From: Methanomicrobiales archaeon
GTDB lineage: Archaea > Halobacteriota > Methanomicrobia > Methanomicrobiales > JACTUA01
Length of the DNA stretch: 64,000 bases
NCBI GenBank assembly: GCA_030019205.1
Contig: JASEFH010000013.1
Coordinates: forward strand, 1 to 64,000
Direction: 5' to 3'
The position numbers were made by a program, and so were the translations under genes. The notes under the pieces were generated by a model that was not told the origin of the DNA, did no database searches, and saw only the letters and a program-made list of their open reading frames with translations. Of the stretch, positions 1-64,000 are shown in pieces; the first letter of the stretch is position 1, and each line of letters starts with the position of its first letter.

Positions 1-293
1 CTCTCTGTCGCACGAAGGGGCAGGAGGAGCGAATCCCTCCCCCGGAGAACACCCGGGAGCCGTGCACAGGCTCTCGATGAGGAATTCAAGCCAATCACAG
101 AGTCAGGCATTCCCTGGCCGGAGCGACCCCCCAGGCCCGTGCCGCGTCCGCACCACGCATCCGGCCCGGCACTGTGCCGCGCCGCCCGTGTCCCCCCGAT
201 GTCCCGGCGGATATGCCCGACGATCGACCCGGCGATGCCCTGCGCCGTCTCGGTGCACGGGTGGGAAAAGAGAGATCGGGTATGGAAAAAAAA

Positions 294-896
294 CTACGCC
301 TCGAACCGTGACCCGTCCATCTGCACCATCTCGAACGAGCAGTAGGAGCAGCGGAAGCGGGATCCCTTGAGCTGCCCCTTCTCGTCGGTGAGCGTCCCCG
401 CCGGGAAGAGGGAGGAGTTGCCGCAGCGGGGGCAGACCCGGAGTTTCGGCGGTCGCGGTCCGCGGGACTCCAGATTCTCGTAGCCGCAGTTGGCGCAGCG
501 GTAGCGGACCTCCCTCACGGCACCCAGATCGTCCAGCACCTCCCTATCCACGAAGAGGGAGGCGGCGCGGCACTGGGGGCAGATGGAGAACTTCGTCGGC
601 TTCTTCCCGTGCTGCTCGAAGTTCTCGTAGTTGCAGGCGGCGCAGCGGACCCAGACGCCGTTTCGCTCGCCCTGCTCGCCCAGCACCTCCTGGTCCACGA
701 AGAGCGAGCCGCTCCCGCAGTTCGGGCAGCGCTTGAACCGGATCAGACGGGTCTCCAGCGGCTCGTAGCTCTCGAAGCCGCAGTTGGCGCACCGCACCTG
801 GATCCCCTTCAGGCTCCCGTCCGCATCGTGGATCTCCCGGTCGATGAAGAGCGAGGAACTGCCGCAGTGCGGGCAGAGTTTGAACTTCAGTGCCAT
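294..896 (-). CDS. Four-zinc-ribbon repeat protein
   Basis: This 200-residue protein is four tandem copies of one zinc ribbon. Each copy has a CPxC knuckle, a short SLFxDxE strand, and a second CxxC knuckle followed by an aromatic residue and Glu. The first Cys of successive copies falls at about residues 8, 57, 106 and 155, an exact 49-residue period. There is no other domain. Such ribbons usually bind nucleic acid or act as adaptors; no specific partner can be named. The ATG at 896 is chosen because the frame upstream loses the repeat character. A TATA-like AATTTAAC lies about 24 bases upstream with no Shine-Dalgarno sequence, which suggests a leaderless transcript. Protein reality is clear from the repeats; function is unknown. 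Confidence 0.85.
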   Translation of the reverse strand: MALKFKLCPHCGSSSLFIDREIHDADGSLKGIQVRCANCGFESYEPLETRLIRFKRCPNCGSGSLFVDQEVLGEQGERNGVWVRCAACNYENFEQHGKKPTKFSICPQCRAASLFVDREVLDDLGAVREVRYRCANCGYENLESRGPRPPKLRVCPRCGNSSLFPAGTLTDEKGQLKGSRFRCSYCSFEMVQMDGSRFEA

Positions 897-1514
897 GGAG
901 GTACATCGGGCGGACGGTGTTAAATTCCTGCCGCAGTGCGCTCCGGCAGGATGCCGGAGCGATTCCCGGATCGCCATGGAAGGCTGACTGGGGCAGCGAT
1001 CCGTCCGTGCAGATATCTCTGCGAAAGGGAGGTTCGCAATACGCCAATTCCACGTCTCCACGCCCCGATTCGGATCGACCGCAGGGTACCGGGACCCGCG
1101 CTCCCGCGCCGGCAAAGGAGGGAAGACCCCCGGGGGCGGCACGGCGGAGGAGACCCCTGCCCGGCGGGCATTCCGGAGGAAATCTCCAGCATCCCGGACC
1201 GCCCGTGACGTGGCAGGAGGTATCATGTCCTCCCGCTGTGATGGTGGCGCACGTGGCGGTTCCAGGTCGGCATCACCGCATCCCCCTACCCGCGACAGGG
1301 GGCCTTGGCTTCCCCGGACCGTTCCTTCTGCCCCTGCTGGCGCGGGCGGACCCGGTGCAGACGGGGCAACCCGCCGGGGGAAGCGCCCCATCGCCGCTCC
1401 GCCCTCCCGAACCGGGAAACACCCCGTATCGGGGGAGGAGCGGACCGCTCCCGAAAACCGCAGCGTGCAGAAGGGCGCCGCACCCGTACACGGGTTCCCG
1501 CAGTGCCGCGCAAA
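897..1514. other. Intergenic region without a recognisable gene
   Basis: About 600 bases between the divergent zinc-ribbon and LemA genes. Open frames exist on both strands but they are Arg/Pro/Gly-rich, show no domain and look like composition artefacts. The promoter of the zinc-ribbon gene should lie at the left end. Confidence 0.5.
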
Positions 1515-1530
1515 GGGAGTTTAATAAGTG
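1515..1530 (+). promoter_or_regulatory. TATA-like promoter of lemA
   Basis: The AT-rich stretch GAGTTTAATAAGTG sits in GC-rich DNA about 40 bases before the lemA ATG. A start of transcription about 25 bases downstream would leave a short leader holding the weak Shine-Dalgarno CCAGGT. Called from position and composition only. Confidence 0.4.
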
Positions 1531-1562
1531 GGAACCGCTCTACCTTTACACCAGGTAACGAT

Positions 1563-2126
1563 ATGGCACTACTGGAATGGATCGTGGGCGGACTGCTGCT
1601 GCTCGTGGCGATCGGCCTGATCATTTTCTTCGTGGGAATCTACAACCGGTTCTACACCCTGAAGAACTCCGCGGAGGCGACCCTCGGGCAGATCAAGGTC
1701 GCCATGAAGAAGAGGCTCGACATGATCGAGCAGCTCCTGGGATCGGTGCGGAGCTACGCGACGTTCGAGAAGGAGACCCTGACGAAGGTGACCGAGATGC
1801 GGGCCAGAATCGGGGGCGCATCCCCGGAGCAGCTCGCCGAGGTGGAGCGGGAGTCGAGAACCATCCTCGGGCGGCTGATCGCCGTCGCGGAGGCCTATCC
1901 CGATCTCAAGACCTCGGCGACCGTCATGAACCTCATGGATGCCGTGCGGGGCGTGGAGGACGAGATCGCCCGCCAGCGCTACACCTACAACAACATCGCC
2001 CAGCAGTACAACACCATGACGGACACCATCCCTTCCAACATCGTTGCACGCCTGCTCAACTTCGTGAAGCTCCAGTATCTGCAGTTCGAAGAGGCGATTG
2101 CCACGCCTCCCCGGATCGAGTTCTAG
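1563..2126 (+). CDS. lemA: LemA family protein
   Basis: A 187-residue protein with an N-terminal membrane segment at about residues 6-25, followed by the long helical LemA domain. The helices carry the family's [17 protein letters not shown] region and the later YPDLKTS and YNNIAQQYN motifs. LemA proteins have a short N-terminal membrane segment with a helical bundle; their biochemical role is unknown. The start is the ATG directly before the hydrophobic segment; longer in-frame extensions upstream are Arg/Pro-rich non-coding sequence. The DUF2207 gene begins 12 bases after its stop, so the two are probably one operon, a pairing seen widely in bacteria and archaea. Confidence 0.92.
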
Positions 2127-2138
2127 AGGACGCCTCTC

Positions 2139-3950
2139 ATGGACGAGAAGCAGCAGATCGCCCTCGTGGTCGTCATCGGGCTCGTCATCGGAGCGATCGG
2201 GCTGCTGCTGCTCACTGTCGCGCCGCAGGCGCTCCCCGAGGATCTGGCCGTCGAACGCTACGAGGCCGACTTCTACGGGAACGGCACCCTGGTCGAACGG
2301 ATCACCTACGACGTGGGCGTCTCGGGGCGCTACCGCATGCTCTTCCGCAACTGGGAGGCCCCGCTCGTCTTCGACGGGATCGATCGCCCCCACGTCACCT
2401 TCGTCTCGGTGCGGGGGCCCGACGGAACCATCGGCTATGCGAAGGACTACCGCGGGGAGGTCTTCGTCAGCAGCGAGGCGTCGGGAGCGAGGAGCGTCGT
2501 GCAGAACCTGGCCTTCGAGAGCGAGAGCGGCGTCTACGCTCCGGCCTACTTCGGGGCGGGGATGTACACGGTCGAGTACCGCTACGTGGTGCATCCCCCG
2601 ATCGAGACCGACGGGCAGCTCGCCCACATCAACCTGCGGCTTGCCGACGAGCACATCCCCTACCGGAACGTGCGGATCGCCATCCACTCCCCCCACCTCC
2701 AGGAGGTCTTCCCCTACCCGCCGTTCCTGGGCGTGCAGCAGGAGGACGGATCCGCGATCGTGACGGGGAGCGCCGCTGCGGACGAGCCTCTCGGCGCCGA
2801 CATCCTCTACACGGACGACCTTCTGCAGGAGATCGACGGGTTCCCCCTGACCGTGACGGATGTGCGGGGGCAGACGACCACGGCGAACCTGCTCTACTCC
2901 CTCCCCTACCAGATCGCAGCCGTGCTCTCCCTCCTGGCGCGGATCTTCCTGCTGCTCGCGCCCTTCCTCCTTCTCCTCATCTACTACCGCTACGGGCGGG
3001 AGAAGCCGTATTCCGTGCCGAATTACCTCTCCTTCGTCCCGAACCCGGGCCTGAAGCCCTGGGCGGTCAACCTGCTCTTCCGCGGGGATGCCACCGACTT
3101 CGACGAGAACGGTTTCTACGCCACCCTCCTCGACCTGCACCGCCGGCGGAAGCTCCGGATCACCGAGCGGGAGGGCGGCGGGAGCGTGACCCTGCAGGTG
3201 CTGGACGCCGCATCCGACGATCCCTACGAGAGCCGGGTGCTCCAGGCGCTCCGCTCCATCGAGAAGGAGGGGGCGGTCGACACCGGGGAACTCGAACGGC
3301 TCGCCGCCCGGGCGAAGACCGATGCGGCGGCCCGGACCGAGATCCTCCGCTACCAGCGGGAGCTCCGTTCGGTCACCCGCCACTCCGATCCCCGCCTCGT
3401 CGCCCGCTACATCACGGACGGGCGGTGGCGGGTGCTGCCGGTCGCCGCGATCGGGGCGGTGCTCGCCATCGCCGCGGCGATCGTGCTGATCCTGGCCCCG
3501 TATACCGCCTACATAGCGATCCCCGCGATCGTCGCCGCCATCCTGGTGATCGGGCAGGCGGGGGTGAGCCTGCTCTTCCCCTCCACCCTCTTCGGGCGGT
3601 GGAAGGGCGACGCCTACAAGGAGAAGCTGGAGTGGGACGCCTTCCGCACCTTCCTCTCGGACCTGGCGCTGATGAAGCAGTACTCCCCGGCGGACATCTC
3701 CATGTGGGGTGAGTGGCTGGTCTACGGCACCGCCCTCGGGGTCGGCGAGAAGGTGGAGCGGGCGATGAAAGACCTGAACGTGAACCTCGCGGAGGCGAAC
3801 GTGCCGCTCTACGTGCCGTTGAGGACTGCGTTCGTGCCCGTCATCCTCTTCACCCCCCCGCCTCCCGCCGGCGGCAGGGGCGGAGGTTTCGGCGGGGGCG
3901 GATTCGGCGGAGGCGGAGGTTTCGGCGGGGGCGGCGCCGGCGGGCGGTGA
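2139..3950 (+). CDS. DUF2207 domain membrane protein with Gly-rich tail
   Basis: A 603-residue membrane protein. A hydrophobic segment at about residues 6-27 precedes an extracellular beta-rich DUF2207 domain (roughly 35-230). A membrane segment follows at about 260-285, then a cytoplasmic region, a pair of membrane helices near 430-480, and a second soluble part. The protein ends in a 25-residue tail made almost only of Gly and Phe. DUF2207 proteins are predicted membrane proteins commonly found beside lemA; their activity is not established. The Gly/Phe tail is typical of the family and may mediate assembly or surface contacts (inference). Confidence 0.9.
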   Translation: MDEKQQIALVVVIGLVIGAIGLLLLTVAPQALPEDLAVERYEADFYGNGTLVERITYDVGVSGRYRMLFRNWEAPLVFDGIDRPHVTFVSVRGPDGTIGYAKDYRGEVFVSSEASGARSVVQNLAFESESGVYAPAYFGAGMYTVEYRYVVHPPIETDGQLAHINLRLADEHIPYRNVRIAIHSPHLQEVFPYPPFLGVQQEDGSAIVTGSAAADEPLGADILYTDDLLQEIDGFPLTVTDVRGQTTTANLLYSLPYQIAAVLSLLARIFLLLAPFLLLLIYYRYGREKPYSVPNYLSFVPNPGLKPWAVNLLFRGDATDFDENGFYATLLDLHRRRKLRITEREGGGSVTLQVLDAASDDPYESRVLQALRSIEKEGAVDTGELERLAARAKTDAAARTEILRYQRELRSVTRHSDPRLVARYITDGRWRVLPVAAIGAVLAIAAAIVLILAPYTAYIAIPAIVAAILVIGQAGVSLLFPSTLFGRWKGDAYKEKLEWDAFRTFLSDLALMKQYSPADISMWGEWLVYGTALGVGEKVERAMKDLNVNLAEANVPLYVPLRTAFVPVILFTPPPPAGGRGGGFGGGGFGGGGGFGGGGAGGR

Positions 3951-4063
3951 GGCGCACCCGCCCTCTTCCCCCCGAAGACCGCATATACCTGCAGGGCGGT
4001 TTACCGCCGGTCTGCGGATCTCGCAAAACCCTTTTCATCCAGCGGAGGACAGAGAGACCCGGC

Positions 4064-4460
4064 ATGGGAGGAGAGGCTGGCGAGTCCCTCCCCGCAGAGG
4101 TCGAGCCGCAGGGGATCGGTGAGATCCCGGTGCGGTACCGCGGCGGCGGCGACTGCGTGGTGCTCGACGTGCGGGAACCGGAGGAGTATGCCCGGGGCCG
4201 CATCGAGGGTGCGAAGAACATCGCCTTCCCCGATACAGAGGCTCTATCCCGGGGGCCCGAAGAAGGACTGCCCCTGCATCGTCGGCTGCAGGCGCGGCGT
4301 GCGGGCTCCAAGCGTGCGGCAGTGCACGGGGGAGCGGGGGTCCCCGGGAGTCTGCAGCATCCAGGGCGGGATCGAGGCAGGCGCAGGGAATGCCGCTCGT
4401 TGCGCAGCGGCGGGCAGGGGAGAGGGGGCCTTCCCCGCAAGAGAATCCTCACCGGGAAAG
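4064..4460 (+). pseudogene. Rhodanese-like gene with multiple frameshifts
   Basis: A rhodanese (sulfurtransferase-like) domain can be read only by changing frame several times. One frame from the ATG at 4064 gives VVLDVREPEEYARGRIEGAK, the second gives CIVGCRRGVRA (the active-site loop region), the first resumes with SKRAAVHGGAGVPG, the second returns with SIQGGIEAGAG, and a third gives GMPLVAQRRAG. Together they span one normal rhodanese domain of about 115 residues. Either the gene is decayed or the assembly has indels in G/C runs. The boundaries at the 3' end are approximate. Confidence 0.7.
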
Positions 4461-5309
4461 CCGGGGTCAATTGATCCAGATTTCGTCCCGTTCAGAGAAC
4501 ACCGCTTCTCCCCATGCCGGGAAGGACGATCGGACCAGGGGGGAGGGCCGCCGCATACCCGCATGCGACAAGGTCCGCTCTGTCCGTGTTCCGATCCCCC
4601 TGCTTCCCTGCAGCAGGACAGCCTCCGTATGCGAGAGGGAGATCTGTCCTGCGCCCGCACCTCTTGCTCGATTGCGGTTCACCCATGCGGGGCTATCGCA
4701 CCGAGGGGAGAGGGGGCGCACCCTCCTCCCGCCGTTCCCCGCCCCCGCTGATGCGATGCCCTGCGGGGAGGATCCGTGGCGGCGATTCACCATGCGCTCC
4801 CGCCCCTGCGGTACGATGCCCCCGGGTTGGAAGCCCCGGGCGCGGTCCGCTCGTCCCGCGGCGATGCGGTCGGGACCCTGCGGGGAGACAAGAAAGCCTA
4901 TCGCCCGTCTCGGAAAAACGTCCGTGACCAGGACCGGATTTCAGATAACGCCGATTCCCTCGCCCCCGGGATCATCGCACTTGGGGAGGAGGGCGGTAAA
5001 CGGATCGGGTCCGCCAATCCTTCTCCTCGCTTGACAGTCGATCGAAACCTGCACCTCCCGTTCCAACGCAGGCGAGATCGCCTCCGGCCAATCCCCGGAG
5101 GAGGGATCCGAAATCGAACGATTGGCCCTTCGCAACACGGCTTCAGTGCCCATGATCTCCGATATCGCCCGGCAGATCCCGGGGGGGAGATCGAGGAGCC
5201 GTTCCCTTCTCCCCGTATCGTGCTGCGGCAGGACAGATGGACGGGGATACGAGCGGAAGGATGGAGTGCACCGATCGTCTGCAAAAAGGGCCCGGGCCAG
5301 GCAGGGCCG
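4461..5309. other. Long non-coding stretch
   Basis: About 850 bases downstream of the broken rhodanese gene. Both strands contain long open frames, all Arg/Pro/Gly/Ser-rich and without hydrophobic cores, motifs or ribosome binding sites. I see no gene, repeat array or RNA here. Confidence 0.45.
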
Positions 5310-5507
5310 TTACTTCTTCTCTTCCTCGACGATGTGCAGGATCTCGTCGATCACCTCGATCATGAAGATCTCGTCGAGTTCCATCGTCTCGTTTCCGAGC
5401 ATGTCGATCAGGGCGTTGCTGGCCAGGTCGAGGGCCTCGTTCTCGTCGTCGGCATACACGAGGATGTCTGCAGTATAGCGGATGTGGAACTTCTCCTTCT
5501 CTGTCAA
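5310..5507 (-). CDS. Small acidic protein, unknown function
   Basis: A 65-residue protein very rich in Asp and Glu, ending in EEEKK. It begins with a short predicted beta strand ([13 protein letters not shown]) followed by two amphipathic helices. I do not recognise the family. The TTG at 5507 is preferred because GAGGTG lies six bases before it; a GTG nine bases further up overlaps that Shine-Dalgarno sequence. A TTTATA box about 55 bases upstream on the same strand supports an independent transcript divergent from the HPS-RraA gene. Confidence 0.7.
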
Positions 5508-5558
5508 TCGGTTCACCTCACGCGCCCTGCGGCGGGGGCTGCATTGACTCCTGCGGCA

Positions 5559-5570
5559 GGGTATAAAGAA
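5559..5570 (-). promoter_or_regulatory. TATA box of the small acidic protein gene
   Basis: Read on the minus strand this is CTTCTTTATACC, a good match to the archaeal TATA consensus, about 55 bases upstream of the TTG start. The intergenic region must also hold the plus-strand promoter of the HPS-RraA gene, for which CTTTATGG near 5620 is a weaker candidate. Confidence 0.45.
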
Positions 5571-5654
5571 GTTGTGGATTGCCTCCGGGGGCGTTTGCGC
5601 CTGCAGGATGCAGCACCGGAATCCTTTATGGCCCGGATTCCCCAATGGATCAGC

Positions 5655-6941
5655 ATGAAGAGGCCGATCCTTCAGGTGGCTCTGGATCTCCTGGAGCTGA
5701 AGCGGGCAGTGCAGATCGCGAAGGATGCCGTGGACGGCGGCGCGGACTGGATCGAGGCGGGAACCCCGCTGATCAAGAGCGAGGGGATGAACGCGGTGCG
5801 GACGCTGCGGGCGGCGTTTCCCGATCACGTGATCGTGGCCGACATGAAGGTCGCCGATACCGGGACGGTCGAGGTGGAGATGGCGGCAAAAGCCGGTGCC
5901 GGCGTGGTCTGCGTCCTCGCCGATGCGGACGACGCGGTGATCGGGGAGTGCGTCCGCGCCGCGCGGCTCTACGGCGTTAAGATCATGGCCGACCTGATGG
6001 CGGTGCAGGACCCCGTCCGGCGGGCAAAGGAGCTGGAAGCGCTCGGCGTGGACTGCATCAACGCCCACGTGGGGATCGACCAGCAGATGGTCGGGAAGAC
6101 CTCGGTGGCGCTGCTCCAGAGCCTGGTCGGCGAGGTGGGGATCCCGATCGCGGTCGCCGGAGGGCTGGAGCCATCCACGGCAGCCCGGGTGGCGGAGCTG
6201 GGGGCTTCCATCGTCATCGTCGGCGGAGCCATCGTGCGGTCGGCGGACGTGCGGGGGTCGACGGCAGCGGTGCGGCAGGCGATCGACCGCCGGGAGGCGA
6301 AGGAGGAGAGGCGGGAGAGCCGGGACGAGGCGATCCGCCGCATCCTTCTCGAAGTCTCGGCCCCGAACGTCTCCGACGCCCTGCACCGCAAGGGTGCCAT
6401 GGCGGGGGCCGCGCCCCTCTGCGGGAACGTGAAGATGGTCGGACGGGCCGTCACCGTGCAGACGTTCGCCGGGGACTGGGCGAAACCGGTGGAAGCGATC
6501 GATCGGGCAGAGCCCGGGGACGTGATCGTCATCTACAACGACGGCGGCACCCACGTCGCCCCCTGGGGCGAACTCGCCACCCTCTCCTGCATCGGCCGCG
6601 GGCTCGCCGGGGTGGTGATCGACGGGGCGGTGCGGGACGTCGACGATATCCGGAGGCTCGGCTTTCCCACATTCGCCCGGGCCGTCGCCCCGAACGCGGG
6701 GGAGCCGAAGGGGTTCGGGGAGATCAACACCGAGATCACCTGCTGCGGGCAGACCGTGCGGCCCGGGGACTGGATCGTCGGGGACGAGAGCGGTGTCGTC
6801 GTCGTGCCGCGGGAGCGGGCCTACGAGGTGGCGCGGAGGGCGCTCGAAGTGAAGAAGACGGAAGAGCGGATCCGCCAGGAGATCCGGGAGGGATCCACCC
6901 TCTCCACGGTGATGGAACTCCTGAAGTGGGAGAAGAAGTAG
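5655..6941 (+). CDS. Bifunctional 3-hexulose-6-phosphate synthase / RraA-like protein
   Basis: A 428-residue fusion. Residues 1 to about 210 form the HPS TIM barrel of the orotidine-phosphate decarboxylase superfamily, with VALDLLEL, the [13 protein letters not shown] loop and the DMKVADTG active-site Asp-Lys region. Residues about 225-428 form an RraA/HMG-aldolase-like domain with [21 protein letters not shown] and [13 protein letters not shown] interconverts ribulose 5-phosphate plus formaldehyde with hexulose 6-phosphate. In methanogens it is linked to ribose-phosphate supply and to the reductive hexulose-phosphate cycle with RuBisCO, which also lies in this window. The role of the RraA-like half is not settled. 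The ATG directly before [10 protein letters not shown] is the chosen start; an in-frame ATG nine codons upstream is possible. Confidence 0.93.
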
Positions 6942-6945
6942 GAGG

Positions 6946-7380
6946 TCACTGGAAGGTGCTGCGCTCCAGGAGCTGACCCCCGTGCGCCAGGAGCTCGCGG
7001 ATCGCCGCGCGGGGATCGTCCACGCGGAGGATCAGCACGGCGGCATCCTTTCCGCTGTAGGCATAGGAGTACTCGATGTTGACGTTCGCATCCCCCAGGA
7101 TGCGGGCGATCTCGTAGAGACCGCCGGGCTCGTCCCGCATCTTCACTCCGATCACGTCGGTGAACGAGACGATGAACCCCATCTCGGTCAATTTCCTGTG
7201 CGCACGGTCCGGATGATCCACGAGCGCGCGGACCACGCCGAAACCGTCGGCCTCCGCGATGGAGAACGCGAAGATGTTGATCTTCTCCTCCTCGAGCGCG
7301 TGGGCGACCGCCGCCAGCCGCCCGGGCCTGTTCTCCGAGAACACGGATATCTGCTGGATGATGTACTTCTCTTTCTCCAT
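6946..7380 (-). CDS. Tandem ACT-domain regulatory protein
   Basis: A 144-residue protein made of two ACT domains: residues about 5-70 (QISVFSENRPGRLAAVAHAL) and about 73-140 (VIGVKMRDEPGGLYEIARIL). ACT pairs bind amino acids or related ligands and regulate enzymes. It is the last gene of an operon with two phenylacetate-CoA ligases; the ligase stop lies one base before its ATG. The family is found with aryl-CoA ligases and indolepyruvate oxidoreductase genes in methanogens, so sensing of aromatic amino acids or aryl acids is plausible (inference). Confidence 0.88.
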   Translation of the reverse strand: MEKEKYIIQQISVFSENRPGRLAAVAHALEEEKINIFAFSIAEADGFGVVRALVDHPDRAHRKLTEMGFIVSFTDVIGVKMRDEPGGLYEIARILGDANVNIEYSYAYSGKDAAVLILRVDDPRAAIRELLAHGGQLLERSTFQ

Positions 7381-7381
7381 G

Positions 7382-8683
7382 TCAGAGCACCCTCTTGTCA
7401 ACGACCCTTTTTGCCTTCCCCTCGAAGCGGGGAAGGGATCCCGGCGCCACCAGCTCCACGTCGGCGCTGACGTTCAGCGAGTTCTGGAGCTTGTGGGCCA
7501 CTTTCTTCTTGATGTTCATCAGTTCGGGGATCTTGTCGGAGAACGACTCCGGCGAGAGTTCCACCCGCACCAGCATCTCGTCGAGCGCCCCCGTGCGGTC
7601 GACCACGATCTGGAACTGCCGCCCGACCTCCGGGATCCCCATCAGGGCATGCTCGATCTGGGAGGGGAAGACGTTGATCCCCCGGATGATCAGCATGTCG
7701 TCCACCCGCCCCTGGATGCGGGTGATGCGGGGATGCGTCCGCCCGCAGGGGCAGGGATCGCCATTCAGCGTGCTGATATCCCCGATGCGGAAACGGACCA
7801 TGGGCAGCGCCTCCTTCTGCAGGATCGTCATCACCAGTTCGCCGGGTTCGCCCGGGGCGCAGGGCTCGCCGCTGTTCGGGTCCAGGACCTCGACCAGCGC
7901 AAAGTCGCTCCAGACGTGCATACCCTTCTGCTCGGCGCACTCCGTGAAGAGCGGCCCCGACAGTTCGCTCGTCCCGTAGATGTCGAAGGCCCGGATCCCC
8001 AGCCACTCCTGGATGCGGGTCCGCATCCGCTCCGACCAGGGCTCGGCTCCCAGGACACCGGTCCGCAGCTGGGTGTCCTTCGCGATGCTGATCCCCATCC
8101 GCTCCGCCACTTCGCCCATGTGGATCAGGTACGAGGGGGTGCAGGCGATCGCGGTCGCGCCCAGATCCTGCATCAGCTCGATCTGCCGCTCGGTGTTGCC
8201 CACGCTCGTGGGGAGCACCGTCGCCCCGATCCGTTCGGCCCCGTAGTGGAGACCCAGCCCGCCGGTGAAGAGCCCGTAGCCGTAGCTCACCTGTATCACG
8301 TCCCCCCGCCCGAGTCCGCAGGAGGTGAGCGCCCGCGCCAGCGACGTGGTCCAGGCGTCCACGTCCCGCTGCGTGTAGCCGACCACGGTCGGTTTTCCGG
8401 TGGTGCCGCTCGAGACATGGTAGCGCACGAGCTCCTCCTTCCCCACCGTGAAGATCCGATCGGGATAGTTGTCCCGCAGATCCCGTTTGTACATGAACGG
8501 CAGCTTCGTCACGTCGGCGAGCGTGCGGATGTCGTCCGGGTGGACATGCGCCTCCCGCATTCGTTCATGGTAGAACGGGTTGAAGCTGTAGAGGCGGTAG
8601 ACCAGCGTCTTCAGGAGACGGAACTGGAGTTTCTCGAGGTCCTCTCTCGGCATCTCCTCGATCCGCGGATCCCAGTAGCTCAA
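7382..8683 (-). CDS. paaK: Phenylacetate-CoA ligase family protein (second of pair)
   Basis: A 433-residue adenylate-forming enzyme. The ATP-binding loop VSSGTTGKPTVVGYT is at about residues 90-105, the IYGTSELSGP motif near 230, the RFRIGD motif near 300 and the C-terminal hinge/lid region from about 330. Such enzymes activate phenylacetate, indoleacetate or other aryl acids to CoA thioesters. It starts on TTG, and the TTGA overlaps the stop of the upstream paralogue by four bases, which indicates translational coupling. Exact substrate is not evident. Confidence 0.92.
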   Translation of the reverse strand: MSYWDPRIEEMPREDLEKLQFRLLKTLVYRLYSFNPFYHERMREAHVHPDDIRTLADVTKLPFMYKRDLRDNYPDRIFTVGKEELVRYHVSSGTTGKPTVVGYTQRDVDAWTTSLARALTSCGLGRGDVIQVSYGYGLFTGGLGLHYGAERIGATVLPTSVGNTERQIELMQDLGATAIACTPSYLIHMGEVAERMGISIAKDTQLRTGVLGAEPWSERMRTRIQEWLGIRAFDIYGTSELSGPLFTECAEQKGMHVWSDFALVEVLDPNSGEPCAPGEPGELVMTILQKEALPMVRFRIGDISTLNGDPCPCGRTHPRITRIQGRVDDMLIIRGINVFPSQIEHALMGIPEVGRQFQIVVDRTGALDEMLVRVELSPESFSDKIPELMNIKKKVAHKLQNSLNVSADVELVAPGSLPRFEGKAKRVVDKRVL

Positions 8684-9972
8684 TACAATCCCTCCCGATG
8701 ATCGACGACCCTCTTTGCCTTCCCCTCGAAGCGGGGCAGGGTTCCGGGCTCCACCAGCTTCACCGCCGTGCGCAGCCCCAGCGCGTCGTGCAGGGCCCGG
8801 GCCACCTTCTGCTGGATCTTTGCGAGATCCCGCAGCTCCCCGCTGAAGACCGCGCGGTTGATCTCCACCTCGATCGTCATCTCGTCCATGTGGTTGACAC
8901 GGTCAATGTGCACCATGAAATGATCTCCCACCTCGTTCAAGGCCAGCAGTACATGTTCTATCTGCGAGGGGAATACGTTTATGCCCCGGATGACCAGCAT
9001 GTCGTCGCTCCTGCCGGATATGCGGCCGATCTTCTGTCCGCGGCCGCAGGTGCATCCATCCTCCATCAGCATGGTGATGTCCCCCGTGCGGTAGCGGACG
9101 AGCGGCATCGCCTCTTTCACGAGCGGGGTGATCACCATCTCGCCGCGCTCCCCCGGCCCCAGCCGTTCCCCGCTCACCGGATCGACGATCTCCACCAGGT
9201 AGCTGTCGTGCCAGATGTGCAGCCCGTCCCGCTCGGGGCACTCGAAGGCGACACCGGGCCCGAACATCTCGGAGAGCCCGTAGGAGTCGTACGCCGTCAC
9301 CTGGAGCCTCTCCTCGAGTTCGCGGCGCATGTTGTCCGACCAGGGTTCGGCGCCGAAGATGCCCGTTGTGAGCGAGGGGAGCCCCGCCCCCATCGACTCG
9401 GCGACCTCGGCGAGGTGCATCGCGTAGCTCGGAGTGCAGTGGATGGCGTTCACCCCGAAGTCCTGGATCATCTCGATCTGCCGCCGGGTGTTGCCTGTCG
9501 CCGACGGGACGACGGTGAGCCCGATCAGCTCGGCACCGTAGTGGAAGCCGAGACCACCGGTGAAGAGGCCGTAGTTCACCGCATTCTGGAAGACATCCCC
9601 CTCTTTGAGACCGATCATGGTCAGGTTGCGGGCGATCAGCTCCGCCCAGCGCGCCAGGTCCTGCCGCGTGTAGCCGACCACGGTGGGCTTCCCCGTGGTG
9701 CCCGAGGTGGTGTGGATCCGCACCACCCGCTTCAGGGGCACGGCGAGGAAGCCGAAGGGGTAGCCCTCGCGCAGCTCCTTTTTCCACGTGAAGGGGAGTC
9801 TCTCCACGTCGTCGAGCGTGCGGATGGTTTCGGGGGCGACTCCCGCTTCCTTGAACTTCCTGCGGTAGAACTCCACGTTCTGCGCCTGGGACAGCGTCCA
9901 TTTCAGGCCGCCGAGCTGATGCTCCTCCAGAGCGCGACCCTGCAGGGTCTCCATCTTCGGATTCCAGAACAT
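8680..9972 (-). CDS. paaK: Phenylacetate-CoA ligase family protein (first of pair)
   Basis: A 430-residue paralogue of the downstream gene with the same order of motifs: TTSGTTGKPTVVGYT near residue 92, YDSYGLSEMFGP near 228 and RYRTGD near 298. It opens the operon ligase-ligase-ACT. No Shine-Dalgarno sequence is visible before the ATG, and AATGTAATAAGG, about 35 bases upstream, may be the TATA element of a transcript with a very short leader. Tandem paralogues may form a heteromer or prefer different aryl acids (inference). Confidence 0.92.
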   Translation of the reverse strand: MFWNPKMETLQGRALEEHQLGGLKWTLSQAQNVEFYRRKFKEAGVAPETIRTLDDVERLPFTWKKELREGYPFGFLAVPLKRVVRIHTTSGTTGKPTVVGYTRQDLARWAELIARNLTMIGLKEGDVFQNAVNYGLFTGGLGFHYGAELIGLTVVPSATGNTRRQIEMIQDFGVNAIHCTPSYAMHLAEVAESMGAGLPSLTTGIFGAEPWSDNMRRELEERLQVTAYDSYGLSEMFGPGVAFECPERDGLHIWHDSYLVEIVDPVSGERLGPGERGEMVITPLVKEAMPLVRYRTGDITMLMEDGCTCGRGQKIGRISGRSDDMLVIRGINVFPSQIEHVLLALNEVGDHFMVHIDRVNHMDEMTIEVEINRAVFSGELRDLAKIQQKVARALHDALGLRTAVKLVEPGTLPRFEGKAKRVVDHREGLY

Positions 9973-10055
9973 AGGAAAACTCTTGATATGCTATTGCGTG
10001 GCAGACCTTATTACATTACCTTTTTGCGGATCGCCGACCGCCGCGGCAGGTTCGT

Positions 10056-12128
10056 TCAGATCCCGCCGTTCCCGGAAGGGCGCACGCCGGAGATACGGTA
10101 CGCCTCGGGAGGGACCCGCATCTCGAAGCGGGCGCCGCGCTCCCCGCACTCCCGGATGGCGATGCCGGTGATCCCCAGGATCTCGCGGATCAGGAAGAGC
10201 CCGTAGCCGGTGTTCCGCCCGTAGCCCTGCCGGAAGATCACCTCCTTCTCCGCCACCGGCACTCCGACGCCGTCGTCCTCGCAGGTGACGACGACATGCT
10301 CCCCGTCGCGGCGGTAGCCGATCCGGATCTCGGAGAGCGTCTCACCCCCGTGACGGAGGGCGTTCTCGATCAGGTTGTAGAAGACCTTCTCCAGCAGGGG
10401 ATCCGCGTAGATCTCCAGTCCGTCCAGATCCAGATGCAGGTTCACCCGGTTCAGGGGCAGGGAGGCGGCGGCGGACTGCGCGATCTCCCGGACGGACTGC
10501 CAGACCGGCATGTGGATGCCCATGTTCTGGTAGTCGCGGCTGAAGCGGATCAGGTCCTGCATCTTCCGCGAGACCTCCGCGGCCGTGTCCAGGTACTTCC
10601 GGATCCGAGGATCCGTCCCGAACTCCGCGGCGAGCTGGACGTAGCCCTGGATCGCGGTCAGCTGGTTCAGGAGATCGTGGCGGGTGACGGACCCGAGCAG
10701 GTTCAGCTTCTCGTTCGCCCGGTGGAGCGCCTCCTCGATGCGTCTCCTGTCGGTGACGTCCCGCCCCACGGACTGGTACTCCGCAATCCGCCCGTCGGCA
10801 TCCAGGATCACGCGATCGGTCCACTGCTGCCAGCGCACCTCGCCGCCGGGCATGACGATGCGGTGCTCGATGGTCGCCACCGGGTTCTCCCGCGATAGGG
10901 AGGCGAAGTGGCGGCGCAGCGGCTCCCGATCCTCCTCCGGGATCGCAGGGCGGAAGACCCTGCCCAGGATCTCCGAGCGGTCCTTACCAAAATAGCGGCA
11001 GTAGGCCTCGTTCACGAAGATGTGGGTGCCGTCGGGGAGGTAGCGGGAGATGAACTCGATCTGGTCCTCGACGACCGCCCGATAGCGCCTCTCGCCCTCC
11101 TGGTGAGCCTTCTGGGTCTGCTCGAGGGCCTCCAGCATGCGGTTGATCGTCATTCCCAGGTGCGCCAGTTCGTCGTCCCCGTGCACGGACAGCCGCGCTC
11201 CGGGATCGGCCTCGCTCCCGATCCTCGCCACGGAGGCGTTCAGCGTGGCGAGGGGCAGGAGCGCCAGCTTCTCCAGCGCAAAGAGGGTGACCAGCCCGAA
11301 GACCAGGCAGACGGAGAGGATGATCAGCGTGAAGGAGAACGTGCTCGCCTCCCCCTGCCGGTAGATGTCCCGCGGCATCTCCGCCCGCAGCACGGACGCC
11401 GGGGAGCCGTGGATATCGGACAGGACAGAATGAGCCGCCACCGTCGTGGGGGAGACGGGCTGGACGACTGGGGCGTCGTCGTGCAGTACCGCAGAAGGAA
11501 CCGCCGTATCCCCGAGCGGCAGCACCGCCAGGGATAGGGCGGTCACCTCGCCCGTATGGGCGACCAGATCCGCGTCCAGGTACCGCCCCATGATCAGCGA
11601 TCCCCGGCGCGGGCCCCCGTCCTCGCTCGTCAGGATCGGGCGGGAGGCGACCAGCATCGGACCGTCCGGGAGCTGGAGGATGCCGGCCCGGGGTTCCGGG
11701 GCGAGGAGCGGGGAACCCGGGCGGGCCTCTGCGAGCAGTCCCGGAGCGATCGGGACCGCCGTCCGGTTCTCCAGATCGTAGCCCTTCCCCCAGACCAGCG
11801 CGCCGGAGGTGTTGTAGAAGAGCATCGCGTGGATGTCCAGCCCGACGAAGGTCTTGTCCATCAGGTTGGACGCGATGAACGGCTGGTTGCCGTCCTCGAC
11901 GAAGGTGTAGGTGTCGTCCCAGGAGGCCCAGTCGTAGGCGGTGCTGTCCAGGTGGGAGAGGGTCTCCCCGATCGTGCTCTCGGCGCGGCGGAGGTTGCGG
12001 ACGGCGACCTGCTCCTCCAGGCGCGCGTAATCCTGCAGGATGACAAATGAAGATACCAGGGTCAGGAGCGCCATCAAAGCGATGATGGTGATGGAGACGA
12101 TGAGGAGGGTCTTTTTGCGAATTTCCAT
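10056..12128 (-). CDS. CHASE4-HAMP-PAS sensor histidine kinase
   Basis: A 690-residue membrane sensor. Membrane helix at about 6-28, extracellular CHASE4 domain to about 200 (including the STAYDWASWDDTYTF motif typical of CHASE4), second membrane helix near 262-284, HAMP to about 335, PAS at about 355-470, then the kinase. The phospho-acceptor region is SVTRHDLLNQLTAIQGY, the N box FYNLIENALRHGG and the G boxes DDGVGV and GYGLFLIREIL. No response regulator is adjacent. The ATG at 12128 is chosen because it directly precedes the first membrane helix; the 18 residues further upstream are Pro-rich. Confidence 0.93.
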   Translation of the reverse strand: MEIRKKTLLIVSITIIALMALLTLVSSFVILQDYARLEEQVAVRNLRRAESTIGETLSHLDSTAYDWASWDDTYTFVEDGNQPFIASNLMDKTFVGLDIHAMLFYNTSGALVWGKGYDLENRTAVPIAPGLLAEARPGSPLLAPEPRAGILQLPDGPMLVASRPILTSEDGGPRRGSLIMGRYLDADLVAHTGEVTALSLAVLPLGDTAVPSAVLHDDAPVVQPVSPTTVAAHSVLSDIHGSPASVLRAEMPRDIYRQGEASTFSFTLIILSVCLVFGLVTLFALEKLALLPLATLNASVARIGSEADPGARLSVHGDDELAHLGMTINRMLEALEQTQKAHQEGERRYRAVVEDQIEFISRYLPDGTHIFVNEAYCRYFGKDRSEILGRVFRPAIPEEDREPLRRHFASLSRENPVATIEHRIVMPGGEVRWQQWTDRVILDADGRIAEYQSVGRDVTDRRRIEEALHRANEKLNLLGSVTRHDLLNQLTAIQGYVQLAAEFGTDPRIRKYLDTAAEVSRKMQDLIRFSRDYQNMGIHMPVWQSVREIAQSAAASLPLNRVNLHLDLDGLEIYADPLLEKVFYNLIENALRHGGETLSEIRIGYRRDGEHVVVTCEDDGVGVPVAEKEVIFRQGYGRNTGYGLFLIREILGITGIAIRECGERGARFEMRVPPEAYRISGVRPSGNGGI

Positions 12129-12207
12129 GATCGTTCCCCGCAGCGGATGGGGATCAGGGGAGAGGCATGCGGGTGCCTGCACCGGGCAAGACCATTATTT
12201 ATTCTAT

Positions 12208-12221
12208 TCTATATATAAATA
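12208..12221 (-). promoter_or_regulatory. TATA box of the CHASE4 kinase gene
   Basis: On the minus strand the sequence reads ATTTATATATAGA inside an 80-base AT-rich block, about 85 bases before the kinase ATG. It closely matches the archaeal TATA consensus. Confidence 0.55.
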
Positions 12222-12257
12222 TTTTGAATTATCAATTGGTTCAATAATTAGTTATAT

Positions 12258-12317
12258 CTATAAATAAAAAGCATAAATTCGGAATATCGTGCTGATGCCG
12301 TGGCTTCGGCACGGAGG
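12258..12317 (-). terminator. Putative terminator after arginine deiminase
   Basis: Downstream of the arginine deiminase stop the minus strand carries a small hairpin (CCGTG...CACGG, seven-base loop), followed about 30 bases later by a T-rich run including TTTTTATTTATAG. Archaeal termination depends mainly on such T-tracts. Confidence 0.4.
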
Positions 12318-12324
12318 GGGGGGA

Positions 12325-13617
12325 TCAGCCGCGGCGGATGACGCAGGTCATGCAGTGCGCCCCGCCATAGCCGCCGGTGGCGTTCGTGAGCAGGAGAGGG
12401 GTCATGTCGAGGCCATGCGCGTAGATGTCTGCCTTGTGCGGGAAGAACTCTGCATCGTGGCGGAGGCGGGCATAATCCCGCTCCGCCTGGGCGAGCAGCG
12501 GCCCGTACTTCTTCGGGTAGAGGTCGGCTTTCTCCTGCAGCCGCTTCAGCACCATGGGCGCCAGCACCGCCGAGTCGGGGGAGACGCAGACCCCTTCCCG
12601 GATGCAGAGAAAGTTGGTCGCGTAGCAGAGCTGCTCGAGCGTGGAGATCTCGATCAGTTCGAACCCCTTCCCGGCGACGTACTCCCGCAGGCTCCCGCCC
12701 GCCCCCTCGCGCACGTACCCGTCGGAGTCCCTGCGGTAGACCTCCACGCTCGCCCCCTCCAGGAGAACCGGGGAGCCCACGGCCAGGTGCGGGGCGGCAA
12801 CGTTGAAGTAGGTGTCCAGGTGCATCGCCACCATGGGGTCGAAACCTCCGACGAGCGGGTGGCGGGGGGCATGCACGACGGCGACCTCCTCGAACGAGAG
12901 CCCGTGCGCCAGGAGATCCTGCACCCCCTCCTCGCTGGTGCGGGGGCCGCAGCCCACCAGCGCGAACGCGCCGGCGGGGATGAAATCCCCTCCTTCCAGA
13001 CTGCCGCGGGCGATCTCGTGGGCTATCGGCAGCTCCAGCGCCCGAAGGGCGAGACGGGAGACCTCCACCTCCCCGCCCCGATCCGCGGTCGCCATCCGCC
13101 CGAGCACCATCCCGCGGTCGGTCGCCACCTGCTGGTCCCGCATGAAGTAGAGGTTGTAGAGGGGGTTGTCCAGCTCCACCCGCACGCGATCGCGGGCGAT
13201 GGTGAGAACGGGATCGAGCAGCGCGATCCGGAAGAGGTGTTCGGAATCCCGCTCCTCCAGGGGCAGGGGGAAGCAGAGCTCGGCGCGGAGCCGCGGCGGC
13301 AGCTCCCCCTCCGGGATGGCGCACCGCCTCTCCAGCCGGCGTTCGGCGAGCTCCCGGAGACCCTGGCGGATCGCCGCACGGTAGCCCGCCCCCTGCACCA
13401 CCGCCTCCTCGAGGCGGTCGACCCGGACCTGGAACCCGTTCTGCAGCACCTCGACCATCCGGCGGTGCTCCCGTTCGGCCTCCCCGAGGTTGAAGAACCG
13501 CTCGTACAGGTGGTATCCCGGCGCCAGGAGGGCGAAGAAGACCTCGATCCCCGGCGCATGCACCATCACGCGGCGCAACGGCTCCCACTCGGCTCCGGCC
13601 CCGGCCTGCATGCTCAA
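12325..13617 (-). CDS. arcA: Arginine deiminase
   Basis: A 430-residue arginine deiminase, which hydrolyses arginine to citrulline and ammonia. Visible family motifs are FMRDQQ near residue 160, EGGDF near 210, HLDTYFN near 268 and the C-terminal catalytic GGAHCMTC. Length is normal for the family. The TTG at 13617 is favoured because GGAGG ends eight bases before it; the ATG two codons on would be 14 bases away. No arcB or arcC lies nearby, so a complete arginine deiminase pathway cannot be claimed from this window. Confidence 0.92.
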   Translation of the reverse strand: MSMQAGAGAEWEPLRRVMVHAPGIEVFFALLAPGYHLYERFFNLGEAEREHRRMVEVLQNGFQVRVDRLEEAVVQGAGYRAAIRQGLRELAERRLERRCAIPEGELPPRLRAELCFPLPLEERDSEHLFRIALLDPVLTIARDRVRVELDNPLYNLYFMRDQQVATDRGMVLGRMATADRGGEVEVSRLALRALELPIAHEIARGSLEGGDFIPAGAFALVGCGPRTSEEGVQDLLAHGLSFEEVAVVHAPRHPLVGGFDPMVAMHLDTYFNVAAPHLAVGSPVLLEGASVEVYRRDSDGYVREGAGGSLREYVAGKGFELIEISTLEQLCYATNFLCIREGVCVSPDSAVLAPMVLKRLQEKADLYPKKYGPLLAQAERDYARLRHDAEFFPHKADIYAHGLDMTPLLLTNATGGYGGAHCMTCVIRRG

Positions 13618-13728
13618 CAGTACTCCCTCCCTCCATTTATCCCTGCCTCATCTGAAAAATGCCGAAAAACGATGGTTTAATGTGAACGCGGAGGCCAATA
13701 CCTTGATAGAATGGCGAGGTGTGCAGCG

Positions 13729-14658
13729 ATGGATCGTCCTCCCTGGCTGGTCGTCCACGGCTACGGTTCCCATATCAAGACCACGCAGTCGCAGCTGATC
13801 ATCCAGCGGGGCGGGACGCTGGAGCGATACCCCCTGGGCTCCGTGCAGCACCTGCTGGTGCTGGGCGGGCATACCATCCATTCCGCCGCCATCGCGACGC
13901 TCCTGAAGGGGGGAGCGTCCATCACCTTCTTCGATCCCGACGGCACCCCCCTCGGGATGCTCCACCGCTACGGGGAGCGCCCCCAGGAGCGGATCCGCTC
14001 CGCCCAGCAGAGTTCCCCCGGGCGGAAGTACGCGATCGCGATCGCCACGGCGGCGATCCGGGTCCGCATCATGCTCGTGGAGCAGCTCGCCGAGGCCGCG
14101 AACGAACCTCTCCTCTTCGAGGGGGAGTCCCTGCTGCTTCACCAGGCGCAGCAGGAGCTCGAGTACCTGGTGCGGATGGAGGAGGTGCGGCGGCTCTACA
14201 GGCTCACGGCGGACATGTACTACGAGATCATGGCACGGACACTCCCGCCGGAGCTCGGGTTCCGCCGGCGGACGGAGCGCCCGCACCGCGATCCGGTCAA
14301 CGCCCTCCTCTCTCTGGGATACGCGGTCCTCTTCGGTGCCTGCAGCGTCGCGGTGCACGGCGCCCACCTCGACCCGGACCTCGGGATGCTCCACGAGGGG
14401 GCGGCGGGGCTGATCCACGACATCGCCGAGACCCTGAAACCCCGGATGGTGGATACGGCCGTCTTCGCGATGGCCCGGAACGGCCTCGATCCCGACACCT
14501 ACGAGTGCACCGAGAAGCGCTGCCACCTCTCGCACGATCTCGCCGGCAGGCTCATCGGAGCGCTGCACGAATCCGTGCGGCAGGACGAGATCGACGACTG
14601 CGTCAACAGTCTCCGCGAGTCCCTGCTCTACGGCACACCGTTCCGGATCTCGTCCTGA
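13729..14658 (+). CDS. cas1: Solitary Cas1-like protein, catalytic Glu not evident
   Basis: A 309-residue Cas1 homologue standing alone: no cas2, other cas gene, repeat array or PolB is in the window. The N-terminal beta domain carries the GYGSHIKTTQSQLIIQ and HLLVLGGHTIHSAAIATL features. The C-terminal helical domain has DPVNALLSLGYAVLF, LDPDLGMLHE (conserved His) and LIHDIAETLKP (conserved Asp). Where active Cas1 proteins have GxEGxxAxxYY, this protein reads RLYRLTADMYYEI, so the metal-binding Glu appears replaced. The ATG at 13729 is chosen because GAGGTG lies seven bases upstream; an ATG six codons earlier lacks a site. Solo Cas1 groups, some in methanogens, are known. Its 3' end overlaps the convergent acylphosphatase gene by 31 bases. 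Confidence 0.9.
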   Translation: MDRPPWLVVHGYGSHIKTTQSQLIIQRGGTLERYPLGSVQHLLVLGGHTIHSAAIATLLKGGASITFFDPDGTPLGMLHRYGERPQERIRSAQQSSPGRKYAIAIATAAIRVRIMLVEQLAEAANEPLLFEGESLLLHQAQQELEYLVRMEEVRRLYRLTADMYYEIMARTLPPELGFRRRTERPHRDPVNALLSLGYAVLFGACSVAVHGAHLDPDLGMLHEGAAGLIHDIAETLKPRMVDTAVFAMARNGLDPDTYECTEKRCHLSHDLAGRLIGALHESVRQDEIDDCVNSLRESLLYGTPFRISS

Positions 14659-14930
14659 GGCCGCGTCCGCTGCACGGAAAACTGCGAGAAGTCGGCATCG
14701 GGATGGGGCAGGATCTCCACGTCGCGGACGACCGCCCGCGGGCAGCCGTAGAGCATCGAGGTGAACTTCTCGAGAATCGCCGCATCCGCGCGTGCCACGA
14801 TCCGCACCCGCCCGTCGGGGAGGTTCTCCACCTCCCCCACGATGCCCAGGTTGATCGCCATCCTCCGGATGCAGGAGCGGAACCCCACCTTCTGGACGCG
14901 TCCGGCGATCAGGATCTCGACCGTCTTCAC
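14628..14930 (-). CDS. acyP: Acylphosphatase
   Basis: A 100-residue acylphosphatase with the substrate loop GRVQKVGFR at about residues 10-18 (family form GxVQGVxFR, catalytic Arg present) and the Asn-containing NLPDGRV strand near 57. It hydrolyses carboxyl-phosphate bonds in small acyl phosphates. It starts on GTG, which overlaps the stop of the preceding 1200-residue protein gene as GTGA, so its translation is probably coupled to that gene. Confidence 0.9.
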   Translation of the reverse strand: MKTVEILIAGRVQKVGFRSCIRRMAINLGIVGEVENLPDGRVRIVARADAAILEKFTSMLYGCPRAVVRDVEILPHPDADFSQFSVQRTRPQDEIRNGVP

Positions 14931-17900
14931 ACGAGGCGCTCCACCATGATCCGCAACGCCACGTCCAGCTCGTCGAATACCGTATCGCGGAGGTGGTCCT
15001 CCCGCACGCTCATGGCCGCATTCACCGCCATGCCCAGGATGTCCCGGCTCCGCTCCCCCCCGTCGCCGGCGTAGACCCGCAGCGCCATGTCCCCGAGGAC
15101 GTACGCCCGCCGGGAGAGGGGGCGGATGATGGAGGCCTCCTCCACCGCGTACTGCAGGAGGCGATCGGCCACTCTGTCCTGCGCAGCCTTCCGCGCGAGG
15201 AGAGAGAGTTCCACGGCGTACTGGGCCCGCTTCGCACGGTCCGGGAGGGAGCGGATGGCCCGGTCGACGGACGCGGCCTCCTGGACCGTGAACAGACCCT
15301 TGTCGACGCTGTCGTACGCCTGGCGCAGGAGACGGCAGGCGTTGGTGGCGGGAGGCTCCGCCCCGGCGGCCCCGAGCTGGGATAGCAGCGTATCCCGCAC
15401 CTGCTCGTCCGGGATGCTGCCTGCCACGCGGATCGCCCGCTTCCGCAGGGACTCGTCCCCCCGCTTGGCGTGCAGCATCAGCAGGAGCTGCACGATGCCC
15501 TTCTTCACCATGGAGGAGATGAAGGGGATCTGGATCGCCTCGACAGCCTTCTCCGCCTCTCCGATCAGGCGCAAGCTGTCGTCCTTGTCGCCGTAGGTCT
15601 CGGCGAGCGGGATCACGTCGAGCAGCATGGATACACGGTCGTAGGGGAGGGGGATGTCCAGGATCCCCTGGTAGATGGACGACAGGATGCCCTTCCCCTT
15701 GGCGCTCTGGATCACGATGGGGAAGATGGCGACGAGCGCATTCACGTACTCGATCGGCTCCTGGATCTGCTGGACGAGATCCAGCATCAGGTCGATATTC
15801 TCGTCCCGCGGGTTCAGCGCCTGGATGCTCACGATGGAGAGTACGAGCTGGCGGCGCACCTGGGAGCTCCGCTCCTCGTCCACCTGCGGCAGGAGGGCGA
15901 GCGCCTCGTTCAGGGCCTGGCGGGCCTCCTCTTCGGCCACCTTCCCGAGAAGCCCGGAGAGGTCGGAGAGGATCAGCACCCGTTCGTAGATATCCTTCAC
16001 CTGACCCGCGGCAGTGTGCACCTGGTGCAGGATCTCCTGGGCGCGCCGTGTCTTCTTGATCCGCAGGTAGGAGTCGGCCAGATTGGCCATCCGCGAGAGC
16101 TTCAGGTAGGAGTCGCCCGTGAGGGAGAGGAAGCGGTAGGTCAGGTCCAGGATCACCATCGAGGTCCTCGCGTGCTCCAGGCGCTGCAGCAGATCGACCA
16201 TCACCTCGTTCGGCCCGGGCGAGTCCATGTCCTCCACGAAGTCCTTGAAGTTGGAAGCGACGCGGTAGATCATCGCATTCCGCTCGAGCGGGCTCTCGAT
16301 CTCCAGGATGAAGAGGGCGAGCGGGATGATGTAGCTCGGGTTCTTCTGGTTCTGCTTGTACTCCAGGATGATGTCGATGTAGCGGGCCAGTTTGAGCGCG
16401 ATCTGGTGGCGGTTCTTCTGCTCTTTCAGGAGCTGGACCGCCCGCTCGAAGGGCTCGAGCTGCCGTGCAAAGGCGAGCGGATCCTCCGCTTCCGGGTTCG
16501 GCCCGGCGAAGAGGAGGCAGCCGATCCGCACCAGCCCCTCGAGGATGTTCTCCCGCAGCTGCTGCCGCAGGGAGAGATCCGCGATCTGCTGGGTGAGGGT
16601 GTAGGCCTCGTTCAGGGCATCGGGGGAGAGCTGGTGGATGCCGTAGCGGATCATGCCGTTGATCACGCTCTCGTAGGCGTAGAGCTCGAAGTCCTTATCC
16701 AGGAGATCGCTGCTCCATACCCGCATGCGGTTCAGGAGGTTCAGGTCGTTCTGCTCCACGGCCAGGAGGGATGCCTCGTCGATGATCCGGCAGAGGGCCT
16801 CCGATCGGGACCGCTGCCCCTCGATCGCGCAGGTGAGCCCGACAGCCCGCTGGAGGAGGTCACGGTTCTTGCGGGTGACGGCGATCTTGGCCATCTCGAT
16901 CACGATGAACGAGATCGCCTTCTCCCGCTCCGCCTGGTCGCTCATCTGATCGGCCATGGTGATCAGGATGGAGGCGTCATGGAACTGGACGAAACCCCGT
17001 TCGAGCAGGATGCGGATGCAGCCCGTCAGGAGATCGTCCGGACGGGTGTGCATGCGGATCAGGGACTCGATCGCGGTGGTGTGGGAGACGACCAGGTCGA
17101 AGTCGTACTCCTTGCAGATCTCGGCGACCGCACGGGCGATGAGCGAGTCCCGGGTGTCGGCGTCGTAGAGGTCGATGATCTTGCGCTGCAGGAGATCGAC
17201 CTCGTACTTCAGCACGCCTTCCTTGATGATCCGCACGCTGGTGTCGAGGGCGTGCTTCCCGGTCCGGTCGTGGGGGGACCCGATCCGTGAGAAGATGTCG
17301 AGAGCGTTGTAGAACTCCCCGCCCCGCAGGAGGCTGTTGATGATCAGGAGGTACTGGGAGAGGTAGGACTCGGTCGACTCCCGCGCGGCCTCCTCCAGGA
17401 TCGGGACGACGTTCAGGAGGATGGTGATGTCACCGACGTGCTCCACGACCGCGGTGCTGGCGCTCACGATCTCCTTCACCGGGTGCCAGCCGGGATCCTC
17501 CACGCGCTCGTTGAACTCCAGCGCCTTCTCCAGGTACCAGCGGTCGCCGCTCTTCTCCGCCTTCTCCAGCAGCTTGATGACGATGCACCGCGCCGAGAGC
17601 GGGATGTCCTTCTCCAGTTTGAGGAGCGTGCTGTGGATCTGCCGCTTCTCCCGCAGGCGGTCGAGCAGCTGCTCGACCAGCACCGAGATGATCTCCACCC
17701 GCCGCGGCTCGGGCACGTCCTCCAGATCGTCCAGGACGGATTTGACGTCCGAGACGTGTTTTCCGAGCGCCGAGCGCGAGGTCTTCTCCGCGATGCTCGC
17801 GATGCAGTTCAAGCGGCGGATCTTCTGCTTGATCTCCGTGGCGCTGCGGAAGGCGTCCACCACGATGCCGGGATCCTGGCGGAGGATGCCGATCGTGGCG

Positions 17901-18523
17901 ATCGCCTTTGCAAGTTCGCTGTGGAGGAGAGAGCGTTTCGAGATGTCCCCCATCAGCTCGGTCAGGCCGAGCGAGGTGTAGAGCAGGCGTGTGTCCCTGA
18001 CGTTGATGCTCCAGACGATGATCAGGGGAATGATATCGATCAGGATGTTGGAGCGGTACTTCCGGAACCCGATACGCTGGACGATTTCCATGCCTTTCTC
18101 GATCAGGACCGCGTCCTTGTGGTTCACGCCCCCCTCGATCAGCTCCTTGCTGATGGTCGCGAGGACCTTGCTCTGGAAGCTCTTCCGCTTCAGCTTGTCG
18201 CAGAGCTCGAAGACCGCCTGGAGCCAGCGCTCGTCCTTGGTCTCCACGTACGTGCGGGAGGCCCTGACAGCGACCTCGTCGATCTCGGCGTCGGAGAGTT
18301 CGTCCAGGACCGCCAGCATCTCGGGGGACTTCTCCTTGAAGATGGTGGCGACGATCGTCTTGTTGATGGAGTCCAGGATGAGCTTTCTCTCCTTGCGTCT
18401 CTGGATGGTGGAGACGTTGCGGATGAGGTGCCGCACCTCGTCCCGGTCCCGACGGGAGAGCGCCAGGTTGATCTTCTGTTTGATGTTGATTGTACTCTCG
18501 TCAACAGCCACGGTACATCCCAT
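14927..18523 (-). CDS. Giant helical-repeat protein, unknown function
   Basis: A roughly 1198-residue soluble protein that is alpha-helical throughout, with recurring 35-40 residue helix pairs rich in Leu, Ile and Ala. These resemble TPR/ARM-type solenoids but lack a clean consensus. No enzymatic motif, membrane segment or signal peptide is seen. An N-terminal region rich in Lys/Arg (residues about 10-50) precedes the repeats. The GTGA overlap with acylphosphatase suggests co-expression. The start is uncertain: GTG at 18547, ATG at 18523 or GTG at 18511 are all in frame, and a strong TATA box overlaps the first of these. Probably a scaffold (inference). Confidence 0.85.
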   Translation of the reverse strand: MGCTVAVDESTINIKQKINLALSRRDRDEVRHLIRNVSTIQRRKERKLILDSINKTIVATIFKEKSPEMLAVLDELSDAEIDEVAVRASRTYVETKDERWLQAVFELCDKLKRKSFQSKVLATISKELIEGGVNHKDAVLIEKGMEIVQRIGFRKYRSNILIDIIPLIIVWSINVRDTRLLYTSLGLTELMGDISKRSLLHSELAKAIATIGILRQDPGIVVDAFRSATEIKQKIRRLNCIASIAEKTSRSALGKHVSDVKSVLDDLEDVPEPRRVEIISVLVEQLLDRLREKRQIHSTLLKLEKDIPLSARCIVIKLLEKAEKSGDRWYLEKALEFNERVEDPGWHPVKEIVSASTAVVEHVGDITILLNVVPILEEAARESTESYLSQYLLIINSLLRGGEFYNALDIFSRIGSPHDRTGKHALDTSVRIIKEGVLKYEVDLLQRKIIDLYDADTRDSLIARAVAEICKEYDFDLVVSHTTAIESLIRMHTRPDDLLTGCIRILLERGFVQFHDASILITMADQMSDQAEREKAISFIVIEMAKIAVTRKNRDLLQRAVGLTCAIEGQRSRSEALCRIIDEASLLAVEQNDLNLLNRMRVWSSDLLDKDFELYAYESVINGMIRYGIHQLSPDALNEAYTLTQQIADLSLRQQLRENILEGLVRIGCLLFAGPNPEAEDPLAFARQLEPFERAVQLLKEQKNRHQIALKLARYIDIILEYKQNQKNPSYIIPLALFILEIESPLERNAMIYRVASNFKDFVEDMDSPGPNEVMVDLLQRLEHARTSMVILDLTYRFLSLTGDSYLKLSRMANLADSYLRIKKTRRAQEILHQVHTAAGQVKDIYERVLILSDLSGLLGKVAEEEARQALNEALALLPQVDEERSSQVRRQLVLSIVSIQALNPRDENIDLMLDLVQQIQEPIEYVNALVAIFPIVIQSAKGKGILSSIYQGILDIPLPYDRVSMLLDVIPLAETYGDKDDSLRLIGEAEKAVEAIQIPFISSMVKKGIVQLLLMLHAKRGDESLRKRAIRVAGSIPDEQVRDTLLSQLGAAGAEPPATNACRLLRQAYDSVDKGLFTVQEAASVDRAIRSLPDRAKRAQYAVELSLLARKAAQDRVADRLLQYAVEEASIIRPLSRRAYVLGDMALRVYAGDGGERSRDILGMAVNAAMSVREDHLRDTVFDELDVALRIMVERLV

Positions 18524-18528
18524 CCCGT

Positions 18529-18543
18529 ATTTTATTATATAAG
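18529..18543 (-). promoter_or_regulatory. TATA box before the giant repeat protein gene
   Basis: The minus strand reads CTTATATAATAAAATAC, one of the best TATA matches in the window. It lies only about 10-20 bases before the candidate ATG, so the message would be leaderless or start at a downstream GTG. A second element, TTTTAATATGG, about 25 bases further up would suit the ATG better. Confidence 0.5.
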
Positions 18544-18628
18544 CCACATACCATATTAAAATATTCTCATTAAATTTTACTCGTTAAAATTTTGGAAATT
18601 TTTAATTACGAAAAATATTGGGGAACTC

Positions 18629-18707
18629 GAATATCCAGAGGAGAGTATGGCAAATCATAACAAAATGCCTGAATATCCCAGAGAATAGCGTAAATTTCTG
18701 GATATTC
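18629..18707. repeat. Three copies of a GAATATCC(C)AGA element
   Basis: GAATATCCAGA occurs at 18629-18639, GAATATCCCAGA at 18671-18682, and the inverse TCTGGATATTC at 18697-18707. The last two can fold into an 11-base-pair stem with one bulged C and a 14-base loop. They lie in the AT-rich region between the phosphoglucosamine mutase stop and the promoter of the giant repeat protein gene. They could be an operator set or an RNA hairpin. Confidence 0.6.
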
Positions 18708-18795
18708 TATCCCCGTTCGTTAATAGCGAGCCCTGCCCGTTCCCGCCCGAGAGGCCTCCGTGAATCGCCCGCGATGCGACGGGAAGGGCTGGATC

Positions 18796-20169
18796 TCAGA
18801 ACTGGCCGGTTTCCGGTTCGATGCAGCGGATGATCTCTTCGTAGAAGCGTTTTGCCCTCTCCTCGTCGCCGGACTCCACGATCACCCGCACCAGGGGCTC
18901 CGTGCCCGAAGCCCGCACGAGCGCCCAGCCGTCGTCGCGCACGATGCGGATGCCGTCGGTGAAGTCCAGGGCATCGCCGGCGTAGGCCTTCTCGATCCGC
19001 CGCAGGATCTCGAGCGGCGTGCGGGTGCGGATCTTCCGCTGGATCGTGTGGTGGGGCGGCAGCCGGGCGACCAGGGAGGAGAGGGGCCGCCCCTCGCGGG
19101 CGAGCAGGTGCACCATCATCGCCGCGGTCATCGCACCGTCGCGGCAGAACTGGAACGAGGGGAAGATCAGCCCGCCGTTGCCCTCGCCCCCGAAGACCAC
19201 GGGTTCGCCGGCGGCCGCCAGCTCCCGCATTCTCCTCGCCACGTATACGCTCCCGACGGGGGTGTACTCGATCCGGCAGCCGTTCTGTTCGGCCACGTCC
19301 TCGATCATGCGGGAGCAGCTCACCGGCGCCACCACGACCCCCTTGCGGGAGCGGCAGATGAACTGCTCGATGAGGGCGAACTCGTCCATCTCGTCCACGA
19401 ACCGCCCGCTCTCGTCCACGAAGACCGCACGGTCGGCATCCCCGTCGTGAGCGACGCCGAATGCCGCCCCGCTGCCCCGGACCAGTTCGGACAGTGCGGC
19501 AAGCCCCTCCACGGAGGGTTCCGGCATCCTTCCGGGAAAACGGCCGTCCATCTGGGCGTGGATGGTGAAGACCCGGCAGCCCAGGGCGGCGAGGATCGCG
19601 GGTGTCGTCAGGCAGGAGGGGCCGGAGCCGGGGTCCACCGCGACGGTCATGCCGCCGCCGATCGGGCCCGGGAACTGCTCCACGACGCCGCGGACGTAGT
19701 CCTGCACCAGATGGGGGGCGGACGTCTCGCTCCCCACACCGTTCCAGGGGGCGGAACGGAAGTCCCGGTTGAAGATCCGCTCTTCGAGGGCCAGGAGTTT
19801 CTCGTCCCCCATCTCGGTCCCGTCCGCATCGATGACCTTGACCCCGTTGTACTCCGGCGGGTTGTGGGAGGCGGTGATCATCGCCCCGCCCCCGTAGCCC
19901 TGCTGGCGCATCAGATACTGGAGGGCCGGCGTCGGGAGGATGCCGAGGTCGACCACGTCGCATCCCGTCGCCATGACCCCCCCCTTGAGGGCGCTCGCGA
20001 GCGCCTCTCCCGAAGTCCGCGTGTCCCGCCCGACGCCGATGACGCCGTCCGACAGGGATCCCAGCGCCGCGCCGATGCGGAGCGCGAGATCCGGCGTCAT
20101 GTCCTTCCCGACGATGCCCCGCACGCCGTTCGTGCCGAACAGCCGCTTCTCAACCTTCCGCACGCCCAC
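18796..20169 (-). CDS. glmM: Phosphoglucosamine/phosphohexose mutase
   Basis: A 457-residue alpha-D-phosphohexomutase with all four family landmarks: the catalytic serine loop TASHNPPEYNG near residue 100, the metal-binding DGDADRA near 250, the sugar-binding GGEGNGG near 335 and the phosphate-binding RASGTEPLVRV near 418. The N-terminal LFGTNGVRG is typical of archaeal phosphoglucosamine mutases. It interconverts glucosamine 6- and 1-phosphate on the way to UDP-GlcNAc; phosphomannomutase activity is possible. A GTG start follows GGAGG by five bases. The MobB-MoaE gene ends 16 bases upstream, so they are likely co-transcribed. Confidence 0.92.
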   Translation of the reverse strand: MGVRKVEKRLFGTNGVRGIVGKDMTPDLALRIGAALGSLSDGVIGVGRDTRTSGEALASALKGGVMATGCDVVDLGILPTPALQYLMRQQGYGGGAMITASHNPPEYNGVKVIDADGTEMGDEKLLALEERIFNRDFRSAPWNGVGSETSAPHLVQDYVRGVVEQFPGPIGGGMTVAVDPGSGPSCLTTPAILAALGCRVFTIHAQMDGRFPGRMPEPSVEGLAALSELVRGSGAAFGVAHDGDADRAVFVDESGRFVDEMDEFALIEQFICRSRKGVVVAPVSCSRMIEDVAEQNGCRIEYTPVGSVYVARRMRELAAAGEPVVFGGEGNGGLIFPSFQFCRDGAMTAAMMVHLLAREGRPLSSLVARLPPHHTIQRKIRTRTPLEILRRIEKAYAGDALDFTDGIRIVRDDGWALVRASGTEPLVRVIVESGDEERAKRFYEEIIRCIEPETGQF

Positions 20170-20185
20170 GCACGCCTCCGCGCTC

Positions 20186-20914
20186 CTATTCCGTATGGTG
20201 CAGCCGTCTCATTAGCTTTTCCCGGGCCGCATCCGCAGCCTGGAACGCGGCCGCCGAATCCTCCGCCAGAACCGCGATCATGACGATGCCCGGAGGACTG
20301 CAGTGCAGACGGACTCCGATGATGCCCGCCATGCCCTCTGTCTCGCGGCGGATCTCCTCGAGGGCGAGAGCGATCGCTGCGGGGGGCGGCCCCCTCGCCC
20401 CCTCCCGCCCGCCCGCGTCCTCCACCCGCCCTGCATAGGTGACGATGGCGCCGCGGTCCGCTCCGTGCTCCCGCTGCAGCCCGGCAACCAGCCCCGGCAG
20501 CGTGACGTAGTCCTGGAAGCGGGGCAGGGCCTCCACGACCTCCTCGACGGCGGGGTTGCGGAGAACCGTGTTCTCCGCAGCGAGGTCCCCGATGACGATC
20601 TTGGGGAAGGCCCGGGTCTTGAATCCCTCGACGATGGCGTACTCGACGCCCGCATCCGCGAGCTGGGAGAGAACCGCATCCAGATCCGCATCCGCCGCCA
20701 CGAGCACGGCCTTCTCGGCGTCGATGCCCGCCGAGACCGCCGCCCCCGCCGCGTGGTAGCGGGTGGTGTCCTTCCCCACCTCCAGGGCATAGCGGTGATG
20801 GCCCAGGTGCTTCACCGCGGCTGTCTTCCCGATCGGGGCGAGGCGGCGGATCAGGTCCACAATGAAGGTGGTCTTCCCGGCGCCGGAGGTGCCCGCCACG
20901 TGGATGATCCGCAT
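20186..20914 (-). CDS. MobB-MoaE fusion protein
   Basis: A 242-residue two-domain protein. Residues 1 to about 140 are MobB, a P-loop GTP-binding adaptor of molybdopterin guanine dinucleotide synthesis, with Walker A GTSGAGKTT and VEGFK. Residues about 145-242 resemble MoaE, the large subunit of molybdopterin synthase, with GAIVTYAGRV and HCSPPGIVMIAV. The protein joins an early and a late step of molybdenum/tungsten cofactor synthesis, a cofactor needed for formylmethanofuran dehydrogenase in methanogens. Its ATG directly follows the stop of the DUF5806 gene. Confidence 0.85.
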   Translation of the reverse strand: MRIIHVAGTSGAGKTTFIVDLIRRLAPIGKTAAVKHLGHHRYALEVGKDTTRYHAAGAAVSAGIDAEKAVLVAADADLDAVLSQLADAGVEYAIVEGFKTRAFPKIVIGDLAAENTVLRNPAVEEVVEALPRFQDYVTLPGLVAGLQREHGADRGAIVTYAGRVEDAGGREGARGPPPAAIALALEEIRRETEGMAGIIGVRLHCSPPGIVMIAVLAEDSAAAFQAADAAREKLMRRLHHTE

Positions 20915-21436
20915 CTACCCGCCGCTCTCCCGTTCGGGCTGCTTCTTCCGCAGCCGTGCAGACGCCTCCGCCACTCTCCGCATGACCTCGGCGATCCGGT
21001 CTTCGATCTCGATCTCGCTGTCGATATCGAGCGTGGTCCCCTCCACCTCCAGCAGGAACCGCGCCACCTCGCTCGCCTCGAAGAGCACGTCGTCCAGCTC
21101 CTCGGCCGTGAAGAATCCGCACATCGCCCCGTAGAAGAAGGTGGCTCCGGCCTTCTTCACCTTCCGTTTGAACGCGGACCTCGCCTGGTTCACGGCCTGC
21201 GGGGAGTAGGTGTCGACCATGAACGGGACGAGCTCCGGCAGGTGCTGGCCGATGTAGGTCATCTCCGCGCCGCTCGAGGTCTTGAAGTCCGCGCAGAGCC
21301 GCCCGATCGCCCACTCGCGGGCCGTGATGTAGGTGTGCTTGCGGAGGAACTGGTTCACTTTGAGGTAGGACTCGCCGTCCACCTTCTTGAACTTCTGGTA
21401 CTTGTCGGGTTGCACCCGCCCGCCGGACTCTTCCAT
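20915..21436 (-). CDS. DUF5806 family archaeal protein
   Basis: A 173-residue soluble protein with the conserved run TYITAREWAIGRLCADF, the LPELVPFMVDTYSPQAVNQAR segment and GATFFYGAMCGFFTAEE, which identify the archaeal DUF5806 family. The C-terminal third is a charged helix. Function is unknown. Its stop abuts the MobB-MoaE start, so it leads the operon DUF5806, mobB-moaE, glmM. Confidence 0.85.
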   Translation of the reverse strand: MEESGGRVQPDKYQKFKKVDGESYLKVNQFLRKHTYITAREWAIGRLCADFKTSSGAEMTYIGQHLPELVPFMVDTYSPQAVNQARSAFKRKVKKAGATFFYGAMCGFFTAEELDDVLFEASEVARFLLEVEGTTLDIDSEIEIEDRIAEVMRRVAEASARLRKKQPERESGG

Positions 21437-21643
21437 TCAGTGACCGGTTGGGCGGGCCATCGTATTCAAGGCATTGGTTTGCAGCCGCACCCTGCCGGCT
21501 TCGCCGGAATTGCCGGGCTCCCGCCGCCGTCTGCAGCGGCTGCCGTGGCACCGGCAGGGCGCTTCCGCCATGGGCGGGTGGCAGAAAAGAGTGCACGGCC
21601 GAACCCCCCGGGCCGGCGGGCGGGAGAAGGGGGTGTGATCGGT

Positions 21644-22042
21644 TCAGATGGCGCCGGGCTTGAGCGCCCAGGTCTTCTGCTCGTACTCGCGGGCCAGGTC
21701 CTGCACCGGCGGGAGTTCCTGACCGTTGATCCGGATCGGCTGATCGGGACTGTTGCCGTTCAGGTAGTCGGTGAGCACCGAGTCGATGGCGGCGATGTCG
21801 ATCCAGTCCAGCTGGAGCCACCGGGACTTCATGCCCATGGACTCCTTCTTCACCTCTTTGAGCAGGGTGCTGAAGGCCTCCAGGGTCTTGAGCTTGATGG
21901 ACTCCTTGTCCAGCGTGAAGTGGGTGAGCTGGTACCAGGCGGGCCGCTTCATTCCGTCGTGCTGGATGATCAGTTTGTACCTGTCGAGACGGTTCTTGCA
22001 TAGGATGATATCGAATGTCTTGTGCGCAATATCGAGCTTCAT
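21644..22042 (-). CDS. Conserved-looking hypothetical protein, 132 aa
   Basis: A soluble protein beginning with two beta strands (KLDIAHKTFDIILC and DRYKLIIQHD), followed by helical segments rich in Lys. No known family is recognised. It is supported by a good Shine-Dalgarno GGAGAG seven bases before the ATG and a TATA box at the expected distance. The codon usage matches neighbours. Confidence 0.75.
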   Translation of the reverse strand: MKLDIAHKTFDIILCKNRLDRYKLIIQHDGMKRPAWYQLTHFTLDKESIKLKTLEAFSTLLKEVKKESMGMKSRWLQLDWIDIAAIDSVLTDYLNGNSPDQPIRINGQELPPVQDLAREYEQKTWALKPGAI

Positions 22043-22072
22043 CGTCTCTCCTTCCGGGGGTTCTGTTCGGGA

Positions 22073-22087
22073 ATGTATTATATTTCG
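22073..22087 (-). promoter_or_regulatory. TATA box of the 132-aa protein gene
   Basis: On the minus strand GACGAAATATAATAC lies about 38 bases before the ATG at 22042, giving a predicted leader of about 12 bases that still contains GGAGAG. A second AT element (ATTATATTTTAA) lies just upstream. Confidence 0.45.
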
Positions 22088-22378
22088 TCCACGATTAAAA
22101 TATAATTCGGTTAGAAGAAAGATTGGAAATACTTGCGAATTTTTCTATTTTTACGCATTATTTTCACATTTATACAAATCCAAAAATATTCAATGCTGAA
22201 ATATAATAGTAATTATTATATTCCCCTCCGCCCCCTCCGGCGGTTTGCGGAGATCCGCACCCGCGGGATGGGGTGCGAACACGCCGGGGGCGGCACGGCG
22301 GAGAGGGCGGCGCGGGGATCCCCGGGGCGCATCCTTCCGCCGCCGGACGCCTCCCCCCGCTCCCGTGCGGCTGCGACC
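22088..22378. other. AT-rich spacer and gene-free DNA
   Basis: The right part of the minus-strand spacer is downstream sequence of the DUF2156-type gene; 22080-22230 is strikingly AT-rich with T-tracts that could terminate that gene's transcript and an extended promoter region for the 132-aa gene. No open frame with protein character is present. Confidence 0.4.
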
Positions 22379-23293
22379 TCAGCCGGGGAGCAGCCGTGCC
22401 AGATCCTCCCTCTGCGCCACGTAGACCTCCACCATGTGGTGGGGATGGTAGCGCATCTTGGACTCCCGCAGCCCCGCATTCCCGAGATCGGACTCCCGGT
22501 TGATGAACGGGAAGCGTTCTGCCAGCACCCTGGCGGTCTCGGCATTCATCGCCTTGTAGATCCCCTCGCAGTCGGGCAGACCCTTCTCGAAGTGGACGAC
22601 GGCGGTGGTCTCGTTCAGCGGCTCGAAGAGCGCCATCGATGCGACGCGGCCGTCCACGCGGATCGTCCGCCCCTCGATCCCGAGTTCCTGGAAGTGATCC
22701 AGCGTGCGGAGGATCGCCTCCTTCTCGTGGGCAAGGATGGGATGGGACTCGCAGTCCCGCCAGTCGCACCACTCCAGCAGGAACTCCCGCACGTCCGCCA
22801 GGTCGTCCGGGCCCATGGCGTCGACGGCGTAGGTGCATCGCCTGCGGAAGCGGTTCAGCTGACGGCGGATGTTGAGGTACCTCCGCCCGCGGAGCTCCGC
22901 CAGGTCGGAGGCGCGGTAGACGTATTCGAAGTAGTTCCGCCGCGGGTGGAGGGGCAGATCGGGATACGCCGCGGCGACCTTCTCCCGCGAGGCGGAGTCC
23001 AGGATGGCGAGAGGGGTGTCCCCTCCCTCGCGGACAGCAAGCCGGATGGTCTCCTCCAGCAGCTCCGCGTCCGGCGGACCGATGGGGACCCGGAAGATGG
23101 TCCTGCCGTCGATGGTGCTCGCGAGCACGATGCTCTCCCGCACCTGCGCGAAGCGGTAGTGCGCATAGGCGTTCCAGGCCACCATATTGGTGAACGTGTT
23201 ATCGCTGTGCTCCTGGGGGAAGCGTGCGTAGTGCCTGCGGAAGAGATCGCGATCCGCCAGGGTCACCTCTCTGAAGTCGGCGGGCGAGAGCAC
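22379..23293 (-). CDS. DUF2156 / GNAT-fold lysyltransferase-like protein
   Basis: A 304-residue protein of the DUF2156 type, related to the C-terminal double-GNAT domain of phosphatidylglycerol lysyltransferases. Visible features are LPLHPRRNYFEYVYRASDLAEL, GRRYLNIRRQLNRF and the C-terminal NRESDLGNAGLRESKMRYHP, the most conserved part of the family. The substrate is unknown; no membrane segments accompany it, so membrane lipid modification is not implied. The GTG at 23293 is chosen because the upstream GNAT gene ends one base before it and its terminal GGGGAG serves as ribosome binding site. Confidence 0.85.
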   Translation of the reverse strand: MLSPADFREVTLADRDLFRRHYARFPQEHSDNTFTNMVAWNAYAHYRFAQVRESIVLASTIDGRTIFRVPIGPPDAELLEETIRLAVREGGDTPLAILDSASREKVAAAYPDLPLHPRRNYFEYVYRASDLAELRGRRYLNIRRQLNRFRRRCTYAVDAMGPDDLADVREFLLEWCDWRDCESHPILAHEKEAILRTLDHFQELGIEGRTIRVDGRVASMALFEPLNETTAVVHFEKGLPDCEGIYKAMNAETARVLAERFPFINRESDLGNAGLRESKMRYHPHHMVEVYVAQREDLARLLPG

Positions 23294-23294
23294 C

Positions 23295-23723
23295 TCACTC
23301 CCCACCCCGGTAGAGCATGGGGACATCCCCCTCGCAGCGCCGGAATCCGTTCGCGGCGTAGAAACCCTCGGTGCCTTTCTCCGCGATGAGGCCGATCCAC
23401 TCTATCCCTCCCCGTCTGCAGGCATCCAGGAGGAGGGACAGGATGCCCGATCCGATGCCGAGACGCCGGTATTCGGAGAGCAGGCAGAGGTCCTGGATGT
23501 AGGCGTCCGAGACCCCGTCGGAGATCACCCGCCCCATCCCGACGGCCCGCCCGCTCGCCCGATCGACTGCGACGGCAAATGCGTAGCTGCCCCGGATAAC
23601 CGGAAGGACGCCCGCCGGATCCCACTCCTCGCACCACCACCCCGCAGAGCGGTACAGGTCCACGATCTCCTCACGGCTCCAGGTATTCACCAGCCGGAAT
23701 TCGATATCCGGAGTCTTCCCCAT
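23295..23723 (-). CDS. GNAT family N-acetyltransferase
   Basis: A 142-residue GNAT protein. The acetyl-CoA binding motif A is YIQDLCLLSEYRRLGIGSGIL at about residues 75-95 (R-R-L-G-I-G-S form of QxxGxG/A), and motif B ends in FYAANGFRRCEG. The small size and position ahead of a DUF2156-type gene, separated by a single base, suggest the two acyl-transfer folds are co-expressed. Acceptor substrate cannot be told. Confidence 0.9.
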   Translation of the reverse strand: MGKTPDIEFRLVNTWSREEIVDLYRSAGWWCEEWDPAGVLPVIRGSYAFAVAVDRASGRAVGMGRVISDGVSDAYIQDLCLLSEYRRLGIGSGILSLLLDACRRGGIEWIGLIAEKGTEGFYAANGFRRCEGDVPMLYRGGE

Positions 23724-24342
23724 GGCAACGACCTACTCCTGCGGTGCCGGCCCGCATGTCAGGACCGGTATGCCGTCTGCGTATAAAAAAGGTATGAATG
23801 ACCCCGGCACGGGCTAAAACCGTCTCCGTGCCGTGCCGTGGCGTTTTTTGGCCCTGTACGGCAGCCCGGCTGTTTCCGCCCCGGCAGGAGGGGGAGGATG
23901 GGATGCATGCGGCGCCCGGATCGGGAGATGGCAGCCTGCGTGCCGAATCCATCGGATGGGGGGCGATCGGGCCGGCACACTCCCGTCGCTCTCACGCAGA
24001 ACTCCAGGGGGGAGCCTCCCGGATCGAGGCGTCGGTCTCCCTCTCCGCACATCCGAACACATGCGCAACAACGGGCCCGGTGGAAAACCCCTGCGGTGTT
24101 TTTCCTGCACCGATCCCGCGGATACCCTGCCGGCGATCGGGATCCTCCCCGCAGCCCTGCGGGAGATGCCCTCTCTCCATGGGGATCGTGCGACAGGCCC
24201 GAACGATACGGACCGGGGAGAGAAGCCTCTCTGCCGCCGGAGGGGCAGGGGCCCGCTGGTGAGACCGCCGGAGAGCCGCCAATCTCGACGAGGATTCCGG
24301 CAGAGCCGAAAAACGCCGTAACGGGGGGAGAGGCGATCGTCT
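23724..24342. other. Gene-free region
   Basis: About 620 bases. Overlapping open frames occur in every direction but are Arg/Pro/Ser/Gly-rich with no recognisable domain, consistent with GC-rich non-coding DNA. GCGTATAAAAAAGG near 23779 (minus strand CTTTTTTATACGC) is the likely TATA box of the GNAT gene. Confidence 0.45.
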
Positions 24343-24861
24343 TCAGCTGGCCACGTCCGCCCCGTACTTCTCCTGCAGCATCTTCAGCAGGTCGTCCGAG
24401 CGCCGGGATATCGCGACGATGCGCATGACCGCCCGGTTCAGCTGCTCGTTCAGTTCGTTCACCTGCTTCCGGGTGATGAAGTTCTTCCGGCTCGCGCTCT
24501 TGATGCGATCTTCTGCGATCTGACAGTTGTAGAAGAACCGATCGACGATGCAGCTGGCCTCGTGAAGACTGAACCGGAACTGATTGGCCTCCTCCCCCAG
24601 AATGTCGTTCAGCTCTTTGAGTTCCACGTCGATCTCGTTCAGAATGTCGATGATGGAGACGAGCGCCTGCTGCCGCTCCATCTCCTCCAGCTCCCGGGTG
24701 GCATCGGCCGCTCCGTCCAGTTTCCTCACGTACAGATCCATGGCGTGGGCCATGTCCCGGAAGAACTGCTTGTCCCTCCCTTCAAGAGCCTCAGCCCTCT
24801 CCCGCAGACGTTCGACTTCCCGCTCCAGACGCACCCGAAACTCGTTCTCATCGTATTCCAT
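24343..24861 (-). CDS. Coiled-coil protein, unknown function
   Basis: A 172-residue protein predicted to be almost entirely helical, with Glu/Arg/Leu heptads at about residues 5-35 and 55-95. It has no membrane segment or enzyme motif. It resembles no family I can name. The second ATG (24861) is preferred over one two codons upstream because GAGGGGG lies about nine bases before it. An AT-rich promoter zone lies 24980-25060. Probably a structural or adaptor protein (inference). Confidence 0.75.
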   Translation of the reverse strand: MEYDENEFRVRLEREVERLRERAEALEGRDKQFFRDMAHAMDLYVRKLDGAADATRELEEMERQQALVSIIDILNEIDVELKELNDILGEEANQFRFSLHEASCIVDRFFYNCQIAEDRIKSASRKNFITRKQVNELNEQLNRAVMRIVAISRRSDDLLKMLQEKYGADVAS

Positions 24862-25217
24862 GCACATCGGCCCCCTCTTCCGATTGACCCGGAACCATCT
24901 CCTCCCCCGTTTACGGGCGGCGGAGATCGGCTTTGCAGCCTGCCCGGTACTCCGCCTGCCTCACGTTTACCAATGCCAAACTTATTAATAAATCTTTTTA
25001 AATGATCGCATACTATACAGAAGAAAATATTCAATTATTGCGATAAATACCATCATATAGAACATATCCTTGAATATCAGGCCTTTTCCTGCAATGGAAC
25101 CGGCCCGGAGAGATTAACTGCAGGGATATCCCCGATACGGGGCAGTAGCATCGGCGCACAACCCGCATGCCCGGGCGGGTGCAGCAGGGCCGCAGGAGGC
25201 GGCGGCCCCGCGCCGGA

Positions 25218-25526
25218 TCAAGCCGGCGTCCGGGCGGATCTTCCCAGACTCTCCCGTATCCTGCCGATATCCGCCCGTGCGTCCTCGCGGGCGGGATCGA
25301 TCTCCAGCACCCTCTCGAACCTGCGCAGTGCGAGGTCCGGATGACCCATCCGCTGCAGCAGACGCCCCTTCTCAAGCCAGGCATCCGCGCAGGACGGATC
25401 GATATCGATCGCCCGATCGTAGCACCGCAGGGCTTCGCGGAACCGCCCGTGGCTGCGGAGCGTGTTCCCCCGGCTCACCCAGGCAGCCGGTCCGGGCTCG
25501 CTGTTGAAGATCGGCAGCATACCCAT
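25218..25526 (-). CDS. Small tetratricopeptide repeat protein
   Basis: A 102-residue protein with about two and a half TPR units: AAWVSRGNTLRSHGRFREAL / CYDRAIDIDPSCADAWLEKG / RLLQRMGHPDLALRRFERVL and a final helix. The DP at repeat ends and the G-F/Y-A-A pattern are typical. TPRs mediate protein binding; no catalytic part is present. It is short for a standalone TPR protein but has normal boundaries. Confidence 0.8.
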   Translation of the reverse strand: MGMLPIFNSEPGPAAWVSRGNTLRSHGRFREALRCYDRAIDIDPSCADAWLEKGRLLQRMGHPDLALRRFERVLEIDPAREDARADIGRIRESLGRSARTPA

Positions 25527-25652
25527 GGGTCCCCACCTGTATACAGCAGACTCGAATTGCCAGGTATATCAACGTTTCTTCGGCCCCACGCATCAGGAGC
25601 AGGACCCGGGCGGCAGGCTGCCCGAAACAGCGGTGGATGGAAAAGAGGTATT

Positions 25653-25994
25653 TCAGCGGGTGATCACGTAATCGGATTTGTATCGCCGCTCCTGTTTCAG
25701 GGTGCCGTCCGGCTGCATGATCAGGGCCATCATCTCGGCCTCCGCCACCTCCTCCCCTGCATGCTCCCCCTCCGCCGATGGCAGCCGCGGCCCGCCCAGC
25801 GGATCCCCGGCCAGCAGGCGGGGCGCCTGTTCGTTCTCGCGGGAGACGCAGGTCTGCAGGAGAGCCCGGAGATCCCCGATCTCGTCGGCGATTCCCTTCA
25901 GTACCGCCTCCATCTCCATCACCCGCACTTCAAGGCTGCGGATCCGCTCGGGGTATCCCGTCTGGACCCTTTCCTGTAGGTTTGCCATCATCAT
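25653..25994 (-). CDS. Hypothetical protein with coiled-coil segment
   Basis: About 113 residues. A coiled coil at about residues 15-50 (RIRSLEVRVMEMEAVLKGI) is followed by a low-complexity Gly/Pro/Glu linker and a C-terminal strand-like AEMMALIMQPDGTLKQERRYKSDYV. Family not recognised. The start lies among three consecutive ATGs at 25988-25994; upstream in-frame sequence is Arg/Gly-rich and unlikely to be coding. Confidence 0.65.
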   Translation of the reverse strand: MMMANLQERVQTGYPERIRSLEVRVMEMEAVLKGIADEIGDLRALLQTCVSRENEQAPRLLAGDPLGGPRLPSAEGEHAGEEVAEAEMMALIMQPDGTLKQERRYKSDYVITR

Positions 25995-26306
25995 AGAAGC
26001 TGGATTCGACGTCCCCCTATAAATCCTTCCTGCTTTTCCCGGCGTTCCGCTCTTTCCCGAACGCACGGAGATTGCCGGGCGGCTGCCGGGGATCCACCGT
26101 CCCGATTCCCGTTCGATCCCCCGGATCCCGGGCAGCGCAGGAGACGGGTGCCCGCGGGCGACCGCCGGGCTGTCTGCCGTTGCGGTGCAGGGAGGGATCC
26201 CGGGAGGGTGCGGCTCGGCAGAGGCTGCCCGGCAGGTAAACAGTTAATACGCAGTGCGTCCATCCGTCATCGTTTCGGCGAGGAACGAGAAGGAGATGGA
26301 TCTGCC

Positions 26307-26693
26307 GTGGCGACGGAAGGCAATACGCACGATCGCGCGGGTGCGAAGGGAGATTGCCCGGATACGCTTCTCAGGAGCGGGAGCATCTTCGGTGCCGGCG
26401 TCCGCAACCGCAGCGGGGAGGAGCTCGGCCATATCCGGGACATCCTGGTGGACGTCGAGAGCGGGCGGGCTGCGTACATCGTGCTCGCCTTCGGCGGCGG
26501 GGTGCTCGGGGTGGGCGAGAAGGTCTTCGCCATCCCCTGGGAGAACCTGTCATCCTGCCCGGAGCGGGGGGAGTTTATCCTGGACATCGGGAGGGAGCAC
26601 CTGGAGAAGGCGGAAGGGCTATCAGAGGACGAGTGGCCGCTTCGGAGCGACTGGAAGCACACCAGGTCCCTGATGCCCTATCGGGAGGAGTAG
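26307..26693 (+). CDS. PRC-barrel domain protein 1
   Basis: A 128-residue protein with a PRC-barrel at about residues 25-100: GAGVRNRSGEELGHIRDILVDVESGRAAY then VLAFGGGVLGVGEKVFAIPWE. It is followed by a short C-terminal part with EDEWPLRSDW. GTG at 26307 is chosen because AGGAGAT lies about ten bases upstream. It is the first and most diverged of three tandem PRC-barrel genes; PRC-barrels are small beta barrels that bind proteins or RNA. Lacks the C-terminal YDREWLEGM motif of the other two. Confidence 0.85.
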   Translation: MATEGNTHDRAGAKGDCPDTLLRSGSIFGAGVRNRSGEELGHIRDILVDVESGRAAYIVLAFGGGVLGVGEKVFAIPWENLSSCPERGEFILDIGREHLEKAEGLSEDEWPLRSDWKHTRSLMPYREE

Positions 26694-26848
26694 AAGGGGA
26701 GAGGGGCGGCGCCTCCGCGATCCCCGATACGCGTTCGCCATACGGGGTTCCGCCTCTCCATCACCGGATCACTGCCCTGTTGCCCGTTCCCGGGGCTCAC
26801 AGGCCTCGGGAATAGCGAGCAGATGTCTCGGATCGCGGGAGTGCAGGC

Positions 26849-26862
26849 AACATTTAAATAAT
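26849..26862 (+). promoter_or_regulatory. TATA box of PRC-barrel gene 2
   Basis: ACATTTAAATAATATCG lies about 80 bases before the ATG at 26937 in otherwise GC-rich DNA and matches the archaeal TATA consensus well. Confidence 0.5.
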
Positions 26863-26936
26863 ATCGTTCACTATTTCCCGCCACTGCCTGGACTGTATTG
26901 GGTTGCGGCAGCGTAATCGACAACGAGATGGTATAC

Positions 26937-27524
26937 ATGGCGAATGCAGGAACGGAAACAGCGACCGGGGCGCGAACCCGGGGGTTCGGAGAAGGGCTGC
27001 GACTGTTGTCCGCGAGGGACATCATGAGCGTCAAGGTGCGGAACCCGCAGGGAGAGGACCTCGGCGAGATCAAGAACCTGATGGTCGACCTCAACGCCGG
27101 TCGAATCGTCTACGCCGTGCTCGCCTTCGGCGGGGTGGTCGGGGTGGGCGAGAAGCTCTTCGCCATCCCCTGGGAGGCCTTTTCCCAGAGACCTGACGAG
27201 GAGGTCTTCATCCTGAACGCGGACCGGGACCTGCTGGAGAAGTCTCCGGGGTTCCGCGAGGACGAGTGGCCCATGCACGGCGACTGGGAGCTCGTGGAGC
27301 CGCTCCCCGCGGAAGCCCGTTATCCGGAGGAGCGGGCAGAGGCGGAACGCCGGGAGAGACGGGAGATGCCCATGGGCGAATCCGTGGGGCTGTACACCCC
27401 CCGCCGGGACATCGAATGCCCCACCTACGAAGCCGGCCGCAGATCCCCGGAATACGATCGCGAGTGGCTGGAGGGCATGTACGCCTGGTTCGGCGTCCGC
27501 CCTTACTGGACCGTGTGCGAATAA
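26937..27524 (+). CDS. PRC-barrel domain protein 2
   Basis: A 195-residue protein. The PRC-barrel at about residues 20-95 contains KVRNPQGEDLGEIKNLMVDL and VLAFGGVVGVGEKLFAIPWE. Then come EDEWPMHGDWELVEP, a variable charged linker and the conserved end YDREWLEGMYAWFGVRPYW. ATG at 26937 follows GAGATGG by five bases. It shares long near-identical DNA blocks with the next gene, showing a recent duplication or gene conversion. Related bacterial proteins are photosynthetic reaction-centre and stress-type PRC proteins; here the role is unknown. Confidence 0.9.
   Translation: MANAGTETATGARTRGFGEGLRLLSARDIMSVKVRNPQGEDLGEIKNLMVDLNAGRIVYAVLAFGGVVGVGEKLFAIPWEAFSQRPDEEVFILNADRDLLEKSPGFREDEWPMHGDWELVEPLPAEARYPEERAEAERRERREMPMGESVGLYTPRRDIECPTYEAGRRSPEYDREWLEGMYAWFGVRPYWTVCE
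27033..27091 (+). repeat. 59-base block shared exactly with 27894-27952
   Basis: The DNA encoding KVRNPQGEDLGEIKNLMVDL is identical over 59 bases, including third codon positions, in PRC-barrel genes 2 and 3. A second nearly identical block covers the FREDEWPMHGDWEL region (27251-27292 and from about 28112). Confidence 0.9.
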
Positions 27525-27580
27525 CGACCCCGAAGGGAGGGCGCTCGTCCCGGATGAACGGAGAGCCCCTGTCAACGGCG

Positions 27581-27592
27581 TTTTTTACCGCC
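27581..27592 (+). terminator. T-tract terminator candidate after PRC-barrel gene 2
   Basis: A run of six T residues in GC-rich DNA, 57 bases after the stop codon. No strong hairpin precedes it, which is acceptable for archaeal termination. Confidence 0.3.
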
Positions 27593-27743
27593 CGATCCCT
27601 GCACGGCGCCGCGGATCTCCTTTTCCTGTCGGCAGGCGAAGATCCCGCCCATTCCGGTGAGGCGCGGGGGAGAGAATCCGCCTCCGGCGGCGATCCCTCT
27701 CCCCGGAATCCGTGCATATTCCCCGCTTCCGTGCCGGAGAAAC

Positions 27744-27754
27744 GTATAAATAGT
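27744..27754 (+). promoter_or_regulatory. TATA box of PRC-barrel gene 3
   Basis: GTATAAATAGT lies about 80 bases before the ATG at 27828, the same spacing as in PRC-barrel gene 2. Each gene therefore seems to have its own promoter. Confidence 0.5.
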
Positions 27755-27827
27755 CTCGTGCCTCTACAGCCCGCCTTGCCTCGGAGGGTTTACGCCGCGG
27801 CACGGAGACTGGAGACGTGAGAGAGAG

Positions 27828-28520
27828 ATGGAGGCCAGATCGAGGAGGATGGAAGGCATGAGGCTGCTGTCTGCGGACGACGCCATGGACACGAAGGTGC
27901 GGAACCCGCAGGGAGAGGACCTCGGCGAGATCAAGAACCTGATGGTCGACCTGAATACGGGCAGGATCATCTACGCCGTGCTCGCCTTCGGCGGGGTGCT
28001 CGGGATGGGCGAGAAGCTCTATGCCGTCCCCTGGGAGGCTCTGGCAGCCCGGCCGGAGCGGGAGGGCTTTGTCCTGAACATGGACCGGGAGCAGCTGGAG
28101 AATGCCCCCGCGTTCCGCGAGGACGAGTGGCCCATGCACGGCGACTGGGAGCTGGTGGAGCCGACCCGCACGGCGGCATACTATACGGCCGCACGCGAAG
28201 TCCGCCCGGAGGAGAGAGCGGCAGCCCCCGCCGAGCGTGTCGAGCCCCGCGCAGAGACCTGGGAGGAGCGGCAGGAAGCGGCGAAGAGGCGGGATGAAGA
28301 GAGATACCGGGGGATGAGCAAGGAAGAGATCCGGTCCAAGCAGGCTGCGGAGATCCAGGCGTTGCCGCGATCCATGCGCCCGTCCACCGGCCGCGACATT
28401 CCCGGACGGGGACCGGCCTGCGCCGCCTACGAACAGGCCAAAAAATCGCCGGATTACGACCGCGAGTGGCTGGAGGGCATGTTCACCTGGTTCGGGGCGC
28501 CGCCGTACTGGTGCGAGTAA
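27828..28520 (+). CDS. PRC-barrel domain protein 3
   Basis: A 230-residue paralogue of the preceding gene: PRC-barrel at about residues 10-88, EDEWPMHGDWELVEP, then a longer linker with a charged helix (about 125-175, rich in Glu and Arg), and the same C-terminal signature YDREWLEGMFTWFGAPPYW. The helix insertion is the main difference from gene 2. ATG follows GAGAGAG. Likely soluble and cytoplasmic. Confidence 0.9.
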   Translation: MEARSRRMEGMRLLSADDAMDTKVRNPQGEDLGEIKNLMVDLNTGRIIYAVLAFGGVLGMGEKLYAVPWEALAARPEREGFVLNMDREQLENAPAFREDEWPMHGDWELVEPTRTAAYYTAAREVRPEERAAAPAERVEPRAETWEERQEAAKRRDEERYRGMSKEEIRSKQAAEIQALPRSMRPSTGRDIPGRGPACAAYEQAKKSPDYDREWLEGMFTWFGAPPYWCE

Positions 28521-28656
28521 CGTTCCCCGTCCGCGGGTGGCGGACCTTCCGGGACCCTGCATTCCGGAGTGTGCCTGACCTCAGCAGGACCGATTCGCGG
28601 GGCACGCGGTTCATATAGACGGGCGTCCAGATCAGCTGCTGCAGGGGGACCGGCCC

Positions 28657-29115
28657 GTGGCGGAGATCGGGAGACGGGAGAGAGAACTCGAAGCGGTGAT
28701 CGGCTACTCCTTCAGGAATCCTGCCCTGCTGCGGCGGGCGCTCACCCGCCTCGCCTACGCGAAGGAGCAGGGTCTGGATGCGGCGGACCACATGGACGCC
28801 CTGGCAACCCTGGGAGACGCGGTCTTCGAGCTCGCCACAATCGAGAGCCTGGTGCAGTCGGGCGAGACCGAGAAGGGCGCGATCACGAACCAGAAGGTGA
28901 ACCGCGTGAATATGGTGCAGCTCCGCAGGGTTGCGGAGTCCCTCCGCATCGAGCGGTACGTCTACTGGGGCAGAGGGGAGGAGGGGCAGCACATCTGGAC
29001 GTCGGGACGGGTGCTCGCCGAGTGCATCGAGGCGGTGATCGGCGCCGTCTACCTGGACGGGGGCATGGCAGCCGCCCGGCAGGTGCTGGAGCACCTGGGG
29101 TTCCTCGGGTGCTGA
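28657..29115 (+). CDS. RNase III-domain protein without dsRNA-binding domain
   Basis: A 152-residue protein that is only an RNase III endonuclease domain. The first motif reads HMDALATLGDAVFEL where classical enzymes have HNERLEFLGDAVL; the essential Asp (LGD) is kept, but the two preceding Glu positions are Asp and Ala. The second motif is LAECIEAVIGAVYLDGG, keeping the catalytic Glu and changing the preceding Asp to Glu. Its single-domain build resembles bacterial Mini-III. RNase III domains are uncommon in archaea. Cleavage activity is plausible but not certain. GTG start follows GGGGGA. Confidence 0.85.
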   Translation: MAEIGRRERELEAVIGYSFRNPALLRRALTRLAYAKEQGLDAADHMDALATLGDAVFELATIESLVQSGETEKGAITNQKVNRVNMVQLRRVAESLRIERYVYWGRGEEGQHIWTSGRVLAECIEAVIGAVYLDGGMAAARQVLEHLGFLGC

Positions 29116-29140
29116 GGGATCCCCGGGGTGCCGCCCTTCC

Positions 29141-30355
29141 CTACTGCATGATGTAGTTCAGCAGGTCCAGGTAATCCCCCAGCATGCGGGTGATCAGGAA
29201 CTTCTCCCGCACCGTCTCTTTTCCTTTCCTGCCCATCTCGTTCGCCATGGCCGGATCCTGCATCAACTGCACGATGCGGTCGGCGAACGTGCGGGTGTCC
29301 GTCGGGTCTACCAGGAACCCGTTCTCGCCGTCCGTGATCTGGAGCGGGATCCCGCCCACGTTCGATGCGACGACCGGGCGGCCCTTCCAGAGCGCCTCGG
29401 TGACCGTGAGCCCGAACCCCTCCCGCAGGGACTTCTGGAGGATCACGTCCGAGACGCGCTGGAGGACGTTCACGAGCATGTTGTTCTCGCAGGTGATGAA
29501 GATGATGTCCCCCTCCCTGGCGAGATCCCTCGCCTTTCTGGCAACGCTCTCGTAGATCCCGTAGCCCTCGGGATCGTCGGCCGCCATGCACCCGCAGAGC
29601 ACCAGGCGGCAGTCGATCTCCGTTCGCACCTCCTCGAAGATGTCCAGCACCCCCAGGGGATCCTTCCACTTGTCGAACCGCGAGATCTGGGTGAGGATCG
29701 GCTTGTCGGTGGGGATGCCGTAGCTCTCGACGTACTTCTGGATCGCCCCGTGGGGAATCTCGCGGTTCTTCACCGTCAGGGGATCGATCGCCGGAGTGAC
29801 GATCCGCTGCTCCACGGGCAGATCCTCTTTCAGGTACTTCTCGTCGGAGACGACCATCAGGTCGTAGAGGAGGACGTAGCCCTGGATGAACTTCCAGATC
29901 TCTTCGTCGGGGTGCGTGAGATCGATGTGGCACTGCCAGATCCAGGGCTGCGTGCGGCGGTGGTAGCGGATGAGGGGGAGGGGCTGCGGATCGTGGACGA
30001 TGATCGCGTCGTGGTCGAGGTGGGCGTAGCTGGGGAAGTTCTCGTTGGTGGCGAGATAGAGCTGCTTTTCCGCCGCCGAGACGGTCACCGCCTCACCCTG
30101 CAGACCGTTGTGGATCTTCTTCGTGACGGTGAAGAAGTTGGGGTTCCCGTGGAGCAGCCTCCACTCGGCGTCGATCCCGATGTCGTTGATGAGCGGCATC
30201 AGCGACGATATGAGTTCGGCCACGCCGCCGCCCTGGTAGGTGGAGTTGATCATGGCGATATGGCTTCCGTAGAGCGTTCTCGCCTTGCGGTAGATGTCGG
30301 CGATCACCTTGTCCTTGACCACGCCGTGATAATCCACGAGACTCGGTACGGCCAT
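29141..30355 (-). CDS. treT: Trehalose glycosyltransferring synthase-like (GT4)
   Basis: A 404-residue GT-B glycosyltransferase of family 4 close to TreT, which makes trehalose from a nucleotide-glucose and glucose. The N-terminal domain has the acceptor-side STYQGGGVAELISSL motif and the LHGNPNFFTVTKKIHN region characteristic of TreT. The C-terminal domain has QISRFDKWKDPLG near residue 245 and the donor-binding EGFGLTVTEALWKGRPVV near 325. It lies 36 bases after the OtsA-OtsB gene, forming a trehalose operon. Confidence 0.9.
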   Translation of the reverse strand: MAVPSLVDYHGVVKDKVIADIYRKARTLYGSHIAMINSTYQGGGVAELISSLMPLINDIGIDAEWRLLHGNPNFFTVTKKIHNGLQGEAVTVSAAEKQLYLATNENFPSYAHLDHDAIIVHDPQPLPLIRYHRRTQPWIWQCHIDLTHPDEEIWKFIQGYVLLYDLMVVSDEKYLKEDLPVEQRIVTPAIDPLTVKNREIPHGAIQKYVESYGIPTDKPILTQISRFDKWKDPLGVLDIFEEVRTEIDCRLVLCGCMAADDPEGYGIYESVARKARDLAREGDIIFITCENNMLVNVLQRVSDVILQKSLREGFGLTVTEALWKGRPVVASNVGGIPLQITDGENGFLVDPTDTRTFADRIVQLMQDPAMANEMGRKGKETVREKFLITRMLGDYLDLLNYIMQ

Positions 30356-30391
30356 CGGTTTCTCTCCCCTCCCCCTTGAAGGGGAGATACT

Positions 30392-32668
30392 TTATGAAGA
30401 TATCGCCCCTTCCGGCGAAACACCGGCGTCTCTCCCCTTCAGGGACGTGCGCCGGGGAGTATCCGGTCTCCGCGGCGCCGAACCGCCCTCCCCGGCGCAC
30501 TGCTTCAGGAGGGGGAGCACCTGCCGCTGCGTGCTGAGGTTGAACCGCGCCTTGGACGGCGCCTGACCGACCTTGATCGAGTAGGCGTCGGAGGGCAGCA
30601 CCTCGAAGAGGTCCTCGTCCGTGCGGTCGTCCCCGATCGCCAGGATGAAGTCCCAGGATTTGCGGTTGATCCAGTGGGAGACCGCCCGCCCTTTGTTGAT
30701 GACTGCGCTGCGGACTTCGATCACCTTGTGCCCCTCGAGCACGGCGAGGTTCAGATTGGACGTCAGGTGCAGCAGGTCGTCCTTGAGCTCCATCGCCCGG
30801 AGCGAGGCCAGTCCGGGTTCCGCCCTGCGGTAGTGCCAGACGAGGGAGTGCTCCTTCTCCTCCACGAAGGAACCGGGCGTCCTGTCCGCATAGATCTGGA
30901 GAATGGGACGGATCTCCTGCTTCCATTCGCTGGAGAGCTGTTCGGGCATCCACCATGCCGAGCGCGCATCCCGGATCCAGACACCGTGTTCGGAGACGAT
31001 CCCGACGGGGAGCGTGCCGAACCAGCGGTCCATGGTCTTCCGGTCCCGCCCGGTGATGATCACCACCTCGTTCCGGGGATCCGCCGCCAGCATCTCCAGC
31101 TGCCGGAGGACGGCCTCGTCGGGAGCCGCTTTCTGCGGGCGGGACGCGAACGGCACCAGCGTGCCGTCGTAGTCGAGCAGGATGAGACGCTCTCTCGCTG
31201 CCTGGTAATCCGATACGAGCAGGTCTTTTGCGCTCTCCGTCAGGATCTCCTGGGACCGCTCCTGCTGGATCGACGTCACGGCGTTCAGCTTCTGGATGAA
31301 GTCTTCCGCCCAGTAGCGGATATCGTAGCGGCGGAGCCGCTCCTGCATCAGGCGGTTCCGCTCCACCTGCTCCTGCTCCGGCATGGTGAGCGCCGTCTCC
31401 AGGGCCTCCACCAGCGCCTCCCGATCGCTGGGGTTCACGATGATCGCCTCGCCGAGCTCCTGCGCCGCGCCCGCCATCTCGGAGAGGATCAGCACCCCGG
31501 CGCCTGTCGTGCGGGTTGCGACGAACTCCTTGGCCATCAGGTTCATGCCGTCCCGGAGGGGGGTGAGCAGGGCGACGTCGGCGATGTGGTAGTTGGCGAT
31601 CAGGGTCTTGAAGGGGAGATAGTTGTAGATGTACTGGATGGGCACCCAGTCCAGCGTCCCGTACCGCCCGTTGATCCGCCCGACCAGCCCGTCGATCTGG
31701 TGCTTCAGCTGCTGGTAGTGCCCGAGGGTTGCCCGGGAGGGAACCGCGACGAGGATCAGTGATACCTCGCCCCGGTACTCCGGATGCTTCTCCAGAAAGG
31801 CGTCGAAGGCCTCCAGGCGGGGCGGGATGCCCTTGGTGTAGTCCAGCCGATCGAACGATAGGATGATCCTGCGCCGCCCGTACTTCCTGCGGATGCGGCG
31901 GATCTCCGCCTGGACCTCCGCATCCTGGACGGCATCGGCGTACTTCCCGTAGTCGATGCCCATCGGGAACATGTCCGCCCAGACCAGGCGGTTCCCCACG
32001 GTCACCTCACCCAGCGAGTGCTCGTAGCCCAGGATCCGCCGCACGCTGGAGAGGAAGTGGCGCACATAGTCGTAGGTGTGGAACCCGATGAGATCGGCAC
32101 CGAGGAGGCCCTCCAGGATCTCCTTTCTCCAGGGCAGCAGGCGGAAGATCTCGAAGGAGGGGAAGGGGATGTGGAGGAAGAACCCGATCCGGGCAGACGG
32201 GAGCCTCTCCCGCAGCATCTGCGGGAGCAGCATCAGCTGGTAGTCGTGCACCCAGATGGTGTCGCCGGGATCCGCCACCTCCATCACGGCATCGCAGAAC
32301 GCCTGGTTCACCCGCCGGTACACGTTCCACTGCCGCGGGTCGAACTCTGCCAGGTGGGTGAAGTAGTGGAAGAGGGGCCAGAGGGTGTTGTTGCAGAAAC
32401 CTCCGTAGTACTGCCGCACGTCGTACTCGGAGAGGAAGACGGGATGGCAGCGTTCGGCGGCAAGGGCATGGCAGACTCTCTCCTTCTCCTCCGCATGACT
32501 CCTCCGCACGGTCAGGCCCGGCCACCCCACCCAGATGCTGTCGTAGGACTTGTAGAACGAACCGACACCCGTGGCAAGCCCACCGGCACTGGTCTGGAGG
32601 CAGATCCCGCCCTTCCTCTTCGCGATGCTCACGGGCAGCCTGTTGGACACGATAACGAGTTTCGCCAT
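30392..32668 (-). CDS. otsA-otsB: Trehalose-6-phosphate synthase / phosphatase fusion
   Basis: A 758-residue bifunctional enzyme. Residues 1 to about 475 form OtsA (GT20), with VSNRLPVS at the start, WVHDYQLMLLPQML near 130 and FDRLDYTKGIP near 265. Residues about 495-720 form the HAD-type phosphatase OtsB, with nucleophile motif LLDYDGTLVPF and the final GDDRTDEDLF. It makes trehalose 6-phosphate from nucleotide-glucose and glucose 6-phosphate and then dephosphorylates it. About 35 residues after OtsB are Arg/Pro-rich and dispensable in appearance. First gene of the trehalose operon. Confidence 0.95.
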   Translation of the reverse strand: MAKLVIVSNRLPVSIAKRKGGICLQTSAGGLATGVGSFYKSYDSIWVGWPGLTVRRSHAEEKERVCHALAAERCHPVFLSEYDVRQYYGGFCNNTLWPLFHYFTHLAEFDPRQWNVYRRVNQAFCDAVMEVADPGDTIWVHDYQLMLLPQMLRERLPSARIGFFLHIPFPSFEIFRLLPWRKEILEGLLGADLIGFHTYDYVRHFLSSVRRILGYEHSLGEVTVGNRLVWADMFPMGIDYGKYADAVQDAEVQAEIRRIRRKYGRRRIILSFDRLDYTKGIPPRLEAFDAFLEKHPEYRGEVSLILVAVPSRATLGHYQQLKHQIDGLVGRINGRYGTLDWVPIQYIYNYLPFKTLIANYHIADVALLTPLRDGMNLMAKEFVATRTTGAGVLILSEMAGAAQELGEAIIVNPSDREALVEALETALTMPEQEQVERNRLMQERLRRYDIRYWAEDFIQKLNAVTSIQQERSQEILTESAKDLLVSDYQAARERLILLDYDGTLVPFASRPQKAAPDEAVLRQLEMLAADPRNEVVIITGRDRKTMDRWFGTLPVGIVSEHGVWIRDARSAWWMPEQLSSEWKQEIRPILQIYADRTPGSFVEEKEHSLVWHYRRAEPGLASLRAMELKDDLLHLTSNLNLAVLEGHKVIEVRSAVINKGRAVSHWINRKSWDFILAIGDDRTDEDLFEVLPSDAYSIKVGQAPSKARFNLSTQRQVLPLLKQCAGEGGSAPRRPDTPRRTSLKGRDAGVSPEGAISS

Positions 32669-32750
32669 ACGGATGCGATCCGGAAACCGGTTGCACCCTT
32701 ACATTCTCATAGACAATTAAGGTTACCCCTGCCGCGATCTCCGGGCGGGA

Positions 32751-33437
32751 TCACCTGTTCCGGGAGGGTGCGGGAAGGAACGGGCGGAGCGATGCCGCCA
32801 GTTTGGCGAGGTCCATCGACTGCAGCACGACCTTTCCCGGTCCCGTGAGGGTGGTGACAAAGAGCCCTTCGCCGCCGAACAGCACGGTGCGCACCCCGCC
32901 GGCAAGGGCGATCGAGTAGGTGACCGAGGAGTCGAACCCGACCACCAGGCTGGTCTCCGCCTTCACGGTCTCGCCGGCGGCCAGATCCATCTCCACGATG
33001 TCCCCGCAGCAGTGCAGGAAGGCGCAGCCCTTCCCGCTCACTCTCTGGAGGATGAAGCCCTCGCCCCCGAAGAATCCGGCCCCGAGCTTGCGGGCGAACG
33101 CGATCTCCAGGTCCACCCCCTCCTCGGAGCAGAGGTAGGCGTCCTTCTGGGCGATGAAATCCGATCCGTCCAGGCGGACGGGGAAGATCTTCCCGGGGAT
33201 CGAGCCGGCGAACGAGACGAACCCCGCCCCGCCTTCCGGGCGGAACCGTGTCAGGAAGAAGCTCTCCCCCACGACCATCCTCTTGAGCCCGCCCAGGATG
33301 CCGCCCTTCGCCTGGGTCTGCATCTGCATGTTCCCGCTCATGTTCGCCATCGCACCCGCTTCGGCATAGATGCTCTCGCCCTCGGCGAGGCGGAGGGTCA
33401 CCATCTGCAGGTTGTCGCCGACAATCTCGTACTCCAT
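32751..33437 (-). CDS. AIM24 / TIGR00266 family protein
   Basis: A 228-residue all-beta protein of the AIM24 (DUF124) family, seen from ESIYAEAGAMANMSGNMQM, GGLKRMVVGESFF and GGEGFILQRVSGKG. The family forms tryptophan-repressor-like beta barrels; cellular role is unknown. The ATG at 33437 precedes EYEIVGDNLQ, the usual family start; the long in-frame extension upstream is antisense-like sequence across the next gene. Its stop is 80 bases before the start of OtsA-OtsB on the same strand. Confidence 0.9.
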   Translation of the reverse strand: MEYEIVGDNLQMVTLRLAEGESIYAEAGAMANMSGNMQMQTQAKGGILGGLKRMVVGESFFLTRFRPEGGAGFVSFAGSIPGKIFPVRLDGSDFIAQKDAYLCSEEGVDLEIAFARKLGAGFFGGEGFILQRVSGKGCAFLHCCGDIVEMDLAAGETVKAETSLVVGFDSSVTYSIALAGGVRTVLFGGEGLFVTTLTGPGKVVLQSMDLAKLAASLRPFLPAPSRNR

Positions 33438-33493
33438 GGCAGGAGTGGTTGGAAGAGGAAGGGGATAACCTGTCCGATCCGGCGGCTCCCTGC

Positions 33494-34186
33494 CTACTTC
33501 TCCACCACGTAGCGGACGAGGAAGGCGGGGCGCACGCCCAGGGCATTGAGGAGGATGGCGAGCAGGTAGACGGCCGTCAGGGCGTACTTCCCCTTCTGCA
33601 GGTAGCGCCGCGGCGAGACCGAGATGTAGCGGTCGAGCTGGACCAGCCGCCCCCTCCGCCTCGCCCTGCGGCAGAGTTCGAGGTCCTCCATGAACGGCAG
33701 GGGGTCGTATCCCCCGAGGGAGAGGAAGACGTCCTTCCGCATGAAGATGCCGAAGTCCCCGAAGTACATCGGCGTCACCCGCACGAGGCGGTTCCAGACG
33801 GCGCTCTCCGTGCGGAGCAGGAGGTCCCGGCTCCGGAAGGAGTGGCGGAACGCTCCGCCGATCGCGCCGTCGGCCTTCAGGGTCTCTCGGATCCGCAGGA
33901 GAGAATCCGCCGGGATGCGGCAGTCCACGTGCAGGAAGAGGAGGATATCGCCCTCCGCCTCCTGAACGCCTCGGTTCATCTGGACGGCCCGCCCCCGCTC
34001 CGAGACGATCACCTTCAGCGGACGGGGAAAGCCCCCGCGGCAGCGCTCCACCTCGGCGAGCGTGCGGTCCGAACTGCCGCCGTCCACCAGGATCAGCTCG
34101 AACTCCCCGGCAAGGTTGCGGTGGTGGGAGAGGAACGGCTCGATGCTCTCCTCCTCGTTCAGTACCGGGGTGACGATCGAGATCAT
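33494..34186 (-). CDS. TIGR04283-type glycosyltransferase (arsenosugar pathway)
   Basis: A 230-residue family 2 glycosyltransferase with the N-terminal VTPVLNEEESI, the LVDGGSSDRT nucleotide-sugar motif, the DxD-like FLHVDC, and GGAFRHSF and PFMEDLELCRRAR. A C-terminal hydrophobic stretch (about 205-228) may anchor it to the membrane. It matches the TIGR04283 group, which is named for arsenosugar biosynthesis. The divergent neighbour encodes the partner TIGR04282 protein. Confidence 0.85.
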   Translation of the reverse strand: MISIVTPVLNEEESIEPFLSHHRNLAGEFELILVDGGSSDRTLAEVERCRGGFPRPLKVIVSERGRAVQMNRGVQEAEGDILLFLHVDCRIPADSLLRIRETLKADGAIGGAFRHSFRSRDLLLRTESAVWNRLVRVTPMYFGDFGIFMRKDVFLSLGGYDPLPFMEDLELCRRARRRGRLVQLDRYISVSPRRYLQKGKYALTAVYLLAILLNALGVRPAFLVRYVVEK

Positions 34187-34413
34187 GGCAGTCCTTATGC
34201 ACCCCCTTCCGGCGGGACTCTCTATTAAACCTCTCGGTTCGGGTGCAGATGAGCGTTGCGGCCTCCCCCAGGCTACGGGGGACGTTCCGGGGCGTGATCC
34301 GTGGCCGGCGGCGAGCGACATCCCCCGATGCCCGGAAGAGCCGCCGTGACCCGAGAGAGCGGCCCAAAGGTTATTCAGGAGAGAGCCCGATACCGTCCTG
34401 CGGGTTGCGCGCG

Positions 34414-35088
34414 ATGGATGCGATCGTCGTCATGGCCAAGGCCCCCCAGCCGCACCGGGTGAAGACCCGCCTGATCCCGCCGCTGACGGGCGGGGAGGCG
34501 GCCCGGCTCTACCACGGTTTCCTGCTGGACAAACTGGACCAGGTGCTGCACGTCGGCAGCCCGGCCCACCGCGTCATCGCCTACACCCCGGACGACGCGG
34601 AACCCTTCTTCCGCGCTCTCGCAGGGAACCGCTACCGCCTGCTCCGCCAGGCAGGGGGAGACCTGGGAGAGCGGCTCTCCTCCGCTGCCGGATCTCTCTT
34701 CGCAGAAGGCTGCCGGCGGGTGCTGCTCCTGGACAGCGATACTCCGCACCTCCCGCCGGCGTACATCCAGAGCGGGCTCATGGCTCTGGAGAGATCCGAC
34801 GTCGTCATCGGCCCCTGCGACGATGGCGGCTACTACCTGGTGGGCATGCGGCGGCACACGCCCGCGCTCTTCCGCGGCATCCCCTGGAGCACGCCGGCCG
34901 TGACGGCCCGCACGATCCGGAGAGCCGGGCAGCTGGGACTGACGGTCGCCCTGCTGGATCGCTGGTTCGACGTGGACACGATCGCCGATCTCGTGCGCCT
35001 GAAGCGGGATCTGGAGTCGGGCGGGGACTCCGGTCAGTTCCCCTGCGTCCACACCCGCACCGCTCTGCTCGATCTGGATCTCCCCTGA
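34414..35088 (+). CDS. TIGR04282-type glycosyltransferase (DUF2064)
   Basis: A 224-residue nucleotidyl/glycosyltransferase-like protein with VVMAKAPQPHRVKTRL at the start, LLDSDTPHLPPAYI near 110 and GPCDDGGYYLVGM near 138. These identify the TIGR04282 (DUF2064) family. It pairs with the divergent TIGR04283 gene across a 227-base spacer containing a TATA-like CTATTAAACC. No arsenite methyltransferase or radical SAM gene is adjacent, so arsenosugar production is only a family-based suggestion. Confidence 0.87.
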   Translation: MDAIVVMAKAPQPHRVKTRLIPPLTGGEAARLYHGFLLDKLDQVLHVGSPAHRVIAYTPDDAEPFFRALAGNRYRLLRQAGGDLGERLSSAAGSLFAEGCRRVLLLDSDTPHLPPAYIQSGLMALERSDVVIGPCDDGGYYLVGMRRHTPALFRGIPWSTPAVTARTIRRAGQLGLTVALLDRWFDVDTIADLVRLKRDLESGGDSGQFPCVHTRTALLDLDLP

Positions 35089-35228
35089 CCGCCGCAGGGG
35101 CGTGGTCGGCCGTGCGGCTCCGATGCGGCGTTACAGGAGGAATCGGGTCGCCGATCGAACCAAAGACTAATATTCCGGGAGCATTCTAAGGGATGCCGGA
35201 CGATAACCGGTCACAGGAGTGCTGGACC

Positions 35229-35573
35229 ATGGCAGAGTACGAGTTGAGAGACGATTCGAGCGTAGGGGCGTTTGTGAGGGCCAGGATTCGGGATTTCGAG
35301 AGGGAGCATCCCGGGGGATCGGTGTATGTCGCCGACAACCGCGGGATGTGGGACGTGCGGTTCACCTACGGGCGGGGGAGCGATCAGCGGGGGACCGCGT
35401 ATATCGGCGCCCCCGAGGCCGTCGGGCAGGCGACCCGCCTCCGCTGGCCCCCGGGGCAGCGGGCGGATATCGACAGGATCACCTTCGAGAATACGGCCGG
35501 CCTCGAGGGGTTCATCCTGGCGGTACTGCGGTTCGAGAGCGGGGAGGAGAAGCCGAAGGCGACATCGATCTGA
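35229..35573 (+). CDS. Hypothetical soluble protein, 114 aa
   Basis: An alpha/beta protein of 114 residues: an N-terminal helix (SVGAFVRARIRDFEREH), strands (SVYVADNRGMWDVRFTYG), and an ITFENTAGLEGFILAVLRFE end. I do not recognise a family. ATG at 35229 is chosen because AGGAGTG precedes it by eight bases; an earlier ATG twelve codons up lacks a site. Codon usage is like its neighbours. Confidence 0.7.
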   Translation: MAEYELRDDSSVGAFVRARIRDFEREHPGGSVYVADNRGMWDVRFTYGRGSDQRGTAYIGAPEAVGQATRLRWPPGQRADIDRITFENTAGLEGFILAVLRFESGEEKPKATSI

Positions 35574-35611
35574 CCCCGCCCATCGGATCCCCGGGAGGTC
35601 CGTTTCGCCCG

Positions 35612-35815
35612 TCAGAGATTCCGCCACCTCCCGCGGGGCGGGCGGCCGCCTCCGCGGGAGGCCTGGCCTCCCATTCTCGCCACGCGTTCTCTCGTCTCTG
35701 CTGATGCCGTCTGCAGACCCCTCTTTCCGTGCGGGGCGTTTCCTCCGGCCCGTGCAACCCGCCGCCGGGTCTCGATGTCCGCGGATGCCAGGCCTCTTCT
35801 GGATCGCATTGTCAT
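35612..35815 (-). CDS. KGG-repeat stress-type small protein
   Basis: A 67-residue basic protein made of two KGG-type units: RRGLASADIETRRRVARAGG then KRGLQTASAETRERVARMGG. These match the short repeat of general-stress proteins such as GsiB and YciG. Such proteins are disordered and often stress-induced. The ATG at 35815 has GGAGG six bases upstream; the upstream in-frame sequence is not coding-like. It ends in an Arg/Gly-rich tail. Confidence 0.8.
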   Translation of the reverse strand: MTMRSRRGLASADIETRRRVARAGGNAPHGKRGLQTASAETRERVARMGGQASRGGGRPPRGRWRNL

Positions 35816-36234
35816 GCCGCTCCTCCCGGGTGCCGCCAGCGTGCCGGGGGATGGGGGCTGGCGGGCATCCCCGTTCACTCCTGTTCCGATCGCGCTCCCG
35901 GCGGGAACCGCGGCGCACCGGGTGAGTCCACCCTCTCCCGCGGCATGCGGGCCCCGGCAACGGCCGGCGATCCGTTCCCGCCTCTCTTCCCTCCGGGCGG
36001 GATCCGGTCAGGTCCAACCCCCCGGGGCTCTGCCGATTGTCCATGCCGGTATAAAGCGTTATCGGCCGCATTCCAGAAAACGGGATGAAACCTGCCCTTT
36101 TACAGGATCGGCCCGTTCGGCGCGCCCGATGCGGAATGCGGGCGAGAATACCCCTCTGGCGAGGGCGGGGGGGACCGTGACGGGAGTCGCGCCCAGGATC
36201 AGGGTTTATGGGTGCGGGCGACCACCTCTCCTGC
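35816..36234. other. Spacer between KGG and HD genes
   Basis: About 420 bases of GC-rich DNA without a recognisable gene. GGTATAAAGCG near 36049 is a TATA-like element on either strand (minus strand CGCTTTATACC), a possible promoter for the KGG gene or the HD-domain gene. Confidence 0.4.
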
Positions 36235-36783
36235 ATGAACGCCGATGAAGCCCGGAGACTGCTCTTTCAGTACGTGCAGAAGGAGAGCCTGATCAGGCAC
36301 TCCCTTGCCACCGCCGCGATCCTGCGGCGGGTGGGGGAGCACCTGGGCCAGGATGCGGAGCGGTGGGAGGTGATCGGGATCCTGCACGACATCGACTACG
36401 AGGTGGTCGGGGGGGACATGCAGCGGCACGGCGCCGTGGGTGCCGGGATCCTGCGGGAGCACGGGGTGGATGCGGATATCGCGGAGGCGGTGCGGCGCCA
36501 CAACGATATGGTCTGCGGCAGTTCCGATGCGCCGCTCGATACCGCGCTCCAGGCCGCCGACAATATCTCCGGGCTGATCATCGCCGCCGCGATGGTGAAG
36601 GGCGGGGCGATCTCCGGGGTCAGGGCGGACACGGTTGCCAAGAAGATGAAGGAGAAGGCGTTTGCCGCCGGGTGCCGCCGGGAGAAGGTGCGGGAGATCG
36701 AGCGGCTGATGGATCTTGCCACCTTCTACCGCCTGGCAGTCGAGGCGCTGCAGGGGATAAAATCCGATCTCGGGCTCCACTGA
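36235..36783 (+). CDS. HD-domain hydrolase
   Basis: A 182-residue HD-superfamily protein. The metal ligands are H in LIRHSLATA, HD in GILHDIDYE, H in MQRHG and the later RRHND. These proteins are phosphohydrolases, often acting on nucleotides. ATG at 36235 directly precedes NADEARRLLF, the usual start of the family; ATG at 36208 adds nine residues and cannot be excluded. Substrate unknown. Confidence 0.88.
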   Translation: MNADEARRLLFQYVQKESLIRHSLATAAILRRVGEHLGQDAERWEVIGILHDIDYEVVGGDMQRHGAVGAGILREHGVDADIAEAVRRHNDMVCGSSDAPLDTALQAADNISGLIIAAAMVKGGAISGVRADTVAKKMKEKAFAAGCRREKVREIERLMDLATFYRLAVEALQGIKSDLGLH

Positions 36784-36991
36784 CACGGCATGCCCGCCAT
36801 CGAACCGCCCTGATGACGAAGATCGGGGGACAGGCCGTGCCCGTCTGCGGGAGACGCTGCGGGCGGGAGAAGGGGGCACCGGAAGGGTTCCCTCCGATCC
36901 CTGCCATCTCCCGTTCCCCATACCCGCCCGCGGGGGGAGGGGGAACGCGCCCTCTCATCCCCCGATTCCCCTCCGCTGCGCGACAGGCCCG

Positions 36992-38923
36992 TCAGCAGAA
37001 CCGGTGAGGGGCGGGTGACTGCCGGGACGGCTGCTGCTGGGTGATGCAGTGGAGGGTGCCCAGCCCCCGGACCATCGCCCGGCCGTCGATGCCCACCACC
37101 TTCCGGGAGGGGAAGACGCCCTGCAGGATCTCGAGCGCCCGGCGGTCGTTCCGATGCCCGAACGTCGGGACCAGGACGACGGTGTTGCCGATGTAGAAGT
37201 TGGCGTAACTGGCGGGAAGCCGCTCCTCGTCGCCGACGCGGCCGGGCATCGGCAGGGGGACGACCGTGAACGGGTTATTGTCCTGGTCCCGCGCCCGCCG
37301 CAGGATCGCGTGGTTCTCCTCCAGGATCGCGTGGTTCGCGTCTCCCGCATCCTCCTCCCGCGCGCAGACGACGGTGTTCGGTCCGACGAACCGCGCGATG
37401 TCGTCGATGTGGCCGTCGGTGTCGTCCCCGGCGATCCCCTCTTTGAGCCAGACGATCCTTGATACTCCGAGGTACTCCTGGAGGTAGCCTTCGATCTCCC
37501 CGCGGGAGAGGCAGGGATTGCGGTTCGGGTTGAGGAGGCACTGCTCTGTCGTCAGGACGGTGCCCCGCCCGTTCACCTCGATGGACCCGCCCTCGAGCAC
37601 GATATCGGGGCGGAATGCCATAAGACGCAGCTCCCGGTTGATCTTGGCGGGAACGTGCGTGTCCCGCATCAGTTCCGGGTATTTCTCCCCCCAGGCGTTG
37701 AAGATCCAGTCGACCATCGCGAGACGGCCCCCCTCCCGGTTGACGACGAACGTGGGGCCGTAGTCGCGGAACCAGACGTCCGCGTAGCCCAGGACATGGA
37801 AACGGATCCGATCGAGCGGGACGCCCGCTCCGCCCAGCAGCCCCCGCACCCGCTCCTCCATGGCGGGATCGCCGACGAGGAGCTCCACGCGCTCTCCCGT
37901 GCTGACGGCTTTTACGATGGCGGCATACGCCCGTTCGACCTCCCCGAGATCCGGGAACGTGGTGCTGTCGTGCGGCCAGGCAAGCCAGACGGCATCGTGC
38001 CGCTCCCATTCCGCCGGCATACGGTAGCCCTGCTTACGGGGCGTCCCCGCACGGTCCCGCACGGGGACCGCGCCGCCCGCCGGAACCAGCGGCAGGTAGG
38101 TCGCCGGGCAGCGGTTCTCCAGGAATCCCCAGCCCTCCCGCACCTGCCGGTTCATGCCGAGATCGAGATCGGCGATCAGGATCCCCTCCTCCGTGCCGCC
38201 CCGTGCGAGCACCTTCCCGAACGCGTCGCAGACGAACGAGCTCCCCCAGAAGAGGATCTCGCCCTCCCGCCCCACGCGGTTGACGGCGGCGACGTGGATG
38301 CCGTTGGCAATCGCGTGCCCCCGCTGGACGGTCTCCCAGGCCTCGCGCCAGTCGCCCTCCGGGGGCTCCAGGCCCCGGATCCTCCCGATGGCGGTGGGGT
38401 AGAAGATGATGTCCGCCCCCATCAGGGTGACCGCCCGGGCCGCCTCGGGGAACCACTGGTCGTAGCAGATGAGCACGGCAAACCGCCCGAACTCCGTGCT
38501 GTAGACCTCGTAGCGCTCTCCCGCCCGGAAGTAGCGCTTCTCGTAGAAGAGGGGATCGCACGGAACGTGCACCTTGCGGTAGACGGGCAGGATGCACCCG
38601 TCGGTATCGACGACCGCCACCGCGTTGTAGCCGCCCTCCCCCGCACGCTCGTAGAGGGGGACGACGATCACCGCGTGGTGCTCCCGTGCGAGGGCGGCGA
38701 ACGCCTCCGTGGACTCCCCGGGGATGGACTCGGCGTACCGGGCGGCATCCGCCGACGCGGACTGCGGGAAGTAGGGGGTGCGGTAGAGTTCCGGGAGGCA
38801 GAGGATCTCCGCCCCCTGCTCCAGGGCGGACGCCGCGTAGCGCAGGGTCTTCTCCAGGTTCTTCTCGAGATCCTCCGATACGGCCGTCTGGACAAGTCCG
38901 ATTCGAACTGTGCGGGCATTCAT
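36992..38923 (-). CDS. aguB-aguA: Fused N-carbamoylputrescine amidase / agmatine deiminase
   Basis: One continuous 643-residue frame with two complete enzymes. Residues 1 to about 280 are AguB, a nitrilase-fold amidase with Glu in LPELYRTPYF, Lys in YRKVHVP and Cys in LICYDQWFPE. A linker of about 20 residues (AGGAVPVRDRAGTPRKQGYR) leads to AguA, residues about 302-643, with WFRDYGPTF, LEGGSIEVNG, DDTDGHIDDIA and the catalytic Cys in GLGTLHCITQQ. Together they convert agmatine through N-carbamoylputrescine to putrescine. An internal ATG at 38020, preceded by AGGG, sits where free AguA proteins begin, so a separate AguA could also be made. Confidence 0.92.
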   Translation of the reverse strand: MNARTVRIGLVQTAVSEDLEKNLEKTLRYAASALEQGAEILCLPELYRTPYFPQSASADAARYAESIPGESTEAFAALAREHHAVIVVPLYERAGEGGYNAVAVVDTDGCILPVYRKVHVPCDPLFYEKRYFRAGERYEVYSTEFGRFAVLICYDQWFPEAARAVTLMGADIIFYPTAIGRIRGLEPPEGDWREAWETVQRGHAIANGIHVAAVNRVGREGEILFWGSSFVCDAFGKVLARGGTEEGILIADLDLGMNRQVREGWGFLENRCPATYLPLVPAGGAVPVRDRAGTPRKQGYRMPAEWERHDAVWLAWPHDSTTFPDLGEVERAYAAIVKAVSTGERVELLVGDPAMEERVRGLLGGAGVPLDRIRFHVLGYADVWFRDYGPTFVVNREGGRLAMVDWIFNAWGEKYPELMRDTHVPAKINRELRLMAFRPDIVLEGGSIEVNGRGTVLTTEQCLLNPNRNPCLSRGEIEGYLQEYLGVSRIVWLKEGIAGDDTDGHIDDIARFVGPNTVVCAREEDAGDANHAILEENHAILRRARDQDNNPFTVVPLPMPGRVGDEERLPASYANFYIGNTVVLVPTFGHRNDRRALEILQGVFPSRKVVGIDGRAMVRGLGTLHCITQQQPSRQSPAPHRFC

Positions 38924-38979
38924 AGGGTTTCCATCCATGGGCGATCCCACCGCGGCGCGGCAGACGTCGCGGGAGCGCG

Positions 38980-39396
38980 TCAGGGCTTCTTCTCCAGGAA
39001 CGCGTGCGCCTTCATCAGCACATCCCGGGTGTTCTGGAACGTGGCCTGGGCCAGGGCCTTGTCGTAGGGCAGCCACTTGTAGCCGATATGCTCGAAGGAG
39101 AGGACCACGTCCGCCTGGTCGGTCTCCATCAGGAAGTAGACCACCTCCTTGTAGACCGTGCGACCGCGGGCGCGGAAGAAGTAGTTGATCTCCTCGCGGA
39201 ACCCGGGGACGAAGCGGGCGTCCGCGATCCCCGTCTCCTCCCGCAGTTCGCGGACAGCGGCCTCTTCTCCGCTCTCCCCGCGCTTTGCGTGCCCTTTCAC
39301 CAGATCCCAGTGCCCGGCCTCGTACTGCAGCAGGAGATAGAGCCGCCCGTCGGCATTTCGGACTACGACGGCACCATAGGATCTCTCTCGGGGCAT
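38980..39396 (-). CDS. Nudix hydrolase (Ap4A hydrolase-like)
   Basis: A 138-residue Nudix protein. The Nudix box GHAKRGESGEEAAVRELREETGI spans about residues 34-56 with all metal-binding Glu residues. The N-terminal SYGAVVVRNADG, the GHWDLVKGH strand and a C-terminal FEHIGYKWLPYDKAL fit diadenosine tetraphosphate hydrolases. It probably cleans up dinucleoside polyphosphates (inference from subfamily). Confidence 0.9.
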   Translation of the reverse strand: MPRERSYGAVVVRNADGRLYLLLQYEAGHWDLVKGHAKRGESGEEAAVRELREETGIADARFVPGFREEINYFFRARGRTVYKEVVYFLMETDQADVVLSFEHIGYKWLPYDKALAQATFQNTRDVLMKAHAFLEKKP

Positions 39397-39420
39397 GCAG
39401 GGTCGTCTCCCGGCGGGGAG

Positions 39421-40023
39421 TCAGGGCGATGGGCTCTCCAGCTCTCGCTGTACTATTCGGAACTCTTCTTCAAGTCTTTTTCGATACGAGGGGTTATACA
39501 GCCCCGCCGCCGGGTGCAGGGCCGGCACGATCCGCAGGCGGCGGCCGAAGAGATCCGCGGTGAAGACTCTGCCCGTCACGTCCGTGATGCGCTCGAACTC
39601 GACCGGGATCCGCCCCAGGATGTAGCGGGCGGAGTGCCGCCCCAGCGTGACCAGAATCTCGGGCGAGACGAGCTCGATCTGGCGGTCGAGGTAGGGGGAG
39701 CAGATCTCGATCTCGCAGGCCCGGGGATCCCGGTTCCCCGGCGGGCGGTGCTTGACGACGTTGCCGATGAACACGTCCCCGCGGGAGAGTCCGATTCCCT
39801 GCAGGAGGGAATCGAGAACCGCCCCCGCCCGCCCGACGAACGGGCGTCCGCTCTCGTCTTCGCGCTCCCCCGGCGCCTCCCCGACGAGCATCAGGCGGGC
39901 CTCGAGGCTGCCCTCACCGGGGACCGCCTGGCGGGCCGTCTTCCAGAGCGGGCACTTGCGGCACCCGCGGATCTCCCCGGCGAGGGCGGCCATCTGCTCC
40001 CCGCGGGACGGTATCGGCGGCAT
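39421..40023 (-). CDS. Family 4 uracil-DNA glycosylase with altered Fe-S ligand
   Basis: A 200-residue family 4 UDG that removes uracil from DNA. It shows GCRKCPLWKTA (first two cluster cysteines), GEAPGEREDESGRPFVGRAG (catalytic loop) and ALHPAA near the C-terminus. The third cluster cysteine, normally in VKCRPPxNR, is His here (VKHRPPGNR), while an extra Cys occurs twelve residues on (RACEIEIC). Cluster binding may use His or the extra Cys. ATG at 40023 directly follows GAGGAG. Confidence 0.9.
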   Translation of the reverse strand: MPPIPSRGEQMAALAGEIRGCRKCPLWKTARQAVPGEGSLEARLMLVGEAPGEREDESGRPFVGRAGAVLDSLLQGIGLSRGDVFIGNVVKHRPPGNRDPRACEIEICSPYLDRQIELVSPEILVTLGRHSARYILGRIPVEFERITDVTGRVFTADLFGRRLRIVPALHPAAGLYNPSYRKRLEEEFRIVQRELESPSP

Positions 40024-40029
40024 CTCCTC

Positions 40030-40797
40030 TCACCTATACAGAGGATGGAGGTTTATACTCTTCTCTCCCTTCCCCCGTTCACCCGCAGCGGGGATCGCCG
40101 CCTGCCGCCCGTCCAGGATCCGCCGATCGACGACGGCAAGCGCGGGGCTCACCGTATAGACCAGGGGCAGGGCGGTCGGCAGGTCGATCCGGGCGATCGC
40201 ATCGGGCGGTATCCGCTCCAGGCGGAGGATCAGCGCCCGCAGAGTGGTGCGGTGGGAGACCACGATCACGTTCCTGCCGCCCCGCAGCGCGGGGGCGATC
40301 CCGTCGCGCCAGCAGGGGAGGAGTCGGTAGAGGGCGTCCTCGAGCGACTCCGCGGAGGGGATCCGGTCCGGGTCCAGGTGCGCGTACCGGGGATCGTGCA
40401 GCGGGTGGCGGGGATCGGTCTGCGGCAGCGGCGGGGGGCGGGCGTCGAACGCGTTCCGCCACCGCTCCACCGCGCTCCGCCCGAACTCGCGGTAGAGGTC
40501 CTGCCGGGTCCGCCCCTCCAGCAGCCCGTAGTGCCGCTCGTTCAGCCGCCAAGAGCAGCAGACGGGCAGGTGCGGGCAGTCCAGGGCGGCGGTCACGATC
40601 GCGAGGGTCCGCACCGCCCGCTTCAGCACCGAGGCGAACCCGCAGTGCGGGACGATGCCCCCCTCCCGGATGCGGGCGGCAGCCGTCTCGGATTCCCGCA
40701 CGCCGCGTTCGGAGAGATCGGGATCCGCCCACCCGCTCAGCCGCCCCTCCGCATTCCACGCGCTCTCCCCGTGGCGGAGCAGGATCAGGTGCGCCAT
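40030..40797 (-). CDS. 2,3-bisphosphoglycerate-dependent phosphoglycerate mutase-like
   Basis: A 255-residue histidine phosphatase superfamily protein. The RHGESAWNAEGRLSGWADPDLSE run carries the catalytic His, and the middle has LNERHYGLLEGR, which is specific for dPGM-type mutases. The second catalytic His is in VVSHRTTLRAL. The 3' end lies six bases before the UDG gene. Methanogens often also have a cofactor-independent enzyme, so physiological role is not certain. Confidence 0.88.
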   Translation of the reverse strand: MAHLILLRHGESAWNAEGRLSGWADPDLSERGVRESETAAARIREGGIVPHCGFASVLKRAVRTLAIVTAALDCPHLPVCCSWRLNERHYGLLEGRTRQDLYREFGRSAVERWRNAFDARPPPLPQTDPRHPLHDPRYAHLDPDRIPSAESLEDALYRLLPCWRDGIAPALRGGRNVIVVSHRTTLRALILRLERIPPDAIARIDLPTALPLVYTVSPALAVVDRRILDGRQAAIPAAGERGKGEKSINLHPLYR

Positions 40798-40828
40798 GCA
40801 CCTCCCCCGGAGGGGCGATGGCCGCCGT

Positions 40829-41659
40829 CTACTCTCTCCCGCCATACCGCTGCACGTGCTCCCGGGCCTTCCGGTATCTCCCGTCCCGATCCCCGCCGAT
40901 CGACGCACCCGTCCGCCCGTAGAACCTCCAGTCCTCCCCGACGGGGCAGACCGCGATGCAGATGCCGCAGGGCGAGACGCCTCTGCGGTTCAGCGCGGCG
41001 CTTCTGGCAGCGCAGGCCCGCCGGTCCGTCAGGCTCTCGGGATACTCCCCGCCCTCCAGCGCATGCGCCGGGCAGAGCCGCACGCACTGCAGGCAGCGGG
41101 TGCAGAGGTCGCCCGGGAGGATCGGATCCGGCGGGATCTCCGCCGCGGTGAAGACGGACCCGAAGCGGACCCTCGGGCCGTACTGCGGCGTGAGGAGGGT
41201 GTTGTTCACCCCGAACGTCCCCAGCCCCGCGAGGAAGGCGGCATGCCGCTGCGAGAAGAAGGCGATCGGGTTGTTCAGGAGCGCCTCGACGCCCGCATAC
41301 CCGTCCCGGGGAACGAAGACGGAGGGATGGCCCTGCTCGTTCAGGAATGCGGCCAGCCGGTACGTGTACTGGTCCAGGTGCGCGTTCACCGCGGTGTAGA
41401 GCTCGCGGTAGTAGATGGAGGGGGCCGTCTCGACCACCGGCAGGTGGACGGGCAGGCCGATCACGACCACCGAGCGGGCCTCGGGGAAGATGGACTGCGG
41501 GAAGAACTCCGGCGGCACCCAGGGCTCGAACGGCGGATCCTCCCAGCGCTCCACGTTCGCCACCCCGACGAGGGGGATCTCCATCCGGCGGCAGCGGCGC
41601 CGGAGGGACCGCTTCAGATCGGCACGCATATCCTCAGGTACTCGTACGCAGCCTCCCAT
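40829..41659 (-). CDS. 4Fe-4S protein, epoxyqueuosine reductase-like
   Basis: A 276-residue protein with an N-terminal domain like QueG (PEARSVVVIGLPVHLP, HLDQYTYRLAAFL, GLGTFGVNNTLLTPQYGPRVRFG). It ends in ferredoxin motifs CTRCLQCVRLCP and CGICIAVCP. QueG itself is a cobalamin enzyme; this protein is shorter than QueG and lacks the HEAT-like tail. It may be a related oxidoreductase rather than an epoxyqueuosine reductase. ATG at 41659 is one choice; further upstream in-frame ATGs enter the AT-rich region. Confidence 0.8.
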   Translation of the reverse strand: MGGCVRVPEDMRADLKRSLRRRCRRMEIPLVGVANVERWEDPPFEPWVPPEFFPQSIFPEARSVVVIGLPVHLPVVETAPSIYYRELYTAVNAHLDQYTYRLAAFLNEQGHPSVFVPRDGYAGVEALLNNPIAFFSQRHAAFLAGLGTFGVNNTLLTPQYGPRVRFGSVFTAAEIPPDPILPGDLCTRCLQCVRLCPAHALEGGEYPESLTDRRACAARSAALNRRGVSPCGICIAVCPVGEDWRFYGRTGASIGGDRDGRYRKAREHVQRYGGRE

Positions 41660-41966
41660 AATCGTATCCGCGTAATACGGAATCTGAACAATGACCATGT
41701 GATGGTGTAAGGGAGAGTTTGAGGGGCAGAATAATGCACTGAATGCCATCAGGGATCCCATGGATTTCATCGATCGTCATTACGAAGTTCCGATTACCCG
41801 TGGTCTCAACAGGTTCATCATCGGCTAATGGGACATCGTTGTTCCCATAGAAGATGGGACACGTTTAACAGCATATTACGCACCCCTTCAAATGCCTAAT
41901 ACTCTGCAAAGCCATGCAACACAATCTTTATTGTTCGTTATGTAGATTACCCAAAACGGTGCGAGT
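41660..41966. other. Left edge of AT-rich island
   Basis: Composition falls from GC-rich to AT-rich within this spacer, from about 41690 on. No gene is seen. CAATCTTTATTGTTCG near 41927 may hold the TATA element of the following gene. Confidence 0.4.
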
Positions 41967-42875
41967 ATGTCTGGATTGCGAGATTGGTTGTTGGGAAAGT
42001 GTAGCGATCCTGTTGAACAGTATCTCCTTGAAGTATACAAAGGACTGCGTTATCATGCTACTTGGGAGCCGAATAGTCCATTGGAAGTGGGAGATATTGG
42101 GACTGTAAAGAACAATCAGTTTATATACGAATCGGACCTCGAATCGAAAGGAATCGATTTTAAAATTCGTAAAGATCGAACAAAAGGGGATATGTTTTAT
42201 GCGTCAGAAGGTGGAGTGAACTTCTTCGCAAAAGCTGCAGGAAACGCCAATATCATAAAGGGGTTGCTGGGTGGAGTAGAAGCAGATTTCGCGATTCAAT
42301 TTAAAAGAAAAAACGCGACGTATCTATCCCTCGGAGAGACGTTAACCCACTCCATTCGCGATCAACATGCCGTGGCAAAAGAAATCGAACAAAGATATCA
42401 TGATGGGAAATGGGAATCAAATTGGGCTGTCGTTACGGAGCTGATTGAGGCGAAAAACGGCATCATTCTGATATCTGGAGAGAAAGAGTCCAGTGTGGGA
42501 TTAAATCTTGCAGGCGAAGGGAAAATCCCCTACACCGACATTAATCTTGCTAACGCAAAGGTAGGTCTGCAATTAGTGGGAGGCCATTCCCTATTTCGTA
42601 AATTCTGTACTTGTGAAGGAATCACCCCCCTTCTTAAAATTTTCCAGATGGAAGAGCAGATACAAACGACGAAGCAACCGCTGAGATATTCAGGATATAA
42701 GGGGGCGCACATAGATTATGCGAGAGAAAATGGCAGTACATTTACAATCCCGGGGGAAACCAGGGTGGATCGGCGTATGCACTCCAACGAGGCGAAATTT
42801 AAACCTATAGAAACAAAGGCGAAATTTGTTGAAAAGGAACTTGATGTATCGCAGTTTACATCCTATACAGTTTAA
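41967..42875 (+). CDS. Orphan AT-rich protein; possible pore-forming (gasdermin-like) fold
   Basis: A 302-residue soluble protein not assigned to any family. It is visibly AT-rich in codon choice, unlike all neighbours, which suggests recent transfer. Predicted order: short helix with Cys12, strands (about 40-75), a strand-helix-strand block VEADFAIQFKRKNATYLSL / helix / NWAVVTELIEAKNGIILISG, then SSVGLNLAG and an EGITPLLKIF segment. The VVTELIEAK...ESSVGLNLAG pattern recalls the strand pair of gasdermin N-domains (VVTEVL...GSGRFSLPG in human GSDMD). This is a weak visual resemblance, not a demonstrated homology. No protease gene, usual beside bacterial gasdermins, is adjacent. GGTG lies before the ATG. 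Confidence 0.75.
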   Translation: MSGLRDWLLGKCSDPVEQYLLEVYKGLRYHATWEPNSPLEVGDIGTVKNNQFIYESDLESKGIDFKIRKDRTKGDMFYASEGGVNFFAKAAGNANIIKGLLGGVEADFAIQFKRKNATYLSLGETLTHSIRDQHAVAKEIEQRYHDGKWESNWAVVTELIEAKNGIILISGEKESSVGLNLAGEGKIPYTDINLANAKVGLQLVGGHSLFRKFCTCEGITPLLKIFQMEEQIQTTKQPLRYSGYKGAHIDYARENGSTFTIPGETRVDRRMHSNEAKFKPIETKAKFVEKELDVSQFTSYTV

Positions 42876-42883
42876 ATCCTATA
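42852..42883 (+). repeat. Tandem 16-base duplication at gene end
   Basis: CAGTTTACATCCTATA is followed directly by CAGTTTAAATCCTATA, 15 of 16 bases identical. The first copy encodes the protein's last residues and the second contains the stop codon. It may be a replication slip or the scar of an insertion boundary. Confidence 0.85.
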
Positions 42884-42890
42884 TATAGGA
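42877..42890. repeat. 14-base perfect palindrome
   Basis: TCCTATATATAGGA begins two bases after the stop codon of the orphan gene and overlaps the tandem duplication. It could be an operator/promoter element or part of a boundary structure. Confidence 0.6.
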
Positions 42891-42974
42891 GAGATTGTTC
42901 ATTCATCGATTGGGCAAGTATGTGATCCGCGGCCAAACTTGCCCAGTCTCGCTAACGCAGGGGTGGAGCCAATA

Positions 42975-43000
42975 GCCCCTCGGGTAAGCTACCGAGGGGC
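42975..43000. repeat. Strong GC hairpin in the AT-rich island
   Basis: GCCCCTCGG and CCGAGGGGC form a perfect nine-base-pair stem around an eight-base loop. It lies 100 bases after the orphan gene. It could terminate transcription, or be a relic of a mobile element end; no transposase is recognisable. Confidence 0.65.
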
Positions 43001-43547
43001 AACATTCTTCAATTATGCCCTGAAACCAGAAATTAGGGAAGAAGACTAAGTTCCCTCCTTCTTCAGTCAGGATCGGTACGCCCATACCACCTATGCCCTG
43101 CAGCGAGAGATGAAAGCACTCGATATCCTGACTGATTAAGCCTTCCAGAACGGCGATGCTCATCAGGTCATCACGTATTTAGACGAGTATGGGTTTACCA
43201 TCGTTCCAGCCGCTCAACCCATCGTACGCGTTCAATGCTTTTCCTCACGCTTAGCTTATGATCTTGAACTTCTCGTGATAGGTCATCCCATCTTCACATA
43301 CGGCATTTAATCGATTTCTGCACAATAATTGAGCCCTTTGCCACAATATTTTCCAATCTACCTCGTGTAATATGGTGCAGGCAGAGATCGCTGATAGAAT
43401 GCGGAAGTATACTCCTTTGGCCTGAAACCTGTCCGAGTGTTTCAGCCATGTGATCTCGGAATGCGAGCGGGGCGGGGAACGGGAGGGGTCCGGGCATCGG
43501 AAAAGCTTGCCCGTTGACAATCCGCCCGATCTCCCCGCGGTCCCGCA
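43001..43547. other. Gene-remnant region of the island
   Basis: On the plus strand, about 43068-43250 reads protein-like segments (YALQREMKALDILTD, stop, AFQNGDAHQVITYLDEYG, FTIVPAAQPI) interrupted by stop codons. This looks like a decayed gene whose family I cannot identify. Right of about 43430 the sequence becomes GC-rich again, marking the island's right edge. No intact gene is supported. Confidence 0.4.
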
Positions 43548-44294
43548 TCACCGCGCCATCAGCGCGAACACGCCCCATCCGAGGTATTCACGCGTGTACG
43601 CGGCGTATCGTCTTGGCTCCTGAGCCAGTCTGGCTCTGACATCGTTCGCGAAGTCGTCGTCGGGATTCGCGTCGAGCCATCGGCGCATGGTGAGCCACTT
43701 GGCCGCCTCGTACCTGTCCCAGCCTTCCTGGTCGGCCAGGACCATCTCCACAACGTCGTAGCCGAGGTCGCCAAAAGACGCGAGAAGTTCCGGAAGCCTG
43801 AGAAAGTCGGAGATGGAATGGGCTTCGCATCCCCGGGCAACGTCTTCCGTCGGGGGCAACTTCCGCCAGTAGGGCTCGCCGATGAGGATGATTCCCCCGG
43901 GGCGGAGACTCTTCGCCAGAAGGCGGATGGTGCCGGCGACTCCCCCGCCGATCCACGTGGCACCGAGACAGGCTGCCACATCGACCTTCCCGTCGGCGAC
44001 GTAGCCGGCAGCGTCGCCGTGGATGAACTGGACGCGATCGGCGACTCCGAGTTCTTCGGCGCGGAGTTTCGCCTGCTCGGTGAACAACGGGCTCAGGTCG
44101 ATGCCGACGCCGGCGATCCCGTAATCGCGTGCCCAGGTGCAGAGCATCTCGCCCGAACCGCTGCCGAGGTCGAGCACACGGGCCCCCGGTTCCAGGCGCA
44201 ACGCTGCGCCGAGAGTGGCGAGATTTTCTGGTGTGAACGGGTTATGGATGCGGTGAGCACTCTCGGCAATGGTGAAGATCCGCGGGATATCCAT
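43548..44294 (-). CDS. SAM-dependent methyltransferase
   Basis: A 248-residue class I methyltransferase. Motif I is VLDLGSGSGEML near residue 40, the acidic GIDLSP follows, and the HGDAAGYV and LLAKSLRPGGIILIGEPYW segments complete the Rossmann core. The C-terminal part is rich in Asp, Trp and Arg. The substrate is not evident. It abuts the AT-rich island and has no co-oriented neighbour. ATG at 44294 begins DIPRIF, the usual start. Confidence 0.88.
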   Translation of the reverse strand: MDIPRIFTIAESAHRIHNPFTPENLATLGAALRLEPGARVLDLGSGSGEMLCTWARDYGIAGVGIDLSPLFTEQAKLRAEELGVADRVQFIHGDAAGYVADGKVDVAACLGATWIGGGVAGTIRLLAKSLRPGGIILIGEPYWRKLPPTEDVARGCEAHSISDFLRLPELLASFGDLGYDVVEMVLADQEGWDRYEAAKWLTMRRWLDANPDDDFANDVRARLAQEPRRYAAYTREYLGWGVFALMAR

Positions 44295-45197
44295 CGTACA
44301 AACTCCGATTACTGCGTTGTGCACGAACGGGCATATACCCTTCGTGACCGGAGTGGATAAAGGGTTTGAACTATCCCGCTACAGCCCCAACGGTTCGATT
44401 TGTCGCTCCGGTGTTCCGTACGGAAACCTGAACGCGCACTCTTTCATAAACAGGGGGAAGAATCCGGCCGGATCCCCCTATCGCTCATCAGCACTCTTCC
44501 GGCCGGATTCCCCAAAAAATTTTCAAATGCCATTGCTATGATTCTCACCCCCCCCGGCAGCGCGGGGTAAAGGATTCATCCGCTGATGGCGAAACCTGCC
44601 GACCTCCAACGCCCTGGAACGCTTCTGTCTGCAGGGACAATGGCTCCCGGGGGCCATTTTAGCGATCACGGGCATGAGCCCTGATCTTTTGGTGTCTTCA
44701 ACAGCGACCGTGTACACGGTGCCGCCTCTCTGAGACGCAGCTGCTTTCCCGGCCGCACCTCTTCCTCGTTCGCATCCGCGCACACCGCCAGACACGGCTC
44801 CCATCAGGCTCAATACAGCCATTAAAATAACTTCACCGCCCTGAAGCGCCGGATGATGGGAGAGGGTGTGCCGGATCTTCGGTATCGAAAAGAGCTGCCG
44901 TAGGGGGGGGAACGGCAGATTCGCTGCCGATCCGGCGGTACCTTCCCGCACGGGATAGTCAAGCCGCCCGTGTTGCGTAATTTTTATTTCAGTCGGTTGG
45001 CTTCATGGATTTGCCCGCTGGCCCGTCCGGTACAGCCCCAAAAACGGGCTGGCGTGAAAAAATGCACGGTTTACCCGCCCCCGGGAGCCTCCCCGGCGAC
45101 CGCACGAGCGGGGAGGGTGCAGAGCCCCTCCGGCGGAGAGGACGTCCCGGGGCATGTTCCACCTCCGATGGGGATCGCGGCAGAGCCAGAAAACATT
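44295..45197. other. Gene-free region with inverted repeat
   Basis: About 900 bases with no recognisable gene. A minus-strand frame at 44523-44951 has a short hydrophobic stretch (ILMAVLSLMGAVSGGV) but otherwise low-complexity, basic sequence and no ribosome site, so I leave it out. The inverted repeat at 44460-44510 lies here. Confidence 0.4.
44460..44510. repeat. Inverted repeat of GAATCCGGCCGGA
   Basis: GAATCCGGCCGGA at 44460-44472 is repeated inversely as TCCGGCCGGATTC at 44498-44510, followed by CCCCAAAAAATTTT. Each arm is itself centred on a palindrome (TCCGGCCGGA). The pair could fold as a 13-base-pair hairpin with a 25-base loop. It may be a terminator-like or operator structure upstream of the methyltransferase. 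Confidence 0.65.
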
Positions 45198-45509
45198 TCA
45201 GATCTTCTTGACCTTCTCCTGCTTGAGCAGCATCTTGGCGATCAGGAAGATCACGAACGCGATGATGATGAAGTAGATGACATCGGAGAGGAACGGCCCC
45301 CACCCGAAGATGAAGGGGCCGACGGCCAGAGTCGCCGTCTGCCAGTCCCCTCCGGTGGCGGCAATCGCCGGGTTGATCAGCGGCATCACGACGTTGTCCA
45401 CGAGAGATTTCACCAGCTGGTTGGCGGCGACGCCCATGATGAAGGCGATGGCCAGCGCGACGACCTTGTACTCGTTCAAGAACTCGATGAATTCCTGGAA
45501 CAGACCCAT
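45198..45509 (-). CDS. mscL: Large-conductance mechanosensitive channel MscL
   Basis: A 103-residue MscL: N-terminal amphipathic helix FQEFIEFLNEYKV, first membrane helix VVALAIAFIMGVAANQLVKSLV, extracellular loop with GGDWQTATLAVG, second helix FLSDVIYFIIIAFVIFLIAKML and a Lys-rich end. It opens under membrane tension and releases solutes on osmotic down-shock. Single gene with no operon partner. Confidence 0.92.
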   Translation of the reverse strand: MGLFQEFIEFLNEYKVVALAIAFIMGVAANQLVKSLVDNVVMPLINPAIAATGGDWQTATLAVGPFIFGWGPFLSDVIYFIIIAFVIFLIAKMLLKQEKVKKI

Positions 45510-45666
45510 ATTTGACACCTTACGGGAATGTTCCCGCGATGACAGGATAAAGGCAGCGATTCGTATCGCCGCGGGGCTTCTCTTCGTCCCCCCGCGCTTC
45601 GCCGCAGACGAAAACCGGAATTCAGCCGGATACATTTTTTTCGAGAGAAGGGTACAGTGATAAGCG

Positions 45667-46200
45667 ATGAATCGCGAGATCCTGGAGAGGATGAGCCGGG
45701 AGGATCTCGAGAGCTATCTGGAGTTCCTCCTCTGGCACTACCGGGTGGTGGATGCGTTCTGGTTCATCTACGTGGCCGAGCAGTTCGGCCAGCCCACCGC
45801 GGAGCGCCTGAACGAACGGGTATGGGGCCGTGTCGCGGGCATGGCGGCGCGGGACATCAGATCGCGGTTCGCCATCGCGGAGGGGGGCCTCGAGGGGTTC
45901 GTCCGGGCGCTGAAGCTCTTCCCCTGGGCCATCATCGTGAACTACGAGATCGAGGTGCGGGACGGAGAGGTGATCCTGACCACTCCCTCCTGCCCGACCC
46001 AGGAGGCGCGGCTGCGCCGCGGTCTTCCGGAGTACGTCTGCCGGGAGATGCACCGTGCCGAGTTCACGAGTTTCGCCCGCGAGATCGACGAGCGGATCCG
46101 CGTCGAGTGCATCCACGCCCCGCCCGATCCGCACCCGCCGCATCGCTTCTGCATGTGGCGGTTCTTCCTGGAGGATGGCGGGGAAAAGACGCCCCGGTGA
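45667..46200 (+). CDS. DUF6125 family protein
   Basis: A 177-residue protein with [33 protein letters not shown] and the C-terminal His/Cys-rich [18 protein letters not shown] region. These resemble the DUF6125 family, in which Cys and His residues may bind a metal or cofactor. Function is unknown. A TATA-like ATACATTTTTTTCG lies about 30 bases upstream. Confidence 0.75.
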
Positions 46201-46220
46201 CTCCGAAAATTTTCGGAGTC
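46199..46220. repeat. 22-base perfect palindrome at the DUF6125 stop
   Basis: The arm GACTCCGAAAA is followed directly by its exact complement. The palindrome starts inside the TGA stop codon of the DUF6125 gene. A TATA-like TCTTTATCC follows about ten bases later, before the META-domain start at 46262. It is either a terminator stem or an operator of the downstream promoter. Confidence 0.75.
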
Positions 46221-46261
46221 GAAGCAGTCTTTATCCCCTGCACGAACCGGGGATTCCGTCG

Positions 46262-46700
46262 ATGCCGCACGGGAGATCGGGTGCTGCTGCAGGGTTTCTG
46301 ATCGTCCTGATCGCCGCTGCGGGGGGGGGGCGCCGGTCCTGAACGGCACGGAATGGATCCTCTCCGCGTACTCCCCGGCGGCGACGCGGCGCCCGTGCTG
46401 AACGGGACGACCGTCACCCTGCGGTTCCGCGGGCACACCGTATCGGGGTCGTCCGGCTGCAACCAGTACTTCGCAGACTGCGCCGCGGAGGGATCCGCCA
46501 TGCGGTTTTCGAACATCGGGTCCACCGAGATGAACTGCGGCGCGCCCGCCGTCATGGAGCAGGAGAGCCGGTCCCTGGGCGCGCTGGAGTCCGCGGGGGT
46601 GTATGCCGTGGACGGGGACCGTCTCTCGATCCGGGACGGCAGCGGAGCGGAGATCCCCGCGGATCCCCGGCTCCAGCCCAAAGGAGCAGATTTTTCCCTC
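46262..46700 (+). pseudogene. Secreted META-domain (HslJ-like) protein, frameshifted
   Basis: The gene is read in three frames. The first gives a signal-like N-terminus (MPHGRSGAAAGFLIVLIAAAGG); after a run of ten G residues the second gives APVLNGTEWILSAYSP; after a CCCC run the third gives APVLNGTTVTLRFRG, SGSSGCNQYFADC, STEMNC and VDGDRLSIRDGSG. Both breaks look like single-base deletions in homopolymers. The joined product is a META domain as in the heat-shock protein HslJ. It may be truly broken or a sequencing artefact. 3' end approximate. Confidence 0.7.
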
Positions 46701-46722
46701 CCCTGCTCCAACCCTCTCCGTC

Positions 46723-47208
46723 ATGCGAACCAACAGGCACATCTATTTCCTGGATCTGGCTCTCCGGTGTGCCCACCAGGGCACCTGCCTGCGGCGCAAC
46801 TTCGGCGCGATCATCGTGGACGAGTACAACACCATCGTCTCGACCGGCTACACCGGCGCTCCGCGGAAGCAGCTGGACTGCACCGAGATCAGGAAGTGCT
46901 GGAGGCAGGAGCACCATATCCCCTCGGGTTCGAACTACGAGAAGTGCCGCAGCGTGCACGCGGAGATGAACGCCCTGATCCAGGCCGGCAAGCAGGCGCG
47001 GGGGTGCACGCTCTACCTGGCGGGCTTCGAGGTGGGATCGGAGCAGCCGGCGAAGATCTGGCCCTGCTTCCTCTGCTCGAAGATGATCGTCAACAGCGGG
47101 GTGAAGAGCATCGTCATGCGGACCGGCGAGACCGAGTACCTGGAGATGGACCCGATCCACCTCTACCAGATGCGGAGCCGGGAGGCGATGGGGGAGGGGG
47201 ACGCCTGA
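46723..47208 (+). CDS. dCMP deaminase family protein (ComEB-like)
   Basis: A 161-residue zinc cytidine/deoxycytidylate deaminase. The first motif is VHAEMNALI (catalytic Glu, zinc His), the second WPCFLCSKMI (zinc Cys pair). The N-terminal FLDLALRCAHQGTCLRRNFGAIIVD is typical for dCMP deaminases. It converts dCMP to dUMP, feeding thymidylate synthesis. Extra Cys residues (DCTEIRKCW, EKCRS) follow the pattern of ComE-type enzymes with a second zinc site. Confidence 0.9.
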   Translation: MRTNRHIYFLDLALRCAHQGTCLRRNFGAIIVDEYNTIVSTGYTGAPRKQLDCTEIRKCWRQEHHIPSGSNYEKCRSVHAEMNALIQAGKQARGCTLYLAGFEVGSEQPAKIWPCFLCSKMIVNSGVKSIVMRTGETEYLEMDPIHLYQMRSREAMGEGDA

Positions 47209-47209
47209 T

Positions 47210-47238
47210 CGGGGTCCGCGGATCCCCGCCTTTTTTCT
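47210..47238 (+). terminator. Hairpin plus T-run after dCMP deaminase
   Basis: CGGGG pairs with CCCCG around a nine-base loop, immediately followed by CC and TTTTTTCT. This is the clearest terminator in the window, starting two bases after the stop codon. Confidence 0.6.
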
Positions 47239-47263
47239 ACCCGGACCGCCCAGATCACTATCC

Positions 47264-47557
47264 ATGCACGAGAAGAGCGGTCATTTCGAACGGGGCCGCT
47301 GGGTGGAGGACCCGGCAGCCGGGCCTGCTCCTGCGGAAGCCCCCGCCGCCCCCGCCATCGATCAACTGGGCAGCGAAGCCCTCCAGTCCGTCCAGAAAGC
47401 GGTGGACGATGTACTCCGCTTCGGCCGCCACCTCTTCCTGACGCCGGAGGGGCGCGAGCAGATCGAGAGGAAGGTCCAGAAGACCGCCGCAGAACTGGAA
47501 CAGGCGATCCAGTCGGTGGCCGAGGCCGCCCGAAAGAGGGTGGAGAAGAAGGAGTAG
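47264..47557 (+). CDS. Small helical hypothetical protein
   Basis: A 97-residue protein. An Ala/Pro-rich N-terminal third is followed by two amphipathic helices (EALQSVQKAVDDVLRFGRHLF and QIERKVQKTAAELEQAIQSVAEAARKR). No family is recognised. It has normal local codon usage and ends in a Lys/Glu tail. Perhaps membrane-surface or protein binding (inference). Confidence 0.65.
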   Translation: MHEKSGHFERGRWVEDPAAGPAPAEAPAAPAIDQLGSEALQSVQKAVDDVLRFGRHLFLTPEGREQIERKVQKTAAELEQAIQSVAEAARKRVEKKE

Positions 47558-47618
47558 GGGGGTATACGGGCATCCCCCTGCTCCCGGGGGTTCATCGTTC
47601 TCCCGGCGGGGGAACCCG

Positions 47619-47957
47619 CTACGGGCGGATGTAGAAGAACCCCTCCGCCTGCCGCCGCACGATCTCGCCCATGGCGGCCGGGCAGATCTCCACGCCCTCG
47701 ATCAGCATCTCCCCGCCGACCCCGAAGGCCCGCATCGCGTTCGAGCAGGCGACGAACCGTACTCCCTTCTGCATCAGCTCCCGGATGGCGCCCGCGCGGT
47801 GGTTCGGTCTCTGGATGAGCATCAGGACGGCTTCGTAGTTCACCACGACCTCGACCTCTGCCTCGCCCATGTCCAGCAGGGCGTTCCGTGCGTTCGTCAG
47901 GACGAGATCCGCCTTGCCGTACTCGTCGATGTGGATGAGAATCCTGTAGTGCGCCAT
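47619..47957 (-). CDS. DsrE-family protein
   Basis: A 112-residue DsrE/DsrF-like protein with the alpha/beta order YRILIHIDE, ADLVLTNARNALLDMG, VEVVVNYEAVLMLI, GVRFVACSNAMRAFGV and VEICPAAMGEIVRRQAEG. The Cys in VACSNAMRAFG is at the position conserved in sulfur-handling members. These proteins take part in sulfur relay; a specific partner is not present here. Confidence 0.88.
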   Translation of the reverse strand: MAHYRILIHIDEYGKADLVLTNARNALLDMGEAEVEVVVNYEAVLMLIQRPNHRAGAIRELMQKGVRFVACSNAMRAFGVGGEMLIEGVEICPAAMGEIVRRQAEGFFYIRP

Positions 47958-48034
47958 GATGCTGATAGATACGGAGGATAGGGTTATGAACGCTTGGAAA
48001 CGGCACGGCGCCTGCGGGGGACCGCGGGGATGCG

Positions 48035-49366
48035 TCAGCGTTCTCTTCCGCCCGTGCTCTCCTGGATCATGAGCATCTTCAGGAGGGCGGCCGCCACCTC
48101 GAGCGAGGTGTAGTCCAGGCGCTGCAGCCGTTCGACGAGCAGGATGTACGGCTCCAGCTTCTCCGCCTCCAGCACCTCCTGCACCCGGTCCAGGAGGATG
48201 CTGGCCCGCGCCTCCTCCACCTCCACGGGCGAGGGGATCGGCTGCTGCGCGATCGTCGTCCCGGTGAACCGCTGGATCTCCCGCAGTTTCTGGACCTCGC
48301 GGCCGGAGACGAAGGTATAGGCGCGTCCGCCTCTCCCCATGCGCCCGGTCCGCCCGATGCGGTGGACGTAGTACTCCTCGTCCTGCGGAACGTCGTAGTT
48401 GACGACCGCCTCGATCCCCCCGACATCGATGCCCCGCGCGGCGACATCGGTCGCCACCAGGATCTCGGTCTCGCCGCTGCGGAACTTTCCCATCACCCGC
48501 TCCCGCTGCGACTGGCCCATGTCCCCGTGGAGACCCTCCACGGAATACCCCCGCGCTTGCAGCGTGTTCACCAGGTCGTCCACCTTCCGCTTGGTGTTGC
48601 AGAATACGAGCACGGACCGGAAGGCCTGGAGATCGACGAGCCGGGAGAGGAGATCGGCTTTGTGCCGCTCCTGCACCTCGAAGTAGTACTGCTCGATCCC
48701 CGGCACGGTCAGCTGGCGGTGCGTCACCTTCACGAAGAGCGGCTCGTGCTGGAACTGCCGTGCCAGGTCGAGGATCCCCTGCGGCATGGTGGCGGAGAAG
48801 AGCACCATCTGCCGCTGGCGGGGGATCCCGCGGAGAATGGTCTCGATGTCGTCGTAGAACCCCATGTCCAGCATCTCGTCCGCCTCGTCCAGCACGACCA
48901 GCCGCACGGCGTCGAGGGAGAGCGTCCCCCGCCGCATGTGGTCCATCACCCGCCCGGGCGTGCCGATGACGATCTGCACCCCCCGGCGGAGCGCGCTTAT
49001 CTGCCGCTCGATCGGCGCCCCGCCGTAGACGGGGAGGACCTGGATCCCTTTCCGGTAGCGGCCGATCTTGCGGAGCTCGTCGGAGACCTGGATCGCCAGT
49101 TCCCGGGTGGGGCAGAGGACGATCGTCTGCACCCGCCGATCGCGGGGATCGGCCATCTCGAGCGCGGGGATGCCGAAGGCGGCGGTCTTCCCCGTGCCCG
49201 TGTACGCCTGTCCGACCACGTCCCGCCTCTCCAGGATCGGGAGAATGGCCAGGGACTGGATGGGGGTGGGCTCTTCGAACCCCATATCCCCGATCCCCCT
49301 CTGCACCTCGCGGGAGAGGGGGAGATCGGCAAAAGAGATCTTCTCGGCCGCAGTCTCAGCTCTCAT
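48035..49366 (-). CDS. DEAD-box RNA helicase
   Basis: A 443-residue DEAD-box ATP-dependent RNA helicase. Q motif EEPTPIQ, motif I AYTGTGKTA, motif Ia PTRELAIQ, motif II VLDEADEM, motif III SATMP, motif V ATDVAARGIDV and motif VI HRIGRTGRMGRGG are all present in order. The C-terminal 90 residues are helical and carry no extra RNA-binding domain. It starts 23 bases after the aIF1A stop and may be co-transcribed with it. ATG at 49366 is preferred over an in-frame TTG three codons upstream. Confidence 0.95.
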   Translation of the reverse strand: MRAETAAEKISFADLPLSREVQRGIGDMGFEEPTPIQSLAILPILERRDVVGQAYTGTGKTAAFGIPALEMADPRDRRVQTIVLCPTRELAIQVSDELRKIGRYRKGIQVLPVYGGAPIERQISALRRGVQIVIGTPGRVMDHMRRGTLSLDAVRLVVLDEADEMLDMGFYDDIETILRGIPRQRQMVLFSATMPQGILDLARQFQHEPLFVKVTHRQLTVPGIEQYYFEVQERHKADLLSRLVDLQAFRSVLVFCNTKRKVDDLVNTLQARGYSVEGLHGDMGQSQRERVMGKFRSGETEILVATDVAARGIDVGGIEAVVNYDVPQDEEYYVHRIGRTGRMGRGGRAYTFVSGREVQKLREIQRFTGTTIAQQPIPSPVEVEEARASILLDRVQEVLEAEKLEPYILLVERLQRLDYTSLEVAAALLKMLMIQESTGGRER

Positions 49367-49388
49367 CGACTTCAAGACCTGCGGCTGC

Positions 49389-49736
49389 CTAGAGATAATT
49401 ATTTCGCCGCAGCCAGGCGACCTGCGGGCGGGTATAGCGGTAGAAGATGTCGCACTTCTCGTCCTGGAAGTTCCAGGGGACCACGATCAGCACGTCCCCC
49501 TCGCGGATCCAGACCCTCTTCTTCATCTTTCCCCGTATACGCCCCAGGCGTGTGACGCCGTCCCCGCACCGCACCCGGATATGGTTGCCGCCCATCATCA
49601 GGTCGGCAATCCCGAATATCTCCTTGTTCCGTTTCTTGGGCAGCCGTACGCGAATGCACTCCGTCCCGGCGTCGTTTACCTCCTCGACATCGAAATCGGT
49701 ATCCCTGTCGGTCCCCTGCTCTTTCCAGTGTGTCAG
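49389..49736 (-). CDS. eif1A: Translation initiation factor aIF1A, likely CTG start
   Basis: An OB-fold translation initiation factor 1[34 protein letters not shown] opens the domain, [21 protein letters not shown] follows, and [19 protein letters not shown] ends it. aIF1A binds the 30S A site during initiation. The only in-frame ATGs (near 49598) would delete the first strand of the OB fold, and no ATG, GTG or TTG occurs between the upstream TAA and there. A CTG at 49736 begins directly after that TAA and has GGAG eight bases upstream, giving a 115-residue protein of normal length. ATT or GTA starts are alternatives. Confidence 0.85.
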
Positions 49737-50069
49737 TTAATCCACTCCAATTTTTGATATTTCGATTATTTCAGCCACGGACAATGCCTGAAGGGTTATA
49801 CCTTTGCCCCGCGGGACGATAAAGGTATGCCCCGCCCCCCGCGCTGCCGGAGGGGGTTCCGGCAGGGGGACGGTGAAGGGCGGCGGATCCCGGGGGCCGC
49901 ACGGGTGCGGCGGGTCGTCCCCCTCCCGGTTGCAGGGGGATCGCGGGGCGGGGGGTGGATCGGGGAGGTCCCGCGAGCGGCAGTGTCGCGTACGCTCTTC
50001 GCGGATCGCCGTACGCGGTTCGGCCCGGCAGGCGAATGCCGCTCACCGGGCGCACCCGCCGCCGAACGG
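49737..50069. other. Spacer between aIF1A and RuBisCO genes
   Basis: An AT-rich left part (49745-49810), including AAATATCAAAAATTGG on the minus strand, should hold the aIF1A promoter. The GC-rich right part lies downstream of the RuBisCO stop. No gene seen. Confidence 0.4.
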
Positions 50070-51362
50070 TTACCGTGGCTTGTACGTCCCCCACTTCTCG
50101 AGGGCCTCCCCGAGCTCCCGCGCGGTTTTCGCCTTCTCCTCGAGGGAGACGCCCTCCTTCCAGGCCTCGATCGCCTGCATGGTGGCCATCGCGCCGGCGC
50201 GGGTGCCCTTCGGGTGCCCGTGGATGCCGCCGCTCACGAGCAGGACGAGATCGGTCCCGTAGATGTCGAGCACGTCCGGCACGAGCCCGGGGTGCAGACC
50301 CCCCGAGGATACGGGGAACGCGCTCCTGATCTGCCCCCAGTCCTGGTCCAGGATCAGGCGGTCGACCGCCCGCGTGTGCGGCTCCCGCAGGATATCGGCG
50401 AGCACGGTGACCTCCGACCTGGTGCCGACCAGTTTGCCGACCGCGGTTCCGGAGTGGATCTGGCTCACGCCGATCAGCCGCATGATCTTGGCCAGGAACT
50501 GCATGCTGATCCCGTGCTTCCCGGACCGCGTGAACGCCGCGTGCATCGCGCGGTGGGCGTGGATGGCGAGACCGAGATCGGAGCAGTAATCCCGCAGGGT
50601 CATCACCGCCGACGTCCCGGCGACCACGACGTCGATCATCGCGTAGTTCCAGCCGTGGTCGGCGAGCATCTCGGCCCGTTTTTTCATCACCTCCGTCTCG
50701 GCGGTGATGTTGATGAGGGCGGACTTCCGCTCGCCGCTCTCCTGCTCGGCCCGCTCCCGCAGGCGGGTGAGCTGCTCCACCCGTTCCTCGAAGGGGTTGA
50801 ACGCGGTCGACGTCAGGTTCTCGTCGTCCTTGACAAAATCGAATCCGCCCATCCAGGTCTCGTAGCCGACCTCTGCATGCTCTTTCGCCGTATACCCCAC
50901 CTTCGGTTTCGGCACCGCTCCCGTCAGCGGGCGGTCGTGGACGTTCATCATCCGGCGGATGCCGTCCATGCCGAACGGCGGCCCCCGATAGTCCCGGATA
51001 TACGCGGGAGGGAGGGTGGCGTCGATCAGCCGCAGGTTCGCGACGCCCTTCATCCCGAAGATGTTGCCGGCGATGCCGCTCATCAGCTGGGCTGCGTTTC
51101 CCGCCTCCCAGAGTTCGAGCGGGTAGGCGATCCTGACGTAGTTACCGTCGATCTCGAAGGCCTTCGCCTGTAGATCTCTCATGCGGGGCGGGAGCTGGTA
51201 GAGCGTGGTCCAGGTGCCGGTCGAGCTCTCCGAGGCGATCCGCCCGACCGCCTCCTCCCGGCTCATCCCCTCCGCCGGCTCGAAGTAGTAGAGGCATACC
51301 AGGTCGTCCTCCGCCGGCTCGTACCGCGTATCGACGAAGTCCCTGTACCAGTCGATTGCCAT
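50070..51362 (-). CDS. rbcL: Form III ribulose-bisphosphate carboxylase large chain
   Basis: A 430-residue archaeal RuBisCO. The catalytic Lys loop GAVPKPKVGYT, the carbamylated-Lys motif GGFDFVKDDENLTS, HAHRAMHAAF, HSGTAVGK and SSGGLHPG are all intact. Size and start (YRDFVDTRYEPAEDDLVCLYYFEPAEG) fit form III of methanogens. It fixes CO2 on ribulose 1,5-bisphosphate from nucleoside breakdown, or in the reductive hexulose-phosphate cycle that also uses HPS. No phosphoribulokinase or AMP phosphorylase lies in the window. Confidence 0.96.
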   Translation of the reverse strand: MAIDWYRDFVDTRYEPAEDDLVCLYYFEPAEGMSREEAVGRIASESSTGTWTTLYQLPPRMRDLQAKAFEIDGNYVRIAYPLELWEAGNAAQLMSGIAGNIFGMKGVANLRLIDATLPPAYIRDYRGPPFGMDGIRRMMNVHDRPLTGAVPKPKVGYTAKEHAEVGYETWMGGFDFVKDDENLTSTAFNPFEERVEQLTRLRERAEQESGERKSALINITAETEVMKKRAEMLADHGWNYAMIDVVVAGTSAVMTLRDYCSDLGLAIHAHRAMHAAFTRSGKHGISMQFLAKIMRLIGVSQIHSGTAVGKLVGTRSEVTVLADILREPHTRAVDRLILDQDWGQIRSAFPVSSGGLHPGLVPDVLDIYGTDLVLLVSGGIHGHPKGTRAGAMATMQAIEAWKEGVSLEEKAKTARELGEALEKWGTYKPR

Positions 51363-51647
51363 GGATATCAACCGGGAAATTACAGGCGGTCAACGTTTAA
51401 TAACCTTGCACTTCGGCGGATTCCCGGGGGTGCGGGAGGGCTGCCCGGCCGGTTCTGCCGATCCCCGGACAGGCGGCGCTGCGGATCGCGATCGCGCCTG
51501 CGGACGGTTCGGGCTGGATCCTCCCTTCGCGGTTCCGTTCCCCGCGGCATCCCGCATGAACAGGTATTTCGGTGCGGAGGGTGCACAGTACACGTACTCG
51601 CGGACCGTGCCGCCCCGCGGGAGGGGGGTATCCGCGAACGGAACGGT

Positions 51648-52472
51648 ATGGCGGTCGAGATGACGTACAGGGATCCCCCGGCATCCGCGCACCCTCCCCT
51701 CGTGGAGTTCAGGAACGTCAGCGTGGTGCGGGGCGGGCGGAGGGTGCTGGACTCGGTCTCGGTCACGATCGGCGAGGGGGAGAGCGTCGCCATCCTGGGG
51801 CCGAACGGGGCCGGGAAGACATCGTTTGTCAGGACCATCGCGCGGGAGTGCTACCCCCTGGCGCAGGACGGGGATACGATCGTGCGGATCCGGGGAAAGA
51901 CGGCGTGGAACGTGTTCGAACTGCGCTCCCTGCTCGGGATCGTCTCCGCTGACCTGCAGCATGCGTTCATGCGGGAGATCGCCGGCAGAGACGTGATCCT
52001 CTCGGGTTTCTTCAGCAGCATCGGCCTCTTCCGCCATGCGGTGACACCGGCGATGGAGGAGAAGGCCCGCGCCGTCATGCGGTTCCTGGAGATCGAGCAC
52101 CTGCAGGACCGCCCCATGACCACGCTCTCGGGCGGAGAGGGGCGCCGCTTCCTGATCGGGCGGGCGCTGGTGCACGACCCGAAGGCCCTCCTCCTCGACG
52201 AACCCACGACAAGCCTGGACCTGCACGCCCTGCACGCCTTCCGCCAGACGCTGCGGAAGATCGCGCGGGGCGGCACCGCCATCATCCTGGTCACGCACAA
52301 CCTGCACGACATCCTCCCGGAGATCTCCCGCGTGATCCTGATGAAGGAGGGGCGTGTCTGGCGGGACGGGCCCAAAGCGGAGGTGCTGACCGACGGGTCC
52401 GTCGGCGAGGTGTTCGGTCTGCCGGTGCACGTGCGGGAGGAGAACGGCTGGTACTACGCGACGGGATTCTGA
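51648..52472 (+). CDS. Solitary ABC-transporter ATPase
   Basis: A 274-residue ABC ATP-binding subunit with Walker A GPNGAGKTS, Q loop, signature LSGGEGRR, Walker B LLLDEPTTSLD and switch His in VTHNLHD. The subgroup resembles YlmA/ModF-type ATPases. There is no permease or binding protein beside it, so it may serve a distant transporter or a non-transport role. Upstream about 285 bases contain no gene. Confidence 0.92.
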   Translation: MAVEMTYRDPPASAHPPLVEFRNVSVVRGGRRVLDSVSVTIGEGESVAILGPNGAGKTSFVRTIARECYPLAQDGDTIVRIRGKTAWNVFELRSLLGIVSADLQHAFMREIAGRDVILSGFFSSIGLFRHAVTPAMEEKARAVMRFLEIEHLQDRPMTTLSGGEGRRFLIGRALVHDPKALLLDEPTTSLDLHALHAFRQTLRKIARGGTAIILVTHNLHDILPEISRVILMKEGRVWRDGPKAEVLTDGSVGEVFGLPVHVREENGWYYATGF

Positions 52473-52699
52473 CCGGCTGCAGTTCGGGGGCAGATCCGGA
52501 TCGGCGGCCTCATGCCGCCGATAGAGGAGAACGGCGCAGGGTTCCTGCAGGAGGGATCGCTGCACGGTCCCAATGGCGGCTGGTTCATCTACCTCCTTCG
52601 GAGGATGGCGGTCTTTCTGCAGAAGGTGCAGAGAAGCGGCAGTGCCGGACCGTGAGACGATAGGGCGGACGGCGTCTCGCACTGGTATGCCCGATCATC

Positions 52700-53890
52700 T
52701 CACTTCAGCCGCATGCGCCGCGCCGCGTACTTCGCCAGCGCCACGATCGTCAGGATCGGCGGCCCTCCCGGCGCCTCCGGCAGCACCGAGGCGTCCGCAA
52801 CGTACAGACCGCCCACCGCCGTCTCGAGATTCGTATCCACCGTCACGCCGATCCTCGCCGTTCCTCCCGGATGCGGGCCCCGCAGCGGTGCGATCGCGAA
52901 CGTCGCGGGATCGGCGCCGGCCTCCCGCAGAATGGCGCCCGCGATCGAGGACCCGCCGGCGATGCGCTCCGCGTCCCGGGCGGTCACCCCCTTCACGACG
53001 GTCTCCCCGACGATCCCCGCGTCGTCGTCGCGGATCTTCACCATCATCCCGAGGATGTCGCCCGGGCCGACCTGCAGGCCCCTGTCCTGCAGCAGCGTCA
53101 GCAGCTGCCGCGAGTAGTGGGGCATCAGGAGACCGCCGTCGAACGGGATGTACGCTCCCATCGGGACATCCCGGTTGAACCCCGCCCCCCGGCAGACGCC
53201 GCCGATGGTCGCGAAGGTGTCGGCGAAGAGCGGGGAGGTGGGGAGGCCCAGGGGGGCGAGGAGCTTCGGGGTCTCCAGGGCTCCTGCCGCCAGCACCACG
53301 AGATCGTCGGCGATCTCCCGCCCGGCGCACCGCACCCCGGCGACCTCGCCGTGCCGCACGAGCACCGCCTCGACCTTCCTCTCCGTGATCACCTCCGCCC
53401 CGTTCTCCTCCGCCTCGCGGACGTAGCGGGCCGAAGTCCAGCGGGCCCCGGCAGGGCAGCCGAACCCGCACATCCCGTCCCGGGTGCACTGCGCGGGATC
53501 GATGAACTTCGGCATTTTGCGGGGCTGAAACCCGAGCGTGCGGGCGGCGTCCATGATGCGCCGCGTGCCCTCCCCGATGAGCGTGTCGGGGAGCTCCTTC
53601 ACCCCGAGCTCCCTCTCCGCCTCCGCGTACTCCCGGGAGAGATCGATGCCGAGGGCTCCGAGTTCCTGCTCCAGGCACCGCAGTCCGTTCCCGGCGGAGA
53701 CGGTCGTCGTGCCGCCGAGGCAGAAGACCCGCATCAGTTTGATGCCGGCGTCCACGTTCGCGTAGTGGCGGAGGGCGTCGCGCTCCGCGATCGCCGGGCC
53801 CCTCTCGATCAGCAGGACCGCGTGCCCCTGCGCCGCCAGCTCCCTCGCGACCGTCCCGCCGCCGGCACCGGAACCGACCACGATCGCCAT
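52700..53890 (-). CDS. GMC-type FAD-dependent oxidoreductase
   Basis: A 396-residue flavoprotein. The dinucleotide-binding GSGAGGGTVARELAAQG opens it, a Cys-rich loop CTRDGMCGFGCPAGARW lies near residue 145, and the GMC C-terminal HPGGTARIG...LYVADASVLP is present. It oxidises alcohol or similar groups with FAD. It is short for the family (usually over 500), lacking part of the substrate domain. The three-Cys loop resembles that of GMC enzymes related to gluconate dehydrogenases. Presence in an anaerobe suggests a non-oxygen acceptor (inference). Confidence 0.87.
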   Translation of the reverse strand: MAIVVGSGAGGGTVARELAAQGHAVLLIERGPAIAERDALRHYANVDAGIKLMRVFCLGGTTTVSAGNGLRCLEQELGALGIDLSREYAEAERELGVKELPDTLIGEGTRRIMDAARTLGFQPRKMPKFIDPAQCTRDGMCGFGCPAGARWTSARYVREAEENGAEVITERKVEAVLVRHGEVAGVRCAGREIADDLVVLAAGALETPKLLAPLGLPTSPLFADTFATIGGVCRGAGFNRDVPMGAYIPFDGGLLMPHYSRQLLTLLQDRGLQVGPGDILGMMVKIRDDDAGIVGETVVKGVTARDAERIAGGSSIAGAILREAGADPATFAIAPLRGPHPGGTARIGVTVDTNLETAVGGLYVADASVLPEAPGGPPILTIVALAKYAARRMRLK

Positions 53891-54294
53891 ACAGAGGAGA
53901 GGATTCCAGCGGATAAAAAATACGCGGAGAGCCCCCCTGCCGGGACTGCGGCGCCGGTGCCGGGGCGCGGAGGGGCTCCGGCGGGGGAACCGGGAGCCGC
54001 CGGGATCGCGTGCCCGGTTCCGCCGCGGTCCGCACACCCTCCTGCACGCCGCCGGATCGGGGCGGACCGTCCCGCCGCTGCCGGCATGTTCTCCGGGTTT
54101 CCTGCCTGCGCCGATGCGCGCAGTCTCCCCCTTGCGGGAATCGAGGGGAGGATTCCGCATCGCGGAAGATCGCGGATCTCCGGGGGCTCGCGGGCGGGCC
54201 ACCCGCAAACGCGGCGTTCTCCTGCCTTCCGCGGGGGGTCGGGGGCATCGAGGGGCCTGCCGAACGCTGCCGCCGCAGCCCGGCGTCCCGCCCG
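53891..54294. other. GC-rich gene-free spacer
   Basis: About 400 bases between two minus-strand genes, with only Arg/Pro-rich open frames. A TATA-like AAAAAATACGC near 53915 (minus strand GCGTATTTTTTATCC) is a good promoter candidate for the GMC oxidoreductase. Confidence 0.45.
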
Positions 54295-54726
54295 TCACCG
54301 TCCGCGCCGCAATCCCAGGATCTCCGCGAGATCGTCCAGGACCGCCCGGATCGCAGCGAAGTACTCGTCCAGATCCGCAGGTTTGGTGATATGGCGGAGG
54401 ATGGGCCGCTTCTGGAGTTCTGCCCGTTCTCCCGGGCCGACGGATCCCGCCAGCACCACGATCGGGATCCGCCGCAGCCGATCGTCGCGCTGGAGTTCGT
54501 CCAGCAGCTGGAGCCCGCTGCAGCGGGGCAGGTGCAGGTCCAGCAGGATGAGATCCGGCGGGGGTGCACCGGCATACGGCCCTTCCCGGCGCAGGAATGC
54601 CGCCGCCTCCTCGCCGTCGCCCACCACCGCGAGGCGGCCGGGCACCGCTGACTCGCGGAGGGCTTCCTGCATCAGTTTGACGTCTGCAGGATTGTCCTCG
54701 ACGAGCAGGATCTCGATCGGATTCAT
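54295..54726 (-). CDS. Response regulator receiver protein
   Basis: A 143-residue single REC domain: acidic pair in LLVEDNPADV, phosphorylation Asp in LILLDLHLP, Ser/Thr in VVLAGS and Lys in ITKPADL. It has no output domain. The subgroup (EALRES, PDLILLDLHLPRCSGLQLL) is the type that pairs with phytochrome-like or PAS kinases. Its ATG overlaps the kinase stop by four bases (ATGA), so the two are translationally coupled and probably form one signalling pair. Confidence 0.93.
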   Translation of the reverse strand: MNPIEILLVEDNPADVKLMQEALRESAVPGRLAVVGDGEEAAAFLRREGPYAGAPPPDLILLDLHLPRCSGLQLLDELQRDDRLRRIPIVVLAGSVGPGERAELQKRPILRHITKPADLDEYFAAIRAVLDDLAEILGLRRGR

Positions 54727-57700
54727 GGACGGTCACGCCCCTGCGGAACCGGCTGCCGCGCCGCGGGGAGCGTGAAGTGGAACGTCGAGCCCTTCCCGGG
54801 CTCGGACTCGACCCAGATCCCGCCTCCGTGCCGCTCGACGATCCGTTTGACGATCGCGAGACCGATGCCGGTTCCTTCGTACCGTTCCCGCCCGTGCAGC
54901 CGCTGGAAGAGGTCGAAGATCTTCTCGCGGTGCTCCGGCTCGATCCCGATCCCGTTGTCCGCGACCGAGAACCGCACCGTGTCGCCCTCCCCCCGGGCCG
55001 ATATGTGGACCGCCGCAGGGGTGTCCGCCCTGCCGAACTTGATGGCGTTCCCGACGAGATTCTGGAAGACCTGGCGGAGCTGGGAGGGATCGGCCAGCAC
55101 GGGCGGCAGGGGATCCTGCGTGACCGCAACGTGTTTCTCTTCGATCGAGAGCTTGAGCATCTCCAGAGCCTCCCGCAGGACGGCCCCGGCATCCGTGGGT
55201 TCGAATGGTGTAGCCCGCGAATGGATCCGCGAGTATTCGAGCAGATCCGCGATCAGCGCCTGCATCCTTCTTCCGCCCTGCTCGATGAACCCGATGAAAT
55301 CGTCGGCATCGGCATCCAGCCTCCCGCCGTACCGCCGCCGCAGCAGCTGCGCGTAACTGGTGATCATCCGCACCGGCTCCTGGAGATCGTGGGAGGCGAC
55401 GTAGGCGAACCGTTCCAGGTCCGCGTTGCTCTGCTCGAGATTCTCCAGGGATCTCTTCAGCGCCTCCTCGGCACGCTTCCGTTCGGTGTTGTCGATCATG
55501 TAGCCTTTCGTTCCGACGAGGCTGCCACGGTCGTCGAAGACGCCGATGACGTTCTCGATCACGGGGATGGGGCTGCCGTCCTTCCGCTTCCGCAGCCTCT
55601 CATGCCCATCGAGTCTCTTCTCCTTCTCGAGACGCGCAAGGAGCTCCTCGCGCTCGGAGGGATCGGCATAGATGTCCAGGACGCTGGACGACAGCGCCTC
55701 TTCCCGGGAGAGAAACCCGAACATGCGGAGAAACGCGGGATTGCAGTCCAGGATCTCGCCTGCGCGGGAGCAGATGAAATTGCCGGTGATATCTTCGTTG
55801 AAGAGGCTCCTGTACTTCTCCTCGCTCTCCCGGAGGGCATTTTCGATGCGCTTTCTCTCGGAGATGTCGCGGACGTACTCGATCACCCCGGAGAGAGCGC
55901 CTGTCCGCTCGTCCACGAGGGGGAACGAGTGGAGGTCGAGCCATCCCCCTGCCTCACCGCCGGGCCCGCTCTTTCGCACCGTCCCGTGCGCGGGTTCTCC
56001 CGTCGCGAGAGTGCGGAGCGAGGGGCATGCCTCGCAGGGCTGCTCTCTTCCGTGGTATGCTTCATAGCACTTCTTCCCGGCGAGCGGCATGCAGTGGGCA
56101 TACCACTCCTCCATGGCATGGTTCACCCGCAGAATGGACATATCGCAGTCGAGGATGCTGATCCCGTCCTGGATGCTGTGGAAGATGTCGTTCAGGAACT
56201 CCTCGCGCTTCTGGAGGGCGCGTTCGGCCTGCTCCCTCTCCCGGATCTCGCGGCGAAGGGACTCGACGGTGCGGGTGAGTTCGACGGTCTGCGAGGCCAC
56301 GAGACGCTCGAGCTGGCGCCGGTGGATCTCGACTTCCTCCTCGAGCTGCCGGCGCGCCGTGATGTCCCGGGCGGTCCCGATCACGCGTTCCGCACGACCG
56401 GAGGCGTCGAAGACGGCTTTTGCGTGCACCTCGATCCACCGCACCTCCCCCGCCGGCAGCCCGATGCGGAACGTCTCCCGATGCGAACTGTCCCGATCCG
56501 CTTCGCGGATCGTCTTCCGCACCGCCTCGTCGATTCGGGGGCGATCCCCGGGATGGATCAGGCTCCGGAACCGCTCGAAGGTCACGGGATACATATCGGT
56601 GAGGGCGCGGAAGGCCGGTTCGAGATCCGTCAGACCGCTGATCCGGTCCTGGCGGATGTCCCATTCCCAGATCGATGTCCCGGAGGCGGCGAGGGCGAAC
56701 CGCAGCCGTTCGGAACTCTCGCGGAGCTTCTCTTCCATCTGCTCCCGCACGATTCCGGACCCGACGAGATCGGCGACCGCCTCCAGGGCCTTGATCTCCG
56801 GGAACGTCCAGACGCGATCGCACCGGCATTCATCGAATCCGATGAAACCCCATACGCTCCCCCCGGCCCGGATGGGGACCAGGACGAGGGATCGGATCCC
56901 CTGCGGTTCGAGCACCTCCCGATCCGCAGGGGCCAGATCCGCCAGGGTGGCCGCCGCCGTCCGCCCCTGCTCGAGCACCTGGCGGAGCAGGGGGGTACGC
57001 CCGCCCTCCCAGCGGGGGTCCTGGGGATCCTCCCCGGGAGGGGCGATGCCGGGCGCCTTCCATGCGAACGTGCGGCGGATCCGAGCACCGCCGTCGCTCC
57101 CGGCCTGGCAGGCACAAATGCAGACCCGGCTGACGTCCGCGGCCCTGCCCAGAACCTCCAGGATCCCGGGGATGCTCGCGGAAACCGCGTGGTTCCGCAG
57201 GAAGGCGTGCGCAGAAAAGGTGAGCGCCTCCAGGATCGCGTCCCGGCGCTTCAGGGCCTCCTCGGCCCGTTTGCGTTCCGTGATGTCGCGGGAGGCGATG
57301 ACGAGGCACCGCATGGAGGGATCGTCGAGCAGGTTGCTCCCCGTCGATTCCAGGTAGACCCAGGATCCGTCCTCGTGCCGGATCCGGAACGGGGCCGACA
57401 GCGCCGTTCCCGGTTCGGTCACGGCCCGCGCGAAGGCTTCGCGCACGGCAGCCCGATCGTCGCCGTGCACGTAGTCGAAGATGGACGCGCCGACCCGCTT
57501 CCCCGCGGGATACCCGAGAATCCGCCGGGTCGCCGGGCTCTCGTAGAGGATCCTCCCCTGACCGTCGACCATCGTGATGAGATCGGAGGAGTTCTGGACG
57601 ACCGACCGGAACCGCGCCTCTTCCTCGCGGAGAGCCTGTTCAAGACGCTTCCTCGCGGTGATATCCCGCAGGTTGACGAGAATCGCCTCCGTGCCCGCGA

Positions 57701-58157
57701 TGGCAATCTTCGTCCCGAGCCCCTCGATCCATCTCTCCTCCCCCTTCAGGTTCTGGATGCGGTACTCGTTCAGGATACCGCCCTCGCCGCCCTTCACGCG
57801 TTCGATGTCCCGGAGAACGGAGGGGAAGGAGTGCGGATGCACGAACCCGAGGACGTTCCTGCCGATAGCGTCCCCGGGATCCCCGAAGCCCGCCAGAGCG
57901 GCCCCGGCTCTGTTGGTGAACAGGACCGTTCCGTCCCAGTCCAGGACGACGATCGCATCGAGCGCGGAATCGATCAGGGCGCGGAGAACGTGCTCCCGCC
58001 CGCGGACCGTCTCCGCCGCCCGCTCCTGGAAGAGATCCCGGAGTGCCGCGGATCTGCTGTCGCGGGAAGAGAGCTTCCGTGTGCCACCGCCCCGGTGCAC
58101 CGGGGCATTCTCATGCGGACAAACCATAGGGCATGCGGGGGTACTCTCAAAATTCAC
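54723..58157 (-). CDS. Multi-PAS/GAF sensor histidine kinase
   Basis: A cytoplasmic kinase of up to 1144 residues. Approximate order: PAS (55-175), PAS (180-305), GAF (320-480), PAS (490-625), coiled coil, Cys-containing PAS (668-800), PAS (800-925), HisKA with ASHDLQEPVRMITSYAQLL and HATPase with NLVGNAIKFG, DNGIGIE and GTGIGLAIVKRI. The fourth PAS has KKCYEAYHGREQPCEACPS, a Cys triad also found in the neighbouring kinase. No membrane segment. GTG at 58157 is the longest start; ATG at 58127 is equally possible, with AATATATG acting as TATA box. Confidence 0.92.
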   Translation of the reverse strand: MNFESTPACPMVCPHENAPVHRGGGTRKLSSRDSRSAALRDLFQERAAETVRGREHVLRALIDSALDAIVVLDWDGTVLFTNRAGAALAGFGDPGDAIGRNVLGFVHPHSFPSVLRDIERVKGGEGGILNEYRIQNLKGEERWIEGLGTKIAIAGTEAILVNLRDITARKRLEQALREEEARFRSVVQNSSDLITMVDGQGRILYESPATRRILGYPAGKRVGASIFDYVHGDDRAAVREAFARAVTEPGTALSAPFRIRHEDGSWVYLESTGSNLLDDPSMRCLVIASRDITERKRAEEALKRRDAILEALTFSAHAFLRNHAVSASIPGILEVLGRAADVSRVCICACQAGSDGGARIRRTFAWKAPGIAPPGEDPQDPRWEGGRTPLLRQVLEQGRTAAATLADLAPADREVLEPQGIRSLVLVPIRAGGSVWGFIGFDECRCDRVWTFPEIKALEAVADLVGSGIVREQMEEKLRESSERLRFALAASGTSIWEWDIRQDRISGLTDLEPAFRALTDMYPVTFERFRSLIHPGDRPRIDEAVRKTIREADRDSSHRETFRIGLPAGEVRWIEVHAKAVFDASGRAERVIGTARDITARRQLEEEVEIHRRQLERLVASQTVELTRTVESLRREIREREQAERALQKREEFLNDIFHSIQDGISILDCDMSILRVNHAMEEWYAHCMPLAGKKCYEAYHGREQPCEACPSLRTLATGEPAHGTVRKSGPGGEAGGWLDLHSFPLVDERTGALSGVIEYVRDISERKRIENALRESEEKYRSLFNEDITGNFICSRAGEILDCNPAFLRMFGFLSREEALSSSVLDIYADPSEREELLARLEKEKRLDGHERLRKRKDGSPIPVIENVIGVFDDRGSLVGTKGYMIDNTERKRAEEALKRSLENLEQSNADLERFAYVASHDLQEPVRMITSYAQLLRRRYGGRLDADADDFIGFIEQGGRRMQALIADLLEYSRIHSRATPFEPTDAGAVLREALEMLKLSIEEKHVAVTQDPLPPVLADPSQLRQVFQNLVGNAIKFGRADTPAAVHISARGEGDTVRFSVADNGIGIEPEHREKIFDLFQRLHGRERYEGTGIGLAIVKRIVERHGGGIWVESEPGKGSTFHFTLPAARQPVPQGRDRP

Positions 58158-58325
58158 GGCATCGGCATATATTGATTGGCACGCTGAAGATTCATCGATC
58201 CGATGAATGGATCCGCTCCCCGCCGCCGGCGTGAACCCCTCCCCGTTCCGAGCGGATGCGCCCCGAAGACCCCGCGCACGGGGGGACTCCGCACGGGATG
58301 GCCGGGGGCGATCCGGCGGGTCTTC

Positions 58326-61300
58326 TCACCGCAGGATATTCGCCCCATTCGGAAGGGTCCCTCCGTCGCCGGACGCCCGCACGGGCGGCAGGGTGAAGTG
58401 GAACGTCGAGCCCTTCCCCGGCTCGGACTCCACCCAGATCCTGCCTCCGTGCCGTTCGACGATCCGTTTTACGAGCGCCAGCCCGATCCCGGTCCCCTCG
58501 TACTGGTCCATGCCATGGAGCCGCTGGAAGATGACGAAGATGCGGTCGAAGTACTGCGGCTCGATCCCGATCCCGTTGTCCGCGACCGAGAACCGCACCA
58601 TGCGATCCACCTCCCGGGCGGAGATGCGGATCTCGGAAGGGGTATCCGCTCTGCGGTACTTGAGGGCGTTGCCGATCAGGTTCTGGAAGACCTGGCGGAG
58701 CTGGCCGGGATCGGCCATCACGTCCGGCAGGTGATCCACGGTGATCGTGACGCCCTCCGCCACGGTCTGGATCTGCAGACCGGCCAGGGCCTCCTCGACA
58801 ATCGCATTGGCATCCGTGGGGCGGAACTCCATGCCCTTGGTGTTGACCCGCGAGAACTCCAGCAGGTCGTTGATGAGCGATTGCATCCGTTTCCCGGCCC
58901 TGACGATATAGTGGATGTACTCGTCGGCATCCCGATCGATCCGCCCTGCATACCGTTTCTCCAGGAGCTGGGCGAACGTCACCATCGTGCGGATCGGCTC
59001 CTGCAGGTCGTGGCTGGAGATGTAGGCGAACCGTTCCAGGTCTTCGTTGCTCCGCCGGAGGCGTTCGGCATACCCTTTCAGCGCCTCTTCGGCCCGCCTC
59101 CGTTCGGCCACCTCGGTCCGGAGAGAGAGGTTTGCCTGCGCCAGTTCGGCAGTGCGCTCTTTGATCCGGGTCTCGAGTTCTTCATTCGCCGTCTTGAGCG
59201 CTGCTTCCGCCTTCCGCAGGTCGGTGATGTCGATCCCCATCTCCAGAACGAGCAGCGAACCGTCGCTGTCGGGGAAGGGGAGATCGTGGATCTCGTAGTC
59301 CCTGCCATTGGGCCCGGTCCAGTACCACTGGTGCGGCGCCCGGGTCTTCATCACGGTATAGGACTCGCAGTGTTCGCAGGGTTCTGTGCGGTTGAAGAGG
59401 AACTCGTAACAGCGACGGCCCTGAGATTCACCGAAGTTATCACGGAAGGTGCGGTTGGCAAACGGCATCCGGTAGTCCTCATCGAGAAGACAGACGTAGA
59501 TCGGCAGGGTCTCGAGGACATCGTAGAGGCGGTGCCGTTCGGCCTTCAGGGCTTCCAGGGAGAGAGCCAAGGCTTCCGTCCGTTCACGAACGCGACTCTC
59601 CAGGAGTTCATTGGCCGTTCTCAACGCATCTTCAGCCCGTTTCCGCTCGGTGATATCGGCGATCATACCCAGGGCGCCCGCATAGTTGCCCCTGTCGTCG
59701 TAGAGGGGGACCGTGTTCATGTTCACCCAGACACAGCTGCCGTCCTTTTTCCGATAGCGTTTCTCGAGATTGGTGGCCGGAGTCCCGTTGCTCCGCTCCT
59801 TGAGCTGGTCTTTCACGGTCTCGACATCTTCCGGGAAGAGGAATTCAGCAGGAGAGCGGCCAAGCATCTCCTGGGGCGTATACCCGAGGATCTCGGCCGT
59901 CCTTCGATTGACATAGGTCGTCCTGTGATCCGCATCGATGGTCCAGATACCCTCGTTGGCGGTCTCGACGATGCGACGGTACCGGGCCTCGCTTTCCAGC
60001 AGGGCTTCTTCGGCCCTTTTGCGCTCGGTGATGTCCGTGAGGATGGCAATAGCCCCGACGATGGCGCCGCTGCCATCGCGGATGGGGGCCGCGGCGGTGT
60101 CCACCCAGAGCGGTTCTCTGTCCAGGCGGGTGACCATCACCTCTTCTCCCCGCACAGTCTCGCCGTGCAGCGCCCGGTAGTAGGGGGCCGCCTCCCGGGG
60201 CAATGGCGTTCCATCCGCCCGCACAACGCCAAACATCTCCCGGCGCTCCTCGAAACGGGCAGGATCCAGAGAGGGCGATGTTCCCTCGATCATCCTGCGC
60301 ACCGCCTCGTTCACGCGGATGATCGACCCGGATCGATCGTAGATGATGACGCCCGATGCGATCGATGCGAGGGTCGCGTCCAGTTCCGTGGCGCGCAGAC
60401 GCTCCCTCTCTATGGCAGAGCGGAGCTCCGCCTCGGCCTGCCTGCGGTCGGAGATGTCCCGCAGGACGATCTGCACGGCGGGTTTCCCGCCGAAGTCGGT
60501 GCGGACCCCCCGCCCTTCGACCCATACAGAAGTTCCATCCTGCCGGAGGAGCGGAAACTGCAGGATCGGTGTTGGTTCGCCCAGCTGGTCTTGGGCAATA
60601 TTCGCCTGTACGCTATCGCGGAAGTGCGGATGAACGATCGACAATACCGCCCTGCCGAGGATCTCTTCCGGACGGGAGATGCCGAGGAGTGTTCGCCCGG
60701 TCGGATTGAGGTAGAGGATCTTCTCGCCATCGACGATGACGATGGCATCGAGGGCATTCTCCACCATGGTCCGATATCGCAGTTCGCTGGCCTCCAGGTC
60801 CGCCTCGGCCTGCTTCTGCTCGGTGATGTCGCGAATGACGCCTTCCCGAGCGACAGGCCTGCCCTCTTCGTCAAAGAGGATTCTGAATCGGTCGGAGAAC
60901 CACCGGTAGGTGCCATCTTTGCGGCGGAACCGGTAATCGATCGTGCCCCCTGCGGTCAGGGATGCGGGATTCAGCTTTGCATCCCGCACCCGGGGGAGAT
61001 CGTCGGGATGCACGCGCCCGAGGATCGCATCCATGGGCATGGCCAGCGATTCTTCCACGGTGAACCCGGTGAGCAGCTCTATGGCGGGGCTGTAGTAATC
61101 GGCGCGGCCGGTCAGCAGGTTTCGGCGGTAGAGGGCATCCAGCGAATGGTCCAGGATCGATCGGAGCCGTTCCCGGCTCTCTTTCAGGCTCGCTTCGCTC
61201 CGCCTGCAGGCTGCGATGCCGCGCTGGAGGGCGGCGTTCTCGGACCGCAGTGTCCCGACTTCCGCCTCGAGCGCTGCGATACGCTCGGCGTCGGATGGAG

Positions 61301-61370
61301 TCCCGCCGTGTGCGGCAGCGCGGGAATCCTGCGCTTCCTTCTTCCGGGCAGTACGCGGGGACCGGGACAT
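58326..61370 (-). CDS. Multi-PAS sensor histidine kinase (paralogue)
   Basis: A 1014-residue cytoplasmic kinase paralogous to the downstream one. An N-terminal coiled coil (about 28-62) leads to five PAS domains (about 65-190, 195-320, 330-460, 465-585, 605-735). The last carries RRCYEFLFNRTEPCEHCES with the same Cys triad. Then a coiled coil, HisKA with SSHDLQEPIRTMVTFAQLL and HATPase with NLIGNALKYR, DNGIGIE and GTGIGLALVKRI. The 3' ends of the two kinase genes are nearly identical in DNA, pointing to duplication. No separate response regulator adjoins; it may share the single-REC protein. Confidence 0.93.
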   Translation of the reverse strand: MSRSPRTARKKEAQDSRAAAHGGTPSDAERIAALEAEVGTLRSENAALQRGIAACRRSEASLKESRERLRSILDHSLDALYRRNLLTGRADYYSPAIELLTGFTVEESLAMPMDAILGRVHPDDLPRVRDAKLNPASLTAGGTIDYRFRRKDGTYRWFSDRFRILFDEEGRPVAREGVIRDITEQKQAEADLEASELRYRTMVENALDAIVIVDGEKILYLNPTGRTLLGISRPEEILGRAVLSIVHPHFRDSVQANIAQDQLGEPTPILQFPLLRQDGTSVWVEGRGVRTDFGGKPAVQIVLRDISDRRQAEAELRSAIERERLRATELDATLASIASGVIIYDRSGSIIRVNEAVRRMIEGTSPSLDPARFEERREMFGVVRADGTPLPREAAPYYRALHGETVRGEEVMVTRLDREPLWVDTAAAPIRDGSGAIVGAIAILTDITERKRAEEALLESEARYRRIVETANEGIWTIDADHRTTYVNRRTAEILGYTPQEMLGRSPAEFLFPEDVETVKDQLKERSNGTPATNLEKRYRKKDGSCVWVNMNTVPLYDDRGNYAGALGMIADITERKRAEDALRTANELLESRVRERTEALALSLEALKAERHRLYDVLETLPIYVCLLDEDYRMPFANRTFRDNFGESQGRRCYEFLFNRTEPCEHCESYTVMKTRAPHQWYWTGPNGRDYEIHDLPFPDSDGSLLVLEMGIDITDLRKAEAALKTANEELETRIKERTAELAQANLSLRTEVAERRRAEEALKGYAERLRRSNEDLERFAYISSHDLQEPIRTMVTFAQLLEKRYAGRIDRDADEYIHYIVRAGKRMQSLINDLLEFSRVNTKGMEFRPTDANAIVEEALAGLQIQTVAEGVTITVDHLPDVMADPGQLRQVFQNLIGNALKYRRADTPSEIRISAREVDRMVRFSVADNGIGIEPQYFDRIFVIFQRLHGMDQYEGTGIGLALVKRIVERHGGRIWVESEPGKGSTFHFTLPPVRASGDGGTLPNGANILR

Positions 61371-61720
61371 GGCAGATGTTCCTGTAAAAGTACTGAAACA
61401 GTGAACCCCCTATCTGATAATACTGCGCCTCCGAACGATCTCCCGGTACGCGCACGTCCGCGGGCGGCCGTCGCGCCCGGTGCCATCGGGCGCGGCAGAG
61501 CGAGCGGAGCGGCGGGCGGCGAGAACGAGGCGGCCGCCGCCACGAAGTGATCGTGCCGAGCGCGTGGGGGCGTCGAGGCACAACAGAGATGTATTGAAAA
61601 GGGGGGGGCGAGTCTCCGGCGCGGGCCGGAGGGGGCGGGACCGTCTTCGCATCGGGACCTACGACCTGAGAAGGAGGGCGATTCCGGGAGTGTGAGGGAG
61701 ACGGACGGTATCGCCCGGGG
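61371..61720. other. Spacer upstream of the multi-PAS kinase
   Basis: About 350 bases with no gene. The left 60 bases are less GC-rich (CTGTAAAAGTACTG, TATCTGATAATAC) and likely contain the kinase promoter. The rest is Arg/Pro-coding-like noise in all frames. Confidence 0.4.
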
Positions 61721-61984
61721 TCAGGTCCCGCAGGTGTCCCGGTTCAGCACCTCGATCCCGAGTTCTTCCACCCGCTCGAAGAAGCGGATCGCCGCCCGCC
61801 CCATCTCCTGCTCTTCCTCGATCGTGATCTCACCATCCCGGGAGATGCGGTAGTAGCAGGCCGCCTCCTCCCCGAACGCGACGATCATCGCGGTCAGGAG
61901 CCGCAGCCGCCGGGCGGTGATGAACCCGGCCAGCAGCCCGGCGAGGGCGAGAGCGGTGGTGCAGAGGGTCAAGAGATCGGTCAT
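61721..61984 (-). CDS. Small membrane-anchored protein, 87 aa
   Basis: An N-terminal membrane helix (LLTLCTTALALAGLLAGFITA) with Arg residues after it (ARRLRLL) and a cytoplasmic helical part rich in Glu (GEITIEEEQEMGRAAIRFFERVEEL). Family unknown. It is the last of four small minus-strand genes; the preceding 46-residue membrane protein gene ends 33 bases before its start. Confidence 0.7.
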   Translation of the reverse strand: MTDLLTLCTTALALAGLLAGFITARRLRLLTAMIVAFGEEAACYYRISRDGEITIEEEQEMGRAAIRFFERVEELGIEVLNRDTCGT

Positions 61985-62017
61985 GACGGCTCCGGGAGGA
62001 GAGGGTGCAGGGGGAGG

Positions 62018-62158
62018 TTATCCCTGCTCCTTCCCGCTCCCCGTCCGCCGCACGTGGTCCAGGACCCGGTCCCACACGATGATGAGACCGGGGACGACCA
62101 CGTAGGCCAGCAGGGCGGCACCGACGAGGATGCCCACGATCAGGACGCCGCTATCCAT
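62018..62158 (-). CDS. Very small membrane protein, 46 aa
   Basis: A 46-residue protein beginning MDSGVLIVGILVGAALLAYV, with a single long hydrophobic helix (about residues 5-30) and a basic C-terminus (DHVRRTGSGKEQG). GGAG lies nine bases before the ATG. It sits between two other small minus-strand genes and could be co-transcribed with them. No family is recognised; single-helix regulators or small complex subunits look like this. Confidence 0.6.
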   Translation of the reverse strand: MDSGVLIVGILVGAALLAYVVVPGLIIVWDRVLDHVRRTGSGKEQG

Positions 62159-62204
62159 CCGGGGTCGCTCCAGGGGAAAGGTGATGATGGGAGGAGCGGC
62201 CCCG

Positions 62205-62708
62205 TCAGGCGAGCGCCGGCACGGTGTCGGCCCAGGTCTCCACCTTGAGGCGGATGGCGTCGTCCTGGTAGGAGGTGATCCGCACCGCGTCCCGGGTGAA
62301 GGCCACGGAGTAGATCTCGCCGTTGGGATCGTGGCAGCGGAGCTGGCACGTGAACGACTCGGCCTCCGTGTCGCGGACCGCCGTCCCGCCCATCGCGGCT
62401 GCCAGGGCGGCGTTCGCCAGGATCTCCGCCGCGTTCGCGGTGAAGGCCGCGACCGAGGGGGATCGGGCGGTCACGTAGCCCACGCGGTTGCCCTCGCCGT
62501 CCTCGTAGTTCACGCGGACCGTGTAAGCCTCGCGGACCTTCTCGACACCGGGATGGGTGACGCCGGCCTGGATGTACTCCACGCAGCCGAAGGGGTTTTC
62601 CGAAAGCACGGCCTGGACGATGGCGTCGAAGGCCGCTACGTCGGCGATCGGGGCGGTAAGAGTCCGGACCGCCGTCTTGGTGTTGGTCGTTTCTACGAAA
62701 TCTGCCAT
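62205..62708 (-). CDS. Hypothetical alpha/beta protein, 167 aa
   Basis: A soluble 167-residue protein. Features: AFDAIVQAVLSENPFGCVEYIQAGVTH, a strand pair AYTVRVNYEDGEGNRVGYVTA, an Ala-rich helix (AANAAEILANAALAAAMGG) and a strand-rich C-terminal domain (SFTCQLRCHDPNGEIYSVAFTRDAVRI). I do not recognise the family. A 19-base palindrome lies eleven bases upstream of the ATG. GC-rich codon use like the main chromosome. Confidence 0.75.
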   Translation of the reverse strand: MADFVETTNTKTAVRTLTAPIADVAAFDAIVQAVLSENPFGCVEYIQAGVTHPGVEKVREAYTVRVNYEDGEGNRVGYVTARSPSVAAFTANAAEILANAALAAAMGGTAVRDTEAESFTCQLRCHDPNGEIYSVAFTRDAVRITSYQDDAIRLKVETWADTVPALA

Positions 62709-62718
62709 TGAGGTACTT

Positions 62719-62737
62719 GCCTATAGGATCTATAGGC
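62719..62737. promoter_or_regulatory. Palindromic operator candidate
   Basis: GCCTATAG, three bases, CTATAGGC: two perfect eight-base arms, eleven bases before the ATG of the 167-residue protein gene. The arms contain TATAG and may overlap the transcription start or core promoter. Size and symmetry fit a dimeric regulator site. Confidence 0.55.
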
Positions 62738-62763
62738 TGAAGAATTGGTTATGGCCGAGGCTT

Positions 62764-63045
62764 TTAATAGAGATTGCATGCGGGGGGAAAGTGACAGGAG
62801 GGTTGGATGCACGGTTCATCCGTTTCGGTATCCAATCGTTTCAGAATTTCGACAAGCACTGAAAATACGGCTGCTTCGAGAGGATCGTCGAAGGTATAGA
62901 ATATTGCGCTCGTATGCCGTTTGGTGAAGTCCGCGATCATGGCTGCGTACGGGCGGTCGTCCGGTCGCATCGCCTTGCCAGCCCGTTCCCACCGGGAAGT
63001 GACATCCTGAACAGCCATCCGGACGCTCTGAAAGCTTCGACCCAT
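62764..63045 (-). CDS. Hypothetical protein, 93 aa
   Basis: A 93-residue protein starting GRSFQSVRMAVQDVTSRWERA with the later DDPLEAAVFSVLVEILKRLD. It appears to belong to small conserved proteins of methanogens, but I cannot name a domain. The C-terminal CIQPSCHFPPACNLY adds three Cys residues that could bind metal. It stops 55 bases before the next gene on the same strand. Confidence 0.7.
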   Translation of the reverse strand: MGRSFQSVRMAVQDVTSRWERAGKAMRPDDRPYAAMIADFTKRHTSAIFYTFDDPLEAAVFSVLVEILKRLDTETDEPCIQPSCHFPPACNLY

Positions 63046-63166
63046 AGCATTCCTTCAATTCGGGGGTAGAAGGGTTGCGAAGCAGACAGGACGAAAGTGC
63101 AGAGACATAGGCAGAATTATGGGAGAAGAATATTCCCTATCTTCCTTCAATCCTGCTACATCTCCA

Positions 63167-64000
63167 TTACCATGTCCAGATCGGAGCGCGATATGGTACC
63201 AGCCGAGGATAACGATCTGATATATCCTCTTGAGTCCCTCCGATGTACACGCGCTTTACCCTGTCAGGAGAAAAGATGTCGTAGTATTCAGTTTTATTGA
63301 ACCACCGATCCTTGTAAGACTCAATTCCTAACACGTGATAATGACCATAAGCATCGGGATCGAAATACCACCACTCATCCCCGATCTTCACTTCCACCCA
63401 GGCATGGTTATTTGTCACAAATTCGAATATGAGAAACTTCTCAACAAGGTCCGCACCAACTACCCGTGTCTCAAAACCTGCTCTATTGGATACGTTTGCA
63501 AACAGATGGGCCAATTCGCCACAGGCACCCAGTTTATTGTAACTGATCCAGTAAGGATCGTTAGTGAATGGATTTTTCCCAAATATTGAATGCTCTGCCC
63601 TGATTTTGCCTGTCGAGGGATCATAACGATACCTGTTAATCGGTGGATCCAAGGTCTGGAGTATGATATTGCGATGCAGGTATCTCTCCCAGAATAATTC
63701 CGTGAAATTGGTTGTCACCCATTCGGCAATCCGATTTAATTTCTCTACTTCATGGGGCATGTCTTGAACTTCATCAAGTATGGTGCTGATCTGTCTCTCG
63801 CCTTCTGGCTGAATTATTACTTTATATTGTATCGAGAAGTACACATCCAGTGCTCGAGAGGTATTCAAAGCCCAGTAGAACTGAGCGGGTACATAGAAGG
63901 CGACGAAGGCTACGAGTACGACCATATACAGTCTGCCAACCAACCCCAAAATGAGGGTAATTCTTCTTTTTAAGGGATACTTTTGGAGACTATCTTCTTT
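63167..64000 (-). CDS. Membrane-anchored transglutaminase-like protein, cut by window edge
   Basis: The frame is open to the right edge of the window. An N-terminal membrane helix is preceded by KRR (positive-inside) and followed by an extracellular transglutaminase/protease-like domain with Cys in LGACGELAHLF, His in NHAWVEV and Asp in YFDPDAYG, the complete catalytic triad. If the start lies inside the window only TTG codons near 63949 fit; a start beyond the edge is more likely because the KRR segment would otherwise be lost. Sequence is more AT-rich than the average of the window. Substrate unknown; cell-surface protein processing is plausible. Confidence 0.8.
   Translation of the reverse strand, partial: KEDSLQKYPLKRRITLILGLVGRLYMVVLVAFVAFYVPAQFYWALNTSRALDVYFSIQYKVIIQPEGERQISTILDEVQDMPHEVEKLNRIAEWVTTNFTELFWERYLHRNIILQTLDPPINRYRYDPSTGKIRAEHSIFGKNPFTNDPYWISYNKLGACGELAHLFANVSNRAGFETRVVGADLVEKFLIFEFVTNNHAWVEVKIGDEWWYFDPDAYGHYHVLGIESYKDRWFNKTEYYDIFSPDRVKRVYIGGTQEDISDRYPRLVPYRAPIWTW

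Follow-up and report, generated by a model that had tools for sequence, protein, structure and literature searches.

A gasdermin-like candidate pore effector encoded in an AT-rich island of a Methanomicrobiales genome

What kind of protein is encoded by a solitary AT-rich gene in an otherwise GC-rich stretch of archaeal DNA, and does it belong to a working defence system? The gene, referred to here as P0001, lies in a window of 64,000 nucleotides, the whole stretch that was analysed, from a Methanomicrobiales archaeon whose genome (2.73 Mb, 99.6% complete) has Methanogenium among its same-order relatives. A preliminary description of this DNA had proposed that the gene is foreign and that its product might be related to gasdermins, which form pores in inflammatory cell death. 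The reading that we favour, with a probability of about 0.6 and on the basis of sequence comparisons, is that P0001 is a divergent gasdermin-like pore effector that was horizontally acquired and is carried without its protease.

The foreign composition of the gene is real. The open reading frame is intact, begins with ATG, and has a GC content of 43.1% (GC3 41%). By comparison, 1-kb windows over the whole 64 kb average 65.2% (sd 4.8%), and the lowest of them, at 43.5%, falls on P0001. A second AT-rich stretch begins at ~62.7 kb of the window, so the low GC of the gene is not unique. The surrounding island is single copy in the genome and is bordered by genes for an Fe-S protein (40829-41640, -) and a methyltransferase (43548-44324, -). 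In G005, a genome of the same family, the same two border genes enclose unrelated DNA, indicating that the slot is variable. Besides P0001, no intact gene was found in the island. Stop-broken, coding-like pieces lie on either side of it, at 41705-41830 and 43046-43310 (+), reading FEGQNNALNAIRDPMDFIDRHYEVPITRGLNRFIIG and YALQREMKALDILT...AFQNGDAHQVITYLDEYGFTIVPAAQPIVRVQ, respectively; they have no match in Pfam and are perhaps the remains of other acquired genes. As a separate observation, the bordering methyltransferase gene shows 83-91% DNA identity to its counterparts in several families of this order, a level not seen in its neighbours. This suggests a recent transfer, and the site may be prone to acquiring genes.

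The preliminary description had also placed the gene among duplications, palindromes and hairpins. Two strong hairpins are present directly 3' of P0001, and no shuffled sequence folded as well as either of them. The duplications and palindromes, in contrast, are mostly weak: a 20-nt two-copy repeat has 80% identity, and an inverted repeat at 43058-43140 reaches a z of -2.0. The region contains no Rfam family. The coordinates of these and other features are collected in Table 1.

Table 1. Features of the P0001 locus, in window coordinates
Feature	Position	Strand	Basis
AT-rich island, ~1.8 kb	41650..43500	.	Composition
GGTG, possible ribosome-binding site, 5 nt before ATG	41958..41961	+	Read from sequence; putative
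Gasdermin-like gene P0001, 302 aa	41967..42875	+	Intact ORF; homologues by tblastn/HMM
N-terminal family motif, residues 29-45 (YHATWEPNSPLEVGDIG)	42051..42101	+	Most conserved family block; D43 and G45 invariant
Core segment, residues ~104-185, holding VVTELIEAK...SSVGLNLAG	42276..42521	+	Profile versus PDB, hhalign, shuffles
C-terminal tail, residues 223-302, 80 aa past conserved TPL; candidate autoinhibitory and cleavable region	42633..42872	+	Tail lengths; function putative
Hairpin 33 nt past P0001 stop codon	42908..42948	.	Inverted repeat, z -3.8
Second, stronger hairpin (GCCCCTCGG...CCGAGGGGC)	42975..43000 (approx.)	.	z -4.75

Searched alone, P0001 gave nothing useful against Pfam, PADLOC, NCBIfam and the PDB, no model of these libraries recognises it, and a related-locus search with it in genomes and viruses returned none. 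A combination of tblastn and profile searches uncovered a rare family, found in Methanogenium, in one genome of another family of the same phylum (G502) and in scattered bacteria. The archaeal members come from Methanogenium cariaci, Methanogenium sp. MK-MG and G502. The Methanogenium copies are broken by a frame error or a contig end, and the M. cariaci record has further apparent one-base errors, as judged by comparing sequences. Bacterial members occur in Gemmatirosa, Embleya, Mesorhizobium, Streptomyces, a Burkholderiales MAG, Paracidovorax oryzae and several Pseudomonadota genomes. The frequency is 3 of 393 genomes in the phylum sample (source genome counted) and 2 of 398 in Pseudomonadota (the query's own genome counted).

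Sequence support for the membership of P0001 in this family is strong: it matches the Gemmatirosa protein at 5e-16 over 84% of the query, and a family profile built without it at 2e-21. Members are marked by ATWLPG...GDxG at the N-terminus, VVxxVxxAxxATILIS in the centre and TPL towards the end of the core. In the family tree P0001 forms a long branch, and the tree points to no particular donor. Two further apparent relatives (L005 and L006) were rejected as false matches, their translations being aldolase/synthase-type enzymes. AT-rich composition and orphan status alone would fit a foreign gene of unrelated function, such as a viral or plasmid passenger, an adhesin or a metabolic enzyme. This we consider highly improbable, given that viral scans with other family members yielded no phage or viral-contig relative, that the homologues have protease-type neighbours, and that the profile matches gasdermins.

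The link to gasdermins holds for the family and not for the single sequence, since P0001 by itself has no gasdermin match. A 16-member family profile containing no gasdermin found the bacterial gasdermin 7n50 as its best match in the PDB (E=0.0057). A core-only family profile, likewise without gasdermins, ranked 7n50 first among 177,635 PDB sequences (E=0.0035, the next match at 0.44), and omitting P0001 from the family profile gave E=0.008 against 7n50. The core segment is colinear with residues ~98-182 of 7n50, and the block singled out in the preliminary description (residues 155-183) falls inside it. None of 20,000 shuffles reached the score of the 7n50 segment, while 34 of 20,000 reached that of the segment from a second bacterial gasdermin, 7n52, a slightly biased figure because this fragment was picked by a profile that included 7n50.

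Profile-profile comparison pointed in the same direction. With hhalign, the family aligned to the combined 7n50 and 7n52 segments with a probability of 83.5% over 102 colinear columns, to the 7n50 segment alone with 58%, and to the 7n52 segment alone with 6%. In the controls, none of 300 shuffles of the 7n50 segment reached the real score (maximum probability 5.8%), and an unrelated protein of the window gave 0.3%. When 7n50 was added to the family profile, the only other gasdermins found in the PDB, 9v2s and 7n52, took second and third rank, colinear and with E=0.24-0.31. Bacterial gasdermins are mutually as distant, the 7n50 segment matching 7n52 with E=0.66. The curated NCBIfam model prok_gasdermin (NF051890) matches the Mesorhizobium member weakly in the same region (E=0.14) and has no match in P0001 or its genome; its 100-bit cut-off is reached by no family member, the best being P0003 with 11.9 bits. 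A 499-codon frame (L037) with a weak match to this model was dropped, as it lacks the family motif. A search for further true bacterial gasdermins found none in plasmids or phages and none above the cut-off in 398 Pseudomonadota genomes. Profile comparison thus shows the family core to be a distant homologue of bacterial gasdermins, with a modest signal for any single profile. The original guess is largely supported by the family-only profiles and by hhalign, but neither by the curated model nor by structure prediction.

AlphaFold runs with six sequences gave two low-confidence models (pLDDT 32 and 39), and Foldseek with the second of these returned no significant match, only unrelated weak ones. 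Such models, together with the modest single-profile E-values, would also be compatible with an effector that is cut by partners of the CHAT, subtilase or transglutaminase-like kinds and that is a beta-rich protein of another sort, namely another pore former or a nuclease-like or lipid-binding protein, whose gasdermin match reflects chance or a convergent beta-strand pattern. Partner-protease logic is common to other prokaryotic defence effectors, for example nuclease-protease pairs (PMC12799240). We nevertheless regard this explanation as unlikely, because matches to two distinct bacterial gasdermins fall colinearly on a shared region and outscore shuffles, because the PDB searches show no competing fold, and because fungal gasdermins are known to pair with these classes of protease.

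Among characterised groups, the family can be compared first with the bacterial gasdermins (7n50, 7n52, 9v2s; NF051890). It shares with them a colinear core, homologous by profile, a size of ~245-300 aa, a short tail with no large helical C-terminal domain, and, for the bacterial relatives of P0001, protease-type genes next door. It differs in lying far below the curated cut-off, in partners that include TIR-like plus transglutaminase-like proteins, and in archaeal copies that have no partner and longer tails (79-81 aa, versus 38-61 aa in bacterial members). It also differs at the N-terminus. Most, but not all, bacterial gasdermins carry a palmitoylated N-terminal cysteine (C3/C4-like). This cysteine is not conserved in the family: none of the ten N-termini listed has a cysteine in its first 10 residues, and P0001 has Cys12 only. 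No transmembrane helix was found in P0001 (best 19-residue hydropathy mean 1.05), as expected for a soluble pore-former precursor. Because the sequence signal is moderate, the fold models are of low confidence, and both the palmitoyl-cysteine and the partner are absent, we use the label "gasdermin-like" and do not treat P0001 as a curated prok_gasdermin member.

With respect to mammalian gasdermins, the strand-helix-strand block VVTELIEAK...SSVGLNLAG presumably resembles that of GSDMD and GSDMA. Yet no mammalian gasdermin surfaced in the PDB profile searches with the family, which also lacks the large helical C-terminal repressor domain. The fungal HET-Q1/RCD-1 class, which occurs with Q2-like S8 or CHAT proteases (PMC10989679), resembles the family in its two-gene clusters and in proteases that often carry TPR repeats. 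The likeness drawn here is one of gene context; the hosts of the P0001 family are prokaryotic, and P0001 itself is not part of such a cluster. Fungal gasdermins are known to be paired with CHAT or S8 proteases (PMC10989679, PMC12881547), S8 accounting for ~60% and CHAT for ~17% (PMC10989679).

The neighbourhoods of the bacterial family genes follow a consistent pattern. A protease-type gene is adjacent or within 2.5 kb in all eight bacterial loci with readable flanks (6 independent lineages). In Embleya and Streptomyces, a TPR-CHAT protease gene adjoins the family gene; in Mesorhizobium, a CHAT gene lies 2.5 kb away; and in G1098 and G1154, a subtilase gene overlaps the end of the family gene. 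In Gemmatirosa, the Burkholderiales MAG and Paracidovorax, a TIR-like plus transglutaminase-like protein is encoded just upstream (L009:3453-4973, L017:6426-7967 and, at L018, an upstream ORF at 540-2663). Its transglutaminase-like end matches DUF553 (E=0.011) and Transglut_core (E=0.17), both below cut-offs, and has a conserved C381...H411, while its TIR-like N-terminus was recognised by eye only. The two copies scanned with PADLOC (L009 and L017) match none of its models, and this protein together with the gasdermin-like gene is a candidate for an undescribed defence pair. On the Mesorhizobium plasmid (L011, 5382-14350), the family gene is clustered with SUMF1-like, ASCH-domain, hypothetical and CHAT-domain genes, with RES NAD+ phosphorylase and restriction endonuclease genes nearby. 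This cluster looks like a defence island.

In contrast, none of the three archaeal loci with readable flanks (the window, M. cariaci and G502) has a protease-type gene among the neighbours scanned. The difference between 8/8 bacterial and 0/3 archaeal loci gives a Fisher p of 0.006, an optimistic value in that near-identical bacterial pairs were counted. The preliminary remark that the gene stands without its usual protease neighbour was correct. A genome-wide search for CHAT and caspase (C14) domains found neither in the source genome.

These absences bear on the second half of our question. The main alternative to the favoured reading is that P0001 is gasdermin-like by descent but has lost its partner and no longer belongs to a working system, the AT-rich DNA being the rest of an acquired segment. 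It overlaps with the favoured reading, since it leaves the identity of the protein untouched and asks only whether the system is still functional. The lack of a partner in the window and of CHAT or C14 in the genome is consistent with such a loss, as are the flanking DNA, made up of stop-broken pieces only, and the absence of the gene from close relatives, with other DNA in the slot of G005. On the other hand, the reading frame is intact and the family motifs are kept, and the Methanogenium and G502 copies are likewise long-tailed and without a protease neighbour. We consider partner loss possible but the less probable account. The protease-free, long-tailed state, being common to the archaeal copies, suggests a stable archaeal arrangement and not one decayed locus. 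More tentatively still, archaea might have a gasdermin clade of their own that operates without a protease gene dedicated to it next door, with control by the longer tail and an unlinked cutter or other trigger. If so, archaeal gasdermin-type cell death would be wired differently from that of bacteria and fungi.

If P0001 is a gasdermin-like pore effector, it would be synthesised in a soluble, monomeric and inactive form, restrained by its ~80-residue C-terminal tail. Infection or stress would lead to cleavage in or before the tail, and the freed N-terminal part of ~220 residues could then insert into the membrane and assemble into an oligomeric beta-barrel pore, killing or arresting the cell in a form of abortive infection. 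In the source archaeon, cleavage would have to be done by a protease from another locus that belongs to neither the CHAT nor the C14 group; failing that, P0001 would be what is left of a system that has lost its other half.

Gasdermin genes are known from archaeal genomes, where their function has not been studied (PMC10989679). Neither the curated gasdermin model nor the Pfam and PADLOC libraries used here pick up the present family, suggesting that prokaryotic gasdermin-like systems may be more numerous than current counts show. With the TIR-like plus transglutaminase-like protein, the family brings in a new type of partner, and its partner-free archaeal copies allow a direct test of what cleaves an archaeal gasdermin. 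In the second AT-rich stretch of the window, 63167-64000 (-) encodes a membrane-anchored protein in which a transglutaminase-like Cys...His motif (CGELAHLF...NNHAWVEV) was recognised by eye. Since transglutaminase-like proteins partner the bacterial relatives, this protein, unlinked and 20 kb away, is a possible candidate partner of P0001.
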